The notes under the pieces were generated by a model that worked only from the letters and a program-made list of their open reading frames with translations, did not search any database and had not been told where the DNA came from. From Kribbella sp. NBC_01245 (GTDB lineage: Bacteria > Actinomycetota > Actinomycetes > Propionibacteriales > Kribbellaceae): DNA of 64,000 bases. Shown one piece after another: positions 1 through 64,000 of the stretch (the first letter of the stretch is position 1; every line of letters begins with the position of its first letter). The DNA lies in contig NZ_CP108487.1 of the NCBI RefSeq assembly GCF_036226525.1, positions 6,014,001 to 6,078,000 on the forward strand. Reading direction: 5' to 3'. A program made the translations under genes and the position numbers.

Positions 1-260
1 TGCCGGATCCGATCGTGCTCACCGACGAGGAGGCCTTCGCCTTCAGCGGCAACTCGATCGTGGTGAACGAGACGATCCTGATGCCGGCCTGTTCGCCGCG
101 GCTGCGGGAGATCCTGACCGGGCTCGGCCTGCGCGTGGTGGTGCTCGATCTGAGCGAGTTCCACAAGGGCGGCGGCTCGATCCGGTGCCTCACCAACCCG
201 CTCGACTTCGACCTCTCCGCCGCTGCCGTACCGGGTGGCGAGGTGCTGCTGTCCGTATGA
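1..260 (+). CDS. Amidinotransferase / dimethylargininase-fold enzyme, C-terminal part
   Basis: This is the last ~85 residues of a protein that begins before the window; the reading frame is open from base 3. The segment EFHKGGGSIRCLTNPLDF near the end matches the catalytic Cys loop of guanidino-group-modifying enzymes (amidinotransferase, arginine deiminase and dimethylargininase fold), where the Cys attacks the guanidinium carbon. The conserved NSIVVNE segment and the run of beta strands upstream fit the last blade of that propeller fold. Substrate cannot be told from the fragment. A 77-bp gap separates it from the aminotransferase gene, which appears to have its own promoter. Confidence 0.72.
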   Translation, partial: PDPIVLTDEEAFAFSGNSIVVNETILMPACSPRLREILTGLGLRVVVLDLSEFHKGGGSIRCLTNPLDFDLSAAAVPGGEVLLSV

Positions 261-325
261 CGCATTTGTCCCGGTTTGGACAACATGTGTCACAACACAC
301 TGTTCTACCCGGGCGGCGGAAGGGT

Positions 326-331
326 TAGCCT
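326..331 (+). promoter_or_regulatory. -10 box (TAGCCT) for a leaderless start
   Basis: TAGCCT lies exactly 6 nt before the ATG at 338 and no Shine-Dalgarno sequence is present, so transcription probably starts at the A of the ATG. No good -35 hexamer is visible. Confidence 0.5.
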
Positions 332-337
332 GCGGCT

Positions 338-1426
338 ATGACGACGCCCAGCGACGAGGTTCGGTTCAGGTCCGCCCTGGACGACGTACAGGCCTACAAG
401 CCCGGCAAGCCGCCCGTGCGGTCGGACGGCCGTCCGACGTACAAGCTGTCGAGCAACGAGAACCCGTACCCGCCGCTGCCCGGCGTACTAGAGGCTGCGA
501 CCGCTGCGGCCGCCAGCATGAACCGCTACCCGGATAACGGGTCAGTGGCGTTGCTGGAGGCCCTGTCGGCTCGTTTCGACGTACTGACTGACCACATCGC
601 AGTAGGTACTGGGTCCGTCGCTGTGCTCTACCACTTGTTGCAGGCGGCTTGCGAGACCGGCGACGAGGTCATGTACGCCTGGCGCTCGTTCGAGGCCTAC
701 CCGATCGCTACCCGGCTGAGCGGCGCTACGCCGGTTGAGGTGCCATTGACGGCTGACGCGCGTCACGACTTCAAGGCGATGGCTGCCGCTATCACTGACC
801 GCACGCGCGTCATCCTGGTCTGTACGCCGAACAACCCGACCGGGCCCGCCGTACGGACGCAGGAGCTGGTGGAGTTCCTGGACGTCGTACCGAGCAATGT
901 TCTCGTGGTGATCGACGAGGCCTACCGCGAGTTCATGCGCGGGGAGGACCTGGTGGACGGCGGTGAGCTCTACCGCGACCGCCCGAACGTCGCCGTACTG
1001 CGGACCTTCTCCAAGGCGTACGGGCTGGCCGGCTTCCGGGTCGGTTTCGCGATCGGGCACGAGCCGGTCGTGGCCGCCATCCGCAAGTGCGCGCTGCCGT
1101 TCGGCGTCAGCCACGTGGCGCAGGCCGCCGCGGTCGCCTCGCTGGAAGCCGAGAAGGATCTGCTCGAACGGGTCGAGACCCTCGTCGCCGAGCGAGTCCG
1201 GGTGCTCGACGCGCTGCGCGGTCAGGGCTGGGATGTGCCCGAGGCGCAGGGCAACTTCTTCTGGCTCTCGCTCGGTGACGACACCCTGGCCTTCGCGGCC
1301 GCGGTCGATGCCGAGGGCGTGGCGGTCCGTCCGTTCGCGGGCGACGGCGTGCGCGTCACGATCGGCGAGCCCGAGGCCAACGACACCTTCCTCTCGATCG
1401 CGGCCGCCTGGCGGAACAACAAATAG
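338..1426 (+). CDS. hisC: Histidinol-phosphate / aromatic aminotransferase
   Basis: A 362-aa fold-type I PLP aminotransferase of the HisC family, which transfers the amino group between glutamate and imidazole-acetol phosphate or an aromatic 2-oxo acid in the cytoplasm. Visible landmarks are the N-terminal [10 protein letters not shown] (about 37-46), the substrate/cofactor motif CTPNNPTGP (162-170), DEAYREF (193-199) and the Schiff-base lysine K226 in [14 protein letters not shown]. Length is normal for the family. It stands outside any visible his operon, so it may be the second copy often called aromatic aminotransferase (Pat); the sequence does not decide. The SDR gene begins 2 nt after its stop, so the two are probably co-transcribed. 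Confidence 0.85.
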
Positions 1427-1428
1427 GT

Positions 1429-2133
1429 ATGAGTCTGGTCTGGATCTCGGGTGCCTCGGGCGGGATCGGCGCGGCCCTCGCGGCGGCCGTTCCCTTCGAC
1501 GGCGCCAGGGTCATCGACATCTCGCGCCGCGGCGGTACGACGGACGAGCACTTCGCCGCCGACCTCGCCGATCCCGCCGCCTGGCCTTTGGTCGAGCGGC
1601 ACTTCGTCGACGAGCTCCAGCGGTACGACGGTCCGCGCGCGGTCTTCGTCCACAACGCCGGCACCATCAACCCGATCGGCTCGGCTGATGAGGTCGATCC
1701 GGACGAGTACACCCGGGCCGTACTGCTGAACTCGGCCGCCCCGCAGATCCTCGGCCGGGCCTTCCTGCGCGCCTCGGCCCATCTGTCGTGTCCGCGATTC
1801 CTGGTCATGCTCACGTCCGGAGCGGCCAGAACGCCGTACCCCGGCTGGTCGTCGTACGCCGCGGGCAAGGCCTCGGTCGATCACTGGGTCCGGACCGTCG
1901 GTGCGGAGCAGGGGCCGGCCGGTTGCCAGGTCGTCGCGGTGGGGCCGGGTGTGGTCGATACCGACATGCAAGCGGTGATCCGGCAGGCCGACTTCCCGGC
2001 GGCCGGGCGTTTCCGCGAACTGGCCGAGACGGGTGGTCTGAGCAGTCCGGCCGAGGCTGCGGCGGGGATCTGGTCGGTGCTCGGCAGAGGCCTTCCGAAC
2101 GGCTCCGTGGTGGACCTTCGTACGCTCGCCTGA
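1429..2133 (+). CDS. SDR family oxidoreductase
   Basis: A 234-aa short-chain dehydrogenase/reductase. The nucleotide-binding glycine motif GASGGIG is at residues 8-14, HNAG takes the place of the usual NNAG, and the catalytic pair is the Tyr and Lys of SSYAAGK, with a Ser-containing strand (LTSGAA) before it. The NAD(P) Rossmann fold is complete and the C-terminus is short, as in classical SDRs such as benzil or sepiapterin reductase-like proteins. Substrate is unknown. It follows the aminotransferase by 2 nt, so a shared transcript is likely. Confidence 0.8.
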   Translation: MSLVWISGASGGIGAALAAAVPFDGARVIDISRRGGTTDEHFAADLADPAAWPLVERHFVDELQRYDGPRAVFVHNAGTINPIGSADEVDPDEYTRAVLLNSAAPQILGRAFLRASAHLSCPRFLVMLTSGAARTPYPGWSSYAAGKASVDHWVRTVGAEQGPAGCQVVAVGPGVVDTDMQAVIRQADFPAAGRFRELAETGGLSSPAEAAAGIWSVLGRGLPNGSVVDLRTLA

Positions 2134-2220
2134 CCCAGGTTAGCGGGCAACATAGTGGCTCCGGCGAATTGATCGTCAGCGACACGCCGTGGGATCCGGC
2201 CATAGCTTCCAGGTGATGAC

Positions 2221-2404
2221 TTCCCTTACATGGAAGGGATTCCGGCCATTCGGTGACTGAGTCACCTTTGTTGCCTTCAGCCCGTAACGATCCAGGGATG
2301 CCTTCGTTGGTGTTGGAGTCAGCAGATGTCCGGCTGACGAATTTGCTCATTCCAAGGGCATGGCAGCCGCTGGGGGATTTTCCGGTGGCTGATCGTGCTG
2401 GAAT
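2221..2404 (+). promoter_or_regulatory. Structured leader upstream of the secreted Leu-Pro-rich protein gene
   Basis: The 286-nt gap 2134-2419 holds several inverted repeats in the sense of the downstream gene. TCCCTT/AAGGGA surrounds ACATGG near 2222-2239. GGTGAC-TGA-GTCACC lies at 2252-2266. A 12-bp hairpin (2364-2375 with 2380-2391, loop GATT, some G-U pairs) is enclosed by ATTCCA (2349-2354) pairing with TGGAAT (2399-2404). The outer helix ends 2 nt before the Shine-Dalgarno GGAGG (2407-2411). It does not match a riboswitch class that I recognise. Confidence 0.4.
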
Positions 2405-2419
2405 CCGGAGGTTTTTTTC

Positions 2420-3955
2420 ATGGAGCAAGGGGCGAAGCAGCGCCGCGCAGGCGCGCTTCCCAAGTCCGGTCGTGCGGCCGTGGCGTTCGTAGCGATGGCA
2501 TCGTCCGCCGCGCTCGGGTTCGCCACGCTGTCGACCGCATCGGCAGTGGAGGTTCGTTCGGCGGGCTCGGTGGTCGCCGAATCGCAGTCCACCACGCTCG
2601 TCGACGCGAACTTCAACGCGGGCAAGGCCGGTTGGCAGGGCTACCAGGAGTACTCGGTGGGCTGTTTTGCCAACGGTGTCACCTGCGCGAAGATCGACAA
2701 CGTTTACAAGGCCAACGGCGGCAAGAACGGCGCTGGCGACGGTTTCCTGCAGTTCAAGGGCAACTCGCCGGCCGTCTTCCCGTGGTTCTACGGGCAGGCG
2801 TCGTACTCGGTCTGGCGTTCGCCGGAGTTCACTTTCAACGCGTCTGACGCCAAGGCGATGAAGCTGAACTTCGACTGGCGCGCAACGATGGTGTCGTACG
2901 CCATCGGCTGGAACGGTCTGCAGGTCGAGCTGCTCGACTCGGAGAACCGCGTTGTGAAGACGGCCATGCCGGCTCGCCTCTCGGTGCCGACCAACAACTG
3001 GTCGCACTACGAGGTCGCGCTCGACGGCCAGTCGGACCTGAAGGACGGCGAGCAGTACCGGCTGTCCTTCGTGGCCATCAACTACACGGGTCCGTCGGCC
3101 GCCACCCTGGGCCATCACGACCTCGACAACGTCAAGCTCGAGGCCACCAACGACCCGTCGGTCGACCCGGTGCTGCAGTGCCGTGACAACTACAACACCC
3201 ACGAAGAGGCCATGGACGCCGCGCTCACGGAAGGTGCGGGCAGCTTCTGCTCCGTCACCGAGCCCGCGGGCAACGCGCTGAAGCCGGCCTCGAAGATCGT
3301 GGACGCGCTGGCCAAGCAGGAGGGCATCGCCGACCTGCTGAAGTCCGGCAACGGCGCCTTCATCGTGACCGACAAGTTCACCGGCCACGTGGCCGCGTGG
3401 GCCGTCGGCCGCAACAACATCCCGAGCACCGACCCGCGTCGTCTGTACATGTGGATGGACAGCGGCAACGTCGGTGGCGCCGCTGACTTCGCGGTCGTCT
3501 TCGTCGTCGCCAACGCGGATCATGTCGTCAAGGAGACCTTCGGTCACCCGGACGGCCTGGTCGGTGCGGTGAACGGTGTGCTCGAGGGGCAGCTGGAGGC
3601 GGCGGGCGAGGTTCTGTCGAACCCGGTCGGCGAGGCGCTGGACGTCGACGCCAACTGGACCATCGCCAACGTGATGTGGCACTTCAACACCCTGGTCAGC
3701 GGCAAGGGCACGGTCGGCGACGGCCAGCCCACCAGCGGCAGCCTGCCGACCGGCGGCCTGCCGATCGACATGCCGAACCTGGACCAGGCCAAGAAGGCCA
3801 ACGCCGGCAAGAAGTCCGAACTGCCGGGCCTGCCCGGTCTGCCGAAGCTGCCGACCGAGGGCAAGCTGCCCGTCGACGGCAAGCTTCCGCTGCCGAACAA
3901 GGAACTGCCGAAGCTGCCGAACGGCGAGCTCCCCAAGCTCCCCGCCGGTCGCTGA
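2420..3955 (+). CDS. Secreted protein with jelly-roll-like domain and Leu-Pro-rich C-terminus
   Basis: A 511-aa exported protein. A signal peptide (positively charged start, hydrophobic AVAFVAMASSAALGFATL, likely cleavage after TASAVE or nearby) occupies about 1-45. Residues ~55-245 are rich in beta strands and aromatic residues (YGQASYSVWRSPEF, LNFDWRATMV), resembling carbohydrate- or wall-binding jelly-roll modules. The last ~55 residues repeat Leu-Pro units (GLPGLPKLP, ELPKLP), typical of a wall-spanning or extended stalk. There is no LPXTG sorting signal and no C-terminal membrane helix. Start ATG 2420 follows GGAGG by 8 nt. No enzymatic motif was recognised; function unknown. Confidence 0.75.
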   Translation: MEQGAKQRRAGALPKSGRAAVAFVAMASSAALGFATLSTASAVEVRSAGSVVAESQSTTLVDANFNAGKAGWQGYQEYSVGCFANGVTCAKIDNVYKANGGKNGAGDGFLQFKGNSPAVFPWFYGQASYSVWRSPEFTFNASDAKAMKLNFDWRATMVSYAIGWNGLQVELLDSENRVVKTAMPARLSVPTNNWSHYEVALDGQSDLKDGEQYRLSFVAINYTGPSAATLGHHDLDNVKLEATNDPSVDPVLQCRDNYNTHEEAMDAALTEGAGSFCSVTEPAGNALKPASKIVDALAKQEGIADLLKSGNGAFIVTDKFTGHVAAWAVGRNNIPSTDPRRLYMWMDSGNVGGAADFAVVFVVANADHVVKETFGHPDGLVGAVNGVLEGQLEAAGEVLSNPVGEALDVDANWTIANVMWHFNTLVSGKGTVGDGQPTSGSLPTGGLPIDMPNLDQAKKANAGKKSELPGLPGLPKLPTEGKLPVDGKLPLPNKELPKLPNGELPKLPAGR

Positions 3956-3968
3956 GACACCAAGTCAC

Positions 3969-4000
3969 GGGACCGGGCCGACACGGGTCGGCCTGGTCCC
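3969..4000 (+). terminator. Strong hairpin after the secreted protein gene
   Basis: A 14-bp stem with one G-U pair (3969-3982 with 3987-4000, loop ACGG) starts 14 nt after the stop codon. It lacks a U-tract but sits between convergent genes and can serve both strands. Confidence 0.6.
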
Positions 4001-4005
4001 ACTGA

Positions 4006-5019
4006 CTAGCTAGACCCGCTGCCGCGCGCATCGGCAGCGGAGGAGGACCCGGGCACCCCATGGGAGCCCGGGTCCTTCCTTTTGCGCCCGAGCCGCTCCG
4101 CGCTCACCACCAGGCAAACGCCGACGATCACGATCGCGCCGCCGAGCAGGATCTTGCCGGTCACCGCCTCGTCCAGGATCAGCCAGCCGAGGAAGACCGC
4201 CACCGCCGGGTTGACGTACGCGTAGGTCCCGATCAGCGAGATCGGCGCATTCGCCAGCAGGTAGGCATAAGCGCTGTAGGCGAGCAGCGAGCCGAACACC
4301 ACCAGGTACGCGAGCGCCAGCCAGCCCGACAGCTCGATCGAGCCGGGATGGAACCGCCCGGCCTCTCCCGTACCGAGGCCGATCAGCACCATCGCCGTAC
4401 CGCCGATCGCCATCTCGTAGACGGCCGCGACGAGCGGATCCCGCGGCAGGCCGAGCCGGGGCGAGAAGCGCGAGCCGACCGCCCAGCTGATCGAACCGAT
4501 CACCACCAGCGCGATCGACAACGGCCGCGCGCTGGTATCGCCACCGGACAAGCCGAGCATCGCCGCGCCGGTGAAACCCACGCCGACGCCGATCCAGGTG
4601 AACAGCGCCGGCCGCTCCCCGCCGGCCACCCGCAGCACGATCAGCCAGAGCGGTACGGACGCGATCAGCAGGGCGGCCAGACCGGAGGGCACGCTGCGTT
4701 CCGCGACCGCCACCAAGCCGTTGCCGAAGGCAAGCAGTAGCAGGCCGACCACGCCCGCGCCGAACAGCTCGCGCCGGGTCACCCGGAGCCGCCGCCAGCC
4801 GGACCGCAGCGCCAGGATCGCCCCCAGCAACACGGCCCCGGCCAGGAAGCGGCTGGCCATGCCGAGCATCGGCGGGATGTCCGCGTCGACCACGATCCGG
4901 ATGGCCAGATAGGTCGAACCCCAGACCACGTAGATGACCAGGAGCGCCGACCAGATCATCGCGCTCGAGGCAGCCGGACGCTGGCCGGCTGCCGCTGGGG
5001 CGGCACTCACAGTGGTCAT
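4006..5019 (-). CDS. EamA/DMT family exporter (YedA-like)
   Basis: A 337-aa integral membrane protein with ten predicted hydrophobic helices arranged as two EamA repeats (about 20-150 and 165-305). It opens with VVWGSTYLAIRI, the WGS-x-Y/F segment typical of drug/metabolite exporters that move amino acids or small metabolites across the plasma membrane. ATG 5019 follows GAGGAGG by 7 nt. The last ~35 residues (RKRKDPGSHGVPGSSSAADARGSGSS) are hydrophilic and low in complexity, and their DNA forms two hairpins. That tail looks like translated terminator sequence rather than a domain. Substrate unknown. Confidence 0.85.
   Translation of the reverse strand: MTTVSAAPAAAGQRPAASSAMIWSALLVIYVVWGSTYLAIRIVVDADIPPMLGMASRFLAGAVLLGAILALRSGWRRLRVTRRELFGAGVVGLLLLAFGNGLVAVAERSVPSGLAALLIASVPLWLIVLRVAGGERPALFTWIGVGVGFTGAAMLGLSGGDTSARPLSIALVVIGSISWAVGSRFSPRLGLPRDPLVAAVYEMAIGGTAMVLIGLGTGEAGRFHPGSIELSGWLALAYLVVFGSLLAYSAYAYLLANAPISLIGTYAYVNPAVAVFLGWLILDEAVTGKILLGGAIVIVGVCLVVSAERLGRKRKDPGSHGVPGSSSAADARGSGSS
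4042..4078 (+). terminator. Terminator hairpin lying inside the 3' end of the EamA gene
   Basis: GGACCCGGGC (4045-4054) pairs perfectly with GCCCGGGTCC (4066-4075), and the stem extends into flanking bases. On the + strand it is followed by TTCCTTTT, so it is oriented to stop transcription from the secreted protein gene. A further 9-bp stem, CCGCTGCCG/CGGCAGCGG, is at 4016-4040. Both encode the Gly/Ser/Ala-rich tail of the convergent transporter. Confidence 0.55.
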
Positions 5020-5527
5020 CGTTCACCCTCCTCGGCGGCCCAGTTCGAAGTCAGGGGCGAAAGGGCCGAATGATGCTGACACTAAGGCCGGCTCGGTCAT
5101 CCCGCAAGGAGGTTTCGAGGCTCACGCAGTGAGTGCATACGAATACGCACAGCGAGCGCAGGCGAGTGGCCGGCAAGAAGGCCCCGAATCGGTACGGATC
5201 TGTGACAGATGTCGTCATTTTTCGCAGTGAGGTGTCACAAGTGCCGATTCGAGCGGGAAGTTGCCGTGTCAGGGGACCAGTGGCCGGACTGGTGTCTCAA
5301 CACGGGGACTCAGCTTCGTACTGGCGTACGAAGATCCGTCCAGACAGTTCGCTCTAGCATGGTCTGCTCTGTACGGTGTCCGGCAAGATGGGCAGTGGAT
5401 ACCACTGCAGAGGTGCATCAACCTGGATCCACGCGGTCCTGACGACTAGGCCACACCCGGCTGACTGAGTCGGGGCCCGTGCAATGTTGCGACGCGGCGA
5501 TCCCGCGCCGAACCCCGAGGAGTGCAT
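5020..5527. other. 508-bp divergent intergenic region
   Basis: The region lies between the EamA gene (-) and the dehydrogenase operon (+). It holds the promoters for both, a perfect palindrome at 5314-5333, and an SD-like AAGGAGG near 5105. A 33-codon frame starting GTG at 5129 (ending CDRCRHFSQ) lies 17 nt downstream of that SD, too far to support it as a gene. I see no RNA gene. Confidence 0.5.
5314..5333. promoter_or_regulatory. Operator-like palindrome upstream of the 2-oxoacid dehydrogenase operon
   Basis: CTTCGTAC-TGGC-GTACGAAG is an exact 8-bp inverted repeat with a 4-nt spacer, about 195 bp before the first dehydrogenase gene. Size and symmetry fit a dimeric repressor or an Lrp-type regulator. 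No regulator gene adjoins it. Confidence 0.4.
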
Positions 5528-6694
5528 GTGAGTGAGTCGGTGCCGGGAATCTCCCCGGAATTGTTCGCGCCCGTCGAGGCGCCTGTAAGCCCCACGCAGC
5601 CCAGCGAGGAAGTCGAGTTCGTCCAGCTGCTGACGCCCGAAGGTGAGCGCGTCGAGCACCCGGACTACTCCTTCGACCTCGACGACGAGGCGATCAAGGG
5701 CTTCTACCGCGACATGACGATGGTCCGCCGGATCGACACCGAGGCGACCGCGTTGCAGCGCCAGGGCGAGCTCGGTATCTGGGCCTCGCTGCTCGGCCAG
5801 GAGGCCGCGCAGATCGGCTCGGGTCGCGCGCTGAACAAGAAGGACATGGTCTTCCCGACCTACCGCGAGCACGGCGTCGCCTATTGCCAGGGCGTCGACC
5901 CACTCAACCTGCTCGGGCTTTTCCGCGGTGTGGACCAGGGAGCCTGGGATCCCCGCGACAACAACTTCCACCTCTACACCATCGTGATCGGCGCGCAGAC
6001 CCTGCACGCGACGGGTTACGCGATGGGCCAGCAGCGCGACCACGTGATCGGTGACGCCGAGAACGGCGAGGCCACCATCGCGTACTTCGGTGACGGCGCC
6101 AGCAGCCAGGGCGACGTGAACGAGGCCTTCATCTACGCCTCGGTCTTCAACGCACCGGTCGTCTTCTTCTGCCAGAACAACCAGTGGGCCATCTCGGAGC
6201 CGATCGACCGGCAGACCCGCATCCCGCTGTACCAGCGCGCGGCCGGCTTCGGCTTCCCGGGCGTTCGCGTCGACGGCAACGACGTGCTCGCGACGTACGC
6301 CGTCACGCAGGCGGCCTTGCGCCGGGCGCGCGAGGGCAGCGGGCCGACGTTCGTCGAGGCCTACACCTACCGGATGGGCGCGCACACGACGTCGGACGAC
6401 CCGACCAAGTACCGCCTCAACGAGGACCTCGAGTACTGGAAGCTCAAGGACCCGATCGAGCGCGTGAAGGCCTACCTGGTTCGTTCCGGGGCTGCCGATC
6501 AGGACTTCTTCGACGAGGTCGACGCCGAGGCCGACCAGATCGCGGCCAAACTTCGCGAAGGCTGTCTGTCGATGCCCGACCCGGTGCTGACCGATTTCTT
6601 CCAGCACGTGTACGTCGAACAGACCCCGCAGCTCGACGAGCAGAAGGCGCAGTTCGCCGCCTACGCCGCTTCTTTCGAAGGTGAGGGCCACTGA
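5528..6694 (+). CDS. bkdA: 2-oxoacid dehydrogenase E1 alpha (pyruvate or branched-chain type)
   Basis: A 388-aa thiamine-diphosphate-dependent E1 alpha subunit, which decarboxylates a 2-oxo acid and passes the acyl group to the E2 lipoyl arm. The TPP-binding signature runs from GDGASSQGD (188-196) to CQNNQW (215-220). YTYRMGAHTTSDDPTKYR is the phosphorylation-loop region of the family. GTG 5528 is chosen because GAGGAG (5517-5522) is 5 nt upstream; GTG 5522 in the same frame overlaps that SD. The heterotetrameric E1 with an E2 in the same operon fits branched-chain 2-oxoacid dehydrogenase or the analogous actinobacterial complex, but pyruvate remains possible. The stop overlaps the next ATG by 1 nt. 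Confidence 0.85.
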   Translation: MSESVPGISPELFAPVEAPVSPTQPSEEVEFVQLLTPEGERVEHPDYSFDLDDEAIKGFYRDMTMVRRIDTEATALQRQGELGIWASLLGQEAAQIGSGRALNKKDMVFPTYREHGVAYCQGVDPLNLLGLFRGVDQGAWDPRDNNFHLYTIVIGAQTLHATGYAMGQQRDHVIGDAENGEATIAYFGDGASSQGDVNEAFIYASVFNAPVVFFCQNNQWAISEPIDRQTRIPLYQRAAGFGFPGVRVDGNDVLATYAVTQAALRRAREGSGPTFVEAYTYRMGAHTTSDDPTKYRLNEDLEYWKLKDPIERVKAYLVRSGAADQDFFDEVDAEADQIAAKLREGCLSMPDPVLTDFFQHVYVEQTPQLDEQKAQFAAYAASFEGEGH

Positions 6695-7671
6695 TGACGA
6701 AGATCACCCTGGGCAAGGGCATCAACCTCGGCCTCCGCCACGCGATGGAGAACGACCCCAAGGTCCTCATCATGGGCGAGGACATCGGCAAGCTCGGCGG
6801 CGTCTTCCGGGTCACCGAAGGTCTGCAGAAGGACTTCGGTGAGGACCGGGTGATCGACACCCCGCTGGCCGAGTCCGGCATCATCGGCACCGCGGTCGGC
6901 CTGGCCCTGCGCGGCTACCGCCCGGTCTGCGAGATCCAGTTCGACGGCTTCGTCTTCCCGGCGTACGACCAGATCATCAACCAGGTCGCGAAGATGCACT
7001 ACCGCTCGATGGGCAAGCTGAAGATGCCGATCGTGATCCGGATCCCCTTCGGTGGCGGTATCGGCGCGGTCGAGCACCACTCGGAGTCGCCGGAGACGCT
7101 GTTCGCGCACGTGGCCGGCCTGAAGGTCGTCGCCTGTGGCGATCCCGTCGACGCCTACTGGATGATCCAGCAGGCCATCGCCTCGGACGACCCGGTGGTG
7201 TTCTTCGAGCCGAAGCGGCGCTACCACGAGAAGGCCGAGCTCGACGAGACCGTGCCCCCGGCGTACCCGCTGCACAAGGCGAAGGTGGTCCGCGAGGGCA
7301 CCGACGCGACCCTGTTCTGCTACGGCCCGATGGTGAAGACCTGTCTGCAGGCCGCCGAGGCCGCGGTCGAGGACGGCCGCAACCTCGAGGTCATCGACCT
7401 GCGCACGATCGCCCCGCTGGACCTGGCGACCATCTTCGAGTCGGTCAAGAAGACCCGGCGCGCGGTCGTCGTGCACGAGGCCCCGCTGTCCCTCGGCACG
7501 GGCTCCGAGCTCGCGGCCCGGGTGACTGAGGAGTGCTTCTACCACTTGGAGGCGCCGGTTCTGCGCGTCGCCGGCTACGACACCCCGTACCCGCCGTCGC
7601 GGATGGAGGAGGAGTACCTCCCCGATCTGGACCGGGTGCTGGATGGCGTCGACAAGGTGATGGGGTACTGA
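6694..7671 (+). CDS. bkdB: 2-oxoacid dehydrogenase E1 beta
   Basis: A 325-aa E1 beta partner completing the alpha2beta2 decarboxylase. The early MGEDIGKLGGVFRVTEGL and DTPLAESGIIGTAVGLALRG segments and the C-terminal transketolase-like domain (ATLFCYGPMVKTCLQAAEAA) are typical. IRIPFGGGIGAVEHHSESPE contains the conserved His residues near the active site. Translation is coupled on both sides: TGATG at 6692-6696 with E1 alpha, and its stop overlaps the ATG of E2 by 1 nt at 7671. Confidence 0.9.
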   Translation: MTKITLGKGINLGLRHAMENDPKVLIMGEDIGKLGGVFRVTEGLQKDFGEDRVIDTPLAESGIIGTAVGLALRGYRPVCEIQFDGFVFPAYDQIINQVAKMHYRSMGKLKMPIVIRIPFGGGIGAVEHHSESPETLFAHVAGLKVVACGDPVDAYWMIQQAIASDDPVVFFEPKRRYHEKAELDETVPPAYPLHKAKVVREGTDATLFCYGPMVKTCLQAAEAAVEDGRNLEVIDLRTIAPLDLATIFESVKKTRRAVVVHEAPLSLGTGSELAARVTEECFYHLEAPVLRVAGYDTPYPPSRMEEEYLPDLDRVLDGVDKVMGY

Positions 7672-9077
7672 TGGGAATCCAGCAGTTCAAGTTGCCGGAT
7701 GTCGGCGAAGGTCTGGTCGAGGCCGAAATCGTCGCCTGGAAGGTCAAGCCGGGCGACACGGTCAAGCTGAACGACACCATCGTCGAGATCGAGACCGCCA
7801 AGTCGCTGGTCGAGCTGCCCGTGCCGTTCGCCGGTGTGGTGGCCGAGCTGCTCGTGCCCGAGGGTGAGACCGTGCCGGTCGGTACGCCGATCATCTCGGT
7901 CCGCACCGGGGGTGGCGAAGATGAAGCCCCCGCCGCCCCCGCTGCCGCCTCGGATGATGGCGAAGAGGTGATCGAGGCCGGCAAGATCGGTGGTGCCGCG
8001 CCGGGTGGCCGGACCGCGATCCTTGTCGGCTACGGCCCGAAGACCACCGAAGCCAAGCGCCGTCCGCGCAAGGGCGCGGCCGAGGCCCCAGCCACTGTCC
8101 CGACCGCTGCTCCTGTCGTCGAGGCCCCGGCTCCTGTTGCTGAGCCTGTCCCGGCTCCGGCCGCAGTGGCGCCGGTGTCGACGGCCGGCGGTGCGAAGGC
8201 GCTGGCCAAGCCGCCGGTGCGCAAGCTGGCGAAGGACCTCGGTATCGACCTGGCGACGGTCACCGCGACCGGCCCGGGCGGCATCATCACCCGTTCCGAC
8301 GTGGAGTCGCACGGTACGACGGCCGCTCCCGCGGCTTCAGCACCGGTTTCCGCTCCGGTCGCGGCCCCGGTGCCGGGCCAGAGCGAGACCCGGATCCCGA
8401 TCAAGGGCGTGCAGAAGGTGATGGCCCAGGCGATGGTCGCCAGCGCCTTCACCGCACCGCACGTCACCGAGTGGATCACGGTCGACGTCACCGCCACGAT
8501 GGAACTCGTCGAGCGGCTGAAGACGGATCGCGCCTTCCGCGACCTGAAGGTCAGCCCGCTGCTGATCGTCGCGAAGGCCGTCAGCCTGGCCGCGCGTCGT
8601 ACGCCGATCATCAACGCGGCGTGGGACGAGGCCGCCCAGGAGATCGTTCTCAAGCACTCGGTGAACCTCGGCATCGCCGCGGCCACCCCGCGTGGGCTGA
8701 TCGTGCCGAACATCAAGGGCGCCGACGCGATGTCGCTGCCCGAGCTGTGCGGCGCGCTGAACAACCTGGTCGCCGTCGCCCGGGAGGGTAAGACCCAGCC
8801 GGCCGACCAGGCGGGCGGCTCGTTCACGATCACCAACGTCGGCGTCTTCGGCGTCGACGCCGGTACGCCGATCATCAACCCGGGTGAGGCCGCGATCCTG
8901 GCCTTCGGCGCGGTGCGCAAGCAGCCGTGGGTGGTGGACGACGAGATCGTGCCGCGCTGGATCACCACTTTGGCGCTGTCGTTCGATCACCGCCTGATCG
9001 ACGGGGAGAAGGGCTCGATCTTCCTCTCCGACGTGGCCTCGATCCTCGAGGACCCGTCGCGCGCCCTGCTGTTCTGA
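7671..9077 (+). CDS. bkdC: Dihydrolipoamide acyltransferase E2
   Basis: A 468-aa E2 core. One N-terminal lipoyl domain (1-77) carries the lipoylated lysine K44 in EIETAKSLVE. An Ala/Pro/Val-rich linker (~120-180) follows. The peripheral-subunit-binding domain (KPPVRKLAKDLGIDL to ITRSDVESH) comes next, then the acyltransferase domain with catalytic H440 in SFDHRLIDG. It transfers the acyl group from lipoate to CoA. No E3 gene (lipoamide dehydrogenase) is nearby, so a shared E3 is presumed. ATG 7671 is used because its first residues open the lipoyl domain directly. Confidence 0.9.
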   Translation: MGIQQFKLPDVGEGLVEAEIVAWKVKPGDTVKLNDTIVEIETAKSLVELPVPFAGVVAELLVPEGETVPVGTPIISVRTGGGEDEAPAAPAAASDDGEEVIEAGKIGGAAPGGRTAILVGYGPKTTEAKRRPRKGAAEAPATVPTAAPVVEAPAPVAEPVPAPAAVAPVSTAGGAKALAKPPVRKLAKDLGIDLATVTATGPGGIITRSDVESHGTTAAPAASAPVSAPVAAPVPGQSETRIPIKGVQKVMAQAMVASAFTAPHVTEWITVDVTATMELVERLKTDRAFRDLKVSPLLIVAKAVSLAARRTPIINAAWDEAAQEIVLKHSVNLGIAAATPRGLIVPNIKGADAMSLPELCGALNNLVAVAREGKTQPADQAGGSFTITNVGVFGVDAGTPIINPGEAAILAFGAVRKQPWVVDDEIVPRWITTLALSFDHRLIDGEKGSIFLSDVASILEDPSRALLF

Positions 9078-9091
9078 CGTTCTTTTGCACA

Positions 9092-9128
9092 GAGAAACGC
9101 CCGGAGAGAGTCTCTCCGGGCGTTTCTT
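9092..9128. terminator. Bidirectional terminator after the dehydrogenase operon
   Basis: GAAACGCCCGGAGAGA (9094-9109) and its exact complement (9111-9126) form a long stem, followed on the + strand by TTATTA. It separates the operon from the convergent protease gene and is A/T-flanked on both sides. Confidence 0.85.
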
Positions 9129-9140
9129 ATTAGGTGAAGG

Positions 9141-10565
9141 TCAGCGCTTGACGGCGTCGAGGGCGTCGACCAGGCCCTCGCCGAAGAATGCGTTCTCCGC
9201 AGTCGTACCGGTGCAGCGCGCGTCGACCGGAGCGGTCGGGCAGGCCACGTCGTCGGCCTGCTTGTGCAGGGCCCGGGTCAGCTCGCGCGGACCCCAGTAC
9301 GGGTGCGCGGACTTCATCAGTGCGGCGACACCCGCAACGTGCGGCGAGGCCATCGACGTACCGCTGGAGACGCCGTACTTGCCGTCCGGAATCGTCGAGA
9401 GGATGCTGCTCCCCGGAGCGGCGACGTCGATGACGTTGAGCCCGAGGTTGGAGAACCCGCTGCGCGCGCCGGTCTTGGTGGTGCTGGCGACGGTGATCAC
9501 GCCGGGCAGCTCGGTCGGCATGTCCAGGCAGCCCGCGTTGATCGGACGGGTGACCGGGGTGGTGTCGTTCGGGCTGCTGTTGTCGGTGGTCTTGTTCGCC
9601 AGGTCGTAGTTCGCGTTACCGGCGGCGGCAACGGACAGCACGCCCTTGTTGGTGGCGAAGTTGACCGCGCGGCGGACGGCTTCCTGAACCGCGCCCTGGT
9701 CACCGTTGTCGTTGCACCAGAAGGTCCACGGGTCGATGAAGTAGCTGTGGTTCGTGACGTCCATACCGTGCTCGGCGGCCCAGATGAAGCCACAGATCGC
9801 GTACTCCGGGTAGATGAAGCCGTCGGTGTTGACGACCTTCACCGAGGCGATCCGGACGCCCGGGGCGACACCGACGATGCCGACGCCGTTGCGGGCGGCC
9901 GCGATCGTGCCGGCCACGTGGGTGCCGTGCGAGCCGTTCGGCCGCCAGGCGCCGGGGGTGGTGTCGGGACGGCCGTTGTCGACGCAGTTGACCGAGTTGG
10001 CCGCGTCGAAGTTCGGCTTGAGGTCCGGGTGCTGGTCGTCGACGCCGGAGTCGTTCACGCCGACCAGGACCTTGCGCGAGCCGTCGGTGATCTCGTGCGC
10101 CTTGTCGGCCTTGATGGCCGCCATGTCCCACTGCTCGGACTCACGCGGGTCGAGCACCGGCGCGGCCTCGACGCTGGCCTCACCCTTGGCGGCATCCCCG
10201 GTCGTGGCGCCGGCGGTCGCGGGGCCTTCGGAGACGGCGGCCGTGCGGGTGGCGCCGGCGGACTGGACGAAGCGGCCGAACAGGCCGGTGCGGACGTCGG
10301 CGCGGAAGTCGGGGTTGGTCGACTGCGCGATCACGACACCGATCTGCGGCCAGGACTGCACGACCGAACCCCCGGCGGCCTCGACCGCACGCTCAGCCAG
10401 CATGCTGTGTCCGGGGTTGGCCTTGGTGTTGACGACGTAGTTCATCAACGGCCCGGCCTCCTCCAGCGGGGAAGCCTGGGCGGTGCTGGTGCCGAGTGAG
10501 GCGACTGCCAGCGTGGCGATCGCCAGACCGGCGGTCAGCCGGGTGCGACGTGTAGTCCGTGACAC
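9141..10565 (-). CDS. Secreted subtilisin-like serine protease (S8)
   Basis: A 474-aa exported peptidase. GTG 10565 is chosen over longer starts because AAGGAG lies 5 nt upstream and it opens a clean signal peptide (VSRTTRRTRLTAGLAIATLA, cleavage near AQA-S). An inhibitor-like propeptide follows (~35-145). The catalytic triad is visible as D172 (GVNDSGVDDQHPDL), H213 (GSHGTHVAGT) and S404 (GTSMASPHVAG), with oxyanion N317 in AAAGNANY. It is expected to degrade proteins outside the cell. It reads toward the dehydrogenase operon and shares only a terminator with it. Confidence 0.9.
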   Translation of the reverse strand: MSRTTRRTRLTAGLAIATLAVASLGTSTAQASPLEEAGPLMNYVVNTKANPGHSMLAERAVEAAGGSVVQSWPQIGVVIAQSTNPDFRADVRTGLFGRFVQSAGATRTAAVSEGPATAGATTGDAAKGEASVEAAPVLDPRESEQWDMAAIKADKAHEITDGSRKVLVGVNDSGVDDQHPDLKPNFDAANSVNCVDNGRPDTTPGAWRPNGSHGTHVAGTIAAARNGVGIVGVAPGVRIASVKVVNTDGFIYPEYAICGFIWAAEHGMDVTNHSYFIDPWTFWCNDNGDQGAVQEAVRRAVNFATNKGVLSVAAAGNANYDLANKTTDNSSPNDTTPVTRPINAGCLDMPTELPGVITVASTTKTGARSGFSNLGLNVIDVAAPGSSILSTIPDGKYGVSSGTSMASPHVAGVAALMKSAHPYWGPRELTRALHKQADDVACPTAPVDARCTGTTAENAFFGEGLVDALDAVKR

Positions 10566-10712
10566 GGGTTCTCCTTGGACGGGACGACAGAACCCCCTGA
10601 CTCTAAAGTGCCGATCCCACCTTGTGTCCTGCTCAGCGGCAAGCCTGGGGAAAACCTGCGTTTGGCGGTTCACGCAGGGTGCTCAAGATGGCCGTGCGTA
10701 GCCGGTTTGAGT

Positions 10713-10753
10713 TGCATGTAAGATAGATACAACAGGGATTTATCTTGTACGCA
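10713..10753. promoter_or_regulatory. Imperfect inverted repeat, likely GntR operator
   Basis: TGCATGTAAGATA (10713-10725) and TATCTTGTACGCA (10741-10753) match at 10 of 13 positions as an inverted repeat around a 15-nt A/T-rich centre. They lie just upstream of the GntR gene and within the divergent promoter region with the protease gene. Confidence 0.4.
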
Positions 10754-10782
10754 TCACAGAGCGTGGTGCATGAGGGGGTTTG

Positions 10783-11499
10783 GTGGGTAACGGACAGGGT
10801 GATTTCACCCTGGGTGACGAAACAACCGAGATCGCGAGGATCGTGGCCGACGCAGCACCCGGCGTCGAGCGCATCCCGGCGGCAGAGCGGGTGTACGCCT
10901 TCGTGAAGGCAGCGATCCTGGACCGGGTCTATCCCGGTGGCGAGTTGCTGACCGAGGGCCAGTTGTCCGATGCGGTCGGAGTTTCCCGTACGCCGGTGCG
11001 CGAGGCGCTGTTGCGCCTGGAGGCGTCCGGCTTGGTCAAGCTCTATCCGAAGAAGGGCGCGCTGGTCCTGCCAGTGCTGCCGCAAGAGATCAACGACGTG
11101 CTCGAGGCGCGGGAGTTGATCGAAACGCACGCGGCCGCCAAGGTCTGGCCGCGGCGCAAAGAACTCATCGCCGCACTCGAACCGCTGATCCGCGAGATGC
11201 GGGTGCACCGCCGGGCGAACGACGCGAAGAAGTTCCTCGAGGCCGACCGGGCCTTCCACGAGGCCATTGTCGAGGCCGCGGGCAACGAAATCCTCGCGAA
11301 GCTCTACGACAGCTTGCGCGACCGTCAGGTCCGGATGGGCGTCAAGAGCATCCAGGTCGCTCCGGCCCGGATGGACAGCTCCATCGTGGACCACCAGCAG
11401 ATGATCGACGCGCTCGCGAGTAACAGCAGTAAGCGATTCCGCGAGCTTGTCGTCGCCCACATCCACAACGCGGCGACGCATCTGCGGGGCATGCAGTGA
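10783..11499 (+). CDS. GntR family regulator with FCD effector domain
   Basis: A ~238-aa regulator. The winged helix lies at about 30-100 (LTEGQLSDAVGVSRTPVREALLRLEASGLV), followed by an all-helical FCD ligand domain with the metal/ligand His and Asp residues in EARELIETHAA, FHEAIVEAAGN and AHIHNAA. FadR/FCD proteins usually sense carboxylic acids. GTG 10783 is preferred over TTG 10780; GAGGGGG at 10773-10778 serves either. The stop overlaps the MFS start by 4 nt, so it probably controls uptake of the transporter's substrate. Confidence 0.85.
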   Translation: MGNGQGDFTLGDETTEIARIVADAAPGVERIPAAERVYAFVKAAILDRVYPGGELLTEGQLSDAVGVSRTPVREALLRLEASGLVKLYPKKGALVLPVLPQEINDVLEARELIETHAAAKVWPRRKELIAALEPLIREMRVHRRANDAKKFLEADRAFHEAIVEAAGNEILAKLYDSLRDRQVRMGVKSIQVAPARMDSSIVDHQQMIDALASNSSKRFRELVVAHIHNAATHLRGMQ

Positions 11500-12809
11500 C
11501 CGAACTCCTCCATCCCCTTGGCGGTCGACGCGCCTGGGTGGTTTGGATCACCGCTGTCGCCACCTACCTCGTCACCGTGCTGCACCGCGGTTCGATGAGC
11601 GTCGCGGGTCTGCAGGCGGCAGAGCGGTTCGACATCTCCGCATCGGCCCTGGCCAGCTTCACGGTCGTACAGCTCACGGTCTACGCCGCGATGCAGGTGC
11701 CCGTCGGTATTCTCCTCGACCGGTACGGATCGAAGCGCCTGCTCATCGCGGCCTCCGGTCTGCTCTTCGTGGCCCAAACCGCCTTCAGCCAGGTCGAGTC
11801 GTACCCGGCGGCATTGGCGGCGCGAGCACTTCTGGGCGTCGGTGATGCGCTGGTCTTCATCAGCGTGCTGCGAGTGCTCATGCTGTGGTTCCCGGCTCTG
11901 AAGCAACCCGTCATGTCCCAGGCCACCGGCATGCTCGGAGGTCTCGGGGCGATCGGAGCGACCGTGCCGATGGCTGCCGCGTTCCGGCACTTCGGGTGGA
12001 CGCAGACCTTCGGCGGCGCAGCCGTGCTCAGTCTCGTCACCGGTGCCGCTGTACTGCTCCTGCTGAAGGACACGCCGTACGACGTGGCGCTACATCGGAC
12101 GAAGCAGTCGCTCACGGAAGTCCGGAACAACGTCAAGCGCGCGTGGAAGACGCCTGGCACTCGCCTTGGGCTGTGGACGCACTTCACCACTAGCTTCTCC
12201 GCGGGTACGTTCGGGCTGCTCTGGGGCTTCCCGTTCTTGGTGAAGGGCGAGGGCCTCTCCCCGACTACGGCCGCCTCCTTGCTCGTACTGCCGGTTCTGG
12301 CCGGTATTTGCTACGGGCCGATCGTCGGGCGGTATGCGGCTCGCTATCCGTTCTACCGCTCGTGGATCGTCCTGGCGGTCATCGGTGGCGTTGTCGCGGT
12401 GTGGACGTTGGTACTCGTCTGGCCGGGCCGAGCGCCCTTGCCGGTGTTGATCCTCCTCATCGTCGTACAGGCCGCATGTGGGCCGGGATCGATGCTTGGG
12501 CTGGACTACGCGCGTACGTTCAACCCCGCCACACGGTTCGGCGCAGCCAACGGCATCGTCAACACTGGCGGGTTCATCGCCACCCTGATCTGTATCGGCG
12601 CCATTGGTGTCGTACTGGACCTCTCGGCTGGTGGAGCGCCTCAGGCAATCGGTGACTACAAGTGGGCGTTCTGCGTGCAGTACCTGCTGTGGGGCGTCGG
12701 CGTCATCCAGATCCTCCGGTACCGGCGACGGGCGCGGGCGACGCTTGCCCGGTACAACCCCGAGGTCTACGAGGCCCTGCGCGCCAACCGCGTCGTACCC
12801 CTGTCCTAG
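11496..12809 (+). CDS. MFS transporter coupled to the GntR gene
   Basis: A 437-aa, 12-helix major facilitator. The loop motif between helices 2 and 3 is visible as GILLDRYGSKRLL, and the second half has its counterpart near the central loop (~200-215). It starts with GTG in a GTGA overlap with the GntR stop, so translation is coupled. FCD-type neighbours suggest an organic acid or sugar acid substrate; this is inference. A 3-nt-loop hairpin overlaps its stop codon. Confidence 0.8.
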   Translation: MTELLHPLGGRRAWVVWITAVATYLVTVLHRGSMSVAGLQAAERFDISASALASFTVVQLTVYAAMQVPVGILLDRYGSKRLLIAASGLLFVAQTAFSQVESYPAALAARALLGVGDALVFISVLRVLMLWFPALKQPVMSQATGMLGGLGAIGATVPMAAAFRHFGWTQTFGGAAVLSLVTGAAVLLLLKDTPYDVALHRTKQSLTEVRNNVKRAWKTPGTRLGLWTHFTTSFSAGTFGLLWGFPFLVKGEGLSPTTAASLLVLPVLAGICYGPIVGRYAARYPFYRSWIVLAVIGGVVAVWTLVLVWPGRAPLPVLILLIVVQAACGPGSMLGLDYARTFNPATRFGAANGIVNTGGFIATLICIGAIGVVLDLSAGGAPQAIGDYKWAFCVQYLLWGVGVIQILRYRRRARATLARYNPEVYEALRANRVVPLS

Positions 12810-12832
12810 CGCTGGTACGCCGTACCAGCGCT
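12808..12832 (+). terminator. Terminator hairpin overlapping the MFS stop codon
   Basis: AGCGCTGGTAC (12808-12818) and GTACCAGCGCT (12822-12832) form an exact 11-bp stem with loop GCC, followed by TT. The first arm includes the last two bases of the TAG stop. Confidence 0.65.
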
Positions 12833-12868
12833 TTGCCAGGGCGGTGCCAGCCCCGACCGCGACGGTGG

Positions 12869-12893
12869 TTCCCAGAAGCAACAACTCTGGGAA
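12869..12893 (+). promoter_or_regulatory. Leader hairpin overlapping the Shine-Dalgarno of the drrA-like gene
   Basis: TTCCCAGA (12869-12876) pairs exactly with TCTGGGAA (12886-12893). The second arm runs into GAAGGA, the ribosome-binding site of the ABC ATPase that starts at 12903. The stem could limit translation initiation. Confidence 0.45.
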
Positions 12894-12902
12894 GGAATTC
12901 GT

Positions 12903-13883
12903 ATGTCCACAACGAACGCCATCGTGGCCGAGGGGCTGGTCAAGCGCTTCGGCTCCACCACGGCCCTGGCCGGAGTGGATCTGGCCGTGCCGACCGGCAG
13001 CGTGCTCGGCGTACTCGGCCCGAACGGCGCCGGCAAGACCACGGCCGTGCGCATCCTCGGCACGCTCATCCAGCCCGACGCGGGTCATGCCGAGGTTGGC
13101 GGGCATGACGTCGTCCGCGAGGCCGGCCGGGTCCGCGAACTCATCGGGCTCACCGGCCAGTACGCCTCGGTCGACGAGGACCTGTCCGGCCGGCGCAACC
13201 TGGTCATGATCGGCCGGCTGCTGGGACTTCCCCGGCCGCAGGCGCGTCAGCGGGCCGACGAGCTGCTGGAACGGTTCGAGCTGACGGACGCCGGCGACCG
13301 CATCGCCAAGACCTACTCCGGCGGTATGCGTCGGCGCCTCGATCTGGCCGCCAGTCTCGTCGGCAACCCGAGCATCCTCTACCTGGACGAACCGACCACA
13401 GGTCTCGACCCCCACGCCCGTAACGGCGTCTGGGACACAGTGCGGGATCTCGTGCTCGAAGGCACCACCGTCCTCCTCACCACGCAGTACTTGGAAGAGG
13501 CGGACGCACTGGCCGACTCCATCGTGGTGTTCGACCACGGCCGCATCGTGGCGTCAGGGCGTCCGGCTGAGTTGAAGGCGCAGGCCGGTCGCCAGTCGCT
13601 CGACGTACGCCCTGCCGACCCACGCCACCTAGAACGGGTTGCAGCCATCGTCGCCGAGTCCACCGGCACCAGGCCGTCTGTAGACATCGTGAACGCTCTG
13701 GTCAGCGTGCCAGTCGCAGACGGTACGTCGATGCCGGTAGTGGTTCGCCGCCTCGATGAAGCCGGTATTGCCGTCACTGAGCTGTCCCTGCGCCTGCCGA
13801 GCCTGGACGAGGTCTTCCTCGCCATCACCGGGCATGCCGCCCAAGACCAGCCCGAGTCCGTCCTGGAAGGAGTGGGCCGATGA
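12903..13883 (+). CDS. drrA: Daunorubicin-resistance-type ABC transporter ATPase
   Basis: A 326-aa cytoplasmic ATPase that powers the membrane partner encoded next. Walker A GPNGAGKT is at 39-46, the Q-loop at GLTGQYASVD, signature YSGGMRRR at 138-145, Walker B ILYLDEP at 158-164, and the H-loop is replaced by TTQYLEEAD, as is usual in the DrrA subgroup. The C-terminal ~80 residues form the DUF4162-like accessory domain. The family exports anthracyclines, lipids and other hydrophobic drugs. The ATGA overlap with the permease shows coupling. Confidence 0.85.
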   Translation: MSTTNAIVAEGLVKRFGSTTALAGVDLAVPTGSVLGVLGPNGAGKTTAVRILGTLIQPDAGHAEVGGHDVVREAGRVRELIGLTGQYASVDEDLSGRRNLVMIGRLLGLPRPQARQRADELLERFELTDAGDRIAKTYSGGMRRRLDLAASLVGNPSILYLDEPTTGLDPHARNGVWDTVRDLVLEGTTVLLTTQYLEEADALADSIVVFDHGRIVASGRPAELKAQAGRQSLDVRPADPRHLERVAAIVAESTGTRPSVDIVNALVSVPVADGTSMPVVVRRLDEAGIAVTELSLRLPSLDEVFLAITGHAAQDQPESVLEGVGR

Positions 13884-14701
13884 GCAGCGCCACCCTGACG
13901 AAGCCATCTACACCAACTATGCCGAACACCCGTAAGCCGTTCGCGTGGCTCGAGCAGAGTCTGACGCTGGCCTGGCGGAACATCGTCCGGATCCGGCAGA
14001 ACCCGGAGGCCCTTGCGGACGTCACGTTCCAGCCGATCATCTTCCTGGCGCTGTTCCTGTTCGTCTTCGGTGGTGCCGTCGCCGCCGGCGGTTGGCGGGG
14101 CTACCTGCCGTTCCTGCTGCCAGGGCTGCTGGTCCAGACCGTCGTCTTCTCCACGCTAGCCACCGGGATCTCGCTGAACGACGACTTCGCCAAGGGCGTG
14201 TTCGACCGTTTCCGCAGTCTGCCGATCGCCCGCTCGGCGCCGCTGATCGGTGCGGTCTTCGGGGATGTCGTGCGCTACGTGCTTTCGATCGTGATCCTGA
14301 TGGGCGCGGGTTTCGCCCTCGGCTTCCGGTTCCAGAACGGTGTCGCGAACGGTCTGCTCGCCTGCCTGCTGGTACTCGGATTCGCGCTGGCACTGTGCTG
14401 GGTCTGGGTCTGGCTAGGCCTGAAACTGAAGACGGTCCAGGGCGTCCAAGGTGTGGGCTTCCTGATCATGTTCCCGCTGACCTTCGGCAGCAACGTCTTC
14501 GTCCAGACCGACACCCTGCCGAGCGCCCTCCAGGCCTTCGTGAACGTCAACCCGGTCAAACACCTGGTCGACACCATGCGCGCCCTGATGATCGGCGAAG
14601 GCTCCCTCCAACGCCCCCTCCTCTACACCCTCGCCTGGATGATCGCCCTAGTAGCCATCTTCGCCCCCCTAGCCATCCGCACCTACCGCCGCCGCACCTA
14701 A
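13880..14701 (+). CDS. drrB: ABC-2 type permease, DrrB-like
   Basis: A 273-aa membrane subunit with six predicted helices in the ABC-2 pattern. The family motif region is visible in LPFLLPGLLVQTVVF and GFLIMFPLTFGSNVF, and NPVKHLVDTMRAL near the end is typical of DrrB/NodJ proteins. It pairs with the ATPase whose stop it overlaps by 4 nt. Substrate is unknown; self-resistance or lipid export are the usual roles. A large palindromic element follows the stop codon. Confidence 0.85.
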   Translation: MSSATLTKPSTPTMPNTRKPFAWLEQSLTLAWRNIVRIRQNPEALADVTFQPIIFLALFLFVFGGAVAAGGWRGYLPFLLPGLLVQTVVFSTLATGISLNDDFAKGVFDRFRSLPIARSAPLIGAVFGDVVRYVLSIVILMGAGFALGFRFQNGVANGLLACLLVLGFALALCWVWVWLGLKLKTVQGVQGVGFLIMFPLTFGSNVFVQTDTLPSALQAFVNVNPVKHLVDTMRALMIGEGSLQRPLLYTLAWMIALVAIFAPLAIRTYRRRT

Positions 14702-14713
14702 CCAAACGGAAAT

Positions 14714-14813
14714 CTCTTTGCACTCATTCGTCGGAATCCGCCCTCTCAGCCAAGCTGACATGCACAGGTCAGCGGACGGCAGAGGGCGGATTCCGACGAA
14801 TGAGTGCAAAGAG
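14714..14813. repeat. Palindromic repeat, copy A
   Basis: Two perfectly complementary 33-bp arms (14714-14746 and 14781-14813) enclose 34 nt that contain an inner stem GCTGAC/GTCAGC (14754-14759 with 14768-14773). The arm core reads TTTGCACTCATTCGTCGGAA. It lies between the convergent permease and lipase genes. It is related to the elements at 28846, 29008, 36211 and 54422. Confidence 0.85.
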
Positions 14814-14818
14814 GTTGG

Positions 14819-15979
14819 TCAGCAGGTGGAAGGGGAGGGCAGGCCTAGGAAGCGGGCGGATAGGTAGGTGAGGGCGGCGGGGGCGCCGGTGGCGGCGAGG
14901 GTGTTGTGTTCGCTGGTGTAGTCGGTGTGGAAGGTGACGCGGGTGCCCTTGGCGCACCAGCGGGCATTGACGTCCGAGGCGGCTTGCCAGGGGATGAGTT
15001 CGTCGAACTTCGAGTGGTAGAGGTAGACCGGCGCGGTTGGGGCCAGGTCGCCCATGCGGTTGAGGCGCAGGACTTGCTGGGCGATCGGCTCGGCCAGCGG
15101 ATCAGGCGAATCGCTGTAGGACTTCACGCTCTTGAAGGCGTACAACGCCTCCTCCGCAACGCAAAGGTCGTCCATCTCCGCGATGAGCTCATGCCCGGCA
15201 GCGTTGAAAATGCTCAGCAGTTCCGGATACTCCCGGCTGACCCCGATCGCTGCCGCCAGGAACAGCCCGGAGAAAAGGCCGCCGTCCATCTGACGTCCAG
15301 CGGCTTCCAAGTCGGACGCCGTACCGCCCGAGGCGACGCCGGCGATCTTGAGCTCCGGCGCGTACGACGGATGCAACTGCGCGGCCCACCCCGTTGCGAG
15401 CCCGCCGCCGGAGTACCCCCACATCCCGACCTTGGTGGTCGCGGACAACCCGGCTTCCGGCAAGGCGAGCGCACCGCGGATGCCGTCGAGTACGGCGTGG
15501 CCCTCCATCCGCCCAGCGCCATACGCATCGCGCGGACCTTGGTAGTCCGTCACCACGACGGCCCACCCCTTCGCAAGGCCCATGCTCAGCAGGGGAATCT
15601 CCTTCTCCAGACCGAGTCGCAGGTTGTACGACGGGTTGCACTGGTCGCCGAGGCTGTCCGTGGCCGGCTGGTACGACAGCAACGGCCGCTTACCGACGTA
15701 CGGCGTGAGCGGCACGAGGACCGTCGACACCACAGTGACGGGCCTGTCCTTCGCATCGGTACTACGAACCTGCAACTGGTAGGCCTTCACCGCCAGCGGC
15801 ACCGACACCGTGCGGGTCTTGAGAATCGTCCCCGGCGCCTTGGTCTCGTACCCCGCGGCCGGCCGGTAGAACGAGTCCTGGTCCGGCTCGGGAATCCCCG
15901 CGGCCTCAACCCCAGTAGGAACGGCCAGCAGCCCAAAAGCGGCGACTAACGCGGTCACGACCATGCGAATCATCATCAC
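14819..15979 (-). CDS. Secreted lipase (LIP-type alpha/beta hydrolase)
   Basis: A 386-aa exported hydrolase with a signal peptide (MVVTALVAAFGLLAV, cleavage near VEA-A). The nucleophile S190 sits in GYSGGG, the acid is the Asp of HSKFDELIP and the base the His of TSEHNT. This order and the QPATDSLGDQCNPSY segment match secretory lipases of the fungal/actinobacterial LIP family, which cleave triacylglycerols or other esters. It starts in an ATGA overlap with the acyl-CoA ligase upstream. The pair could therefore release and then activate fatty or other acyl groups, under the divergent TetR regulator. Confidence 0.82.
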   Translation of the reverse strand: MMMIRMVVTALVAAFGLLAVPTGVEAAGIPEPDQDSFYRPAAGYETKAPGTILKTRTVSVPLAVKAYQLQVRSTDAKDRPVTVVSTVLVPLTPYVGKRPLLSYQPATDSLGDQCNPSYNLRLGLEKEIPLLSMGLAKGWAVVVTDYQGPRDAYGAGRMEGHAVLDGIRGALALPEAGLSATTKVGMWGYSGGGLATGWAAQLHPSYAPELKIAGVASGGTASDLEAAGRQMDGGLFSGLFLAAAIGVSREYPELLSIFNAAGHELIAEMDDLCVAEEALYAFKSVKSYSDSPDPLAEPIAQQVLRLNRMGDLAPTAPVYLYHSKFDELIPWQAASDVNARWCAKGTRVTFHTDYTSEHNTLAATGAPAALTYLSARFLGLPSPSTC

Positions 15980-17583
15980 GCACGTCCTTCGGTTGTGAGG
16001 GGCAACAGGCGACGGGCCACTTTGCCGGTGGCTGTGCGCGGGAGCTCGTCGAGGAACACCACGTCTCGAGGCACCTTGAAGCGGGCCAGGTTCTGCCTGA
16101 CGTGGGACTTGATCGCCTCGGCATCCAGCGAACTGCCGGGGTCTTTGACCACGAAGAGCCGCAGCCGCTGGCCGAACTCCTCATCGGGTACGCCGAGCGC
16201 GGCCACCTCGGCGACACCTGGCATCGCCTCGACCAGGTTCTCCACCTCGACCGGGAAGACGTTCTCGCCACCCGACACGATCATGTCGTCGTCGCGCCCG
16301 TCCACGAACAACCGGCCACCGCTGTCGAAATGCCCGAGGTCGCCCGTACTCAACAACCCGTCGATCATCTCTTTGGTACCGCCGCCCGTATAACCCTTGA
16401 ACGCGAGACCGTTGCCGACGAAGATCCGCCCGGTCGTACCAGCGCTGGTCACCGCCCGCCCGGCATCGTCGTACAGCCTGACCCGGCAGCCGTGCGGCGG
16501 TCGGCCCGCACATCCCGGCGCGGCCTGCCAGTCCGCGGGCATGGCCACGGCCGCGACAGCCACCTCGGTCGAACCGTAGAGGTTGTGCAGCACCGGACCG
16601 AAGACCTCCATCGCGCGATTGCCCAGGTCCGTCGGCAGCAACGCGCCCGCGCTCATCAACACCCGCAGGCTGCTGGTGTCGTACGCCTTCAGTACGTCGG
16701 GCCCGAGCGCCAGAATTCGCTGCAGCATCGTCGGCACCACGATCAGGGCCGTCGCGCGATGTTCGGCCACGCCTCGCAAAGTGGTGAGCGCGTCGAACCG
16801 GCGTTGCAGCACCATCGTCGAGCCGAGCGCCAACGTCATGATGAACTGCGTCAGCCCCGTGCCGTGGAAGATCGGTGCCGCGATGTAGACGACGTCGCCC
16901 CGGCGCAGCGGCACCCTCTCCAGGAACTGCGCTGCGATCAACGGCGAACGCACCTGCCGCGGCGCGCCCTTCGGCGTGCCGGTCGTGCCGCCGGTCAGTA
17001 GCACCATCCCGGCCTGTTCAGCAGGCGGCCCGAACCCGCTGCCGTCTGTCCCACAGACCAACTCATCCAACGAGGCTTCGGCGTCCACATCTTTGCCCCA
17101 GGCAACAAAGCGGCGTACGCCAGCATGTACGGAAGAGAGCAGCGGGCCGAACTCGGCGTCGTAGACCAGAACCGAGACGCCTTCCCTGGCAGCGACATCG
17201 GCCAGTTGAACGCGGCTGAACCCCGTATTGAGCAACACCAACCGAGCGCCAAATTTGCCGCAGGCAACCATCGCGTCGGCCGCGCCACGATGACCCCGGC
17301 ACAGTACGCCGACCACCACGCCCGGTTTGAGGCCGGCCGCGAACCAGGCCCGGGCCAGCGAGTTGGCGCGCCGGTCCAAGTCGCCGTACGTCAGTTGCCC
17401 GAGTTCGTCGATCAGCGCGACGTCGGCCGGATCGCGCCGGGCGGCGATATGCGCGGCGCCCGCGATCGGCCCGAGCCGGCGCATCGCCAGCGACGTCTGC
17501 GCGGTGAGCAGGGGGCGCCGCAGATCCAGCAGACCCGCCCGCCGCAGCACGGAGACGGCGTGCAGTTTTTCGGTAACAGCCAT
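15976..17583 (-). CDS. AMP-binding acyl-CoA ligase
   Basis: A 535-aa member of the acyl-adenylate-forming family that activates a carboxylic acid with ATP and CoA. Motif A3 is LLTGGTTGTPKG, A5 is LYGSTEVAVA, A7 STGDLGHFD, A8 about GRDDDMIVSGGENVFP, and the catalytic lysine near the end is in RTATGKVARR. ATG 17583 has GGAGGT 4 nt upstream; a longer in-frame start would run through the promoter. The RSP/GAP segment and length fit medium- or long-chain FadD proteins. Divergent from a TetR gene with a palindrome between them. Confidence 0.85.
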   Translation of the reverse strand: MAVTEKLHAVSVLRRAGLLDLRRPLLTAQTSLAMRRLGPIAGAAHIAARRDPADVALIDELGQLTYGDLDRRANSLARAWFAAGLKPGVVVGVLCRGHRGAADAMVACGKFGARLVLLNTGFSRVQLADVAAREGVSVLVYDAEFGPLLSSVHAGVRRFVAWGKDVDAEASLDELVCGTDGSGFGPPAEQAGMVLLTGGTTGTPKGAPRQVRSPLIAAQFLERVPLRRGDVVYIAAPIFHGTGLTQFIMTLALGSTMVLQRRFDALTTLRGVAEHRATALIVVPTMLQRILALGPDVLKAYDTSSLRVLMSAGALLPTDLGNRAMEVFGPVLHNLYGSTEVAVAAVAMPADWQAAPGCAGRPPHGCRVRLYDDAGRAVTSAGTTGRIFVGNGLAFKGYTGGGTKEMIDGLLSTGDLGHFDSGGRLFVDGRDDDMIVSGGENVFPVEVENLVEAMPGVAEVAALGVPDEEFGQRLRLFVVKDPGSSLDAEAIKSHVRQNLARFKVPRDVVFLDELPRTATGKVARRLLPLTTEGRA

Positions 17584-17606
17584 GGCTACCTCCGCAGGTG
17601 GATAGA

Positions 17607-17628
17607 AGTGAAAAGACTGCTTTTCACT
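17607..17628. promoter_or_regulatory. Perfect palindrome, probable TetR operator
   Basis: AGTGAAAAG-ACTG-CTTTTCACT is an exact 9-bp inverted repeat, 24 bp before the acyl-CoA ligase start and 78 bp before the TetR start. Its position suggests that the TetR protein controls the ligase-lipase operon, and perhaps itself. Confidence 0.6.
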
Positions 17629-17705
17629 CTCTACTGGCGAGTACTGTAGGACCACGATCGCTACGATGACAACCCTTCGAACCAGACCAATCGCCGAGAG
17701 GTGTC

Positions 17706-18332
17706 ATGACTGAACCCGCCACCCGCCGGTACTCCGGTCGATCGGTGGATGAGTGGAAGGCCGCCCGCCGGGAGCGGTTGATGGAGGCCGCGTTCGAGTT
17801 GTTCGGCACCGAGGGCTACGCGGCCACGTCGGTGGAACGCCTTTGCTCACAGGCGAAAGTCTCGACCCGGCACTTCTACCACGAGTTCGCGAACAAGGAA
17901 GCGGTGCTGATCGCGGCCCACGCCTACGTGATCGAGCTCGGTGTGCAGGGCACGGCGGCCGCCCTGGCCGATCACGCCGACGACACCGTCAGCGTGCGGG
18001 TGCGCAGCGCGGTCGAGGCGTACCTGCGGATGGTGATGTCGGACCTGCGCCGGGCCAAGCTCTCGTTCGTCGAGGTGGTCGGTATCAGCCCGGCGGTCGA
18101 GCAGCAGCGGCTGGCCTATCGCGAATTGCTGGTCCAGTCCGTCATCCATATCGGCGAGACCGGCGTGGCACGCGGCGAGATCAGCCCGAAGAACTTCCGC
18201 TTCCTCGGGTTGTCGTTCATCGGCGCGGTCAACACCGTCGTCTACGACTGGATGGTGTCCGACCCGCGCCCGCCGGCGGACGAGGTCCGCGAGGATCTGG
18301 TCAATCTGGGATTGGGACTGATGCTCGACTGA
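17706..18332 (+). CDS. TetR family regulator
   Basis: A 208-aa repressor. The N-terminal helix-turn-helix is at about 25-70 (AAFELFGTEGYAATSVERLCSQAKVSTRHFYHEFANKEA split over two helices); the C-terminal helical domain binds the ligand. GAGAGG lies before ATG 17706. It is divergent from the ligase-lipase operon and a perfect palindrome separates them, so acyl-CoA or a fatty acid is a likely ligand (inference). Its 3' end overlaps the convergent AfsR-type gene by 32 bp. Confidence 0.85.
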   Translation: MTEPATRRYSGRSVDEWKAARRERLMEAAFELFGTEGYAATSVERLCSQAKVSTRHFYHEFANKEAVLIAAHAYVIELGVQGTAAALADHADDTVSVRVRSAVEAYLRMVMSDLRRAKLSFVEVVGISPAVEQQRLAYRELLVQSVIHIGETGVARGEISPKNFRFLGLSFIGAVNTVVYDWMVSDPRPPADEVREDLVNLGLGLMLD

Positions 18333-21300
18333 GCTCGGCCAGCGCGTCCTCGCGTGGCGTCGCGGCGCCCGCCTCGTACAACTGCTCGTACGTCGCATCG
18401 CCCACCGCGGCCCGCGCCGACTCGATCGTGCGCCGGGCATCGCGGTCGGGCGCGGTGCGCATGCCCCGGACCGCGGCGCAGAGGCCCAGCAGGCGTGCGG
18501 CGCCGTCCGGATCCTCGTCCGCGATCGCGACCGCCGCCACGGACTCGACCACGCCCGCGAGCAGCGGCATATCCTCGGTGGAGAGCACCAGCCGCAGTGA
18601 CTCGATGGCCCTGATCCGGGCATCCTCGAGCTCGCCGCGCGCGGCCGAGATCATCGCGAGCTGGCCCATCACCCACGCCTGGCCGTGCGGGGCCATCCGC
18701 TCGGTCGGTAGATCGAGCTGCGAGTACGCCAGTTCGCCGAGCCGGAGCGCCTCGTCGAGATCGCCGAGCTGCCGCGCGATCGTGCTCAGCCCCGTCGTCG
18801 CGAAGGCCTGGCTACTCGCGCTGCCGGTCTCCTCGGACAGCCTGATCGCGGTCCGGAGGTCGTCCGTCGCGCCCTCGACATCGCCCAGCTCACCCCGGCT
18901 GCGGGCCCGCTGGGTGAGCAGGTTCGGCACCCCGTCCGTGGTGCCGAGCTCGGCCATCAGGTCGAGCGATGCGGAGACGTACTTGAGCGCCGCCCTGTGA
19001 TCACCGCACGCGCTGTTGTACGTCGCGAGTCCCCGCAGCGCGAGCGACTTGCCCCACCGGTCACCGATCTCCTCGAACCCCTTGAGGGCCAACTCGAGGT
19101 CCGCCGCCATCTGCGTGACGTTGCCCTCGTTCTCGTTGAACATCGCCTGCATCATCGTGGCCATCGCGCGATTCCACGGGTCCTGGTCGGCGCGCACGGC
19201 CTCGAGAGCGCGGATCATCGTGGGCCGGTCACGCCGCAGTCCGGCCCAGACGGCGTTGGTGAACCCGCTGATCCCGTTCGCCGCGACGACCTCGTGCCGC
19301 CGCGCGAGCGACCGGATCTCGGCCATGCCGCGAAGGGCCCGGCCGACCGCGGCCACTGGGTCCTCGCCGCTCGAGAGATTGCCGACCGAGTAGAGCAGGA
19401 CGGCGGTGGCGCGCGCGACGGGATCGACCTCACCCGGGACGGCGAGGGCGTGCTCGAACCAGGAGAGCGCCTCGGTCGGACGGCCGCGGATGTTCCAGTA
19501 GTACCCGAGCACGCTGACGAGGCCGACCGCCGTCCGGGCGTCACCGGTGTCGATGGCGTTCCGCAGCGCGCCGAGCAGGTTCTCGTTGTCGGCGTCGAGA
19601 CGGGCTATCCAGATCAGCTGGTCGGCCCGATGCAACTGGGTCTGGGCCTGCCCGGTGAGCACGCGGAAGTACTTGGTGTGGGCCTGCCGTACGACGTCGG
19701 TCTCACCGGAGGCCTCGAGTTGCTCGGCGCTGAAGGCCTTGACCGTTTCGAGCATGCGATAACGCACGGTCCGATCGTCGGCGGCGGCCTCGACCAGGGA
19801 CTTGTCGACCAGCGACGCGAGCACGGTCAGCACGGCCTCGGGTGGTAGCCCGGCGCCACTGCAGACCTGTTCGGCGGCCTCCAGGGTCGCGCCTCCGGAG
19901 AAGACCGAGAGCCGTCGCGCGACCGCCTGTTCGGCCGGTTCGAGCAGATCCCAGCTCCACTCGACGACCGCCCGCAACGTCTGATGCCGCGGCAGCGCCG
20001 TACGACTCCCGCTGGTCAGCAGGCGGAACCGGTCGGTCAGCCGGTCGACGATCTGCGCGGGCGTGAGCGCACGCAGCCGGGCCGCGGCGAGCTCGATGGC
20101 CAGCGGCATTCCGTCCAGGCGGCGGCAGATCTCGGCGACGGCCGGGCCGTTCGTGACGTTGAGCGCGAAATCCGGCCGGACCGCGCGCGCCCGATCGACG
20201 AACAACTCGACCGAGGGGTACGTCGTACCGGGCGGGGTGCCTTCAGCGGAGTCCTCCGGTGGCAGGCCGAGTGGGCCGACCGGGTGCAGGTGTTCGCCGG
20301 GAATCGCGAGCGGTTCGCGGCTCGTGGTCAGCACGACCAGCCGGGGACAGGACGCGAGCAGCGCATCGACCAGGGCGGCCACTTCGTTGACGAGGTGCTC
20401 GCAGTTGTCGAGCACGATCAGCACCTGCCGATCCGCGATCACCTCGACCAATCGCGCCGAAGCCGCGCGCGCCATCGGGATGTGCAGGCCGGGCCGCAGG
20501 TTGCCGTCCACGAATTCGGAAGCGCCCAACGCCGACAACACGGTCGGCGCCACGTCGGCCGCGTCCGCGAGTGGCGCCAGCTCGATGAACCAGATGCCGT
20601 CACGGGCGTGCTCGACCAGCGCCCGGCCCGTCTCGGTCACCAGTCGCGTCTTGCCCGCACCACCCGGCCCGATCAACGTCACCAGTCTCGTGCCGTTGGC
20701 CAGCACCTGGCGAAGCTCCGCCACCTCGCTGGAACGCCCGACAAAACTCGTCAGCGGCGCCCGCAGGTTGTGCGCCCTCGGAGCGGCCGGTACGTCGACC
20801 GGGCTCGGCACGGGATCGAGCGCCTCGCCTTTGAGCATGGCCAGGTGGATCTCACGCAATCGCGTCGACGGATCCGTACCGAGCTCGTCCGCGAGGATGG
20901 TCCGGACCCGCTCGTACGCCGTGAGGGCTTCCGCCTGCCGGCCATCGGCGTACAGGGCCCTGATCATCAGCTCGTGCAACCGCTCGCGCAGGGGATGCGC
21001 CTGGCTCAGGCGTTCCAGTTCGGCCGTGACCTCGCGGGTCCGGCCGGTCGCGATCAGGGTGTCGCTCAGGCTCTCGATCGCGGTCAGCCTCAGGTCTTCG
21101 AGCCGAGCCGCCGCTTGCGTCGCGAACGGCGCGTCCCGCAGGTCGGCGAGCGCCTCGCCTCGCCAGAGCCGGTTCGCCTTGGTCAGCAACGCCTCGGCCT
21201 GGTCCGGCGCGGCCCCTCTCGCCGTACGGACCAGCTCTTCGAACTGGAGCGCGTCGACCGCGTCGGGGTCGATCGTCAGCCGGTATCCGGCGGGCCCGGA

Positions 21301-21546
21301 ATCGATCGAGACGCCCGACTCGGTAGGCGGCAGGATGCCGCGAAGCCGGGAGATCAGGGACTGCAGGGCGTTCGCACTCGGCGCCTCGTTACCCCAGAGC
21401 GCGTCGATCAACGTGTCGATCCCGACGGGCCGGCCGGCGTCTAGCGCGAGACGGACCAGGAGTGCGCGAAGCCGGCTGCCACGGACGTCCAGCGGACTAC
21501 CGTCGGCCGCCCACACAGCCAGAGGGCCGAGCACCGCGATACGCAC
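18301..21546 (-). CDS. AfsR/SARP family regulator with BTAD, NB-ARC-type ATPase and TPR region
   Basis: A ~1081-aa regulator. The N-terminal OmpR-like winged helix (1-90) and bacterial transcriptional activation domain (95-245, EALTAYERVRTILADELGTDP) bind DNA. A STAND/NB-ARC-like ATPase follows, with Walker A GPGGAGKT (293-300), Walker B VLIVLDNCEHL and the RNBS-like VLTTSREPL. A long C-terminal helical TPR-like half (~600-1081) probably senses a partner. GTG 21546 gives the family's typical start MRIAVLGPL; GTG 21555 is an alternative. Such proteins activate secondary metabolism or morphological genes. It is divergent from a beta-lactamase-fold gene 33 bp away. Confidence 0.85.
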   Translation of the reverse strand: MRIAVLGPLAVWAADGSPLDVRGSRLRALLVRLALDAGRPVGIDTLIDALWGNEAPSANALQSLISRLRGILPPTESGVSIDSGPAGYRLTIDPDAVDALQFEELVRTARGAAPDQAEALLTKANRLWRGEALADLRDAPFATQAAARLEDLRLTAIESLSDTLIATGRTREVTAELERLSQAHPLRERLHELMIRALYADGRQAEALTAYERVRTILADELGTDPSTRLREIHLAMLKGEALDPVPSPVDVPAAPRAHNLRAPLTSFVGRSSEVAELRQVLANGTRLVTLIGPGGAGKTRLVTETGRALVEHARDGIWFIELAPLADAADVAPTVLSALGASEFVDGNLRPGLHIPMARAASARLVEVIADRQVLIVLDNCEHLVNEVAALVDALLASCPRLVVLTTSREPLAIPGEHLHPVGPLGLPPEDSAEGTPPGTTYPSVELFVDRARAVRPDFALNVTNGPAVAEICRRLDGMPLAIELAAARLRALTPAQIVDRLTDRFRLLTSGSRTALPRHQTLRAVVEWSWDLLEPAEQAVARRLSVFSGGATLEAAEQVCSGAGLPPEAVLTVLASLVDKSLVEAAADDRTVRYRMLETVKAFSAEQLEASGETDVVRQAHTKYFRVLTGQAQTQLHRADQLIWIARLDADNENLLGALRNAIDTGDARTAVGLVSVLGYYWNIRGRPTEALSWFEHALAVPGEVDPVARATAVLLYSVGNLSSGEDPVAAVGRALRGMAEIRSLARRHEVVAANGISGFTNAVWAGLRRDRPTMIRALEAVRADQDPWNRAMATMMQAMFNENEGNVTQMAADLELALKGFEEIGDRWGKSLALRGLATYNSACGDHRAALKYVSASLDLMAELGTTDGVPNLLTQRARSRGELGDVEGATDDLRTAIRLSEETGSASSQAFATTGLSTIARQLGDLDEALRLGELAYSQLDLPTERMAPHGQAWVMGQLAMISAARGELEDARIRAIESLRLVLSTEDMPLLAGVVESVAAVAIADEDPDGAARLLGLCAAVRGMRTAPDRDARRTIESARAAVGDATYEQLYEAGAATPREDALAELSRASVPIPD

Positions 21547-21567
21547 GCGGTCCACCCTGCCACAACC

Positions 21568-21573
21568 TAGTAT
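21568..21573 (+). promoter_or_regulatory. -10 box (TAGTAT), leaderless start of the divergent hydrolase
   Basis: TAGTAT ends 6 nt before GTG 21580. On the other strand the same bases read GATACT, a -10 box for the AfsR-type gene, so the two divergent promoters share their -10 region and probably exclude each other. Confidence 0.5.
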
Positions 21574-21579
21574 CGCGAG

Positions 21580-22929
21580 GTGACCGATATCTCCGCTCAG
21601 ACTCAGTCCCGATTGACCCAGATCATCGCCGAACGGCAGCTGAAGGGCCGCGTGCCCGGCATCGTCGGTGGCGTCGTACGGGAAGGCTCGCTCGCGTGGT
21701 CGGGTGGGGTCGGCTCGGCGGACGTCGGAACGCCCGGGGTGGCGCCGACGGCCGACTCGCAGTTCCTGATCGCGTCGCAGAGCAAGACCCTGACGGCCGT
21801 ACTGATCATGGCCCTGCGGGACGAGGGCAAACTCAGTCTCGACGACACGGTCGACAAGCACATCCCGGAGAGCAAGCACCACGGCATCACCATCCGGCAG
21901 ATGCTCAGCCACGTCACCGGCATGCAGCGCGAACCGGTCGACGAGGTGTGGACGGTCTTCCAGTTCCCGGATCGCGCCAAGCTGATCACCGGCTGGAACG
22001 ACGCGGAGCGCGTGGGCCGCCCGCACGACCGCTGGCACTACTCGAACCTGGTCTACTCCCTGCTCGGCGAGATCGTCGCCCGGCTGGACGGCCGCGAGTG
22101 GTTCGAGTCGGTCCAGGCCCGCATCCTCAATCCACTGGAGATGCGCCGTACGACGGTCGGCTTCGACGGTGGTCAGGCCGCCACCGGGTACTACGTGCCG
22201 CCGTACAGCGATGTGCCGGTGCTCGAGCCCGTCTTCGACCTCGGTGCGATGGCGGCCTGCGGCGGTCTGGCCAGTACGGCTGAGGATCTCGCGAAGTGGC
22301 TCGCGTTCCTGGCGAACCCGGTCGACGAGGTGCTGGCGGCGGACACCGTGGACGAGATGTGCCAGCCGCAGATCATGGCCGACCCGGACCAGTGGACGCT
22401 CGGGTTCGGCCTCGGCTTCATGCTGGCGCGGGTGGGGGAGCGCGTGCTCGTCGGCCACACCGGCGGTATGCCCGGCCACATCACCGGGTCGTTCGTGCAC
22501 CGCGCTTCGGGTACGGCGGGAATCGCCCTGATGAACTCCACCTCGGCGCCGGACCCCGCCGGTCTGGCGTGTGAGCTGGCGCTGGAGGTCGTCAAGAACG
22601 ACCCGCTGCCGGTGACGCCGTGGACCCCGGGGACGTCGGTGCCCGCGGAGTTCGACGGGTTGCTCGGGACGTGGTTCTCGGAGGGACAGCCGTACATCTT
22701 CTCGGTCGCGGGCGGCCGGTTGCAGGCCCGTGGCGCGGCGGCTCCTGCGCACAAGCCGCCGTCGATCTTCGTTTCGGTGGGCGAGGACGTCTATCGGACC
22801 GAGTCGGGCCGCGAGCGAGGCGAACTGCTCCGCATCACCCGCGACCCATCCGGCGCGGTCAAGACGTTGCACTGGGCAACTTATCTCTTCACGCGTGAGC
22901 CGTTCGCGTTTGGCGAATGGCTTAAATAG
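21580..22929 (+). CDS. Serine hydrolase of the beta-lactamase class C / esterase fold
   Basis: A 449-aa protein with the SxxK motif at S66-K69 (SQSK), the YSN motif in WHYSNLVYSL and a HTGG box in VGHTGGMPGH replacing KTG. There is no signal peptide, so it probably acts in the cytoplasm as an esterase, peptidase or amidase rather than as a secreted beta-lactamase. A C-terminal lipocalin-like domain (~345-449) is typical of such proteins. It is similar in plan to the gene at 34244. It starts leaderless and its 3' end overlaps the DinB gene by 8 bp. Confidence 0.82.
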   Translation: MTDISAQTQSRLTQIIAERQLKGRVPGIVGGVVREGSLAWSGGVGSADVGTPGVAPTADSQFLIASQSKTLTAVLIMALRDEGKLSLDDTVDKHIPESKHHGITIRQMLSHVTGMQREPVDEVWTVFQFPDRAKLITGWNDAERVGRPHDRWHYSNLVYSLLGEIVARLDGREWFESVQARILNPLEMRRTTVGFDGGQAATGYYVPPYSDVPVLEPVFDLGAMAACGGLASTAEDLAKWLAFLANPVDEVLAADTVDEMCQPQIMADPDQWTLGFGLGFMLARVGERVLVGHTGGMPGHITGSFVHRASGTAGIALMNSTSAPDPAGLACELALEVVKNDPLPVTPWTPGTSVPAEFDGLLGTWFSEGQPYIFSVAGGRLQARGAAAPAHKPPSIFVSVGEDVYRTESGRERGELLRITRDPSGAVKTLHWATYLFTREPFAFGEWLK

Positions 22930-23458
22930 AAGCGGTTTCTTCGGCCGCCTCGTAGCTGGTGGTGCCGTCCAGTAGCTCGCGGATGGCGTCCAGGTGGCCG
23001 AGGTGGCGCGAGGTCTCCTCGATCATGTGCAACAGGATCCACCGCACCGACGCGGCCTCTTCCTTGGGTGGACGCTTCTCCAGGTCATCCAGGGAAAGGC
23101 CCGCGACGATCTCGTTCGACCGCGCGCACTCCTCGTAATACTCGTCGAGCAACTGCTGCAGCGGTACGTCGTCGACGAACATCTCCGCATCGACATGCCC
23201 GCCCTCGGTCCACGGAGTCTGGCCCGTATCCGGCACCGCGAGCACGTTGAGGTGGAACCACGAATACTCCACCCACCTCAGATGCGCGACCACCCCTGCC
23301 ATCGTCATCAACGGCGACGAAGGCAGTACGGCGCGATGTGCGTCGCTCTCCTTCAGCCCCTCGCACTTCATCCGCACGAGATCCCGCTGATGGTCCAGCC
23401 AACCGACGATCTGGCTCCGCTCGTCCCCGGCCAACGGCGGACGATTATTGACTCTCAC
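22922..23458 (-). CDS. DinB / YfiT-like four-helix bundle protein
   Basis: A 178-aa protein of the DinB superfamily (DUF664 type): four helices, with possible metal ligands in VVAHLRWVE and in the His residues of HMIEETSRHLGHLD. Members include thiol-dependent transferases of mycothiol-using actinobacteria. The reaction is unknown here. GTG 23458 has a GGGAGAAG sequence upstream. It is convergent with the serine hydrolase. Confidence 0.8.
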   Translation of the reverse strand: MRVNNRPPLAGDERSQIVGWLDHQRDLVRMKCEGLKESDAHRAVLPSSPLMTMAGVVAHLRWVEYSWFHLNVLAVPDTGQTPWTEGGHVDAEMFVDDVPLQQLLDEYYEECARSNEIVAGLSLDDLEKRPPKEEAASVRWILLHMIEETSRHLGHLDAIRELLDGTTSYEAAEETASI

Positions 23459-23642
23459 AAACTTCTCCCACTACTCGTATCCACGCGCGGCCTACGCCAC
23501 CGCCGGCATCGAGTCAGCCGAGAGAACGACGGCAAAGCAGCGCAACACCAACCCCACTCATCACGCCACCCCCTCTCCGTCTCCCGCCCACCCTAACCTG
23601 ACCTCCTCCACCCGTCTCGCGATTTACCCGCCCCACCCTGCA

Positions 23643-23667
23643 AGTTGATTCGTCCGCATCCGCCCTG
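23643..23667 (+). repeat. Half copy (E) of the palindromic repeat
   Basis: AAGTTGATTCGTCCGCATCC, followed by GCCC, resembles the left arm of elements C and B, but no complementary right arm is found in the next 100 bases. It is probably a decayed or truncated copy. The rest of the 259-nt gap 23459-23717 shows only a GCTGCAGC-rich stretch. Confidence 0.45.
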
Positions 23668-23717
23668 CCTGCAGCAAGCTGCAGCTACGTGATGGACTCG
23701 GGGCGTCGACGGCGACG

Positions 23718-24527
23718 GTGCAGTTAGATGTGCAGGTGGATAGTCAAGTCAGCGTGGAGGGGCGCACCCTGCGGTTCTGCGTGTACGGCCCCGTCGATGG
23801 GGTACCGATGATCTGGCTGAACGGAACTCCGAGCAGCCGGCTGCGGCGGCCCGACCAGATCGCAGCGATAGAACAGAGCGGCGTGCGAGTCCTCATGCCC
23901 GACCGTCCCGGTTACGGCGGCTCGACCCGGCAGCCAGGACGTACCGTTTCCGATGTCGTGCGGGACGTCGAGGCACTCGCGGACAGCCAGCGTTGGGAAA
24001 CGTTTGCGATAGTGGGCGGTTCGGGCGGTGGTCCGCATGCATTGGCGTGCGCGGCGCTCCTGCCGCACCGCGTCACCCGATGTGGCGTCCTCTCAGGTAT
24101 TCGCCCGCAGGCCGAGACGCTGCCTCCCGAGGAAGAGCTTCGGAAACAGCTCACAAAGCTCGGCGCCGACATCCTGGCCCAGGTCGAAGCAGGCGGCCCC
24201 GAATACCCCGGAGCGCCGCCCGGTCCACCGGCTTGGGACGACCCGGCCGCGCGGGCTCGCCTGGTCACTACGTTCGCTGACAGTCTCGATGGCTGGTACG
24301 ACGACAAGGTCGCTCTCGCCCAGCCGTGGGGCTTCTCGCCACGAAGCATCCGTGTCCCAGTCAGCATCTGGTACGGCACACACGACGAGCACGTCCCCGA
24401 GAGCGACGCACAATGGCTCCTCGAAAACATCCCCGCCGCACAGGGGTACCAATACTCAGGCGGTCACCTTCCCACCGTCGCGACCTCAATGGATATCTAC
24501 AAGTGGGTCAGCTCGCCGATCAGTTAG
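23718..24527 (+). CDS. Alpha/beta hydrolase
   Basis: A 269-aa alpha/beta-hydrolase with nucleophile elbow GGSGGG (Ser in VGGSGGGPHAL), oxyanion region LNGTPSSR (WLNGTP in place of HGxP), acid in YGTHDEHVP and base in SGGHLPT. The family covers esterases, lactonases and haloalkane-type hydrolases; the substrate is unknown. GTG 23718 is used. Its stop overlaps the convergent acyl-CoA ligase stop by 4 nt. Confidence 0.8.
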   Translation: MQLDVQVDSQVSVEGRTLRFCVYGPVDGVPMIWLNGTPSSRLRRPDQIAAIEQSGVRVLMPDRPGYGGSTRQPGRTVSDVVRDVEALADSQRWETFAIVGGSGGGPHALACAALLPHRVTRCGVLSGIRPQAETLPPEEELRKQLTKLGADILAQVEAGGPEYPGAPPGPPAWDDPAARARLVTTFADSLDGWYDDKVALAQPWGFSPRSIRVPVSIWYGTHDEHVPESDAQWLLENIPAAQGYQYSGGHLPTVATSMDIYKWVSSPIS

Positions 24528-26092
24528 CGCCCTGGCCGACCCCGCCGGTCCTGTCCACGCGACGGGGAGGTTAGGTCTGCCTTGATGGTGGGTTTGTGGA
24601 CTTTGCCTAGTTTGGAGCGGGGGAGGTCGGGCCAGATTTCTACTTGTTTTGGGGTTTTTACGCTGCCGAGTCGCGCCTTCACGTGGGCCTGGGCCTCGGC
24701 TGGAGTGAGGTTGGCGTCAGGACGGAGTTGGAGGATGGCGGTTACGCGTTCGCCCCACTTTTCGTCGGGGAGGCCGATGACGGCGCAGTCCTGGATGGCG
24801 GGGTGGGTGAGTAGGGCTTGCTCGACCTCCGCCGAGTAGACGTTGAACCCACCCGTGATGATCATGTCTTTGGCGCGATCGACGATCGACAAGTAGTTGT
24901 CCCCGTCGAGGAAGCCGATGTCCCCCGTGTGATGCCACCCATGCCGACCGGCCTCCGCAGTCGCCGCCGGATCGCGGTAATACCCGGCCATTACCAACGA
25001 CCCGCGGACGACGATCTCGCCACGTTCGCCGGCAGGCAGCAACCGACCATCAGGATCCATGATCGCCACCTGCACCAGTGGACTCGGACGACCCGCAGTC
25101 GTGAAGCGTTCGACCGCCTGACTGCCATCGGCATGGAAATGGTCCGCAGGCGCCATCGTGGCGATCATCATCGGCGCCTCGCTCTGACCGAACAGTTGCG
25201 CCATCACCGGGCCGATCCGGGTCAGCGCCTCACTCAGCTTCGCCGAAGACATGGGCGCGGCGCCGTACCAGAAGCATTGCAGGGAAGACAGATCCGTCCG
25301 ATCGAGATCGGGATGTGCGAGCAACATGTAGATCAACGTCGGCGGCAGGAACGTGTGGGTGACGCGATGCCGGGCGATCAAGGAGAGGTATGACGTGAGG
25401 TCCGGCGCGGGCATGATCACGATCTCCCCGCCGAGCGTCATGATCGGGAAGCACAACACCCCGGCCGCATGCGTCAACGGCGCAAGCGCGAGATAGACCG
25501 GCCGATCCCGAAACGGATAGCTCATCAACGTGATCGCTGACATCGTCTCGATATTGCGCCCGGTCAGTTGCACACCCTTCGGCCGTCCCGTCGTACCACC
25601 CGTGCCGACCAACAGCGCCACGTCATCGCGCGGTTGGACCTCGAAGGGCGATGACGGTACGTCGGACAGCCAGCTGGTGAAACCGATCGCGACGGCTGGT
25701 TCGGCGTCGAGACAGATCAGCGTGGTGAGACCAGGTAGGTCGGGCAGGATCCGTTCCACCAAAGGGAGAAAGGCCTCCTGGAAGATCAGCGTCGAGCAGT
25801 CGAAGGCGTGCAGGAGTTCGCGATTTTCGGCCGCCTCGTTCCGCGGATTGACCGGGCACCAGACCGCGCCGGCGCGCGAGATGCCGAACACGCAGGTGAA
25901 GGCGATCGGGTTGTTGGCCGACAGGATCGCCACCTTGTCACCCGGGCGAACTCCCGAGCGGCGTAAGGCGTGGGCGATCTGCCAGGACAATTCGCACACC
26001 TCGCCATAGCTCAGCGACGTACCGCCCATGGTCAGGCAGGGCTCGTCGCGGCCGAGCGAGGCGCCCTTGTCCAGATAGTCGAAAAGCCGCAC
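24524..26092 (-). CDS. Acyl-CoA synthetase (FadD-like), third gene of the SDR operon
   Basis: A 522-aa adenylate-forming ligase. Motifs: VGTGGTTGRPKG (A3), FGQSEAPMM (A5), HTGDIGFLDGDNYL (A7), VDRAKDMIITGGFNVY (A8), and the catalytic lysine in RSKLGKVHKP. GTG 26092 follows GAGGA by 7 nt. It is the last gene of SDR - reductase - ligase, separated from the reductase by 59 nt that contain a hairpin. The set looks like one catabolic route for a fatty, aromatic or terpenoid acid; the exact substrate is not visible. Confidence 0.85.
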   Translation of the reverse strand: MRLFDYLDKGASLGRDEPCLTMGGTSLSYGEVCELSWQIAHALRRSGVRPGDKVAILSANNPIAFTCVFGISRAGAVWCPVNPRNEAAENRELLHAFDCSTLIFQEAFLPLVERILPDLPGLTTLICLDAEPAVAIGFTSWLSDVPSSPFEVQPRDDVALLVGTGGTTGRPKGVQLTGRNIETMSAITLMSYPFRDRPVYLALAPLTHAAGVLCFPIMTLGGEIVIMPAPDLTSYLSLIARHRVTHTFLPPTLIYMLLAHPDLDRTDLSSLQCFWYGAAPMSSAKLSEALTRIGPVMAQLFGQSEAPMMIATMAPADHFHADGSQAVERFTTAGRPSPLVQVAIMDPDGRLLPAGERGEIVVRGSLVMAGYYRDPAATAEAGRHGWHHTGDIGFLDGDNYLSIVDRAKDMIITGGFNVYSAEVEQALLTHPAIQDCAVIGLPDEKWGERVTAILQLRPDANLTPAEAQAHVKARLGSVKTPKQVEIWPDLPRSKLGKVHKPTIKADLTSPSRGQDRRGRPGR

Positions 26093-26112
26093 GAGGCGAT
26101 CCTCAAGGACAG

Positions 26113-26148
26113 GGTGCGGGGACCGAGGGGGTAGGCAGTCCCCGCACC
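26113..26148 (-). terminator. Hairpin between the reductase and ligase genes
   Basis: GGTGCGGGGAC (26113-26123) pairs exactly with GTCCCCGCACC (26138-26148). No U-tract follows on the minus strand, so it may lower rather than stop expression of the downstream ligase, or protect the upstream mRNA end. Confidence 0.5.
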
Positions 26149-26151
26149 AGC

Positions 26152-27267
26152 TCAGTGGTGAACGGTCAGCACCGGTTCGAGAACCAGCCCGAAGCTCCGC
26201 AAGGCGCCGAGGAGGCGACGATGACCGAAGGCTTGGCAAGCTGAGGCGAGACCCGTACGCCGAGGCGGTTCCTGCAGGAGCGAGTTAGCCGCGAAGGCCT
26301 GCAGCAAACCGGTCTGCTTGTAGTTGCTGTTGCCGTGGATCACGCAATGCGCCCGCCCGAGTGGTCCCGAAGCGTGCACGGAGTCCAGCGACGTGTTGAG
26401 GCGCGGGTTCTCCCGGGGCGGCATGCCCGCCTGGACGGACGAGGCCACGTCGGCCAGGGCGCCGTCCTGCTGCTCAGGCGGCAGCGTCTTGATCTGCGAC
26501 TCGACCATTTGCACGGCGTCGACGACACCCTGCATAACGGCCCGGTCGAACACGCCACCCGCGACCTTGACCGTCGCCACGCGCGGGTCCTGCTGGAACC
26601 AGACGGGATGACTCGTACCACCCCACGGCAGGGCCAGTGCGGACGCGTGCTGACCAGGTACGGATACCTCGAAGGTGGTCAGCGGATCCCACTTCTGCAG
26701 CTGGTTCTCTTCCAGGTAGTGCCAGTCCGCTTTGAGGATCGTGAAGATGGTCTGCGTCGACGCGTAGGTCGGGAATCCCTTCCACAGAACGAGAATGTCC
26801 AGCGTATCGAGCCCGGGCGTCTCCAGGCAGATGTTCGCCGCGATCTCACCGGTCGTGTACATCTGTGCGACACCAGGCGAAAGCAGCAGGCCCTTTGCGG
26901 CAAAGGCCGCACCCCAACGATCGCGGGCGTCGAGTAGCCAGTCCTGCTCGCCGGTCGTATCCAGGTAGTGGCAGCCCGCGGCCAGACTGGCCTCGACCAC
27001 CTCCGGGCCGTACTTGATGAACGGCCCGACCATGTTGCTCACGACCTTCGCGCCACTGAACAGTTCGGTCAGTGCGCTGACCTCGTGCTCGACCTCGACG
27101 ATCTCGTGGTCGACGGTGTCGATCCCGGGGACCTTGCTCAGTACGTCCTTGATCCGCGCGGCATCCCGGCCGGCCGCGATGAAGGGAATGTTGAACTCAC
27201 GCAGGTACTCGCAGACCAGGCGACCGGTGTAACCCGAAGCGCCGTACACAACGACTGGCTTGTCCAT
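26152..27267 (-). CDS. Saccharopine-dehydrogenase-fold NAD(P)-binding protein
   Basis: A 371-aa protein with the N-terminal Rossmann motif VVVYGASGYTGRLV of the saccharopine dehydrogenase / trans-acting enoyl reductase group. SNMVGPFIKYGPEVVEASLAAG and YLDTTGEQ, further landmarks of that group, are present. ATG 27267 gives a compact N-terminus; the stop of the SDR gene ends 1 nt before it. Proteins of this group reduce carbonyl or enoyl intermediates, but for this subgroup the substrate is unknown. It works in an operon with an SDR and an acyl-CoA ligase. Confidence 0.75.
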   Translation of the reverse strand: MDKPVVVYGASGYTGRLVCEYLREFNIPFIAAGRDAARIKDVLSKVPGIDTVDHEIVEVEHEVSALTELFSGAKVVSNMVGPFIKYGPEVVEASLAAGCHYLDTTGEQDWLLDARDRWGAAFAAKGLLLSPGVAQMYTTGEIAANICLETPGLDTLDILVLWKGFPTYASTQTIFTILKADWHYLEENQLQKWDPLTTFEVSVPGQHASALALPWGGTSHPVWFQQDPRVATVKVAGGVFDRAVMQGVVDAVQMVESQIKTLPPEQQDGALADVASSVQAGMPPRENPRLNTSLDSVHASGPLGRAHCVIHGNSNYKQTGLLQAFAANSLLQEPPRRTGLASACQAFGHRRLLGALRSFGLVLEPVLTVHH

Positions 27268-27268
27268 G

Positions 27269-28072
27269 TCACATCCCCATTCCACCGTCGACCGGCAGGC
27301 CCGCGCCGGTGATGAAGCGAGCCGCGTCGGAGGCCAGGAACACCACCGCGTCCGCCATGTCCGAGACTTCGCCGAGCCGGCCCAACGGGGTCAGCGCGAT
27401 GACGTCGCCGACGGCCGCTTCCGCTGATGGCCAAAGGCCCAGCGTGACCATGTCCGCGGCGAGCTTCATGCCCATTTCCGTCGGCACCAGGCCCGGGTAG
27501 ATGCAGTTCACCCGTACGCCGTAGCCGAGTTTGCCGGACTCCATTGCCGCCACCCGGGTCAGCCGATCGACCGCGGACTTGGTCGCGGAGTAGCCGGCGA
27601 TGCCGGGGAAGGGGATCGTCGCGGCGACCGACGAGATGTTGATGACGGCACCACCGGCACCGGCCGGACCACCCGGGCGCATCGCGCGGAACGCGTGCTT
27701 CACGCCGAGGGCGGCGCCGAGCACGTTCACCTGCAACATGCTGGTCACGTCCTGCGGATCGAGGTCGATGACCAGTCCGGACAGTTCGATTCCGGCATTG
27801 TTCACAAGGATGTCGAGACCGCCGAGCTCACTCACAGTGGCGGTGATGGCGGCCTGCCAACTGTCGTCGTCGGTCACATCGAGTTCCACGAATCCCGCGA
27901 CGGAGCCGGCCTCGCGCAGCACATCCGCGGTCTTCTTGCCGGTGTCGGTCTGGATATCCGCGATCATCACGCTCGCGCCCGCCTTCGCCAGGGCTTCGGC
28001 CATCCCGGCCCCGAGCCCCTGCGCACCACCGGTCACCATTGCTTTCCGGCCGGTCAGATCGAACTGGGTCAT
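27269..28072 (-). CDS. SDR family oxidoreductase, first gene of the operon
   Basis: A 267-aa classical SDR: nucleotide motif TGGAQGLG, acidic residue in IADIQTD pointing to NAD rather than NADP, structural LVNNAG, catalytic Ser (NISSVA) and YSATK. The C-terminus INxxGLPVDGGMGM matches 3-hydroxyacyl- or hydroxysteroid-type dehydrogenases. ATG 28072 has AGGAGG 7 nt upstream. The promoter region carries overlapping palindromes shared with the divergent TetR gene, which probably controls the operon. Confidence 0.85.
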   Translation of the reverse strand: MTQFDLTGRKAMVTGGAQGLGAGMAEALAKAGASVMIADIQTDTGKKTADVLREAGSVAGFVELDVTDDDSWQAAITATVSELGGLDILVNNAGIELSGLVIDLDPQDVTSMLQVNVLGAALGVKHAFRAMRPGGPAGAGGAVINISSVAATIPFPGIAGYSATKSAVDRLTRVAAMESGKLGYGVRVNCIYPGLVPTEMGMKLAADMVTLGLWPSAEAAVGDVIALTPLGRLGEVSDMADAVVFLASDAARFITGAGLPVDGGMGM

Positions 28073-28119
28073 CTCTGGTCCTCCTAGTGGCAGCACGGGA
28101 ACACCACCCAGCGTCACGG

Positions 28120-28161
28120 AAGTCTTGACACTCGTCAAGACTTTCTTGGACAAGTGTCAAG
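28120..28161. promoter_or_regulatory. Double palindrome, probable TetR operators
   Basis: AAGTCTTGAC-ACTC-GTCAAGACTT (28120-28143) is an exact 10-bp inverted repeat. CTTGGACAAGTGTCAAG just downstream (28145-28161) is a second dyad interrupted by one base. CTTGACAC and GTGTCAAG also form a wider inverted pair. This lies between the SDR operon and the TetR gene. Confidence 0.6.
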
Positions 28162-28214
28162 TTTTTTCCCGGATCGGGCTAAACTGCTAAGGCAGCCCTA
28201 AGGAAGGCCTGACC

Positions 28215-28832
28215 GTGACCGAGGTGGAAGACCGGATCTCACGCCGGCAGGTGGACAAGTTCGCGGAGCGCCGCGCGCAATTGGCCACCTCAGCTCTGCA
28301 TACCCTTTCCGAGCTCGGTTATGCCCGCACGAGCCTGCGGGAGATCGCGCAGAACTCGGAGTTCTCGCATGGCGTGCTGCACTACTACTTCCGCGACAAG
28401 GTCGAGCTGATCACCTACTGCGTAAAGCAGTACAAGGCCGAGTGCGTCACCAGGTACGACCAGATCGTCGCGACCGCGGAGACCGCCGACGGCCTGTGCA
28501 AGGACTTCGGCGAGGCCATGGCCGGCACGTTGCGCGACGACGGCGCCATGCATCGCCTTTGGTACGACCTGCGCAACCAAAGCCTTTTCGACGAGGCCTT
28601 CCGCGCGGACGTGCACGAGATCGACGCCACCCTCGAAGAGATGATCTGGCGCATCGTCAGCACCTACAGCGAATTGAGCAACGCCCCGGTCACCGTCCCC
28701 CGCGCCATGGCGTACGGCTTGTTCGACGGCCTCTTCCAGCAGGGCCTACTCCGCTACCTCTCCGGCCGCCACGAAGCCCTCGCCGAACTCTCCTCCGCCG
28801 TCCAGCAAACCCTGCCAAAACTCATCACCTAA
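28215..28832 (+). CDS. TetR family regulator of the SDR operon
   Basis: A 205-aa TetR-type repressor. The helix-turn-helix at about 22-68 contains LREIAQNSEFSHGVLHYYFRDK. The C-terminal domain (TetR_C_6-like, with LWYDLRNQSLFDEAFR) matches regulators of fatty-acid or aromatic catabolism. GTG 28215 follows AAGGAAGG. It is divergent from the SDR-reductase-ligase operon with operator palindromes in between. Two inverted copies of a palindromic repeat follow its stop. Confidence 0.85.
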   Translation: MTEVEDRISRRQVDKFAERRAQLATSALHTLSELGYARTSLREIAQNSEFSHGVLHYYFRDKVELITYCVKQYKAECVTRYDQIVATAETADGLCKDFGEAMAGTLRDDGAMHRLWYDLRNQSLFDEAFRADVHEIDATLEEMIWRIVSTYSELSNAPVTVPRAMAYGLFDGLFQQGLLRYLSGRHEALAELSSAVQQTLPKLIT

Positions 28833-28845
28833 CCCGCACCCATCT

Positions 28846-28939
28846 CCCTTGCGTTGATTCGTCTGAATCCGCTCGCCCCTGGCCGCGACGGGTCACCTGG
28901 AAGCGGACGCAGGCGGGCGGATTTGGATGAATCAACGCT
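28846..28939. repeat. Palindromic repeat, copy C1
   Basis: The left arm 28846-28880 (core CTTGCGTTGATTCGTCTGAA) and right arm 28911-28939 (ends GAATCAACGCT) are imperfectly complementary within the element. The left arm is instead an exact 35-bp complement of the right arm of C2, and the right arm matches C2's left arm at 27 of 29 positions. Confidence 0.8.
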
Positions 28940-29007
28940 AGAGGTCTACCCGGAATCACGCTTAGCCGGGTTGGATCGTGGTGCGAGTGGTGCCGGGGCA
29001 GGCGTTT

Positions 29008-29102
29008 AGCGTTGATTCATCCGAATACGCCCGCCTACGTAGGCGATCGAGGTGACCGCTGTAGAGAAGGGGCGAGCGGATTCAGACGAATCAACGCAAG
29101 GG
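29008..29102. repeat. Palindromic repeat, copy C2 (inverted copy of C1)
   Basis: A 95-nt element with left arm 29008-29036 (AGCGTTGATTCATCCGAATA) and right arm 29068-29102. Read on the minus strand it reproduces C1, including a GGTCACCT segment in the centre. It ends 7 nt before the stop codon of the paaK gene on the minus strand, so it may serve as its terminator. Confidence 0.8.
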
Positions 29103-29109
29103 GAAGGTG

Positions 29110-30411
29110 CTAGCGGTTGTCGCGGATGCGTTTGGCTTTGCCTAGGGAGCGTTCTAGGGCGTGGGGAGCGACGATTTCGATGGTGGCGGTGACGCCGATG
29201 CGGTCCTTGATTTGGCGTGCGAGTCTGCGAGAGAGGTCGTCGGGGTTGGTGGTGCCGGGGGCGGCTTCGACTTGGACGGTGAGTTCGTCGAGGCGCCCGG
29301 GGCGGGTGAGGATGCAGAGGTAGTGCGGGGTCAGGCCTTCGATGGTGAGGATCTGCTCCTCGATCTGGGTCGGGAAGACGTTCACCCCGCGGACGATCAT
29401 CATGTCGTCGGTGCGGCCGGTGATCTTCTCCATCCGGCGCATACCCGGCCGAGCCGTTCCGGGCAGCAGCCTGGTCAGGTCGCGGGTGCGGTAGCGCAAT
29501 ACCGGGAAGGCCTGCTTGCTCAAGGTGGTGAAGACCAGCTCGCCCATTTCGCCGTCCGGGAGCGCCTCGCCAGTGACCGGGTCGATGATCTCCGGATAGA
29601 AGTGGTCCTCCCAGATATGCAGGCCGTCCTTGGTCTCGACGCATTCCTGCGCGACGCCCGGCCCCATCACCTCGGACAGTCCGTAGATGTCGACGGCGTG
29701 CATCCCCGTCCGGGTCTCGACCTCCGTACGCATCTGCTCGGTCCACGGTTCCGCGCCGAAAATGCCCACCCGCAAGGAGGTCGACGCCGGATCGATGCCT
29801 CTGGCAACCATTTCGTCGATGATGGCGAGGAAGTACGACGGGGTCACCATGATCACCTCGGCGCCGAAGTCGCGGATCAGGTCCACCTGTCGCTCGGTCA
29901 TGCCGCCGGAGACCGGGACCACCGTGCAGCCGAGGCGCTCGGCCCCGTAGTGCGCGCCGAGCCCACCGGTGAACAACCCGTAGCCATAGGCGACGTGGCA
30001 GACATCCCCGGCGCGACCGCCCGCCGCGCGAATCGAGCGAGCCATCAACCCGGCCCACGTGTCGATGTCCGCCGCGGTATACCCAACCACCGTCGGCCGA
30101 CCCGTCGTACCCGAAGAGGCGTGCACGCGAACGACCTGCTCCCGCGGTACGGCGAACATGCCGAACGGGTAGTTCGCCCGAAGGTCCTCTTTTGTGGTGA
30201 ACGGCAACCGCGCCAGGTCCTCGAACGACTTCAGGTCATCCGGCGCGAACCCCACCCCATCGAGCGCGGCCTTGTAATGCGGAACATTCTCGTACGTCGA
30301 CCGCACCGTGGCGCGTAACCCAGCCAGCTGCCGCGCGCGCAACTCGTCGACGGAAAGCCGCTCGCCTTCATCCAGCAGCTCGGCCGGACACGCCTCGCCG
30401 AGGAACGTCAC
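29110..30411 (-). CDS. paaK: Phenylacetate-CoA ligase
   Basis: A 433-aa PaaK-type adenylate-forming ligase (shorter than FadD, as usual), which makes phenylacetyl-CoA from phenylacetate, ATP and CoA. The P-loop is ASSGTTGRPT, with FGAEPWTEQMR, DIYGLSEVMGPGVA and the C-terminal lysine in ERSLGKAKRIR. GTG 30411 begins in a GTGA overlap with the thiolase stop. It is the last gene of paaI - thiolase - paaK. The paaABCDE epoxidase genes are not in the window. Confidence 0.9.
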   Translation of the reverse strand: MTFLGEACPAELLDEGERLSVDELRARQLAGLRATVRSTYENVPHYKAALDGVGFAPDDLKSFEDLARLPFTTKEDLRANYPFGMFAVPREQVVRVHASSGTTGRPTVVGYTAADIDTWAGLMARSIRAAGGRAGDVCHVAYGYGLFTGGLGAHYGAERLGCTVVPVSGGMTERQVDLIRDFGAEVIMVTPSYFLAIIDEMVARGIDPASTSLRVGIFGAEPWTEQMRTEVETRTGMHAVDIYGLSEVMGPGVAQECVETKDGLHIWEDHFYPEIIDPVTGEALPDGEMGELVFTTLSKQAFPVLRYRTRDLTRLLPGTARPGMRRMEKITGRTDDMMIVRGVNVFPTQIEEQILTIEGLTPHYLCILTRPGRLDELTVQVEAAPGTTNPDDLSRRLARQIKDRIGVTATIEIVAPHALERSLGKAKRIRDNR

Positions 30412-31604
30412 GGCCGCTCCAGCAGGGTCGCGATGCCCTGGCCCACCCCGATGCACATCGTGGCGAGCGCGTACCGGCCCTCGCGGTGCCGCAGTTCCAG
30501 CGCGGCGGTCAACGCGAGTCGGGCGCCACTCATGCCGAGCGGATGACCGAGGGCGATCGCGCCACCGTTGGGGTTGACGTGGTCCGCGTCGTCGGGCAGC
30601 CCGAGCTTTCGCAACACCGCCAGCGACTGCGACGCGAACGCCTCGTTCAACTCGATGACGTCGACGGCCGACAACGCCACGCCGTACCGCTCTAGGAGCT
30701 TCACCGTGGCCGGCGCCGGACCGACGCCCATGATGCGTGGCGCCACGCCGGCCGCGGCCGTGCCGACGACGCGGGCGAGCGGGGTCACGCCGTACCGCTC
30801 GACTGCTTCGCCGCTCATCACCAGCAGCGCGGCGGCGCCGTCGTTCACGCCCGAGGCGTTGCCGGCCGTGACGGTGCCGTCGGCCTTGAACGGCGTCTTC
30901 AACCGGCCGAGCGCCTCGAGCGTGGTCTCGCGCGGGTGTTCGTCGACCGAGACCGTGACGGGTTGACGGCCGGGCACGGTGACGGGCGTGATCTCCTCGG
31001 CGAGGCGGCCGTTCGCGATGGCCTTGGCGGCTCGCTGCTGGCTCCGCAGGGCGAACTCGTCCTGGTCGACGCGGGAGATACCGAAGTCGGCCGCGACGTT
31101 CTCCGCGGTCTCGGGCATCGAGTCGATGCCGTACTGCTCCTTGAGGACCGGGTTCACGAAGCGCCAGCCGATGGTGGTGTCGTAGATCTCGGCGTTCCGC
31201 GCGAAGGCGGTCGTTGCCTTCGGCATCACAAAAGGTGCCCTGGACATCGATTCGACTCCACCCGCGATGATGATGTCGTTGTCCCCGGCAATGATCGATC
31301 GAGCGGCCGAGGCAACGGCGTCCAAACCCGAACCACACAAGCGATTCAGTGTCGAGCCAGGCACGGTAGAAGGCAATCCGGCCAGCAGTACGGCCATGCG
31401 CGCGACGTTGCGGTTGTCCTCGCCGGCCTGATTCGCACACCCCAGTACGACGTCGTCAATCGCCGCCGGATCAACCGACGTACGCGCCATCAGCGCGCGG
31501 ATCGCGTGCGCCGCGAGGTCGTCCGGGCGAACCGCGGCGAGCGCGCCGCCGTACCGGCCGATCGGGGTGCGAATACCGTCGACGAGATAGGCCTGGCGGG
31601 TCAT
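30408..31604 (-). CDS. paaJ: Acetyl-CoA C-acyltransferase (3-oxoadipyl-CoA thiolase type)
   Basis: A 398-aa degradative thiolase. The acyl-binding nucleophile C90 is in NRLCGSG, H354 in GHPLG and the second cysteine C384 in CIGVGQG, all complete. The sequence VDGIRTPIGRYGG and GCANQAGEDNRNVAR match the PaaJ/PcaF group that cleaves 3-oxoadipyl-CoA to succinyl-CoA and acetyl-CoA. Overlaps of 4 nt join it to paaI upstream and paaK downstream, which fits the last step of phenylacetate or beta-ketoadipate breakdown. Confidence 0.85.
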   Translation of the reverse strand: MTRQAYLVDGIRTPIGRYGGALAAVRPDDLAAHAIRALMARTSVDPAAIDDVVLGCANQAGEDNRNVARMAVLLAGLPSTVPGSTLNRLCGSGLDAVASAARSIIAGDNDIIIAGGVESMSRAPFVMPKATTAFARNAEIYDTTIGWRFVNPVLKEQYGIDSMPETAENVAADFGISRVDQDEFALRSQQRAAKAIANGRLAEEITPVTVPGRQPVTVSVDEHPRETTLEALGRLKTPFKADGTVTAGNASGVNDGAAALLVMSGEAVERYGVTPLARVVGTAAAGVAPRIMGVGPAPATVKLLERYGVALSAVDVIELNEAFASQSLAVLRKLGLPDDADHVNPNGGAIALGHPLGMSGARLALTAALELRHREGRYALATMCIGVGQGIATLLERP

Positions 31605-32026
31605 GCGTGCTCCTCCACAATGGTGCCGCCGATCTGACGGCTACGGCCGCGGAACTCCGCGATCAACTGGTCGCCACAGCGGACCGTGACGTCGTAGATG
31701 CCATTCCGACCGTACGACGCGCGCCCGACCGCCTCGGCCACCAGCACGTCGCCGCGCTGCGCGGGTGCCACGAAGACGATGTCGCAGGCCTGGGCCACGG
31801 TCGTCACGTTGCCCGAATTGCAGGCGAACGAGAAGGCCGAGTCCGCGAGCGCGAAAACGAAACCGCCATGCGCCATGCCATGCCCGTTCACCATGTCATC
31901 GCGAATCGTCATCTCCACCGTCGCGCGACCGGCGCCGACGTCGACAATGCGCATCCCGAGGCCGACGCTGGCGGCATCCTCAGCCCACATCGCAGCGGCC
32001 ACCCGCTCGGCCAGTCGGTCGTCCAC
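31601..32026 (-). CDS. paaI: Hydroxyphenylacetyl-CoA thioesterase (hotdog fold)
   Basis: A 141-aa hotdog-fold thioesterase. GHGMAHGGFVFALADSAFSFACNS carries the PaaI signature, split here as GHGMAHGG (catalytic Asp near ALADSAF). It removes CoA from stalled ring-hydroxylated phenylacetyl-CoA intermediates, freeing CoA. GTG 32026 has GAGGG 7 nt upstream; a longer frame would run through the palindrome at 32093-32256. First gene of the operon, divergent from paaN. Confidence 0.85.
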   Translation of the reverse strand: MDDRLAERVAAAMWAEDAASVGLGMRIVDVGAGRATVEMTIRDDMVNGHGMAHGGFVFALADSAFSFACNSGNVTTVAQACDIVFVAPAQRGDVLVAEAVGRASYGRNGIYDVTVRCGDQLIAEFRGRSRQIGGTIVEEHA

Positions 32027-32092
32027 GAAATCACCCTCTTGTGACACCAAGTTCACGAATCGGCAATTGACTGTAACATCGAGTCTGTCCGA

Positions 32093-32256
32093 AGTGTCCG
32101 GCGTTTGCTGTTCCTTGGCGCTTGCGGCGCCCAGGCACGCACCTCGCGGCACTGGAGAAACATCCACGATGCTCCGCATCGAGGACGCTTCTCCAGCACC
32201 GCGATGCACGCACCTGAACACCGCAATCACTCAAGGAACAGCAAACGCCGGACACT
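32093..32256. repeat. 164-nt nested palindrome between paaI and paaN
   Basis: The outer arms 32093-32117 (starts AGTGTCCGGCGTTTGCTGTT) and 32232-32256 are exact 25-bp complements. Inside, CGCGGCACTGGAGAA and TTCTCCAGCACCGCG pair at 13 of 15 bases, and GATGC-TCC-GCATC forms the tip. CACGCACCT occurs as a direct repeat in both halves. The last base of the right arm is the first base of TAGGCT (32256-32261), a -10 box for paaN. Confidence 0.75.
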
Positions 32257-32294
32257 AGGCTGAAGGTACGACCCCGACCGACTCTGGAGCCCTC

Positions 32295-33992
32295 ATGACC
32301 TCGGCACCCGTAGCCCTTGCCGGATCCGACTGGCTGGCTGCCCATCGCGAACGGCTCGATGGCGCCCTGGCGGCGATCCACAGCCGTGGCTATTACTCCG
32401 CGTTCCCCGAGTCGCCGAGCCCACGCGTGTACGGCGAGACCGCCGCCGCGGACGGCCAGGCCGCGCTCGACGCGCACCGCGGTTCGACGTACGACGTGAC
32501 GACGCCGGGTGCGAGTGGCACGGTCAGCACCGAGCGCTCGCCCTTCGGCGTACCGCTCGACGTGCAGTACCCGCATGTCGTCGAGGACGGGCTGGACGAG
32601 CTGCTCACGGCTGCCCGAAAGGGTCTGACCGACTGGCGAAAGGGCGGGATCGACGGCCGCGTCGGCGTTGGCCTGGAGATCCTCGACCGGCTGCACAAGC
32701 GCGTCTTCGAGCTGGCGTACGCCGTGCAGCACACCAGCGGTCAGGCTTTCGTGATGGCGTTCCAGGCCGGCGGCGCGCACGCGCTGGACCGGGCGCTGGA
32801 GGCGATCGCGTACGCGTATGAGGAGATGAACCGCTACCCGGCGACCGCCGAGTGGGAGAAGCCTGCGAAGGGCGACCCGATCCGGCTGGCGAAGGACTTC
32901 ACGGTCGTCGGCCGTGGCGTCGCGCTGGTCATCGGCTGCAACACCTTCCCGACCTGGAACTCCTGGCCCGGCCTGTTCGCCTCGCTGGTCACGGGCAACG
33001 CCGTCGTGGTCAAGCCGCACCCGCTGGCCGTGCTGCCGCTCGCGATCACCGTCTCGGTCTGCCGCGAGGTGCTGGCCGAGGCCGGCTTCGACCCGAACCT
33101 GGTCACCCTGGCCTGCGAGCACCCCGGCGACGGCCTGGCCAAGCCGCTGGCGACCCGCGACGAGGTCAAGCTGATCGACTTCACCGGTGGCAACGAGTTC
33201 GGCGAGTGGCTCGAGCAGAACGCCAAGCAGGCCACGGTTTTCACCGAGAAGGCCGGCGTCAACGCGGTCGTGATCGACTCGACCGACTCATTCAAGGCGC
33301 TGACCGGCAACCTGGCCTTCACGCTGTCGCTGTACTCGGGCCAGATGTGCACCACCACGCAGAACCTCTTCATCCCGGCCGACGGCATCGAGACCGACGA
33401 GGGCCACAAGACGTTCGACGAGGTCGCCGCGGGCCTGGCCAAGGCGATCGACCGGCTGCTCGGCGATGACGCCCGCGCGGTCGAACTGCTCGGCGGCATC
33501 GTCAACGAAGGCGTCATCAGCCGCCTCGACCTGGCCCCGGAGTACGGCGACGTAGTGCTGGCCTCGCGCGCGATCGAGCACCCGGCCTTCCCGGACGCCG
33601 TGGTCCGTACGCCGCTGCTGGTCGCGCTCGACGCCAAGGACGAGGACACCTTCGCCAAGGAGTGCTTCGGGCCGGTCTCGTTCCTCATTCGCACGGGTGG
33701 CACCGAGGAGTCGATCGACCTGTTCGCGAAGACGGTCACGGAAGGCGGTGCCATGACGGCAGGCGTCTACTCGACCGACTCCGCCGTACTGGAGGACATG
33801 CGCGAGGCGGCCCTCGATGCCGGCGTGGCCCTGTCGGAGAACCTCACCGGCCAGGTCTTCGTCAACCAGTCGGCGGCCTTCAGCGACTTCCACGGCACGG
33901 GCGCGAACCCGGCCGCGAACGCGACCTACACCGACGGCGCGTACGTCGCCAGCAGGTTCCGGGTGATTCAGTCTCGCCGTCACATTGCGTGA
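32295..33992 (+). CDS. paaN: Phenylacetic acid degradation protein PaaN (aldehyde dehydrogenase family)
   Basis: A 565-aa member of the PaaN subfamily of aldehyde dehydrogenases. The catalytic cysteine is C352 in GQMCTTTQN and the general base E318 in FTEKAGVN; the cofactor segment includes TGGNEFGEW. In the pathway it oxidises the ring-opened semialdehyde; this stand-alone version lacks the MaoC-like hydratase domain of PaaZ. It follows a -10 box TAGGCT and a short leader with TGGAG before ATG 32295. It is divergent from paaI-thiolase-paaK around the 164-nt palindrome. Confidence 0.87.
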   Translation: MTSAPVALAGSDWLAAHRERLDGALAAIHSRGYYSAFPESPSPRVYGETAAADGQAALDAHRGSTYDVTTPGASGTVSTERSPFGVPLDVQYPHVVEDGLDELLTAARKGLTDWRKGGIDGRVGVGLEILDRLHKRVFELAYAVQHTSGQAFVMAFQAGGAHALDRALEAIAYAYEEMNRYPATAEWEKPAKGDPIRLAKDFTVVGRGVALVIGCNTFPTWNSWPGLFASLVTGNAVVVKPHPLAVLPLAITVSVCREVLAEAGFDPNLVTLACEHPGDGLAKPLATRDEVKLIDFTGGNEFGEWLEQNAKQATVFTEKAGVNAVVIDSTDSFKALTGNLAFTLSLYSGQMCTTTQNLFIPADGIETDEGHKTFDEVAAGLAKAIDRLLGDDARAVELLGGIVNEGVISRLDLAPEYGDVVLASRAIEHPAFPDAVVRTPLLVALDAKDEDTFAKECFGPVSFLIRTGGTEESIDLFAKTVTEGGAMTAGVYSTDSAVLEDMREAALDAGVALSENLTGQVFVNQSAAFSDFHGTGANPAANATYTDGAYVASRFRVIQSRRHIA

Positions 33993-34243
33993 GATAGCCA
34001 CTGCAGAGGAGTGACTTTCCGTAGATCGATTTTGCTTGAATTCGTTAAATTGTGACTCTTTGTCCGCAAAGCTTGCCAATTGATCCCCAGTTGTGAATAC
34101 TCTGCGTTAGCTGAGAGTGCGGTCAACGGGGGCTCTCTCGGTCAGCGGGGAAGTCTGGGGCGGGTGTCTTCGGTGCGCGCGGCGACGGTCTTTCGTAGTC
34201 GCGCGCACCGGCGCACACAGGCGGGATATGGCAGGTTTGTCCC
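33993..34243. other. 251-bp intergenic region with an A/T-rich core
   Basis: Bases 34010-34110 are clearly richer in A/T than the rest of the window (for example TTTTGCTTGAATTCGTTAAA), and contain the small dyad CTTTG-TCCG-CAAAG. They probably hold the promoter of the downstream hydrolase. No gene or terminator was recognised; transferred DNA or an RNA gene cannot be excluded. Confidence 0.4.
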
Positions 34244-35602
34244 ATGCCGCTCGCCGAGGTTCTGACCTACTACGACTCCCTGCTCGATTTCGCCCGCGGA
34301 TATCTGCGCGTGCCCGGAATCCAGGCCGCCGTGCACGCCGAGGGCCGAGTCGCCTTCGCCGGCTCGTACGGCCACGCCGATGTCGAGAACGACGTCGCGC
34401 TGACCGACCGCCACTTGTTCCGGATCGCCTCGCACTCCAAGACCTTCACCGCGACGGCCGCCTTCCAATTGGCCGAACGCGGTCGCCTCCGCCTCGACGA
34501 CGAAGCCGGTCAGTACGTCGTCGAGCTGGCGGGCCGCCCGGCCGGCGCGTTGACCATCCGCGAGCTGCTCGGGCACACCTCGGGCCTGACGCGGGACAGC
34601 TCCGCCGCCGACTTCTGGCAACTGCGCGGTGCCTTCCCGGATCGCGCGACACTGCTGGAAATCCTGTCCGGCCCGGATGCCGACGTGATCGCGCCGAACG
34701 AACGCTTCAAGTACTCGAATATCGGCTACGGGTTGCTCGGTCTGATCGTGGAAGCCGCCGGTGGTACGTCGTACAACGCCTACGTGCGCAAGGAAATCGT
34801 GGCCCGCCTCGGGCTGTCCGACCTCGGTCCGGAGCTCGAGCCGGAACGGCTTGGCGAGTACGCCGCCGGTTATAGCGCTCTCGCGTATGCCGACCAGCGG
34901 GTGCCGATCGAGCATGTCGACACTCGCGATCTCGCTGCCGCGACGGGCTTCTACGGAAACGCGAGCGACCTCGTGTCGTACTTCGCCGCGCATCTTCCCG
35001 GGGATGAACGGCTTCTGACCGACGCGTCGAAGCGGGTGATGCGGCATCCGCAGTGGCAGGTCAAACCCGACCAGACCGAGGGGCGTTACGGTCTCGGGTT
35101 GAGCGTGGTCAAGGTCGGCGAGCGGGACGTGTTCGGCCATGGTGGGGGTTATCCCGGGCACATCACGCGCTCGTTGGTCGATCCGGAGTGTGGGGTCGCG
35201 GTCTCGGTCCTGACCAACGCGATCGACGGGCCGGCGTTGCAGCTGGCTAGCGTTTTCTTCAAGCTGCTGGACCTGGCGGGAGATCCGGTAGAGGGCGTCG
35301 ACCTGTCGCGGTTCACCGGGCGCTTCGCGAACCTGTGGGGTGTGACCGATGTGGTCCAGTTGGGTGGCCGGTTGTACGCGATGGACCCGACTGAGGTGGA
35401 TCCGACGGCTGAGGCGGTGCCGCTCGCGCTGGTCGGCGACTCGTCGCTGCGGGTTGGGGGCGGTAATGGGTACGGCGCTTTTGGTCAGGCGTACGAGTAC
35501 ACGTTTGACGAGGGTGGACGCGCGACTGGCGTGCGCGCGCCGGGTGGGCTCACGCTCGAGCCGCTGGGTACCTTCCAGCTGCCGCCGCGCGTCACCACGT
35601 AG
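34244..35602 (+). CDS. Serine hydrolase, beta-lactamase class C fold
   Basis: A 452-aa cytoplasmic-looking hydrolase without a signal peptide: SxxK at S63-K66 (SHSK), YSN in FKYSNIGYGL, HGGG in VFGHGGGYPGH. The C-terminal ~110 residues form a separate beta-rich domain. It has the same plan as the gene at 21580 and may be a paralogue. Likely an esterase or D-aminopeptidase-like enzyme; substrate unknown. Its TAG stop doubles as the first bases of a -10 box for the next gene. Confidence 0.82.
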   Translation: MPLAEVLTYYDSLLDFARGYLRVPGIQAAVHAEGRVAFAGSYGHADVENDVALTDRHLFRIASHSKTFTATAAFQLAERGRLRLDDEAGQYVVELAGRPAGALTIRELLGHTSGLTRDSSAADFWQLRGAFPDRATLLEILSGPDADVIAPNERFKYSNIGYGLLGLIVEAAGGTSYNAYVRKEIVARLGLSDLGPELEPERLGEYAAGYSALAYADQRVPIEHVDTRDLAAATGFYGNASDLVSYFAAHLPGDERLLTDASKRVMRHPQWQVKPDQTEGRYGLGLSVVKVGERDVFGHGGGYPGHITRSLVDPECGVAVSVLTNAIDGPALQLASVFFKLLDLAGDPVEGVDLSRFTGRFANLWGVTDVVQLGGRLYAMDPTEVDPTAEAVPLALVGDSSLRVGGGNGYGAFGQAYEYTFDEGGRATGVRAPGGLTLEPLGTFQLPPRVTT

Positions 35603-35605
35603 CGT
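35600..35605 (+). promoter_or_regulatory. -10 box (TAGCGT) built on the upstream stop codon
   Basis: TAGCGT lies 7 nt before ATG 35613 with no SD. Its TAG is the stop codon of the serine hydrolase gene. Confidence 0.45.
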
Positions 35606-35612
35606 TCGACGT

Positions 35613-36131
35613 ATGACCATCCACGGGGACCACCCGTTCCTGCCGCCGGAATCCGATCGCAGCCCGGTACGACGGTTTCGCGGCCGCTTGCCGTCGCCGG
35701 TCGGGCTCTGGACGACGTCGTACGAATCGGGTCGTGCGGGTCTGACCGTTTCGTCGATGGTGATCGCGGATGGGGAGCCCGGGTACGTCGTTGGGTTGCT
35801 GGACCCCGAATCCGATCTGTGCGAGATGTTGCTCAAGGCAAGGACTGCCGTGGTGTCGCTGCTCGGCGAACCACACCAGCAGCTGGCAGACGCCTTCGGG
35901 TACGTCGCTCCGGCTCCAGGCGGGCCGTTTCGGATGGCGGAGTGGACGGATACCGAATGGGGACCGGCGCTTGCGTCAGCGACCACCTGGGCGGGGTGCC
36001 GTCTGGCGGAACCGCCTCCGCGCGAGATCGGCTGGTCCCTCGAGGTAATCCTGGAAATCCAGCACGTCGAACTACTCCCGGACACCCAGCCGCCCCTGGT
36101 CCACCGCCGCGGCCGCTACCTCCTGAGCTAG
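35613..36131 (+). CDS. Flavin-reductase-like FMN-binding protein
   Basis: A 172-aa protein of the flavin reductase / split-barrel FMN-binding fold: FRGRLPSPVGLWTTSYESGRAGLTVSSMVIADGEP (in pieces) is the N-terminal FMN loop, and GEPGYVVGLLDPESDLCEML the next strand pair. Such proteins either supply reduced flavin to monooxygenases or act as nitroreductase- or F420-related oxidoreductases. It seems leaderless. No monooxygenase gene adjoins it, so the partner is unknown. Confidence 0.7.
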   Translation: MTIHGDHPFLPPESDRSPVRRFRGRLPSPVGLWTTSYESGRAGLTVSSMVIADGEPGYVVGLLDPESDLCEMLLKARTAVVSLLGEPHQQLADAFGYVAPAPGGPFRMAEWTDTEWGPALASATTWAGCRLAEPPPREIGWSLEVILEIQHVELLPDTQPPLVHRRGRYLLS

Positions 36132-36210
36132 CGCGCTTGCCCCCGGCCGCCTCGGCCAGCCGAACCACGCCAACGCCGGCAAACTCCCGCTGGTCGGCAC
36201 CCCCTAAGCC

Positions 36211-36257
36211 CTGCGTCGATTGGTCTGAAGCGGTCGAATCCAGACCAATCGACGCAG
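36211..36257. repeat. Palindromic repeat, copy D (short)
   Basis: CTGCGTCGATTGGTCTG (36211-36227) pairs exactly with 36241-36257 around a 13-nt loop. The arm differs from copy C by few bases (GCGTYGATTSGTCTGAA fits both). It lies between two + strand genes. Confidence 0.7.
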
Positions 36258-36292
36258 CGTTGGACGGTTGTTTGCCGTGTCCGGGGGCCGGT

Positions 36293-36298
36293 TAGAGT
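36293..36298 (+). promoter_or_regulatory. -10 box (TAGAGT), leaderless start
   Basis: TAGAGT is 6 nt before ATG 36305 and no SD is present. Confidence 0.45.
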
Positions 36299-36304
36299 TC
36301 TGGG

Positions 36305-37336
36305 ATGTTTGCTACCACGATTCATGCGGCGTTTGATGTTCGGCTTAGTGAGGTGGCGGATCCGACGATCGAGCGGCCGACTGATGCGGTTGTGCGGATT
36401 GTGGCGGGGTGTATTTGTGGGTCGGATCTCTGGTCGTATCGCGGCGAGAACTCGATCACCCCGGGCAGCCGGATCGGGCATGAGCACGTTGGTGTGGTGG
36501 AGGCGGTCGGGGCTGACGTGCGTACCGTCAAGCCCGGTGACTTTGTCATTACGCCGTTCATGATCAGCGATGGGACCTGCCGGCACTGCCAGGCCGGGAT
36601 GTACTCGGCCTGCTCGGACGGCGGCTTCGTGTCGAACCTGCCGGCCGATGGTGGGCAGGGGGAGTTCGCGCGCGTTCCGCATGCCGACGGGACCTTGGTG
36701 GCAACGCCGGAGATGCCCGACAAGTCGATGGTGCCGTCGTTGCTGACGTTGTCCGACGTGATGGGCACGGGGTGGCATGCCGCCGTGTCCGCGCGGGTTC
36801 AGCCCGGCCACACCGTGGTCGTAGTGGGCGATGGCGCGGTCGGGCTCAGCGGCGTACTGGCTGCTTCCCGGATGGGCGCGGAGCGGGTCGTCGCGATGTC
36901 CCGGCATGAGCCGCGGCAGCGAATCGCCCGCGAGTTCGGCGCCACGCACGTGATCGCGGAACGAGGCGACGCCGCCGAAGCCGCCGTACTGGAGTTGACC
37001 GATGGCGTTGGCGCGGACGCCGTACTCGAGTGTGTTGGTACCGGGCAGGCCATGACCACGGCGTTCTCGGTCGCACGGCCGGGCGCGACGGTCGGGTTCG
37101 TCGGCGTGCCGCACGGGGTCGACGTACCGATCGGGAAGATGTTCGGCAAGAACGTCGGGCTGGCCGGCGGGCTCGCGCCGACGCGGGCGTATCTGCCGCA
37201 GCTGATGGCGGATGTGCTGTCCGGGGCGATCAACCCGGGGCTGGTGTTCGACCAGGAACTGCCGCTCACGGAGGTTGCCGAGGGCTACAAGTCGATGCAC
37301 GAGCGGCGCGCGATCAAAACCCTGCTCTGGCCGTGA
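36305..37336 (+). CDS. Zinc-dependent medium-chain alcohol dehydrogenase
   Basis: A 343-aa MDR. Catalytic zinc ligands are the Cys of GCICGSDLW and the His/Glu of GHEHVG; the nucleotide motif is VGDGAVG, with the expected acidic or basic partner SRHE favouring NADP. In the structural zinc lobe the first Cys of the usual CxxCxxCxxxxxxxC is replaced by Asp: DGTCRHCQAGMYSAC. That lobe may bind zinc weakly or use the Asp. Oxidises an alcohol or reduces an aldehyde; substrate unknown. The following secreted protein gene starts within or just after its end. Confidence 0.85.
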   Translation: MFATTIHAAFDVRLSEVADPTIERPTDAVVRIVAGCICGSDLWSYRGENSITPGSRIGHEHVGVVEAVGADVRTVKPGDFVITPFMISDGTCRHCQAGMYSACSDGGFVSNLPADGGQGEFARVPHADGTLVATPEMPDKSMVPSLLTLSDVMGTGWHAAVSARVQPGHTVVVVGDGAVGLSGVLAASRMGAERVVAMSRHEPRQRIAREFGATHVIAERGDAAEAAVLELTDGVGADAVLECVGTGQAMTTAFSVARPGATVGFVGVPHGVDVPIGKMFGKNVGLAGGLAPTRAYLPQLMADVLSGAINPGLVFDQELPLTEVAEGYKSMHERRAIKTLLWP

Positions 37337-37344
37337 AAATCGGT

Positions 37345-37350
37345 TACCTT
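37345..37350 (+). promoter_or_regulatory. -10 box (TACCTT), leaderless start
   Basis: TACCTT is 6 nt before GTG 37357. This supports GTG 37357 over the overlapping GTG 37333. Confidence 0.4.
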
Positions 37351-37356
37351 CATCGG

Positions 37357-38064
37357 GTGCGTACCACTTCACTACTCAGTGTGCTGACCGTCTTTTCGGC
37401 CGGGCTCCTGGCCGCACCCCTGACCGCTTCGGGCGCCTCAGCCGCCTCGGACGCTTCGGCTGTTGAAGCAGCGCCTTCGTGTTCGGTGCGGATCCCGGCG
37501 CGGATCGCGGTCGGCTCGCCGTACCAGGCAGTGAAGGTGACGCTCGCGCCGGACTGTGCCGCCGCCGGCGTGATCGACGCTTACTGGACGGCGTACCACC
37601 CGACTGCCGGCGGTACGGCGTTCGCGGCGTTCGAGGCGAAGGCGCGCACGGGTGTGGTCGACGTGTACGACTTCGATCCGCTCGGGCATTGGAGTTGGCG
37701 GCCGAGTGGTGCCTTCGGCAAGGACTTCAAGCCGGTCAAGCAGAACTACCTGGCCAGCGTGGTGAAGGTCAGCTCGTGGTCGCGACTAACGGCCACTCGC
37801 GCCGGCCGGAAGGTCACGCTGACCGCCGCGGCCGCACGCTACGCCGCCTCGCTCGACCGCTTCGTCCCTTGGGCCGGCGCCTCGGGTCAGCTGCAGTACA
37901 AGGCGCCCGGCGCGACGCGATGGATCCCGCTGAAGTCGGTGAAGACCACCGCAGGCGGCCGCTACACCTACAGCTACCTGATGGCGACGACCAGGGACTA
38001 TCGCGTCTACTTCCCGGCAACCGGCCTGATCTGGAATATCGCCAGCCCAACCGTCCGCAAGTAA
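37357..38064 (+). CDS. Secreted protein of unknown function
   Basis: A 235-aa exported protein. Signal peptide VRTTSLLSVLTVFSAGLLAA, cleavage near SGA-SAA. The mature part is rich in aromatic and beta-strand residues (GHWSWRPSGAFGKDFKPVKQ) with two cysteines (SCSVRIPARI, PDCAAAG) that may form a disulfide. The C-terminal ~44 residues (LKSVKTTAGGRYTYSYLMAT, then RDYRVYFPATGLIWNIAS) recur in the 73-aa protein that follows. This module resembles the extracellular repeat units found in actinobacterial surface proteins. GTG 37333, overlapping the dehydrogenase stop, is an alternative start. Confidence 0.7.
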   Translation: MRTTSLLSVLTVFSAGLLAAPLTASGASAASDASAVEAAPSCSVRIPARIAVGSPYQAVKVTLAPDCAAAGVIDAYWTAYHPTAGGTAFAAFEAKARTGVVDVYDFDPLGHWSWRPSGAFGKDFKPVKQNYLASVVKVSSWSRLTATRAGRKVTLTAAAARYAASLDRFVPWAGASGQLQYKAPGATRWIPLKSVKTTAGGRYTYSYLMATTRDYRVYFPATGLIWNIASPTVRK

Positions 38065-38153
38065 GCCTCGCCCGGTTTTGTCGGAGCTCTCCTCTAGCCT
38101 GACCCCGGGGGCCGCCCGCACTGGGCGGACTATGACTAGTGGGGGTTGGACTC

Positions 38154-38375
38154 ATGCGTTCACGTCTTCTGTTGACCACCGGTGCGCTTCTCGTCGGTTT
38201 GGTTAGTTCTTCCGGGGTCTCCGCGGCCGGTCCAGCAACTCTGAAGTCCGTGAGCACCAACTCGGCCGGACAGTACAGCTACACCTACACGGTGAGCGTG
38301 ATCCGTGACTACCGCGTGGTGTTTCCATCCACGCCGGTGATCTGGGGCTCGACCAGCAAGCTCGCGCAGCGGTAG
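38154..38375 (+). CDS. 73-aa secreted mini-protein, partial paralogue of its neighbour
   Basis: The signal peptide (MRSRLLLTTGALLVGLVSSS, cleavage near VSA-A) is followed directly by LKSVSTNSAGQYSYTYTVSV and RDYRVVFPSTPVIWGSTS. This matches residues ~192-235 of the preceding protein at about half the positions, so the ~150-residue middle is missing. GGGGG lies ~8 nt before ATG 38154. The hairpin CCGCCC/GGGCGG (38112-38128) precedes it. Either a remnant of a decayed duplicate or a functional small secreted module; the intact signal peptide favours expression. Confidence 0.6.
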   Translation: MRSRLLLTTGALLVGLVSSSGVSAAGPATLKSVSTNSAGQYSYTYTVSVIRDYRVVFPSTPVIWGSTSKLAQR

Positions 38376-38530
38376 GCGTTTTCCCAGCGGGACAGTGGTT
38401 TGCGGGCAGGGCGAATCGCCCGGAATTCGTTGGCCAGTGTTCGCCTCTGTGCGTCTCTGTGCGCATACTGACCCATCAGTGTTTCCTGGTGGACGCGCTC
38501 TCATCTCACTGGGTGCAAGCCGGTCACGTC

Positions 38531-38584
38531 TGCGCAACGCGCCTGCGCGGAACGTTGACACTCGGCTCGCGTTGCGCACAGAGT
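38531..38584 (+). promoter_or_regulatory. Promoter and operator pair of the sugar ABC operon
   Basis: A consensus -35 TTGACA (38555-38560) is followed 18 nt later by CAGAGT (38579-38584) as a weak -10. TGCGCAACGCG (38531-38541) and its exact complement CGCGTTGCGCA (38568-38578) flank the -35, the second lying in the spacer. TTGCGCA half-sites are typical of LacI-type repressors. The rest of the 271-nt gap holds CTCTGTGCG in tandem near 38445 and a small hairpin CAGCTC-TTT-GAGCTG (38615-38629) before the SD. Confidence 0.5.
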
Positions 38585-38646
38585 TGTGGCCGTCAAGGGG
38601 GCAACGTTGTCAGCCAGCTCTTTGAGCTGAACGGAGAGTGAACAAA

Positions 38647-39918
38647 ATGCGTGGTGGGATGAGCAAGGCCGTCGCGGTGCTCGGTGCCGCAGGCCTTCTC
38701 GCTGTCAGTGCGTGCGGGAACAGCGGCGGCGACAGCGGAGACTCGGCCAGCAAGGATGTCACCGTCTTCACCTGGTGGGCAGACGGTGGTGAAAAGGCAG
38801 GGCTCGACGGCCTCGTCTCGGTGTTCAACACCAAGTGCAAGGACTACAAGTTCGACAACGCGGCTGTCGCGGGTGGGGCCGGCGCGAACGCCAAGCAGGT
38901 GCTGGCGAACGACCTCGCTTCGGGCAATCCGCCGTCGACCTTCCAGGCGCACGCCGGTGCCGAGCTGAAGGATTACATCAACAACGGACAGGTCGAGGAC
39001 GTCAGCCAGCTGTACAAGGACTTCGGTCTGGACGCGGCGTTCCCGAAGAGTCTGCTCGACAACCTCACCGTCGAGGGCAAGATCTACTCGATCCCGGCCA
39101 ACGTGCACCGCGCGAACGTGGTGTGGGCGAACCCGGCCGTGCTGAAGAAGGCCAATATCGACGCGACCAAGGCCCCGGCCTCCGTCGACGCGTGGATCGC
39201 TGACCTGGACAAGCTGAAGGCCGCCGGCGTCAAGGCTCCCCTCGCCACCTCGAAGGGCTTCGCTCAGGAGATGGTGCTCGAGGTCGTGCTGCTGGCCGAG
39301 CTCGGTCCGGACAAGTTCACCGGTCTGTGGAACGGTTCGACAGACTTCAACGGTGCCGACGTCACTGCCGCGCTGCAGAAGTACGCGAAGCTACTGACGT
39401 ACACGAACACCGACCGCGAGGCCGTCGACTGGCCGGATGCACTCGGCTACGTGAACAAGGGGCAGGCCGCTTACACCGTGATGGGTGACTGGGTCGCCGC
39501 GCAGCAGCTCTCCGAAGGCGTAGCGGAATCGGCGTACACCTACTGGCCGGCTCCGGGGACCGCGGGCAACTTCCAGTACCTGGCCGACTCGTTCACCCTG
39601 CCGGTGAACGCGAAGACCCCGGATGGCGCCAAGTGCTGGCTGGACGTGGTCGGTAGTGCCGATGGCCAGAAGGCCTTCAACACCAAGAAGGGTTCGATCC
39701 CGGCGCGTTCCGACGCGGTTGCGACCGACTACCCGAAGTACCAGCAGGCCGCGATGGCCGACTGGAAGAAGGACAAGATCGTGCCGTCCTGTGCGCACGG
39801 CGCGGCCTGCACCCTCGGCCAGAACGACAGCATCCTCTCGGCGATCGGTCAGTTCAGCGGTAAGCCGGACGTTCCGACGCTCCAGAAGGCGCTCGCCGCC
39901 GCGGCTAAGACGTCTTAA
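38647..39918 (+). CDS. Sugar ABC transporter substrate-binding lipoprotein
   Basis: A 423-aa family-1 solute-binding protein. The lipobox LAVSAC puts the lipidated cysteine at C23. The mature part (DVTVFTWWADGGEKAGLDGL, and later HRANVVWANPAVLKKANID) matches MalE/UgpB-like oligosaccharide binders of actinobacteria. ATG 38647 follows GGAGAG by 8 nt. TAA overlaps the ATG of the first permease by 1 nt. It captures a sugar at the cell surface and delivers it to the two permeases. Confidence 0.87.
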   Translation: MRGGMSKAVAVLGAAGLLAVSACGNSGGDSGDSASKDVTVFTWWADGGEKAGLDGLVSVFNTKCKDYKFDNAAVAGGAGANAKQVLANDLASGNPPSTFQAHAGAELKDYINNGQVEDVSQLYKDFGLDAAFPKSLLDNLTVEGKIYSIPANVHRANVVWANPAVLKKANIDATKAPASVDAWIADLDKLKAAGVKAPLATSKGFAQEMVLEVVLLAELGPDKFTGLWNGSTDFNGADVTAALQKYAKLLTYTNTDREAVDWPDALGYVNKGQAAYTVMGDWVAAQQLSEGVAESAYTYWPAPGTAGNFQYLADSFTLPVNAKTPDGAKCWLDVVGSADGQKAFNTKKGSIPARSDAVATDYPKYQQAAMADWKKDKIVPSCAHGAACTLGQNDSILSAIGQFSGKPDVPTLQKALAAAAKTS

Positions 39919-40817
39919 TGCACGGAAGGATCCGGACCTGGGGACCGGGGGCGCTTGTTCTGCTGCCGACGGTCCTGCTGCTCGGGTACTTCGTCTACGG
40001 GCTCATCGGCTGGTCGGTCAACACCTCGTTGACCGGCCGGCACACCGCCCGGCGAGGTCCCGCCGAGTACGTCGGGTTCGACAACTACGTGAACCTGTTC
40101 GGCGAGGATCGGTTCCTGAACTCGCTGAAGAACCTCGGCGTGCTCACGGTGGTCTTCATCCTGGGCACGCTGGTGTTCGGCCTGATCTGGGCGTTGTTGC
40201 TGGAGAAGGGCGTCACCGGCGAGGGCATTTTCCGGTCGGTCTTCCTGTTCCCGATGGCCATCTCGATGATCGCGTCGGGAGTCGTCTGGGGCTGGCTGCT
40301 CAACCCGTCGCAGGGTGACGAGGCCCGCGGTCTGAACCGGCTGTTCGGCATCGCGAACCTGGACTTCCTGCAGAACGCCTGGTGGACCGGCGGCAGTCGC
40401 TGGACCACGATGGCGTCGATCGCGCTGCCGGCCATCTGGCAGCTGTCGGGTTACATCATGGCGCTGTTCCTGGCGGGCTTCCGGGGGATCCCCGGCGAGC
40501 TTCGCGAGGCGGCGCGTGTTGATGGCGCGAGCGAGTTCAAGCTGTACCGGCACGTGCTGTTCCCGCAGTTGTCGCCGATCGCGCTTTCCGCGTTGATCAT
40601 CCTCGGCCATATGTCGCTGAAGCTGTTCGACCTGATCTACGCGATCACCGGGCCGAACCAATTCCGCACCGAAGTGCCATCCGTCTACATGTGGAACACC
40701 TTGTTGCGCAGCGATATGGCGAAGGCGGCGGCCATCTCGATCGTGCTGCTCGTCGTCGTCGCGATCCTGGTCGTGCCGTACGTCGCCTACACCGTCAAGC
40801 AGGAGAGTGAAGAGTGA
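39918..40817 (+). CDS. Sugar ABC transporter permease, MalF-like
   Basis: A 299-aa membrane subunit with six helices. The EAA loop that touches the ATPase is ELREAARVDGASEFKLYRHVLFP (in pieces: EAARVDGAS, then ~10 residues to the helix). PSQGDEARGLNRLFG is a periplasmic-side loop typical of MalF homologues. It couples to the second permease by a GTGA overlap. Confidence 0.87.
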   Translation: MHGRIRTWGPGALVLLPTVLLLGYFVYGLIGWSVNTSLTGRHTARRGPAEYVGFDNYVNLFGEDRFLNSLKNLGVLTVVFILGTLVFGLIWALLLEKGVTGEGIFRSVFLFPMAISMIASGVVWGWLLNPSQGDEARGLNRLFGIANLDFLQNAWWTGGSRWTTMASIALPAIWQLSGYIMALFLAGFRGIPGELREAARVDGASEFKLYRHVLFPQLSPIALSALIILGHMSLKLFDLIYAITGPNQFRTEVPSVYMWNTLLRSDMAKAAAISIVLLVVVAILVVPYVAYTVKQESEE

Positions 40818-41713
40818 GCGCCACCGCTGCGGCCGAACAGCCGGCATCGAAGGCGCTCCGGGCCAAGCCGCCCCGGAGCTCGATCGCGGACGGATCCACC
40901 CGGCTCAGCCGGACCGTGCGCTATCTGATCCTGCTGCTGTTCCTGTTGTTCGTCCTGATGCCGGTGTACGTCGTCATCATCACCAGCTTCAAGACCTCGG
41001 CCGACACCTCCGCCGCCGAGCAGTGGAGTCTGCCCTCGACCTGGACGCTGGAGCCTTGGCAAAAGGCCTGGGACATTCTCCAGCCGTACCTGGTGCGATC
41101 GCTCAGCCTCGCGGTGCCCGGCGCGATCATCGCGTCGTTGCTGGGATCGGCCAACGGGTTCGTACTGGCCCGCTGGCGCTTCCCCGGGGCGAACCTGGTG
41201 TTCGCGTTCATCCTGTTCGGCATGTTCATCCCGTACCAGGCGGTGATGCTGCCGTTGCGGACGACGTTCCAGACGCTCAACATCACCCAGGGTGTGCCGA
41301 CGCTGCTGGTCGCGCACGTCATTTACGGCATCCCGATCTGCACGCTGATCTTCCGGAACTACTACGCGACCGTGGTGCCGAACGAGATCATCGAGTCGGC
41401 CCGGGTGGACGGCGCCGGTCTGGTCCAGACCTACCTGCGGATCATCCTGCCGGTGTCGATCTCGGGTTTCGTGGTGACGCTGATCTGGCAGTTCACCTCG
41501 ATCTGGAACGACTTCCTGTTCGCGTTGTTCCTCACTCAGCAGAGCAACGGGCCGGTCACTCTCGGTCTGGCGGCGCTGTCGGGTGGTCAGAAGGTCGACT
41601 ACGCGGCGAGTATGGCGGGTGCGCTGATCACGTCGTTCCCGACCTTGTTCGTCTACATCCTGCTGGGCCGCTGGTTCATCGGTGGTCTGATGGCAGGCGC
41701 CCTCAAGGGCTGA
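40814..41713 (+). CDS. Sugar ABC transporter permease, MalG-like
   Basis: A 299-aa partner permease with six helices. EAA loop EIIESARVDGAGLVQTYLR. The C-terminal helices end in LLGRWFIGGLMAGALKG, as is usual for MalG/ThuG-type subunits. The operon ends here without an ATPase gene or a glycoside hydrolase, so a shared ATPase of the MsiK type encoded elsewhere is likely. A terminator follows within 50 nt. Confidence 0.87.
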   Translation: MSATAAAEQPASKALRAKPPRSSIADGSTRLSRTVRYLILLLFLLFVLMPVYVVIITSFKTSADTSAAEQWSLPSTWTLEPWQKAWDILQPYLVRSLSLAVPGAIIASLLGSANGFVLARWRFPGANLVFAFILFGMFIPYQAVMLPLRTTFQTLNITQGVPTLLVAHVIYGIPICTLIFRNYYATVVPNEIIESARVDGAGLVQTYLRIILPVSISGFVVTLIWQFTSIWNDFLFALFLTQQSNGPVTLGLAALSGGQKVDYAASMAGALITSFPTLFVYILLGRWFIGGLMAGALKG

Positions 41714-41720
41714 CCACTGT

Positions 41721-41755
41721 AACGGGACCTCGCCTCCTAGGGGCGGGGTCCCGTT
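41721..41755 (+). terminator. Intrinsic terminator of the sugar ABC operon
   Basis: AACGGGACC (41721-41729) pairs exactly with GGTCCCGTT (41747-41755), with further G/C pairs inside, followed by TCGTT. Confidence 0.75.
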
Positions 41756-41807
41756 TCGTTATGGCGGGGACTCGCGCACTCATCTGCGGTGGCGGGTTCG
41801 TTCCCGG

Positions 41808-41813
41808 TAGCCT
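41808..41813 (+). promoter_or_regulatory. -10 box (TAGCCT), leaderless start
   Basis: TAGCCT is 7 nt before GTG 41821; no SD. This sets the start of the unknown gene downstream. Confidence 0.45.
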
Positions 41814-41820
41814 CGCAGAC

Positions 41821-43434
41821 GTGGCCAAACCACGAGGCGGGGACAAGCGCCGCACCCACCTGCGGCTGGTGGGATCGTCGGATCACCCGGCTCCATCCCG
41901 CCCTGCCGGCCTGCCCGACGCCGAGCCGCGTGACGCCGTGCTCGACACCCTGCAAGAGACGCTCACGATGGACCTGGCCGCCGCTCCGGCCGAGCTGCTG
42001 CCGGTGATCGCGGAGGCCTCGGTGGCGCGATTGTCGACGATGGTCGCGGACCGGCTCTGGCCCGAGGACGCGTCCGAGGAGATCGGTGAGGTCGAGCGCC
42101 TGTTCTGGATGGACGTCGCCCGCGTACTGGCCGAGCGCCGGGATGTCGACTCGTTCATCCTGCTGACCGGATTGGCCCGCACGGTCGGCCAGGCCGGGCG
42201 CCTGCCGTTGCAGCGGGCGCTGATGACCCGGAGCCGCTTCACCGCCGACGTACCGGCGTGGGTCGAGCGCATCGCCACCTTCCGATTGACCAGCACGGTG
42301 TTGTCGGAGGACATCAGTGGCGACGGCCTCAGCGTCGTACTGGATTATGACGACGAGCATCACCCGCACACGCTGATCGTGTTCGTGGACAACAATCTCG
42401 GTGCGTTGGTGAAGGACGTTTTTGTCGGGCCGCCGTTGCAGCAGGTGGTCGACGCGTACCAGCGAGGTGGCCGGGTGACGGTCCGGACCGTGCGGCCGGC
42501 CGTTGCCGCGGGCATCATCTTGCAGGCACTCGGTGAGACGCACGAGTACGACGATCCGCCGGTGACCGACGACTTCGAATTCTTCACCGGGTTGTTGGTG
42601 AATCGCCTGACCCAGTTACCGGAACGGCCGATCCGTCCGCCGGTCCAGGCCCGCTGGTCCGGTCGGCAGCGCGATCGCCTGGTGAGCGACTTCCTGGCCT
42701 GGCCGGGCGCGGCCGAACTGCCCGAGGACGCGGCCGGGATCGCCCGGTTATGGCTGGACCACGCCCTCGACTACACCGCCGGCGGCCCGCTGCGGGTGAG
42801 CGCCGTACTGGTCGAACTCTTCATCACGCAATGGATCCCGAACAAGGTCATTGCCGATAGCAACTACTCGCGCGCGGTGCCGCCGGTGCTGAAAGCCTGG
42901 CTGCGGTTCGCGTCGGAGCGGTCCGAGGTCGACCAGGAAACACTGGCGGAGGCCGTCGACGCCGTCGACACGTGGTCGCCCGCGTTGTGGTTCCGTCCGG
43001 CCGGTGAACCCATGCCGATCCAGATCCCGACGCCGTCGGTGGAGGACCTCGAGGCGATGACGCTCGTCCTTCCCGGCATCGGCTCACCCCCACAACCCGA
43101 CCTGGACGGCCTGGGCCAAGCCGACGCGGCCACCTTGGCGCTGATCGCCCCCCACGCGTGGACCCTGGCCGGCGAAACCCTCGGCCCGGCGTACGCCATC
43201 GAAGCCTTCACCCTCGCCGAACGCCTCGTCCGCGAAGCCCCCCAACTCCTCACCAAAGCCCGCCTCGCCACCTGGCCCCGAGCCATCGTCTGGTCCGTAG
43301 CCCACCGCCACGGCCTCCTCACCCCCGGCTCCTGCCTAACCCCCGTAGGCCTCGCCGGCGACCTCAACTCCTCACCCCCCACCCTCCGCAAAACCGCCAA
43401 ACTCCTCCAAGACACCCTCGACCCCGGCACCTGA
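41821..43434 (+). CDS. Actinobacterial protein of unknown function
   Basis: A 537-aa soluble protein (VAKPRGGDKRRTHLRLVG at the N-terminus), without signal peptide or membrane helices. A central beta-rich stretch (SVVLDYDDEHHPHTLIVFVD, NNLGALVKDVFVG) is flanked by helical parts (AVDAVDTWSPALWFRPAGEP, later a Pro-rich LPGIGSPPQPD). I recognise no catalytic motif and assign no function. It lies downstream of the sugar operon but behind a terminator, with its own leaderless promoter. GTG 41821 is preferred over the much longer frame that reads through the upstream permease gene. Confidence 0.7.
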   Translation: MAKPRGGDKRRTHLRLVGSSDHPAPSRPAGLPDAEPRDAVLDTLQETLTMDLAAAPAELLPVIAEASVARLSTMVADRLWPEDASEEIGEVERLFWMDVARVLAERRDVDSFILLTGLARTVGQAGRLPLQRALMTRSRFTADVPAWVERIATFRLTSTVLSEDISGDGLSVVLDYDDEHHPHTLIVFVDNNLGALVKDVFVGPPLQQVVDAYQRGGRVTVRTVRPAVAAGIILQALGETHEYDDPPVTDDFEFFTGLLVNRLTQLPERPIRPPVQARWSGRQRDRLVSDFLAWPGAAELPEDAAGIARLWLDHALDYTAGGPLRVSAVLVELFITQWIPNKVIADSNYSRAVPPVLKAWLRFASERSEVDQETLAEAVDAVDTWSPALWFRPAGEPMPIQIPTPSVEDLEAMTLVLPGIGSPPQPDLDGLGQADAATLALIAPHAWTLAGETLGPAYAIEAFTLAERLVREAPQLLTKARLATWPRAIVWSVAHRHGLLTPGSCLTPVGLAGDLNSSPPTLRKTAKLLQDTLDPGT

Positions 43435-43437
43435 GGC

Positions 43438-43594
43438 GGACCGCCAGGTCCACACGGCGGCCCTTTCGCCCTCATCCGGCCCGTTTCGGGGCACCGTGTG
43501 GACTTGGCGGTCCACCAAGTCGGAAGGCCGCGTTTCTCTCTGCCGCGAGTGGTCGCGTCTGGTCCACATGGCGGTCGGATGCGGCCACTCGCGG
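43438..43594. repeat. Second type of intergenic palindromes (F)
   Basis: GGACCGCCAGGTCCACACGG (43438-43457) pairs with 43494-43513 with one mismatch. A further dyad CCGCGAGTGG/CCACTCGCGG is at 43543-43552 and 43585-43594. GGTCCAC recurs three times. The core differs from copies A-E, so this is probably another family. It fills most of the 191-nt gap before the NHL gene. Confidence 0.65.
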
Positions 43595-43625
43595 AGTGGG
43601 GAAATGGGTGGCGCACAATGGGGGG

Positions 43626-45518
43626 ATGCGATTGCGGGCGCCGGAGTTGAAGGGGCGGAGTTGGCTTAATACGGGGGGTGTGGCGCTGGGGTTGGGGGAT
43701 TTTCGGGGGCGCTTCTTGCTCTTGGATTTCTGGACGTTTTGTTGTGTGAACTGCCTGCATGTGCTGGATGAGTTGCGTCCGTTGGAGGAGAAGTACGGGG
43801 ATGCGCTCGTGGTGGTGGGGGTGCATTCGCCGAAGTTCGCGCATGAGGCGGATCTCGAGGCGATCAAGGCGGCCGTAGAGCGGTATGAGGTGGGGCATCC
43901 GGTGCTGGATGACCCGGAGTTGATCACCTGGCAGAACTACACCGCCCGGGCTTGGCCGACGTTGGTGCTGGTCGATCCGAATGGGTACATCGTCGCGCAG
44001 TACTCGGGCGAGGGGCATGCGCATGCCCTGGACGCCCTGCTGGCCGAGGCCATTCCGGAGTACGAGGCCGCCGGGGCGTTGACGCGCGGCAAGTCGCCGT
44101 ACGTCGCGCCGAAGCCCGAGCCGACCGATCTGCGTTTCCCGGCCAAGGCCATCACCCTGCCGAACGGCAACCTCCTGGTCGCGGACGCCGGCCACCACAG
44201 CCTGGTCGAGCTCGCCACCCACACCCAAGCGCCCGGTCACAAGAGTCCGATGAACGGCGACACGCCTGGTCAGAAGGGTCCGATGAACGGCGACGCGCCG
44301 CGTCACAAGGGTCCGATGAGCGGGGACGCCGAGGGCGTGGTGCGGCGGGTTGGGTTGGGGGAGCGGGGGTTGGTTGATGGGGTGGAGGCGCGGTTTTCCG
44401 AGCCGAATGGGCTTGCGCTGTTGCCCGAGGACGTCGCGTTAAAGGTCGGGTATGACGTTGTGGTTGCGGATACGGTCAATCACGCCTTGCGGGGAGTGGC
44501 GCTTGCTGATGGCAACGTTCGGACGTTGGTCGGGACGGGGGCGCAGTGGATGGACGGTGACGGGACCGACGTACTGAGTTCACCCTGGGATGTCGCGTGG
44601 TGGCAGGACCGGGTTTGGATCGCGATGGCGGGCGTTCACCAGTTGTGGACGTTTGACCCGCTGACCGGGGTTACCGAGGTCGCCGCCGGTACGACGAACG
44701 AGGGGCTGCGAGACGGTGAGCCGAAGCAGGCCTGGTTCGCGCAGACGTCCGGGTTCGCGGCGACGGCGGAGCGGCTGTGGTTCGTGGATTCCGAGACGTC
44801 ATCGTTGCGCTGGATTTCGCAAAGCAACGAGGTGCATACGGCGATCGGAACCGGGCTGTTCGATTTCGGCCTGCGTGGTGGGAAGGCCGAGGAGGCGTTG
44901 TTGCAGCACCCACTCGGTGTGACGGCGCTGCCGGATGGCTCGGTGGCGATCGCGGACACCTACAACGGTGCCGTACGGCGCTTCGATCCGGCGACCGGTT
45001 TAGTGGAGACCATGGCGACCGGGCTGGCCGAGCCGAGCGGCGCAGTGGTCGCCGGCAACGAGCTGCTGGTGGTGGAGTCGGCCGCGCATCGGCTCACCCC
45101 GGTGCCGCTGGGGGCGTCGGCCGAGATCAACGAGTTCAGTACGCGGACCCAGCGTCCGCCGACGCCGATCGCGGGTGGCGAGATCACCCTGGAGGTGGTG
45201 TTCGAGCCGCCGCCCGGGCAGAAGCTGGACGACCGCTACGGGCCGTCGACCCGATTGATGATCACGTCGACGCCGACCGAGTTGATACGGGAAGGCGCTG
45301 GCGATTCGACCGACCTGGTCCGGCGGCTGGAGATCGATCCGCGGGTCGGTGACGGCGTACTGCATGTGGCTGTGCAGGCGGCGTCATGCGACAACTCAGA
45401 CGAGGTCGAGTTCCCGGCCTGCCACCTGCACCGGCAGGACTGGGGTGTGCCCGTCGTGGTCTCGCCGGACGGGCCGCCCCGGCTCGAGCTGGTGTTGTCC
45501 GGAGCCGCTACTCCTTGA
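43626..45518 (+). CDS. Thioredoxin-like / NHL-repeat protein (NHLRC2-like)
   Basis: A 630-aa protein. Residues ~1-145 form a thioredoxin-like domain with the CVNC redox pair in DFWTFCCVNCLHVLDELRP. Then come NHL beta-propeller repeats (ITLPNGNLLVADAGHHSLVE, GVTALPDGSVAIADTYNG) and a C-terminal beta domain (~500-630). This matches the domain order of NHLRC2. Between the first and second propeller units it carries three tandem 11-residue repeats (44229-44327). CACAAT lies 6 nt before ATG 43626, so the start may be leaderless. Role unknown, probably redox- or scaffold-related. Confidence 0.82.
   Translation: MRLRAPELKGRSWLNTGGVALGLGDFRGRFLLLDFWTFCCVNCLHVLDELRPLEEKYGDALVVVGVHSPKFAHEADLEAIKAAVERYEVGHPVLDDPELITWQNYTARAWPTLVLVDPNGYIVAQYSGEGHAHALDALLAEAIPEYEAAGALTRGKSPYVAPKPEPTDLRFPAKAITLPNGNLLVADAGHHSLVELATHTQAPGHKSPMNGDTPGQKGPMNGDAPRHKGPMSGDAEGVVRRVGLGERGLVDGVEARFSEPNGLALLPEDVALKVGYDVVVADTVNHALRGVALADGNVRTLVGTGAQWMDGDGTDVLSSPWDVAWWQDRVWIAMAGVHQLWTFDPLTGVTEVAAGTTNEGLRDGEPKQAWFAQTSGFAATAERLWFVDSETSSLRWISQSNEVHTAIGTGLFDFGLRGGKAEEALLQHPLGVTALPDGSVAIADTYNGAVRRFDPATGLVETMATGLAEPSGAVVAGNELLVVESAAHRLTPVPLGASAEINEFSTRTQRPPTPIAGGEITLEVVFEPPPGQKLDDRYGPSTRLMITSTPTELIREGAGDSTDLVRRLEIDPRVGDGVLHVAVQAASCDNSDEVEFPACHLHRQDWGVPVVVSPDGPPRLELVLSGAATP
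44229..44327 (+). repeat. Three tandem 33-bp repeats inside the NHL gene
   Basis: The units APGHKSPMNGD, TPGQKGPMNGD and APRHKGPMSGD are encoded by three directly adjacent 33-nt blocks that differ in few bases. They sit in a surface loop between propeller units, where homologues normally have a short turn. Confidence 0.85.
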
Positions 45519-45756
45519 CGTCGCGGTGGTCTTCCTCCACCACGCGGTACTCCTCTTCGACCGCCGGGTCCAGCGCCTCGTTCGGCACGCTGCGGCGTCG
45601 GTTGGTGATGTAGAAGGAGAGCGCGATGCCGAGGGCGCCGGCGGCCATCAGGACGAACCCGACGACCGTGAGATCAACCGCGTCCCATGAATCCCTGACG
45701 GCGAAGGCCAGAATGGCGCCGACCGCAAGCAAGAAGATGCCAACACCGATGCTCAT
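45508..45756 (-). CDS. Small two-helix membrane protein (DUF6458-like)
   Basis: An 82-aa protein with two transmembrane helices (SIGVGIFLLAVGAILAFAV and VDLTVVGFVLMAAGALGIA) and a charged C-terminal tail (DPAVEEEYRVVEEDHRD). This is the plan of a small family common in actinobacteria. ATG 45756 has AGAGGAG 7 nt upstream; a longer frame lacks support. Its 3' end overlaps the convergent NHL gene by 11 bp. Function unknown. Confidence 0.8.
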   Translation of the reverse strand: MSIGVGIFLLAVGAILAFAVRDSWDAVDLTVVGFVLMAAGALGIALSFYITNRRRSVPNEALDPAVEEEYRVVEEDHRDVKE

Positions 45757-45863
45757 GCCGAGTCTCCTCTGAGTGTGGCCAGACACTTCGACGCTACGCC
45801 GCGTCCACTCGCCAGGTAACCCCTCGTGAGCGTGTCGAAACCACTCTAATGGTCACCAGACCA

Positions 45864-46634
45864 CTAGTCCTTCTTGATCGTGATGTCGCCGCTGGTGGTG
45901 CGCGCGTCCAGTCGGTGGGTGGCGCCGGTGGTCGAGCCGATCTCGCTGTCCACCTGGCCGCTCGTCACGTCGGTGTCGACCTGGTAGTTGCCCGTTGGCA
46001 CGGTGATCTCGATATCGCCGCTGGTGCCCTTGGCGGTGACCGAGTTGGCCTCGTCGAGTTCCAGGTCGATATCGCCCGAGGTGGTGCTCGCCTTGACCGC
46101 ACCGCCGGTGAGGCTACGGCCGGTGACGCTGCCCGAGTTCACCTCGACGTCGAGGGCGCCCTTGATGCCGTCGAGCTCGATCGTGCCGGACGTGGCGTCG
46201 AGGGTGACCGAGCCGGCCACGTCGCTGATCTTCACGTCGCCCGACCTGGTCTTCGCGTCCACCCCGGCCACGCCCCGGATCACGGTGTCGCCGGAGCCGG
46301 CCTCGCCGGTCACCTTGGTCCCGCGCGGCACGGTGACCACGAAATCGGACTCGCAGTTCCAGCCGCAGTCGCCGTCCAGCCGCAGCGTCTCACCGTCGAC
46401 CTCGTAGCCGGAGCCGCGTTTGATCAGCCAGAACGACCGCTTCTCGTGGATCTTCGTGACCGGGTCGTCGCTCACCTCGACGGTGACGTTGCCGGCGCTG
46501 GTATCGAGCTGCAGCACCGAGATCTTGTCGCTCACCTCGTGCCGGTCGTCGGCCTCGCGGTCCCCGAACGACCAGACGGCCAGTGCGGCCCCGGTCAGTA
46601 CCAGCAGTAGCCCCAGCCGGCGGTTGTCAGCCAT
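45864..46634 (-). CDS. DUF4097-type membrane-anchored beta-solenoid protein
   Basis: A 256-aa protein: an N-terminal membrane anchor (LGLLLVLTGAALAVWSF) followed by a repeated beta strand pattern with S/T-SGD-I/V at each turn (TRSGDVKISDVAGSVTLDAT, TTSGDIDLELDE). This is the right-handed solenoid of the DUF4097 group. Such proteins are often linked to phage-shock/LiaF-like envelope stress systems. ATG 46634 follows AAGAGG. A strong terminator separates it from the three-gene cluster upstream, so it probably has its own promoter (TACTGT near 46684 on the minus strand). Confidence 0.8.
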   Translation of the reverse strand: MADNRRLGLLLVLTGAALAVWSFGDREADDRHEVSDKISVLQLDTSAGNVTVEVSDDPVTKIHEKRSFWLIKRGSGYEVDGETLRLDGDCGWNCESDFVVTVPRGTKVTGEAGSGDTVIRGVAGVDAKTRSGDVKISDVAGSVTLDATSGTIELDGIKGALDVEVNSGSVTGRSLTGGAVKASTTSGDIDLELDEANSVTAKGTSGDIEITVPTGNYQVDTDVTSGQVDSEIGSTTGATHRLDARTTSGDITIKKD

Positions 46635-46731
46635 CGATCTCGCCTCTTCTCGATCCCACCCACGACACGTTGTCGGTTGACAGTAGGACTGGCGGACCCC
46701 GCGCCGAATCGGGCACAACCCTCAGATCGGC

Positions 46732-46776
46732 CCTGACCCCCAAGCCAGGGGTGTAAGGGTCCCGTAGGGGGTCAGG
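46732..46776 (-). terminator. Terminator spanning the last codons of the three-gene cluster
   Basis: CCTGACCCCC (46732-46741) pairs exactly with GGGGGTCAGG (46767-46776). The second arm contains the stop codon of the gene that ends at 46772. Confidence 0.6.
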
Positions 46777-48004
46777 ACCGGTGCTCGCCCCGGCCGACCG
46801 CGTCCGCGAGGTTGTCGCCGACCGAGCCGAAGAACGTCCGCGCCCACAGGTCGTCGCCATGCCAGTACGGCCCGTCCGCACCGCGCAGCGAGGCCGGTGC
46901 CGCGCCACGCCGCAGGGCCTTCTGGCAGGCACGGCACAACGGCAGCTCGAGGGCGTGCCCGTCGGACTCCACCGTCGTCGGCCCACCGGTCGACCGCCCG
47001 TGCAACGGGTTGAACGCGCACAGCCCTCGTACGTCGGCCGGTTGACGCCCCGCCTCGACGGCCTGCGCTGCGTCGTACTCGCGCTGAGCCAGGTCCAGCA
47101 GAACCGTCGCGCCGACCACGTCGACGATGTCGTCGGAACCGTCCAGTACACGCCCGGCCGCCTGATGCGCGTCCAGCGCCCGCTGCTGCAGCTCGCGTGC
47201 TCGCGAAGAGGTTGCTACTGGCAACGAGGCGAGCTGTTCGCCCAAGCTGGTAAGGCTTTCGCCCGCATCTCGGGTGAGCTTGCGCCGCTTCTCGTCCGCG
47301 ACCGCCACCGCCACATGCGGAGGAATGCTGAATGCCGCCTGCTTCCCGCGCCCGCGCCCTCGGCCACCGCGCCGGAAAGCGAGCACCAGCAGCGCCAGTA
47401 CGGCGACACCGCCCACGATCCACCAGGGAAAGCCCGAGCCGTCGCCGGAATCCGACTCGCGCGAAGGCGTCGACTTGCCGGGCTTAGCGGTTGCCGGTGG
47501 CAACGAGGGCAGCGCCAGCAGCTCGTACATCCGGATCAGCACCTGGGCCGGTCCCGAGTTATAGCCGGTGTCGTCCAGCGCCCGCTTCCGGGCGGCGGAC
47601 ACCTTGTCGTAGTCCGGCTCGGTCCGACCCCGCAGCTCATGCCAGGGGAAGCGCCCGCCGCCGTCGACCAGGACGTACAGGCCGGGTTTCTGCATCGCGT
47701 CCATGATCAGCGTGAGCGCGGTGTTCTCCTCGCCGCGGAAGAAGTCGCCCGCGGTCAGCGGCAGGATCACCGTGTAGACGGGATAGCCGAGCGCCTTGGC
47801 CTTCACGCCGATCTCGGTCTGGGTCGCCGCCGGGTACGCCGAGGCGTAGGCCGGGTCGATGTAGACCGGGTTCTTCGCCAGCGCCTGGGCGATCTCCCGC
47901 GCGCGCTCTGCCGGTGTCGTGGGTGGTCCGGCCATGGCCGGTGCGACCGGGAGCGCCGTCAGCAGCACCACCAGGGCCGCCAGCAGGCCCATCAGCTTCC
48001 TCAT
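46772..48004 (-). CDS. Membrane protein with extracytoplasmic domain and cytoplasmic Cys/His domain (cluster gene 3)
   Basis: A 410-aa protein. Signal peptide (MRKLMGLLAALVVLLTALPV), an external domain (~27-145) with NPVYIDPAYA, GYPVYTVILPLTAGD and KPGLYVLVDGGGR, a single transmembrane helix (WWIVGGVAVLALLVLAF), an Arg/Gly-rich basic strip (RRGGRGRGRGK), a helical or coiled-coil section, and a C-terminal block CAFNPLHG to CRACQKAL to PYWHGDDLW. The last block keeps C, H and CxxC in zinc-finger-like spacing. Both the external and C-terminal domains recur in the gene at 48642. Function unknown. Confidence 0.75.
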   Translation of the reverse strand: MRKLMGLLAALVVLLTALPVAPAMAGPPTTPAERAREIAQALAKNPVYIDPAYASAYPAATQTEIGVKAKALGYPVYTVILPLTAGDFFRGEENTALTLIMDAMQKPGLYVLVDGGGRFPWHELRGRTEPDYDKVSAARKRALDDTGYNSGPAQVLIRMYELLALPSLPPATAKPGKSTPSRESDSGDGSGFPWWIVGGVAVLALLVLAFRRGGRGRGRGKQAAFSIPPHVAVAVADEKRRKLTRDAGESLTSLGEQLASLPVATSSRARELQQRALDAHQAAGRVLDGSDDIVDVVGATVLLDLAQREYDAAQAVEAGRQPADVRGLCAFNPLHGRSTGGPTTVESDGHALELPLCRACQKALRRGAAPASLRGADGPYWHGDDLWARTFFGSVGDNLADAVGRGEHRS

Positions 48005-48645
48005 CTACGTCCTCCCCAGAAAGCGGCAATGGCAAGCAGAAGGCCCGCCAGGATCACACCACCGATGGCGCCGAGGGCCAGCCCGCCGAAGCCGTTCGCC
48101 AATGCCGCGCCAACCGTGAATTCCTCGGGCTCGTACGGCGGTTCCGGTGACGACGGATAGGCCTTCGTCCGGGCCGGTCGCGGGGTTTCGCCGGCGTTGG
48201 TGTCGATCTGGTCGAGGTACGACTCCAGCTCGCCGGCCGGGGTGTACTCCTTGGTCTGCCAAGACCTCGATGGCGCGTCGGCCGTGACGAGATGGGCGAC
48301 ACCGGTTGCGTCGTCGCCGACCACCACGTAGACGCCGGGCTTACCGTTCGCCGCCGCGAGCCAACCGGCCAGCCGGGCCGTATCCCCGCCCTCGGGGAAG
48401 TACTCGCCGGACGGGATCACCGCCGCGTAGACCGCCACCGGCATCGCGCGCATCCGGGCGATCAACGCCGCCGCCCGCTCTTCGGGAATGGCGCCTTCGT
48501 TCAGCGGGGCGACGTACAGCGGTGACGTCTGCCAGGCCTTGACCGCCGCCTCAACCCGCGCATCCGGCGGAACCTCAGCGGCGGCAGCCGTCGGTAGCCA
48601 GCAGCAAGCGAAGATCGTCGCGAGCAACACCGCGAGTCGTCTCAT
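48001..48645 (-). CDS. Short membrane paralogue (cluster gene 2)
   Basis: A 214-aa protein with signal peptide (MRRLAVLLATIFACCWLPTA), the same external domain (SPLYVAPLNEGAIPEERAAA, AVYAAVIPSGEYFPEGGDTA, KPGVYVVVGDDATG), and one C-terminal transmembrane helix (GGLALGAIGGVILAGLLLAI) ending in WGGRR. It lacks the cytoplasmic helical and Cys/His parts of its two neighbours. ATGA overlaps of 4 nt on both sides imply co-translation, so the three probably form one complex. No catalytic motif recognised. Confidence 0.72.
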   Translation of the reverse strand: MRRLAVLLATIFACCWLPTAAAAEVPPDARVEAAVKAWQTSPLYVAPLNEGAIPEERAAALIARMRAMPVAVYAAVIPSGEYFPEGGDTARLAGWLAAANGKPGVYVVVGDDATGVAHLVTADAPSRSWQTKEYTPAGELESYLDQIDTNAGETPRPARTKAYPSSPEPPYEPEEFTVGAALANGFGGLALGAIGGVILAGLLLAIAAFWGGRR

Positions 48646-49856
48646 CGCTTCATCACCCGCTCGGCCAGATCATCGCTCAGTGCACCAAATCCCGTTAAAA
48701 CAAAGGGGTTCTTCGACTCGACCGACCAGTACGGCGGGCCGTCCGAGCCCTTCCCGAACAACCCTGCGGCCACCGGCACCCGCAGGGACAAAGGCTCATC
48801 GCCGGCATCAACGGCCACCTGGCAGACCTTGCACGCGGGGACTTCGAGCTCCGACCAGACCACCGTCGCCGTACCGGCCAGGTGTGTGGGGTTGAAGAAA
48901 CAAGGCGGCCGTACGACGCCCTCCGTCAAACCGGTGTAAGCCTGCCGGGCCAGCACGAATGCCCCCGCGGCGGCCTCGACCCCGTCTTCCTCCCGCAAAG
49001 ACCGGGCGGCCTCCAGACGAGTGACGGCGTCATCCCGGCGATCGAGTTGTTCGGCCGTCACGGTGCCCTTGGCGATCCGCCGTTCGATTCGCTGGCGCAC
49101 CCGGTCGGCCCGGCTGATCAGCGCGTCGGTCTGCGGTGCGAGCGAGTCGGCCGTCACCGGAACCGCCTTCTTGACGCCCAAGCGCTTATCACTGCGCAGT
49201 GAGCGCGAGGCCCGTCGCCCGAAGCGCAAGAGCATGAGGGAGCAGGTGATGAAGGCACCCACGCCCATGCCGATGAACGCCGCGCGGTCTTCCTTGTCCG
49301 TGTGAGACAACCCCCTAGGCCGCTTCGGATCCAGGTCGTCGGTGGGCATGGCCGGGAGCGCCGTACCGCTCAGTGCCGCGTCTACCTGCTGGATCCGGCG
49401 TACGACGGTAGGTGCGGGTCGTTCGTCCACCAGGTCGTAGTAGGCGTCGTCGCCCCTCCGGATGTCTCTGAACCGGTTGTCGGCCGTACTGCCGGGAGGG
49501 AGGACCAGTTCGTGGTCGCCGCGCCAGCTGTCGTCGTCGACCAGCCAGACCATGAAGAGGCCGTTGCCACCGATACGGGCCTGCAGAAGTGTCGGTAGGT
49601 CGTGCCGCTGCTTTGAGTCAGTACTGGGCGTCGGGAGCAACGCGACGTACACAGGGGTGTCGAGAGAGCGAGCAGCTGTGCGGATGCGGTTCAGCTCGGC
49701 AGGAGGTACCTGCAACCCCTCATAGACGTAGACCGGGTCCTTGCGCCAGGACGCGGCAATGGCGTCTAGAAGCTCAGGACTGGTCTGAGGTGCTGCAACG
49801 GCTGGTCCGATGGGTAGAACCCACAACGCCACTACGAGCAATAAGAGTCGGCGCAT
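48642..49856 (-). CDS. Membrane protein with extracytoplasmic and Cys/His domains (cluster gene 1)
   Basis: A 404-aa protein with the same order as the 410-aa gene: signal peptide (MRRLLLLVVALWVLPIGPA), external domain (DPVYVYEGLQVPPAELNRIR, PVYVALLPTPSTDSKQRHDL, GLFMVWLVDDD), a transmembrane helix (FIGMGVGAFITCSLMLL), a charged helical region, and CFFNPTHL to CKVCQVAV to PPYWSVESKNPFVLTGFGAL. ATG 49856 is 7 nt after TAGATT on the minus strand and has no SD, so the cluster starts leaderless. Confidence 0.75.
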   Translation of the reverse strand: MRRLLLLVVALWVLPIGPAVAAPQTSPELLDAIAASWRKDPVYVYEGLQVPPAELNRIRTAARSLDTPVYVALLPTPSTDSKQRHDLPTLLQARIGGNGLFMVWLVDDDSWRGDHELVLPPGSTADNRFRDIRRGDDAYYDLVDERPAPTVVRRIQQVDAALSGTALPAMPTDDLDPKRPRGLSHTDKEDRAAFIGMGVGAFITCSLMLLRFGRRASRSLRSDKRLGVKKAVPVTADSLAPQTDALISRADRVRQRIERRIAKGTVTAEQLDRRDDAVTRLEAARSLREEDGVEAAAGAFVLARQAYTGLTEGVVRPPCFFNPTHLAGTATVVWSELEVPACKVCQVAVDAGDEPLSLRVPVAAGLFGKGSDGPPYWSVESKNPFVLTGFGALSDDLAERVMKR

Positions 49857-49863
49857 CGCAGGC

Positions 49864-49869
49864 AATCTA
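49864..49869 (-). promoter_or_regulatory. -10 box (TAGATT) of the three-gene cluster
   Basis: On the minus strand TAGATT precedes ATG 49856 by 7 nt, with no SD between them. Confidence 0.5.
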
Positions 49870-49929
49870 CTAGGTGTTCCAGCAGGCACATCCAAGCAGA
49901 CGCGCCACCTCAATGCCTAGTTCCGTAAA

Positions 49930-49981
49930 CACAGCTGCCCCTGGCCTGGACAGGGGGGAGGCCAGGGCAGGGACAGCTGTG
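49930..49981 (-). terminator. Two-tier terminator hairpin after the acyl-CoA dehydrogenase gene
   Basis: CACAGCTG (49930-49937) pairs with CAGCTGTG (49974-49981), and inside it CCCTGGCCT (49939-49947) pairs with AGGCCAGGG (49959-49967). On the minus strand it begins 17 nt after the stop codon. Confidence 0.7.
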
Positions 49982-49998
49982 CTGAACGGTCTAAGGGA

Positions 49999-51858
49999 CT
50001 AGAACGCGGATTCCGGGAGGTCCATCACGTCGAGGTCGGTCATCTCCGCCTTGATCCGCTCGGCGCGCACGGTCGGCATGGTGGAGCGGACGAACCACTG
50101 GGCGGCCGCGACCTTGCCGGTGTAGAAGTCCTGGTCGGCGGGCGACAGCTCCTCGCCGAGACGGTTCAGGGCGACCTCGGCCTGGCGCAGCATCAGCCAC
50201 GAGCAGACCACGTCACCGAGCACGAACAGCAGCCGCGAGGTGTTCAGGCCGACCTTGTAGATGTTGCGGATGTCGCCGCCCTCGGCCTGCGGGTTGCTCG
50301 ACATCAGCGCCTGGCCCATCACGCCGAGGATCTTCTGGGTGTCCTCCAGGCCCTTGGCGAGCAGACCGCGCTCCTCCTTCAGCCGGCCGTTACCGGCCTC
50401 GGAGGCGACGAACTGCTGGATCTGGTCCGCGAGGTGCCCGAGGGCCTGGCCCTGGTCCTTGATGATCTTGCGGAAGAACAGGTCCTGGCCCTGGATGGCG
50501 GTGGTGCCTTCGTACAGGGTGTCGATCTTGGCGTCGCGAACGTACTGCTCGATCGGGTAGTCCTGCAGGAAGCCGGAACCGCCGAAGGTCTGCAGCGACT
50601 CGGTGCCGAGCAGCGTCCAGGACTTCTCCGAGCCGTAGCCCTTCACCAGCGGCAGCAGCAGGTCGTTGACGCGCTCGGCCTCGACGTCGTGCTCACCGGC
50701 ATACCGCGCCTGCTCGGCCCGATCCTGGTAGGTCGCGGTGAACAGCACCAGCGCCCGCAGGGCCTCGGAGTACGACTTCTGGGTCAGCAGCGAACGGCGA
50801 ACGTCCGGGTGGTGCGTGATGGTGACGCGCGGCGCGGTCTTGGCCGAGTTGGCCAGGTCGGCACCCTGGACCCGCTCCTTCGCGTACTCCAGGGCGTTCA
50901 GGTAGCCGGTCGACAGGGTCGCGATGGCCTTCGTACCGACCATCATCCGGGCGTACTCGATGACCTGGAACATCTGCGCGATGCCGTCGTGCACCTCGCC
51001 GAGCAGCCAGCCCTTGGCGGGTGTGTTCTCGCCGAAGGTGACCTCGCAGGTGGTGGACACCTTGATGCCCATCTTCTTCTCGACGTTCGTCACGTAGGCG
51101 CCGTTGCGCTCGCCGGTCAGCTCGCCCGTTTCCAGGTCGAAGTCGAACTTCGGCACGATGAACAGGCTCAGGCCCTTGGTGCCCGGACCGCCGACGCCTT
51201 CGATGCCCTGCGGGCGGGCCAGCACCAGGTGCACGATGTTCTCTGACATGTCGTGCTCACCCGAGGTGATGAAGCGCTTGACGCCCTCGATGTGCCAGCT
51301 GCCGTCCTCTTGCTGGACAGCCTTGGTGCGGCCGGCGCCGACATCGGATCCGGCGTCGGGCTCGGTCAGCACCATGGTGGCGCCCCAGCCGCGGTCGATC
51401 ATGTGCTTGGCGATCAGCTTGTCCCGGTCGGTGCCGTTACGCCACAGCACGTGCGCGAAGTTCGGCCCGGCGGCGTAGATGTGCACGGCGGGGTTCGAGC
51501 CGAGCACCATCTCGGCGGCGGCCCAGCGCAGCGAGGGGGGCGTCGGCTGGCCGCCCAGCTCCGGCGGCAGCTCGAGCTTGAACCACTCGGCGTCCATGTA
51601 GGCGTGATAGCTCTTCTTGAACGACTCGGGCATGGTGACCTCGTGGGTCGCCGGGTCGTAGACGGGCGGGTTGCGGTCGGCGTCCTCGAAGGACTCCGCC
51701 AGTTCGTTCTTCGCCAGCCGGTCGATCTCGGACAGCACCTCGCGGGCGGTGTCGACATCCATGTCGGCATACGGACCCTGACCCAGGACGTCGCCGCGGC
51801 CGAGCACCTCGAGCAGGTTGAACTCGATGTCCCGCAGATTCGACTTGTAGTGGCTCAC
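49999..51858 (-). CDS. Acyl-CoA dehydrogenase (long form)
   Basis: A 619-aa FAD enzyme of the long acyl-CoA dehydrogenase group with a C-terminal extension (~470-619), which catalyses the first step of beta-oxidation. [17 protein letters not shown] and [16 protein letters not shown] are FAD/substrate signatures, [20 protein letters not shown] is the second FAD motif, and the catalytic base is the Glu of [16 protein letters not shown] 51858 follows AGGGGAG. The promoter carries a palindrome just downstream of the -10 (51883-51897), so it is probably repressed by a fatty-acid-responsive regulator encoded elsewhere. Confidence 0.9.
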
Positions 51859-51882
51859 GTCGTGCTCCCCTGACCTTTGACT

Positions 51883-51928
51883 GTACTCACGAGTAACTTA
51901 AGTATATACCCGCCAGTAGCAACCGCAA
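51883..51928 (-). promoter_or_regulatory. Promoter and operator of the acyl-CoA dehydrogenase gene
   Basis: On the minus strand, -35 TTGCGG (51923-51928), 16-nt spacer, -10 TATACT (51901-51906), then the dyad GTTACTC-GT-GAGTAC (51883-51897), which would cover the start of transcription. TACTC/GAGTA arms are exact. Confidence 0.6.
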
Positions 51929-51956
51929 GTAGTTTGCCGAATGAGAGCCTGGACAC

Positions 51957-52502
51957 GTGCCAGTCCAGATCGTGTACGAGACGCACTCGACCACCGTCGA
52001 CAACGAATCCGGCTTCGCCACCGGCCACCACCCGGGCCACCTCTCGGCCGCGGGGAAGCGGCAGGCGGTCGAGCTGGGCGAGCGCCGTCGCCATGACGGC
52101 ATCGACGTGGTCTTCAGCTCCGACCTACGTCGCGCGGTCGAGACGGTCGAGATCGCGTTCGAGGGGTCGGACCTCCCGTGGCAACAGGATCCACGCCTGC
52201 GGGAGTGCGACTACGGCGACCTGAACGGCGCTCTGGTGATGTTGCTCGAACCACGCCGGAAGTACATCGACCAGCCCTTCCCGAATGGCGAGAGCTATCG
52301 GGAGGTGGTCGAGCGGACGCGGCTGTTCCTGGTCGAGCTGGCTAGCCGGTACGACGGCGCCCGGGTGCTGCTGGTGGCCCACTCGGCGAACCTGTGGGCC
52401 TTGCGCTATCTGCTCGCGGGCGACGTACTGGAGGACTTGGTGGGCGCGCCGTTCACCTGGCAGCCCGGCTGGGAGTTCGAGCTCCCAACCGGGCCGGCCT
52501 GA
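51957..52502 (+). CDS. Histidine phosphatase family protein with altered RHG motif
   Basis: A 181-aa phosphoglycerate-mutase-like protein. The catalytic His is H10, but the usual RHGET is THSTT (YETHSTTVDNESG). The second histidine H142 (LLVAHSANL) and E83 (RECDYGDLNG) are present, so the core is complete except for the first Arg and Gly. This THST variant occurs in a distinct subfamily, so it is probably active on an unknown phosphoester. The hexamer before its GTG is GAGCCT, 6 nt away, one base off the leaderless -10 pattern. Confidence 0.8.
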   Translation: MPVQIVYETHSTTVDNESGFATGHHPGHLSAAGKRQAVELGERRRHDGIDVVFSSDLRRAVETVEIAFEGSDLPWQQDPRLRECDYGDLNGALVMLLEPRRKYIDQPFPNGESYREVVERTRLFLVELASRYDGARVLLVAHSANLWALRYLLAGDVLEDLVGAPFTWQPGWEFELPTGPA

Positions 52503-52503
52503 A

Positions 52504-53865
52504 TCACCCAAGCGGGACGATCTGCTCCTGACCTTGAACCTTGACCTTGACCTTCGCGCTGGGCTCATCCGGCACCAGCAGGGCGTTCGGCATCGGCTGG
52601 CTCCAGGTGCCGTCCTGCCGCTGGTAGCTCAGCTGGGCCTGGTAGGCGGCGACCAGCCAACCCTGTCCGTCAGGTAGCCGGATCGCGACCGGTAGCGGCG
52701 CATCCCGTTGCGGAATGCCGCCGCCAACGGTCTTGGTTTTGCCGTCCGGGCTGGTGACGTGGGCGAAGATCCGGCTCGGATCGCGATCCAGCCCGTACTC
52801 GCCGACCACCACCCGATCGCCGTTCGGAGTCTTCGCGTAGGCGTGCCAGATCGAGTGGTACGCCATGCCCGAAGGTTCGTCCGAGGCCTTCTCGACGGCG
52901 CGGCCGAAGGCGTCCACCTCGGCCTCGGTCAGCGCTGGCAGTCCAGGGCTCGCGGGCCATTCGCCCTGCGCGGGCAGATCCGGCCACACTCGTTGATCCA
53001 GCTCGGCCGGCGCGCCGGGAGCGTAGTACGCGACCCCGATCCGGCCTGGGCCGTTCGCCGGGAGTGTGTTGACCCGCACGGTCATCCCCGTCGCGCCAGG
53101 TGGGAGCTGTACGACGGCGGCGCCCTCGCGGAAGGTCAGCTGTTCGTACGTCCTGGTGCTGCCACCCGTCGGCGGGTACTCGCGCTGCATCGACACCCCG
53201 ACTTCGGGTGCGCCGGTGTCAAGAACGACCAGGGCCTTCTCGTTCGTACCGACCACGAAGGCCATGGCCGGACCGCCCACACCTGGCGCCGGATAGGCGT
53301 CCGCGACGACCTGGGGTTTGCCGTCTTCGCCCATGCCGATGAACCCGGCCAGCGTGAAGAGGCCCTCGCGGGACAGTTGGATGTTGTCGTGATGACGGAG
53401 CTCCGCCCGCTGGATCACCATCGCGGCCGGGCCTGCCGGGGTTTCGCCCGCCCAGACCACGTGGGCCTCGCCCTTGAGGTGGTCGAAGATGCCGCGATCG
53501 TTGTTGAGGGACCTGCCGTGGCTCCTGTCCCAGGCGCGCAGCACTTCGTCGAGGTATTCCTGGTCGCCGGCCAGATTGCCCTTGGTCGGCTTGTTCAGGA
53601 AGTACGCATAGGGGTCGTCGGTCGCGGTCGTCTGCTTGGCATTGGCGGCGGCATCGGCGTTCGCGTCGAAGCTCTCGATGCCGGCCCCGATGGCGATCAT
53701 TCCGCCGACCGCCACGGTCGCCACGGCCATCGTCGCGACCGCGGTGAGCCAGCGCCGGCGCAGTCTCTTGCTTCCGCCGGTCCGGACGCGGTCGAGCAGG
53801 TCGACGGGCGGTTCGACGTCCGCGACAGTGGCGGTGAGACGGCTCTGAAGTTCGGTCTCGGTCAT
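52504..53865 (-). CDS. Membrane protein encoded with a sigma factor (possible anti-sigma or partner)
   Basis: A 453-aa protein. N-terminal cytoplasmic segment (~1-38, LQSRLTATVADVEPPVDLLD RVRTGGSKRL in two parts), one transmembrane helix (WLTAVATMAVATVAVGGMIA) and a ~390-residue external domain with no known motif. This is the plan of CU044_5270-type proteins that follow SigE-family genes. It overlaps the sigma gene by ATGA. No zinc-binding anti-sigma motif (HxxxCxxC) is present, so its inhibitory role is not shown. Confidence 0.7.
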   Translation of the reverse strand: MTETELQSRLTATVADVEPPVDLLDRVRTGGSKRLRRRWLTAVATMAVATVAVGGMIAIGAGIESFDANADAAANAKQTTATDDPYAYFLNKPTKGNLAGDQEYLDEVLRAWDRSHGRSLNNDRGIFDHLKGEAHVVWAGETPAGPAAMVIQRAELRHHDNIQLSREGLFTLAGFIGMGEDGKPQVVADAYPAPGVGGPAMAFVVGTNEKALVVLDTGAPEVGVSMQREYPPTGGSTRTYEQLTFREGAAVVQLPPGATGMTVRVNTLPANGPGRIGVAYYAPGAPAELDQRVWPDLPAQGEWPASPGLPALTEAEVDAFGRAVEKASDEPSGMAYHSIWHAYAKTPNGDRVVVGEYGLDRDPSRIFAHVTSPDGKTKTVGGGIPQRDAPLPVAIRLPDGQGWLVAAYQAQLSYQRQDGTWSQPMPNALLVPDEPSAKVKVKVQGQEQIVPLG

Positions 53866-54362
53866 CGCAGTCCCTCCAGAAGAGCTGGTTCGGTGATTGT
53901 GCGCAGCCGGTCGAGGGCCCGTGAGGTCTGGCTCTTGACCGTGCCGACCGAGCAGCCGAGTACGTCGGCGGTCTGGGCTTCGGTGAGGTCCTCGTAGAAC
54001 CGCAGCACGATCACCGCCCGCTGCCGTGGCGCGAGCTCCTGCAACGCGGCGAGCAGGTGGTCCCGCTCGGCGTACAGCTCGGAGCCGTCGGCGGTCGGGC
54101 GGTCGTGGTGCGCGGCCAGGGCCACCTCGGGTTTGCGGGACCGGCTGCGCCACCGGTTCGCGATGTGGTTCATCAGCGCCTTGCGGGCGTACGCCTCGGG
54201 CGCGCCGTTGATCCAGCGCCAGCGCACATAGACCCGTTCGTAGACCTCTTGCAGCAGGTCCTCGGCGGCCGGGCGATCGCCGGTGAGTAGTACGGCCGTG
54301 CGCAGCAGCCTGGTCGACGTACCTCGCACGAAGTCGTCGAAGTCGTCCCCTCGGGTGACCAT
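53862..54362 (-). CDS. SigE-family ECF-type RNA polymerase sigma factor
   Basis: A 166-aa sigma-70 protein. Region 2 is FDDFVRGTSTRLLRTAVLLT to RVYVRWRWI and region 4 QRAVIVLRFYEDLTEAQTAD to GTVKSQTSRALDRLR. It directs RNA polymerase to a small regulon, usually for envelope or stress responses. ATG 54362 (GGGAGG 4 nt upstream) or GTG 54359 may be the start. A palindromic repeat (copy B) lies just upstream, between it and the glycosidase gene, and probably isolates the two units. Confidence 0.85.
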   Translation of the reverse strand: MVTRGDDFDDFVRGTSTRLLRTAVLLTGDRPAAEDLLQEVYERVYVRWRWINGAPEAYARKALMNHIANRWRSRSRKPEVALAAHHDRPTADGSELYAERDHLLAALQELAPRQRAVIVLRFYEDLTEAQTADVLGCSVGTVKSQTSRALDRLRTITEPALLEGLR

Positions 54363-54421
54363 CGGACCTCCCCATCTCGGTTCACCCGCAATGACACCGA
54401 CCAGGCCCGGAAGGTTGCCCA

Positions 54422-54522
54422 TTCTTTTGCGTTCATTCGTCGGAAACCGCCCTCGCAGGTCAGCGGGCCGGCACAGGCAGGCGGCGGACGAGGGCGGTTT
54501 CCGACGAATGAACGCAAAAGAA
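54422..54522. repeat. Palindromic repeat, copy B
   Basis: The arms 54422-54455 and 54489-54522 are exact 34-bp complements; the arm core is TTTTGCGTTCATTCGTCGGA. The 33-nt centre shares GCACAGG with copy A. Compared with A, positions differ in both arms at once, so pairing is kept. It lies 11 nt after the glycosidase stop codon on the minus strand. Confidence 0.85.
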
Positions 54523-54533
54523 GAGGGACGAGG

Positions 54534-55436
54534 TCAGCCGGTGTAGATGGTGTTGCGGCCGTACAGCTTCTTGGTGAACCCCGAGATGTAGGAGCTGGAG
54601 TTCACGGATCCCAGGTTGTACGTCAGGAACACGCCGTATCCCTCGTTGACGGTACGCGTCGCCAGGCTCGCGGTGGTGGACGCGCTGGTCGAGTTGATGT
54701 GTACGGCGGCGGGGGACAGCCGGGACTTGGCGCTCGGGCCGCGGGGCACGGACCACGTTCCGTAGTACGGGTTCCAGGCGTAGTTGAAGGTGTTGGCGAT
54801 GCTCTGGCCGTTGTAGCTCAGCCGCTCCGCCGACGGGCCGATGTCGTACAGCGTGATCAGTTTGTTCGGCAGTTTCTGGCGCAGTGCCGAGACCAGGTAG
54901 AAGAACGAACTGGCGTTTGGCTGGCCGGTTCCGTTGACGCCGTACTCCGCGTACTCGTCGTCGAAGTCGATTCCGTCCAGGCCATACCGGTTTACCGCGT
55001 CGGCCAATTCCTGGGCGAAGGCGTTCGCGGCCGCCTGGTTCGGGAAGTTGGCGAAACCGGCGCCCTGGTGGTTGCCCAGGATGGACAGCAGGACCTTGAT
55101 GCCCTTCTGCTGCAGGGGCCGGACCTGGGTCGCCACGTTGTCCAGCACGTTCTGAACGTTCTCGTTGAAGTGCAGGTAGGCCTTCGTGCCGTCGTAGTTG
55201 ATGTTGGCCGCGAAGATCACCGCGATGTCGAACACCTGCTCACCGGCGCCTGTGAGCACGTACTTTCCGGCGTTCAGCATGCTGTGGTTGTTGACCTCGA
55301 TGTAGACGACCGAGAGCGGTCCGGTCTTCCTCGCTTTGGTCGGTGCGGCGGCGGCCGTGCCGGTCAGGGTGGCGCCGGTCGCGGCGGCACCGATCAGCGA
55401 CAGCACTGTCCTGCGCCGAATGAGCTCTTGTCCCAT
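54534..55436 (-). CDS. Secreted endo-beta-N-acetylglucosaminidase, EndoH-like (GH18)
   Basis: A 300-aa exported enzyme. The N-terminus MGQELIRRRTVLSLIGAAAT is a twin-arginine signal. The GH18 motif DxxDxDxE is LDGIDFDDEYAEYG, with the proton donor E161. EndoH of streptomycetes has nearly the same segment. It cleaves the chitobiose core of high-mannose N-glycans outside the cell. Length and start fit the family. Neighbours (MHS transporter and AnmK on the + strand) may process released sugars, but no direct link is shown. Confidence 0.88.
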   Translation of the reverse strand: MGQELIRRRTVLSLIGAAATGATLTGTAAAAPTKARKTGPLSVVYIEVNNHSMLNAGKYVLTGAGEQVFDIAVIFAANINYDGTKAYLHFNENVQNVLDNVATQVRPLQQKGIKVLLSILGNHQGAGFANFPNQAAANAFAQELADAVNRYGLDGIDFDDEYAEYGVNGTGQPNASSFFYLVSALRQKLPNKLITLYDIGPSAERLSYNGQSIANTFNYAWNPYYGTWSVPRGPSAKSRLSPAAVHINSTSASTTASLATRTVNEGYGVFLTYNLGSVNSSSYISGFTKKLYGRNTIYTG

Positions 55437-55627
55437 GTCAACTCCTCGTACGGGCGGGCGGGCCCGGAGATAAACCGGTATAGCTCCAAGAGCATCGACT
55501 GCCGGTGATCCTGTGTCAAGGCACCATCACGGACGGTGCCGGGCATTGCGGTCGCGCGAACTGGAACTGATAGACCAAGATGTCTGCGAGACGGGTAAAA
55601 ACTCACGGGGAGTTTGGAGACCGGCCG

Positions 55628-56911
55628 ATGACCACAGACACCTCAACGGTGGACACGCGGAGGTCCCGCCGGGCGCTGGTCGCCGGGTCGGTGGGCAACT
55701 TCGTCGAGTGGTACGAGTTCGGCGCGTACGGGTTCTTCGCCACCGTGATCGCGGCGAACTTCTTCAGCCCGACCGGCGCCGGTGATGCCGAGAGTCTGAT
55801 CAAGACGTACGCCTCGTTCGCGCTGGCCTTCTTCTTCCGGCCGATCGGTGCCGCCGTCTTCGGGCGGATCGGCGACCGGATCGGGCGACGGCCGACGCTG
55901 ATCCTGGTCTTGCTGCTGATGACCGGCGCGACCACCTTGATCGGTCTACTGCCGACGTACGCCGCTATCGGTGCGGCCGCGCCTTGGATCCTGACCGGGG
56001 TTCGGGCATTGCAAGGGTTGTCCGCGGGTGGTGAGTTCGGTGGGGCCGTCTCGATCATGACCGAGTTCGCTCCCCGCGAGAAGCGCGGCCTGTACGGCTC
56101 GTGGCAGTCGTTCACGGTGGCCTTGGGTTTGCTCGCGGGTGCTGGTTTGGCCGCCGTGCTGGCGTCGGTGCTGAGCGAGGCGGCGCTGAAGGACTGGGGT
56201 TGGCGGGTGCCGTTCCTGCTGGCCTTGCCGCTCGGCTTGGTGGCGTTGTACTTGCGGTTGAAGCTCGACGAGACACCGTCGTTCCAGCGAGCTGCGAAGG
56301 CGCCGCCGCAGCCTGCCGGGGAGACCGCGAAGGCCATCGGGCTCGGCGTCGGTCGGTTGATGGGCTGGTCGGCGGCCGGCTACACGTTCCTCGTCGTCCT
56401 GCCGTCGTACCTGCAGTCCAGCCTGAACGCGACCTTCCAGCAGGCGTTGATCGCGACGGTCCTGGCGAACCTCGGCTTCGCGCTGTCGATCATCCCGGCC
56501 GGCCTGCTGAGCGACCGGATCGGCCGCCGGCCCGTGATGGTCACCGGTGCCGCGCTGATCGTCGTACTGGCGATCCCGTTGATGAATGGCCTGCAGGACA
56601 AGGGGATTTCCAATGGCACCAAGGGGCTGATGGTCTTGCTGGCGGGTGCCGTGGTCGGCCTGCTGGCGGGACCGGGCCCGGCGATGCTGGCGGAGATGTT
56701 CCCGACGAGCGTGCGCTACACCGGCCTCGGCCTGGCCTATTCGTTGTCGAACGCGGTCTTCTCCGGTTCGGCCGGACTGATCATCACCGAGCTGATCAAG
56801 CGCACGAAGAACGTCGACATCCCGGCGTACTACGTGATGGCCACGTGCGCGATCAGTGTCCTCGCCCTGTTGACGTTGCGAGCCGATCATCGTCGCGAAT
56901 TGAGGGACTGA
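55628..56911 (+). CDS. MHS family MFS transporter
   Basis: A 427-aa, 12-helix member of the metabolite:H+ symporter family. The N-terminus VGNFVEWYEFGAYGFFA matches the signature of KgtP/ShiA/ProP-type proteins, followed by FGRIGDRIGRRPTL (the helix 2-3 loop). Substrates are dicarboxylates, proline/betaine or shikimate in other members. ATG 55628 follows GGAG by ~9 nt. The AnmK gene starts 1 nt after the stop, so they may form one transcript. Confidence 0.85.
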   Translation: MTTDTSTVDTRRSRRALVAGSVGNFVEWYEFGAYGFFATVIAANFFSPTGAGDAESLIKTYASFALAFFFRPIGAAVFGRIGDRIGRRPTLILVLLLMTGATTLIGLLPTYAAIGAAAPWILTGVRALQGLSAGGEFGGAVSIMTEFAPREKRGLYGSWQSFTVALGLLAGAGLAAVLASVLSEAALKDWGWRVPFLLALPLGLVALYLRLKLDETPSFQRAAKAPPQPAGETAKAIGLGVGRLMGWSAAGYTFLVVLPSYLQSSLNATFQQALIATVLANLGFALSIIPAGLLSDRIGRRPVMVTGAALIVVLAIPLMNGLQDKGISNGTKGLMVLLAGAVVGLLAGPGPAMLAEMFPTSVRYTGLGLAYSLSNAVFSGSAGLIITELIKRTKNVDIPAYYVMATCAISVLALLTLRADHRRELRD

Positions 56912-56912
56912 G

Positions 56913-58109
56913 GTGCCGGAGATGCGAGTCATCGGCCTGATGTCCGGCACGTCGTACGACGCGATCGACGCGGCGGCGGCAGACCTCCGGATCGAGAACG
57001 GCACCCTCGTCATGCAGCCGCTCGGTCTGCTGAGTGCGCCGTACCCGCCTTCGGTTCGCGAGGCGCTGGCGGCCGCGCTACCCCCGGCCGCGACGACCAT
57101 GCAGGACGTGTGCCGCCTCGACACCGCCATCGGTCAGGCGTTCGCGGCTGTCGCCCGGCAGGCGATCGAGCAGCTCGGCGGCGGTACGGCGGACCTGATC
57201 GCCTCGCACGGGCAGACCGTCTACCACTGGGTGGAGGACTCGCAGGTCCACGGCACGCTCCAGCTCGGCCAGGCCGCCTGGATCGCCGAGGCGACGGGTG
57301 TGCCGGTGGTGTCGGACTTCCGCACTCGGGATGTCGCGGCCGGCGGCCAGGGTGCGCCTTTGGTCAGCCTGATCGACGTGCTCTGGCTTCGCGGCCGCAG
57401 CGGTACGCCGGTCGCGCTCAACCTGGGCGGTATCGCCAACGTGACGGTCGTTCCGCTCGATGGCGAGCCTGTCGCGTTCGACACCGGGCCCGCGAACGCG
57501 CTGCTCGACGCGGCCGTGCTGGACCTCACCGCCGGCCGCGCCTCGTACGACGCGGATGGCGCGATGGCCGCGCGTGGCCGGGTGCACGAGGTGTTGCTGG
57601 AGCGCCTGCTGGCCGAGCCGTACTACGCACGCCGTGGACCGAAGAGCACGGGCAAAGAGTTGTTCCACCTGCCGTATCTGGCCGCTGCGATGAACGGCCT
57701 CGAGGTGATTCCGGCGGACGATCTGGTGGCGACGTTGACCGCGTTGACCGTACGGACGGTGGCCGACGCCGTACGCGCGCATGGCGGCACTGAGGTCATC
57801 GCATCCGGCGGCGGCACGCGCAATCCGGTGCTGATGAACCGGCTTGCAGCGGAGCTGGGCGGCATTCCTCTGCGTACGACGGACGAGCTCGGCCTGCCGT
57901 CGGCCGCCAAGGAGGCCTACGCCTTCGCCGTACTGGGTTTCCTGACCCTGCACGGCTTACCGGCCACAGTGCCCAGTTGTACGGGCGCCCGCCACGCAAG
58001 CATCCTCGGCTCCATCACTCCCGCCAGAGGTCCACTACCCGCCATACCGCTTGTGGCCCCTCCAACCCGTCTAGTGGTGGCTCAAGAGGCTCAGGCCCGT
58101 CGGAACTAG
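56913..58109 (+). CDS. anmK: Anhydro-N-acetylmuramic acid kinase
   Basis: A 398-aa ATPase-fold kinase (ASKHA superfamily) that opens and phosphorylates anhydroMurNAc to MurNAc-6-phosphate in peptidoglycan recycling. It starts with VIGLMSGTSYDAID, the phosphate loop of AnmK, and keeps the substrate/ATP segments ASHGQTVYHW, VSDFRTRDVAAGGQGAPL, NLGGIANVTV, FDTGPANALLD and VIASGGGTRNPVLM. GTG 56913 follows GAGGG. Its stop overlaps the convergent DUF427 gene by 4 nt. The adjacent MHS transporter may take up a wall fragment, but this is inference. Confidence 0.92.
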   Translation: MPEMRVIGLMSGTSYDAIDAAAADLRIENGTLVMQPLGLLSAPYPPSVREALAAALPPAATTMQDVCRLDTAIGQAFAAVARQAIEQLGGGTADLIASHGQTVYHWVEDSQVHGTLQLGQAAWIAEATGVPVVSDFRTRDVAAGGQGAPLVSLIDVLWLRGRSGTPVALNLGGIANVTVVPLDGEPVAFDTGPANALLDAAVLDLTAGRASYDADGAMAARGRVHEVLLERLLAEPYYARRGPKSTGKELFHLPYLAAAMNGLEVIPADDLVATLTALTVRTVADAVRAHGGTEVIASGGGTRNPVLMNRLAAELGGIPLRTTDELGLPSAAKEAYAFAVLGFLTLHGLPATVPSCTGARHASILGSITPARGPLPAIPLVAPPTRLVVAQEAQARRN

Positions 58110-58909
58110 CTCCACGGGGTTACCGGACGCTTGTGCCGCTCTCCGTCAACCTCAAGGTCCAGTCGCTCGGTGAAGAACGCGACGCGCCCGGCGATTCGCT
58201 GCATTCCGTCCAGCGGGTCCTGGTACGTCCAGGCGATATTCGGTGCTGATTCGCCGACCGACCAGTACGTCGCGTGTCCCTTGTACGCGCACGTCGTCCG
58301 CCGATCACTGTGCTGGAGCAACGCCATCCGGACGTCCTCGGGCGGCAGGTAGTACCGCGTTGGCAGGAACGTCTCGAACAGCATCAGCGGCCGGTGCGAA
58401 TCGGCCAGCGTCATGCCGTCGAGCTCGATCCGGATGTGCCGCGACGAATTGAGCAGGTCGATCCGTTTGCGTGGATCCCGAGGGTGGCCGAGGACCGGTT
58501 CGTCCTCCTCGAGCCACTCGTCGAAGGCCTTCCAGTCGAGCAGTACGTAACCGTCCAGGTCGGGGTCGTCGGGCTTGAACCCGGCCGCGGCGCAGTCGCC
58601 GATGTCGTACGTCGTACCCGGACACGTGTGCACGGCGAACGCGGTGCTCGGGTCCAACACAGGGACGTCGATCAGCTGCACCGGGTTCTCCTCGGCCGAT
58701 GGCGCGGGCACCTCGGTGAGCTCCGCGGCGATGTCGGACGGCGGCACGGCGTACTGCGGGACCACCCGGCGGGGCTCCCAGACGAGCCGGGCCTGAACGC
58801 TGTCGACCAGTGTCCGGCCGTTCTTCCGGGCCCGAACGTGCTTCCTGGTCGGATGGAATCGAAGCGAAGGCAACGAGCTGCGGTACTCGTCGGCGAGCCG
58901 AAGCGCCAT
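58106..58909 (-). CDS. DUF427 domain protein (two domains)
   Basis: A 267-aa protein of two beta-barrel DUF427 units: one at ~15-150 (VRARKNGRTLVDSVQARLVW and the later VLLDWKAFDEWLEED) and one at ~165-267 (IRIELDGMTLADSHRPLMLF, RYYLPPEDVRM, TCAYKGHATYWSV). DUF427 proteins are small cupin-like units of unknown activity. Duplication within the chain is common in actinobacteria. It is convergent with anmK. Confidence 0.82.
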   Translation of the reverse strand: MALRLADEYRSSLPSLRFHPTRKHVRARKNGRTLVDSVQARLVWEPRRVVPQYAVPPSDIAAELTEVPAPSAEENPVQLIDVPVLDPSTAFAVHTCPGTTYDIGDCAAAGFKPDDPDLDGYVLLDWKAFDEWLEEDEPVLGHPRDPRKRIDLLNSSRHIRIELDGMTLADSHRPLMLFETFLPTRYYLPPEDVRMALLQHSDRRTTCAYKGHATYWSVGESAPNIAWTYQDPLDGMQRIAGRVAFFTERLDLEVDGERHKRPVTPWS

Positions 58910-58943
58910 GCTTCACCATCGGCCGGTGTGGCCCGCCGGTCAA

Positions 58944-58949
58944 TAGGAT
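58944..58949 (+). promoter_or_regulatory. -10 box (TAGGAT), leaderless start
   Basis: TAGGAT is 6 nt before GTG 58956 and no SD is present. Confidence 0.45.
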
Positions 58950-58955
58950 CACCCC

Positions 58956-59843
58956 GTGACCATCACCAGTGAGATCCAGGTCGACGGACGTCCGGCTCTG
59001 CTCACCGTGCCGGCGGATGGGCCGGTCCGGGCGGGAGTCGTCGCCTTACATGGGTCCGGTAACCCGTCGCACGCGCAGCCGATCTTCGAGCACCTCGCGC
59101 AGGTCGCGGCGCCGCTCGGCTATGCCGTCTTGTCCTTCGAACGTGCGGCCTGGGATGCGGACGACGTGGACGTGCCGTTCACGGTGCAGACGGCCGGGGC
59201 CGTCACGGCGTACCAGCGGCTGCAGAGCCGGTACGACGTGCCGATCGGGTTCTGGGGTGTGAGCCAGGGGACTTGGATCGAGGCGATGGCCTCGCTCGAA
59301 CTGCCGGACGTCGCGTTCCTGGTGATGCTCGGTTGTTCCGGGGTCAGCCCGGCCGAGCAGATGCGTCATGCGACGGCTGAACTGATGCGCCGCAACGGGT
59401 ACGACGCTGAGGCCGTCGCTGAGGCTGTGGGAGTCCGTGATGCCGTGGCGGAGCTTCTGCGCGGCAAGGCGGACCGTGCCGAGGTGGACGCGCTGTTGCT
59501 GGCCAAGTCGGTTGAGCCGTGGTTTGAGCTCACTGGGCTGCCTGTCGATCTGGGGTCGCCACTGCCGGTGTGGCACGAGGTGGACTTCGATTCGGAGGCG
59601 CTGTACTCGCAGGTGACGTGCCCGGTGCTGCTGATCCATGGCGCCGAGGAGGAGAACCTGCCCGTGCCGGAAACTCTGGCCGTCTGGAAGCGTGCTGCCG
59701 AGATCTCTGGCAACAAGTCCGTAGAGACCGCACTGATTCCTGGAGTCGGCCACTGGCCCGGGACCCCGTCGCGAACTCTTGAGGGCATTAGTCCGGCCTA
59801 TGGGGACATACTGCGCTCCTACCTCGCGGCGAAGCTGCCTTGA
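58956..59843 (+). CDS. Alpha/beta hydrolase (dienelactone hydrolase / BAAT-like)
   Basis: A 295-aa cytoplasmic alpha/beta hydrolase. HGSGNPSHAQP holds the oxyanion loop, the nucleophile is the Ser of WGVSQGTWIEA, the acid is in IHGAEEENLPV and the base His in VGHWPGTPSR. It may cleave an ester, lactone or thioester; substrate unknown. A 34-nt gap with a Shine-Dalgarno sequence precedes the MerR-clamp gene, so co-transcription is possible. Confidence 0.8.
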   Translation: MTITSEIQVDGRPALLTVPADGPVRAGVVALHGSGNPSHAQPIFEHLAQVAAPLGYAVLSFERAAWDADDVDVPFTVQTAGAVTAYQRLQSRYDVPIGFWGVSQGTWIEAMASLELPDVAFLVMLGCSGVSPAEQMRHATAELMRRNGYDAEAVAEAVGVRDAVAELLRGKADRAEVDALLLAKSVEPWFELTGLPVDLGSPLPVWHEVDFDSEALYSQVTCPVLLIHGAEEENLPVPETLAVWKRAAEISGNKSVETALIPGVGHWPGTPSRTLEGISPAYGDILRSYLAAKLP

Positions 59844-59877
59844 CCTTCGAGTTGGTTGAGGGCTGAGGGTTTGGGGC

Positions 59878-60909
59878 GTGACCGAACAACTGCTCACCAT
59901 CAGCTCATTCGCCCGCCTGGTCGGGCTCACGCCGAGCGCGCTGCGGTTCTACGACGACTGTGGGCTGCTGCAGCCCGCTGAGGTCGATGAGGGCAACGGC
60001 TATCGCTACTACTCGCCTGAGCAGGAAGCGCGGGCCACGATGCTCCGGGATCTGCGCGAGATCGACCTGCCGCTGGCCGACGTGCGCGTCGTACTCGACT
60101 CCGGGCCATTGGCCGCGGCCGAGGTCATCCGGACTCACCTGCGCTCGATCGAACTTCGCGCCGAGGCCGCTCGGCAGGCCGCCGCCCGGATTCTCGCGGG
60201 AGGTGCCGACTCGGCGACGAGCGTCACCTTGGGTGGGGCCGAGCTTGCCAGTGCGATTCGGCAGGTCTCGCCGTCGGCGGCGACGTCTGCGTCGAAGTTT
60301 CCGGCGCTGACCTGCGTTTTGCTGGAGATCGGGCCGGATGAGGTCAAGCTCGTCGCCACTGATCGCTATCGGCTCTCTGTGCGCCAGCTGCATCCGAAGG
60401 CGTTCAGTGGTACGGGTTGCTCGGTGTTGTTGCCCGCGACGTCGCTCACCGAGCTCATCCGGACGCTGGCGGCGGAGCCTGAGGTAAAGATCGACGTGAC
60501 TGCCGACGGCGTCGCGATCGGCTCGGCGGTGCTGACGCCTGCGGCCGGCGAGTATCCCGCTTATCAAGCGATCCTCGACGGTCTCGATGCGCCGACGACC
60601 CGGCTCTTCGTCAATCGGCTCGCGCTGCTGGCGACGCTCGAGACGGTCACCGGGGATCTCGTTCTAATGACAACTCCGGTTGGTCTTACTGTCGCGGGCT
60701 CGGAACAAGAGATTGAGGTTGACGCGATCTGCACCGGTACGCCCGTCCGGGTCGGCTTCGATGCGATGCTGCTCGGGTCCGCCTTGTCCGCGAGCGTCGG
60801 GCCCGACGTACTGCTGGAGATCGGTGCCGTCGATCGCCCGGTCGTCGTTCGATCGGCGGACCAGGGCACGTTCACCACGTTGGTGATGCCGATCCGCCTG
60901 GACGCGTGA
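59878..60909 (+). CDS. MerR-type DNA-binding domain fused to a DNA polymerase III beta-clamp-like module
   Basis: A 343-aa protein. Residues 1-75 are a MerR winged helix (LLTISSFARLVGLTPSALRF, then GNGYRYYSPEQ), followed by a helix (~76-108) as in other MerR dimers. From 115 on it resembles sliding-clamp domain II (AELASAIRQVSP, FPALTCVLLEIG, LVATDRYRLSVRQL, PAAGEYPAYQAIL), and 240-343 domain III, ending TTLVMPIRLDA like the VMPMRL end of DnaN. Domain I is absent. In DnaN the pocket for partner peptides lies between II and III and uses TDxxRL and the MPxRL tail, both present. Regulatory role is inferred. The MFS gene begins in a GTGA overlap. Confidence 0.8.
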   Translation: MTEQLLTISSFARLVGLTPSALRFYDDCGLLQPAEVDEGNGYRYYSPEQEARATMLRDLREIDLPLADVRVVLDSGPLAAAEVIRTHLRSIELRAEAARQAAARILAGGADSATSVTLGGAELASAIRQVSPSAATSASKFPALTCVLLEIGPDEVKLVATDRYRLSVRQLHPKAFSGTGCSVLLPATSLTELIRTLAAEPEVKIDVTADGVAIGSAVLTPAAGEYPAYQAILDGLDAPTTRLFVNRLALLATLETVTGDLVLMTTPVGLTVAGSEQEIEVDAICTGTPVRVGFDAMLLGSALSASVGPDVLLEIGAVDRPVVVRSADQGTFTTLVMPIRLDA

Positions 60910-62276
60910 GCACCGCCGTACGACAGCAGGCTCTGCCGCGGTCCTTCCAGTACTGGCTGGCCGCTGCCTCGCTGTCCACCTTCGGGGATGTCGTGCTCTA
61001 CTTCGCCCTCGGCTGGGCCGCCACCGGGATCAGCCCGGGCCTGGCCGGAATGGTCCTGACCTGTGTCGTCATTCCGCGCGCCACCCTGTTCATCCTCGGC
61101 GGCGTAATCGGGGACCGGCTGGGCCCGCGCCGGGTGATGATCGCGGGGGATGCCCTCCTCTGCGGCCTGACGCTGCTGCTGGCCGGGGTGGTCGCCGTGC
61201 CCGGGGTGAGCCCGGCCGTACTGTTGATCACCGCCTTGCTCATCGGTTGCGTTGACGCCTTCTACTTGCCGGCCGCAGGAGCCTTTCCACGGCTTTTCGC
61301 CACGGACGAACAGTTGCCCAGGGCAATGGCTTTGCGCGGCACGACGAGTCAGGCCATCACGCTGGCCGGCGGGCCGTTGGCCGGTCTGCTGGTGGCGGCC
61401 ACCGGGTTGGTCGGCGCCTTCTTCATCGATTCGCTCAGTTTTGCCGTCTGCCTGGTGGTGATCGTTCTGATCAGGCCGCCCTATTCGACGCCGCCGCCGA
61501 CCGGTCCCGCGGTGTCCGTGCTCGCGTCCGCGCGGGACGGTCTCCGTACGGCCTGGTCGGATCCGATGTTGCGCAGCATCCTCGTCGCGGTTGGGCTCGT
61601 CGCCGCCTTCGTACTGCCCGTGTTGTCGCTCTGCATCCCGTTGCTGGCGCGATTCCACGGATGGGGGCCGGCCACGGCGGGGTTCATCTCCGGATCGTCC
61701 ACGGCCGGGGCGCTGCTGGTCACGGTCGTGGTCGCTCGCCGCGGAAGCTTCCGCCGAGCCGGCCTGGTCACCGGAATCGCGCCGCTGGTCATCGCGATGG
61801 GTATGGCCGCACTGGCCTTCTCCGCCACCCCGGCGATCGCTGTCGCGGCGGCGTTCGTCCAGGGCAGCGGGATCGGCCTGTTCACCGCGCATATGGGGCC
61901 GCTGTTCGTCGCCGCCACGCCACCCACCCACTTGATCCGGCTGCAGTCTCTGCTGGGCTTGGTGCAAACCCTTCCGCTACTGGTCGCCAACAACCTCATC
62001 GGTGCGGCGTCCGCCCGGACGAGTCCGCAATGGGCTCTGCTCGGTTGCGCTGTCGCCACGACGTTCGCCGCGCTCGCGCTGCTCTCCACCGGCCGCCTTC
62101 GCTCCGTTGGTCGCGAGGTGGACGGCGATGGCGCTGACAGTCCAGACCCCGGCCAGCGCAGCCATGGGGACGAGGTCGCCGCTCTCCTCGTGGAACAGGC
62201 CGAGCAGGGCGAGGTTGACGGCGGTGTGCAGGACGGTCGCGATGGCCAGGTTCGCGCCGCGGGCCGATCGCAATAG
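60906..62276 (+). CDS. MFS transporter co-translated with the MerR-clamp gene
   Basis: A 456-aa MFS protein with twelve helices to about residue 398, of the type with FGDVVLYFALGWAATG and GGVIGDRLGPRRVM (the drug-exporter/enterobactin-export-like subgroup). The remaining ~58 residues (REVDGDGADSPDPGQ...) are hydrophilic and antisense to the convergent CPBP gene, so they are probably not a domain. GTG 60906 overlaps the MerR stop by 4 nt. Likely an exporter under control of the MerR-clamp protein. Confidence 0.82.
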   Translation: MSTAVRQQALPRSFQYWLAAASLSTFGDVVLYFALGWAATGISPGLAGMVLTCVVIPRATLFILGGVIGDRLGPRRVMIAGDALLCGLTLLLAGVVAVPGVSPAVLLITALLIGCVDAFYLPAAGAFPRLFATDEQLPRAMALRGTTSQAITLAGGPLAGLLVAATGLVGAFFIDSLSFAVCLVVIVLIRPPYSTPPPTGPAVSVLASARDGLRTAWSDPMLRSILVAVGLVAAFVLPVLSLCIPLLARFHGWGPATAGFISGSSTAGALLVTVVVARRGSFRRAGLVTGIAPLVIAMGMAALAFSATPAIAVAAAFVQGSGIGLFTAHMGPLFVAATPPTHLIRLQSLLGLVQTLPLLVANNLIGAASARTSPQWALLGCAVATTFAALALLSTGRLRSVGREVDGDGADSPDPGQRSHGDEVAALLVEQAEQGEVDGGVQDGRDGQVRAAGRSQ

Positions 62277-62810
62277 CGCGCCGAGGACGACCGAGATCGC
62301 GACGGCCATCACGACGAACAGGGTCATGTACGCCAACCCTTGGGCGAAGCCGCCGATGTGCCAGAAACCCCAGAGCAGACCGACGATCAGCGACGAGCGC
62401 AGCACGGTGAAACGTGTCTGCAGGTAGGGCTGGAGGTACGCGCGCCAGCCCAGCTCCTCACCGGCTGAGCCGATCGTCATGGTCAGCACCAGCGCCCACC
62501 AGGGAAAGGCCGGCGCGGTCCGGATCGGCTCTCCGGCGATCAGCAGCACGGCCGCCGTGACCAGCATCGCGGCGGCCGTGATGCCGACGGCCAGTCCGGA
62601 CCGGGCGAGCATCGGCCCGACCGGCGTGAAGCGGGCTGCGACGCGCGTGCTCCTTCGGAAGAGCAGCCACATCACGCCGACTCCCAGGGCGGGCGCGAAC
62701 TGAACCAGCTGGAGGAGATCGGGATCCGGTCCGGCCGAGGTCTGCAATGCGACCAGGCCACCGGAGAACAGGAGAGTGACCAGATAGAAGGCGAATACCT
62801 TGACGAACAT
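61977..62810 (-). CDS. CPBP family intramembrane glutamic endopeptidase
   Basis: A 277-aa membrane protease of the CAAX/bacteriocin-processing type. Catalytic residues are in EELGWRAYLQPY (E118, E119, R123), FWHIGG (H151) and HTAVN (H195, N199). Eight helices are predicted to ~235. The last ~42 residues (GGEQRERGERRGDSATEQSP) are hydrophilic and antisense to the end of the MFS gene. It lies 9 nt downstream of the TetR gene on the same strand and is probably controlled by it. Confidence 0.85.
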   Translation of the reverse strand: MFVKVFAFYLVTLLFSGGLVALQTSAGPDPDLLQLVQFAPALGVGVMWLLFRRSTRVAARFTPVGPMLARSGLAVGITAAAMLVTAAVLLIAGEPIRTAPAFPWWALVLTMTIGSAGEELGWRAYLQPYLQTRFTVLRSSLIVGLLWGFWHIGGFAQGLAYMTLFVVMAVAISVVLGALLRSARGANLAIATVLHTAVNLALLGLFHEESGDLVPMAALAGVWTVSAIAVHLATNGAKAAGGEQRERGERRGDSATEQSPLRTRPGGRRTDEVVGDQ

Positions 62811-62819
62811 GGCGGATTC

Positions 62820-63413
62820 CTAAGACGCAGAAGGCCGGTGGGGGGCCAGCAGTTGATCGAGCTGGCCGGACAGGAAGTCGGTCAACGTGCCCCAGCCGTT
62901 GACCGCCCAGATGATGAGCGCGCCCTGGAACATCACCAGTACGGCCTTCGCGAGCTCAGCCGGATCCACCTCGCGCTCAAGTTCACCCGCGGCCTGGGCC
63001 GCGCGGAGTAGGCGCTCGCAGCCGTCGACGATGGCCGCGTGGTTCTGCATCGCGTAGGTACGGAACTCCGCATCGTTCACGTCGAGCTGGACGAAGCCCA
63101 GCCCGTTGCCGAGATGCTCGCGCTTGTCGATATGCACAACGCTCGAGATCGCCGCATCCCGCAAGGCCGCGAGTGGCGAGTCGTTCCGGGCCTCGGCCTG
63201 CGCGAAGGCCTGGCGCGCGGCCCCCACCGAGCGGGCGGCGGACGCGAGCAACAGCCCCCGCTTGGACCCGAACCGCTGCATCAACGTGGACGGCGCCAGC
63301 CCGGCGAGCTTGCCGACGGCCGCCAGCGTGAGACCGGCCGGTCCACGCTCGGCCAGCACTCGCCGGGTCGCCTCGAGAACGACCTCGTCATCGATCGTGC
63401 GCGGTCGTGCCAT
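62820..63413 (-). CDS. TetR family regulator
   Basis: A 197-aa regulator. ATG 63413 has GGGAG 5 nt upstream and opens with ARPRTIDDEVVLEATRRVLA. The helix-turn-helix continues in LTLAAVGKLAGLAPSTLMQR. The C-terminal helical domain (HLGNGLGFVQLDVNDAEFRT) is of the TetR_C type. An inverted repeat upstream (63427-63448) is its likely operator. It heads the CPBP protease gene. Confidence 0.83.
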   Translation of the reverse strand: MARPRTIDDEVVLEATRRVLAERGPAGLTLAAVGKLAGLAPSTLMQRFGSKRGLLLASAARSVGAARQAFAQAEARNDSPLAALRDAAISSVVHIDKREHLGNGLGFVQLDVNDAEFRTYAMQNHAAIVDGCERLLRAAQAAGELEREVDPAELAKAVLVMFQGALIIWAVNGWGTLTDFLSGQLDQLLAPHRPSAS

Positions 63414-63426
63414 TCCGGCTCCCGAG

Positions 63427-63448
63427 TTTATGAACGGCCATTCGTTAA
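63427..63448. promoter_or_regulatory. Imperfect palindrome upstream of the TetR gene
   Basis: TTTATGAACG-GC-CATTCGTTAA matches as an inverted repeat at 7 of 10 positions, 13 nt before the ATG at 63413. Its size and place fit a TetR autoregulatory operator. Confidence 0.4.
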
Positions 63449-63557
63449 CTCCGAAACCGTAGCAGACCCTCAACAGATCGGCCCGACGACGCTAGGGTCA
63501 TGCCCGCTGGTGCCACTGGGTCCGGGGCCGGCACGTCGTAACTCGGGGAGCATTTCC

Positions 63558-64000
63558 ATGCGTTTCGTCCGCATCGCTCTGGGGCTTTCGTTCGCCCTGA
63601 TCGGTCTGCTGACCGCGATCGTCGCCGCCGTGATCGGGTTCTTCCTGATCGGGCCGGATGACACCGTCTGGTCGCCGGAGCAACAGCTGAAGACACCGGG
63701 CACGGCCGCGATCAGCGCGCCGGAGCTGCTGAACCGGCATGGGCCGACACTGCAGGTGAGCGCCCGGCAGACCGCCGGCGATCGACCGCTCTTCGTTGGC
63801 GTCGCGCGCGATCTGGACGTCGCCAGCTATCTGCAGGGCGTTCGCCACCTGGAGATCGACCACGTCCAGTTGCCGATGCACCTGGGTGGGGTCGAGGTGA
63901 ACACAGAGACGCGTGCCGTCCCGCCGCCGACCGGCCCCGACTGGTGGGTGGCGCGCGGCGACCGCTCGCTGACCTGGCCGATCGCCGACGGCCCGTACGA
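63558..64000 (+). CDS. Membrane-anchored protein, N-terminal part
   Basis: Open from ATG 63558 (GGGGAG 8 nt upstream) to the window edge, 147 codons so far. One N-terminal transmembrane helix (LGLSFALIGLLTAIVAAVIG) is followed by an external domain (KTPGTAAISAPELLNRHGPT, LFVGVARDLDVASYLQGVRH, WWVARGDRSLTWPIADGPY). Family not recognised. The end lies outside the window. It is divergent from the TetR gene. Confidence 0.75.
   Translation, partial: MRFVRIALGLSFALIGLLTAIVAAVIGFFLIGPDDTVWSPEQQLKTPGTAAISAPELLNRHGPTLQVSARQTAGDRPLFVGVARDLDVASYLQGVRHLEIDHVQLPMHLGGVEVNTETRAVPPPTGPDWWVARGDRSLTWPIADGPY

Follow-up and report, generated by a model that had tools for sequence, protein, structure and literature searches.

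Regulators of the MerR family are known with metal sites and with TipAS or GyrI-like effector domains, and one of them, BmrR, controls an MFS exporter. MerR regulators activate promoters with 19-20-bp spacers in response to heavy metals or drug-like compounds, and EcmrR activates a promoter with a 19-bp spacer, as described in PMC8113463. TipA and AlbA are MerR proteins that answer a drug and capture the same drug in the accounts given by PMC7762955 and PMC10189885, which also describe a 19-bp-spacer promoter belonging to AlbA; the effector of BmrR is given as a GyrI-like domain in PMC7762955. Griselimycins and mycoplanecin A bind the same pocket of the sliding clamp DnaN, and the griselimycin and mycoplanecin clusters hold a DnaN gene (griR and mypR, respectively), which is taken as a self-resistance gene in the account of PMC10817943.

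The locus described here lies in the window, that is, the whole 64,000-nucleotide stretch of Kribbella sp. NBC_01245 DNA that was analysed. It holds a gene for a MerR-type regulator with a clamp-like second half, and its features are as follows.

59840..59870, + strand: putative MerR-type promoter/operator, from the pattern upstream of family members
59878..60909, + strand: MerR-clamp regulator ORF, 343 aa, GTG start
59896..60099, + strand: MerR winged helix-turn-helix (HTH), residues 7-74 (Pfam MerR_1, 8.5e-15; helices in the model)
60106..60204, + strand: long helix, residues 77-109 (AlphaFold2 model)
60211..60903, + strand: clamp domains II and III, residues about 112-342 (Pfam, NCBIfam, Foldseek, VIA-align, and pocket alignment)
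60778..60903, + strand: residues 301-342, the most constrained stretch outside the HTH, ending in the C-terminal VMPIRL (column entropy)
60906..62276, + strand: MFS transporter ORF (MFS_1, 7.5e-28, above the cut-off)

Like the TipA class and AlbA, the predicted regulator has a MerR head, a coiled coil, and a C-terminal effector, and its putative promoter has the 19-bp spacer of the AlbA and EcmrR promoters. Its effector is a pair of DnaN domains II and III, not a TipAS or AlbA ligand-binding domain. The MerR activator logic would be shared with BmrR/Bmr and EcmrR, whereas the effector is clamp-derived rather than GyrI-like. With DnaN, the regulator shares the fold of domains II and III and 9 of the 12 subsite I positions, but it lacks domain I and the ring-interface segment and is fused to a DNA-binding head. 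If its ligands were clamp-directed drugs, it would resemble GriR/MypR as a spare clamp tied to such drugs; these are set apart by their description in PMC10817943 as DnaN-encoding genes in drug clusters, not regulators.

An earlier note on this DNA had read the gene as a MerR winged helix followed by about 230 residues with DnaN landmarks (LVATDRYRLSVRQL, GEYPAYQAIL, and VMPIRL), and this reading was borne out by Pfam, NCBIfam, and the landmark letters themselves. In the Pfam search, the MerR_1 match and the match of residues 120-213 to DNA_pol3_beta_2 (clamp domain II; 7.1e-13) were above the cut-off; clamp domain III was matched weakly at residues 274-340 (0.012, below the cut-off). Residues 114-341 were aligned to positions 125-367 of the NCBIfam DnaN model (3.4e-19) with 69 bits, below the equivalog cut-off of 137.65 bits. 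When solved structures were searched with phmmer, the head matched MerR entries and the remainder matched DnaN entries, the best of which was 7rzm (residues 113-341). Neither TipAS nor the GyrI-like effector domain was matched in the regulator up to E = 1 in Pfam; the effector region matched clamp models and has the clamp fold. The helix of residues 77-109 would be the dimerisation coiled coil expected of a MerR protein, a role taken from the MerR family. By its predicted HTH, long helix, and promoter type, which are defining features of the family, the regulator is assigned to the MerR family in silico. It is not a sliding clamp: the three-domain chain and the ring-interface segment, both defining, are absent.

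The housekeeping DnaN of this genome is presumably the one encoded at another place, between ORFs that were recognised by eye as dnaA and gnd/recF. The clamp half of the regulator has 29.7% identity to it over 229 positions, the highest value among the DnaNs compared, and 21.4% identity to E. coli DnaN. Since the clamp half is nearer to actinobacterial DnaN than to E. coli DnaN, it was likely recruited from an actinobacterial dnaN, as far as identities can tell.

The structure of the regulator was predicted with AlphaFold2 from an alignment of 56 family members that contained no DnaN, and the model had a mean pLDDT of 94.7 and a pTM of 0.79. The DnaN-like fold expected over residues 115-343 was recovered: residues 109-342 superposed on DnaN domains II and III in Foldseek (best 4.5e-17) and in VIA-align, in which the three best matches had a Z of 29.2 and an rmsd of 1.9-2.3 Å over 226-228 residues. 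The part of DnaN that was matched ran to the C-terminus and began at residue 120-134 in 49 of the 50 matches listed, the exception being a clamp-MutL fusion. The proposed loss of domain I also held, as no residues of the chain were left over to form it. Complexes of clamp with natural products (5ah2, 5agu, 6pth, 8ciy, and 8ciz) were among the matches, as expected for any DnaN-like fold, and complexes of clamp with peptides (8djq, 8dk9, and 6fvn) were among the best of them.

The ring interface of the clamp was compared in a merged MAFFT alignment. Residues 272-275 of E. coli DnaN, which include the ring-interface residues I272 and L273, had no counterpart in any of the 56 family members, while residues 272-274 had one in all 30 actinobacterial DnaNs. 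The stretch equivalent to E. coli 264-282 comprised 8-17 residues in every family member versus 18 in DnaN. With the I272A/L273A substitutions, the E. coli clamp is a monomer, as reported in PMC11139829. Because domain I and the I272/L273 segment are both missing, a clamp ring formed by the regulator appears unlikely from the alignment, and the three-subunit ring considered in the earlier note was rejected on the count of 56/56.

The pocket was compared between the 56 family members, an alignment from which loci judged near copies or oddly long or short were omitted, and 30 actinobacterial DnaNs, with pocket positions taken as the E. coli DnaN residues named in the review PMC11139829. In subsite I, 9 of 12 positions were kept in 52-56 of the 56 members with the commonest letters of actinobacterial DnaN. 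In E. coli numbering, these are L155, T172, R for G174, Y for H175 (Y in 53/56), R176, L177, P242, L for V360, and M362, and they correspond to L144, T161, R163, Y164, R165, L166, P227, L335, and M337 of the regulator. As for the other three, the V247 position was hydrophobic throughout (I, V, M, or L in 56/56), and the R152 and R246 positions varied in the family and were also not R in the 30 actinobacterial DnaNs. In subsite II, M362 and P363 (P338 in the regulator) were kept in 56/56, the H175 position was Y in 53/56, and the M364 position was mostly V, as it is in DnaN. N320 was replaced by D in 40/56 members and Y323 by V or L in 51/56; the V344 position was variable, and R365 was retained in 31/56. 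The alignment thus indicates that subsite I, the deep half of the pocket for peptides and drugs, has been largely retained and that subsite II has diverged. The claim of the earlier note that the pocket was kept across homologues is thus supported and refined: it applies best to subsite I, with changes at N320, Y323, and V344 of subsite II and at R365 in many members. With the I272/L273 segment missing and subsite I conserved, the clamp half appears, at the level of sequence, to have dropped its ring parts and largely kept its deep pocket.

Within the family, pocket columns were more conserved than other clamp columns (mean entropy 1.02 versus 1.70 bits; p = 0.0027 from 10,000 random column sets); DnaN itself showed the same contrast more strongly (0.36 versus 1.12 bits). 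Residues 301-342 had a mean column entropy of 0.98 bits, compared with 0.97 bits for the HTH and 1.70-1.97 bits for the coiled coil, domain II, and the first part of domain III. R247, G308, R325, and S326, outside the listed pocket, were invariant or nearly invariant residues specific to the family. In four Kribbella loci (L074-L077), inserts of roughly 60 to 136 residues were observed between the residues equivalent to E. coli 142 and 155 (130 and 144 of the query).

A conserved promoter was found at the start of the regulator gene, which is new relative to the earlier note. In the window, the site consists of a -35 element TTGACC (59840-59845), a 19-bp spacer with a partial dyad, and a -10 element GAGGGT (59865-59870), and the start codon stands 7 bases past the -10 element. 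TTGACC[TC]T[CT] was found in 99 of 102 distinct upstream regions, a count that includes close relatives and is not one of independent observations. When the regions were aligned on the pattern, A20 (99/99), A27 (97), and T31 (99) were constant although they lie outside the search pattern, giving a family form of -35 TTGACC, 19-bp spacer, and -10 NAnnnT. The dyad is partial, with 60% complementarity over 13 pairs. The start codon was at position 39 in most of the aligned regions, so the transcript from 59840-59870 is probably leaderless. Two of the three regions without the pattern (L142 and L154) carried a one-letter variant 39 bases ahead of the called start, and in the third (L100) nothing pattern-like was found in 400 bases upstream. 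In an even sample of the class, TTGACC[TC]T was present in 27 of 30 upstream regions; of the three misses, two carry TTGACTCT, and in the third the match begins inside the gene. An alpha/beta-hydrolase-like gene (58956-59843, + strand; Pfam matches below the cut-off) lies directly before the operator, with its stop codon inside the -35 TTGACC, and in 8 of 44 loci the regulator is preceded by a homologue of this gene.

The strict pattern occurred once in the 8,679,014-base genome, with none for the reversed control, and the window site also occurred once when up to 3 mismatches were allowed. A role as a global regulator of replication or of the SOS response was unsupported, the operator being found once in its own genome. 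A pattern made from Streptomyces sites hit 4 of 49 genomes (28 with the gene and 21 without), each time just before the gene. No such site was found in the 21 gene-less genomes, which carries little weight, since this pattern was too strict and gave no hit in 24 of the 28 gene-bearing genomes either.

The fusion was present in 34 of 37 Kribbella genomes, the genome studied here included; in several of them the match came in two pieces, some through an insert, and in one (G001) it lay on two contigs. The other three (G003, G015, and G022) gave matches to the MerR head alone at the cut-off used. A full-length match, defined as one that starts no later than model position 6 and reaches at least position 346, was found in 2 of 21 other genomes of the order (G049 and G052) and in 29 of the 394 genomes of an even class sample, again including the genome studied here, in 9 families. 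One of the 29 (G245) has an internal stop, and a thirtieth match starts at position 34. In a sample of the phylum, 6 of 198 genomes were matched at 1e-45, all from the same class. Named genomes were scanned with two peptide patterns, and the 80 best-scoring loci, which are no census, came from Kribbella, Streptomyces, Saccharopolyspora, Amycolatopsis, Prauserella, Rhodococcus, Flexivirga, and others. Matches also came from plasmid records of Streptomyces, Kitasatospora, and Embleya, 9 of 70 matching records covering at least 80% of the query, and the five annotated plasmid records examined label the gene 'MerR family transcriptional regulator'. Conservation of the fusion among homologues was hence confirmed, and by these sequence comparisons the MerR-clamp fusion is an established family. 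On the Streptomyces plasmid pADI95-16b (L040, 1-5487), genes annotated as Ku, dnaE (DNA polymerase III alpha), and a hypothetical protein stand a few genes ahead of the MerR-clamp gene. A second DnaN-like match at 1e-30 was noted in 8 of 60 class genomes (G067, G073, G075, G093, G094, G095, G110, and G111).

The MFS ORF overlaps the regulator by 4 bases (from 60906), and the named model nearest to it is TIGR00900 (H+ antiporter; 3.3e-33, below the cut-off). It also overlaps a convergent CAAX-protease-like ORF (61977-62810, - strand) by 300 bases at the 3' ends (61977-62276). Neighbours were taken from the calls of a simple codon-composition caller, a non-standard program. An MFS gene was directly downstream in 23 of 34 evaluable Kribbella loci, with the 4-base overlap in all 23; it was not directly downstream in 11, and one locus was cut by a contig end. 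The split gene of G001 gave two loci, of which L080 was counted without MFS and L081 was not evaluable. Outside the genus, an MFS gene followed the regulator at a distance of 35 bases in G049 and with a 4-base overlap in Flexivirga caeni. Among the 61 non-Kribbella loci in the best 80 listed, a TPR-like gene was directly downstream in 43, an MFS gene in 1 (Flexivirga caeni only), and another gene in 7; in 10, no co-directional gene lay within 200 bases (9 with the opposite strand, 1 far). These neighbour counts cover 76 of the 80 loci, L110, L131, and L133 (uncalled) and L147 (no downstream gene) being excluded, and L094, a record named Streptomyces sp. SID13031, was counted with Kribbella. 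This record has the Kribbella gene order, clusters with Kribbella in the tree, and is probably misnamed.

A quick tree was built from 84 chosen rows, 20 of 44 and 64 of 77 from two locus sets, with near copies and broken or cut rows mostly omitted, as were L080 and L081. Its downstream labels were TPR 45, MFS 8, other 7, and none 24, where 'none' covers genes more than 200 bases off, the opposite strand, and contig ends; 27 of 80 branches were open, and there were long-branch warnings. MFS as a universal partner was rejected. The coupling to an MFS gene proposed in the earlier note is a feature of 23 Kribbella loci and of two loci outside the genus, but it does not extend to the other 60 of the 61 non-Kribbella loci in the best 80 listed. 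The constant part is thus the regulator together with its operator, and partners come and go. The TPR-like family (L096:8106-8759 and homologues) gave an all-helical model with a pLDDT of 94.4 and generic TPR matches only (best Foldseek 6.8e-4); its Pfam TPR matches were below the cut-off, as was the NsdA-family model (0.0036).

The MerR head, the long helix, the DnaN II-III pair, the conserved subsite I, and the 19-bp-spacer promoter are the computed parts from which a mechanism can be proposed. With moderate confidence, we consider the protein a local, autoregulated activator of the MerR type, whose effector would be a retired sliding clamp with a candidate ligand in the old clamp pocket. 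By analogy with TipA/AlbA and with MerR spacer promoters, from which we infer the DNA-binding, ligand, and activation steps, such a self-activating sensor might work as follows. A dimer of the regulator would sit on its own promoter at 59840-59870. Entry of a ligand into the old pocket would change the arrangement of the clamp half relative to the DNA-binding half, and the regulator would then distort the over-long spacer and switch its own operon on. In this genome, the coupled MFS exporter would be made together with the regulator; in members with no partner, the regulator would be the only product, which would fit ligand capture as in TipA and AlbA. A short form of the TipAS kind was rejected: in contrast to TipA, the window gene has no internal start with a Shine-Dalgarno-like motif from which such a form could be made, and in the family there is no conserved place for one (in-frame internal starts with the motif occurred in 48/75 loci, versus 22/75 in the +1 frame, at scattered places).

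Candidates for the ligand are natural products directed at the clamp, peptides that bind it, and something new. We lean towards a foreign compound because one operator was found, the distribution is patchy, and the partner is an exporter; the alterations in subsite II and the constancy of residues 301-342 warn that the ligand may differ from every known clamp ligand. Several observations speak against the proposed sensor. The conserved residues 301-342 could serve contact with the MerR half instead of a ligand, subsite II is altered in the alignment, R365, which in E. coli DnaN hydrogen-bonds mycoplanecin A in the description of PMC10817943, was aligned in 31/56 members, and the partner gene is inconstant.

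A special case of the proposed sensor, possible but doubtful in our judgement, is a sensor of drugs whose pocket imitates the target of clamp-directed natural products: binding of griselimycin, mycoplanecin, or a relative would lead to export and to more decoy. The shared pocket of these compounds, the DnaN genes in their clusters, the drug-exporter type of the MFS partner, and the patchy spread, plasmid records included, agree with it, as do the natural-product complexes among the structural matches, which any DnaN-like fold would be expected to retrieve. On the other hand, not all members retain R365 and the other residues of subsite II, and the conservation of 301-342 suggests one constant ligand, whereas few clamp-directed drugs are known. 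Put as a design, a transcription factor would sense clamp-directed antibiotics through a decoy clamp of which the pocket was kept and the ring deleted, and would respond by making itself and, in some lineages, an exporter; this we offer tentatively. A sensor of replication or repair, in which the pocket would read free clamp-binding proteins or peptides (such as DnaE1, DnaE2, ImuB, or polymerase IV) along the lines of the earlier note, is unlikely. The clamp-peptide complexes among the best structural matches are in its favour, but the operator was found at a single place in the genome, the predicted operon contains no repair gene, the protein is missing from most of the class genomes sampled (full length in 29/394), and the changes at N320 and Y323 fall in subsite II, the site of the conserved Gln of the clamp-binding motif according to PMC11139829.

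The clamp half might instead be a scaffold, for dimerisation or with a new and unrelated small-molecule site, its pocket being kept for folding. P227, L144, and similar residues may indeed be structural, and R247, G308, R325, and S326 show that constraint in the family extends beyond the pocket; the higher conservation of the pocket columns than of other clamp columns and the greater variation of the coiled coil, domain II, and the first part of domain III nevertheless make a scaffold quite improbable. Clamp-like binding of the clamp half to the housekeeping DnaN or to DNA, in a mixed or three-subunit ring that would tie transcription to passing forks, is very improbable: the homology to DnaN is clear and the identity highest to the DnaN of the same genome, but domain I is absent, and the segment missing in all members aligned is the one whose alteration leaves the E. 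coli clamp monomeric.

No description of a MerR-clamp protein was found among the papers listed by the literature searches, which covered mostly open-access work, and as far as these searches go the regulator is a MerR protein with an effector of an undescribed kind. The architecture is visible to Pfam and so is not hidden, only undescribed to the extent searched. A sensing end derived from a replication clamp would add to the kinds of effector known in MerR regulators, and would show how an essential replication protein can become a sensor when its ring parts are lost and its pocket is retained. Because the promoter is compact and was found at one place in the genome, a simple reporter can address the question of the ligand. 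If the ligand were a clamp-binding peptide, the replication machinery would be linked directly to transcription. If it were a clamp-directed drug, members of the family could help to find organisms that produce such compounds, and if the pocket is truly a decoy for them, clamp-directed natural products would be much commoner in soil than the few known.
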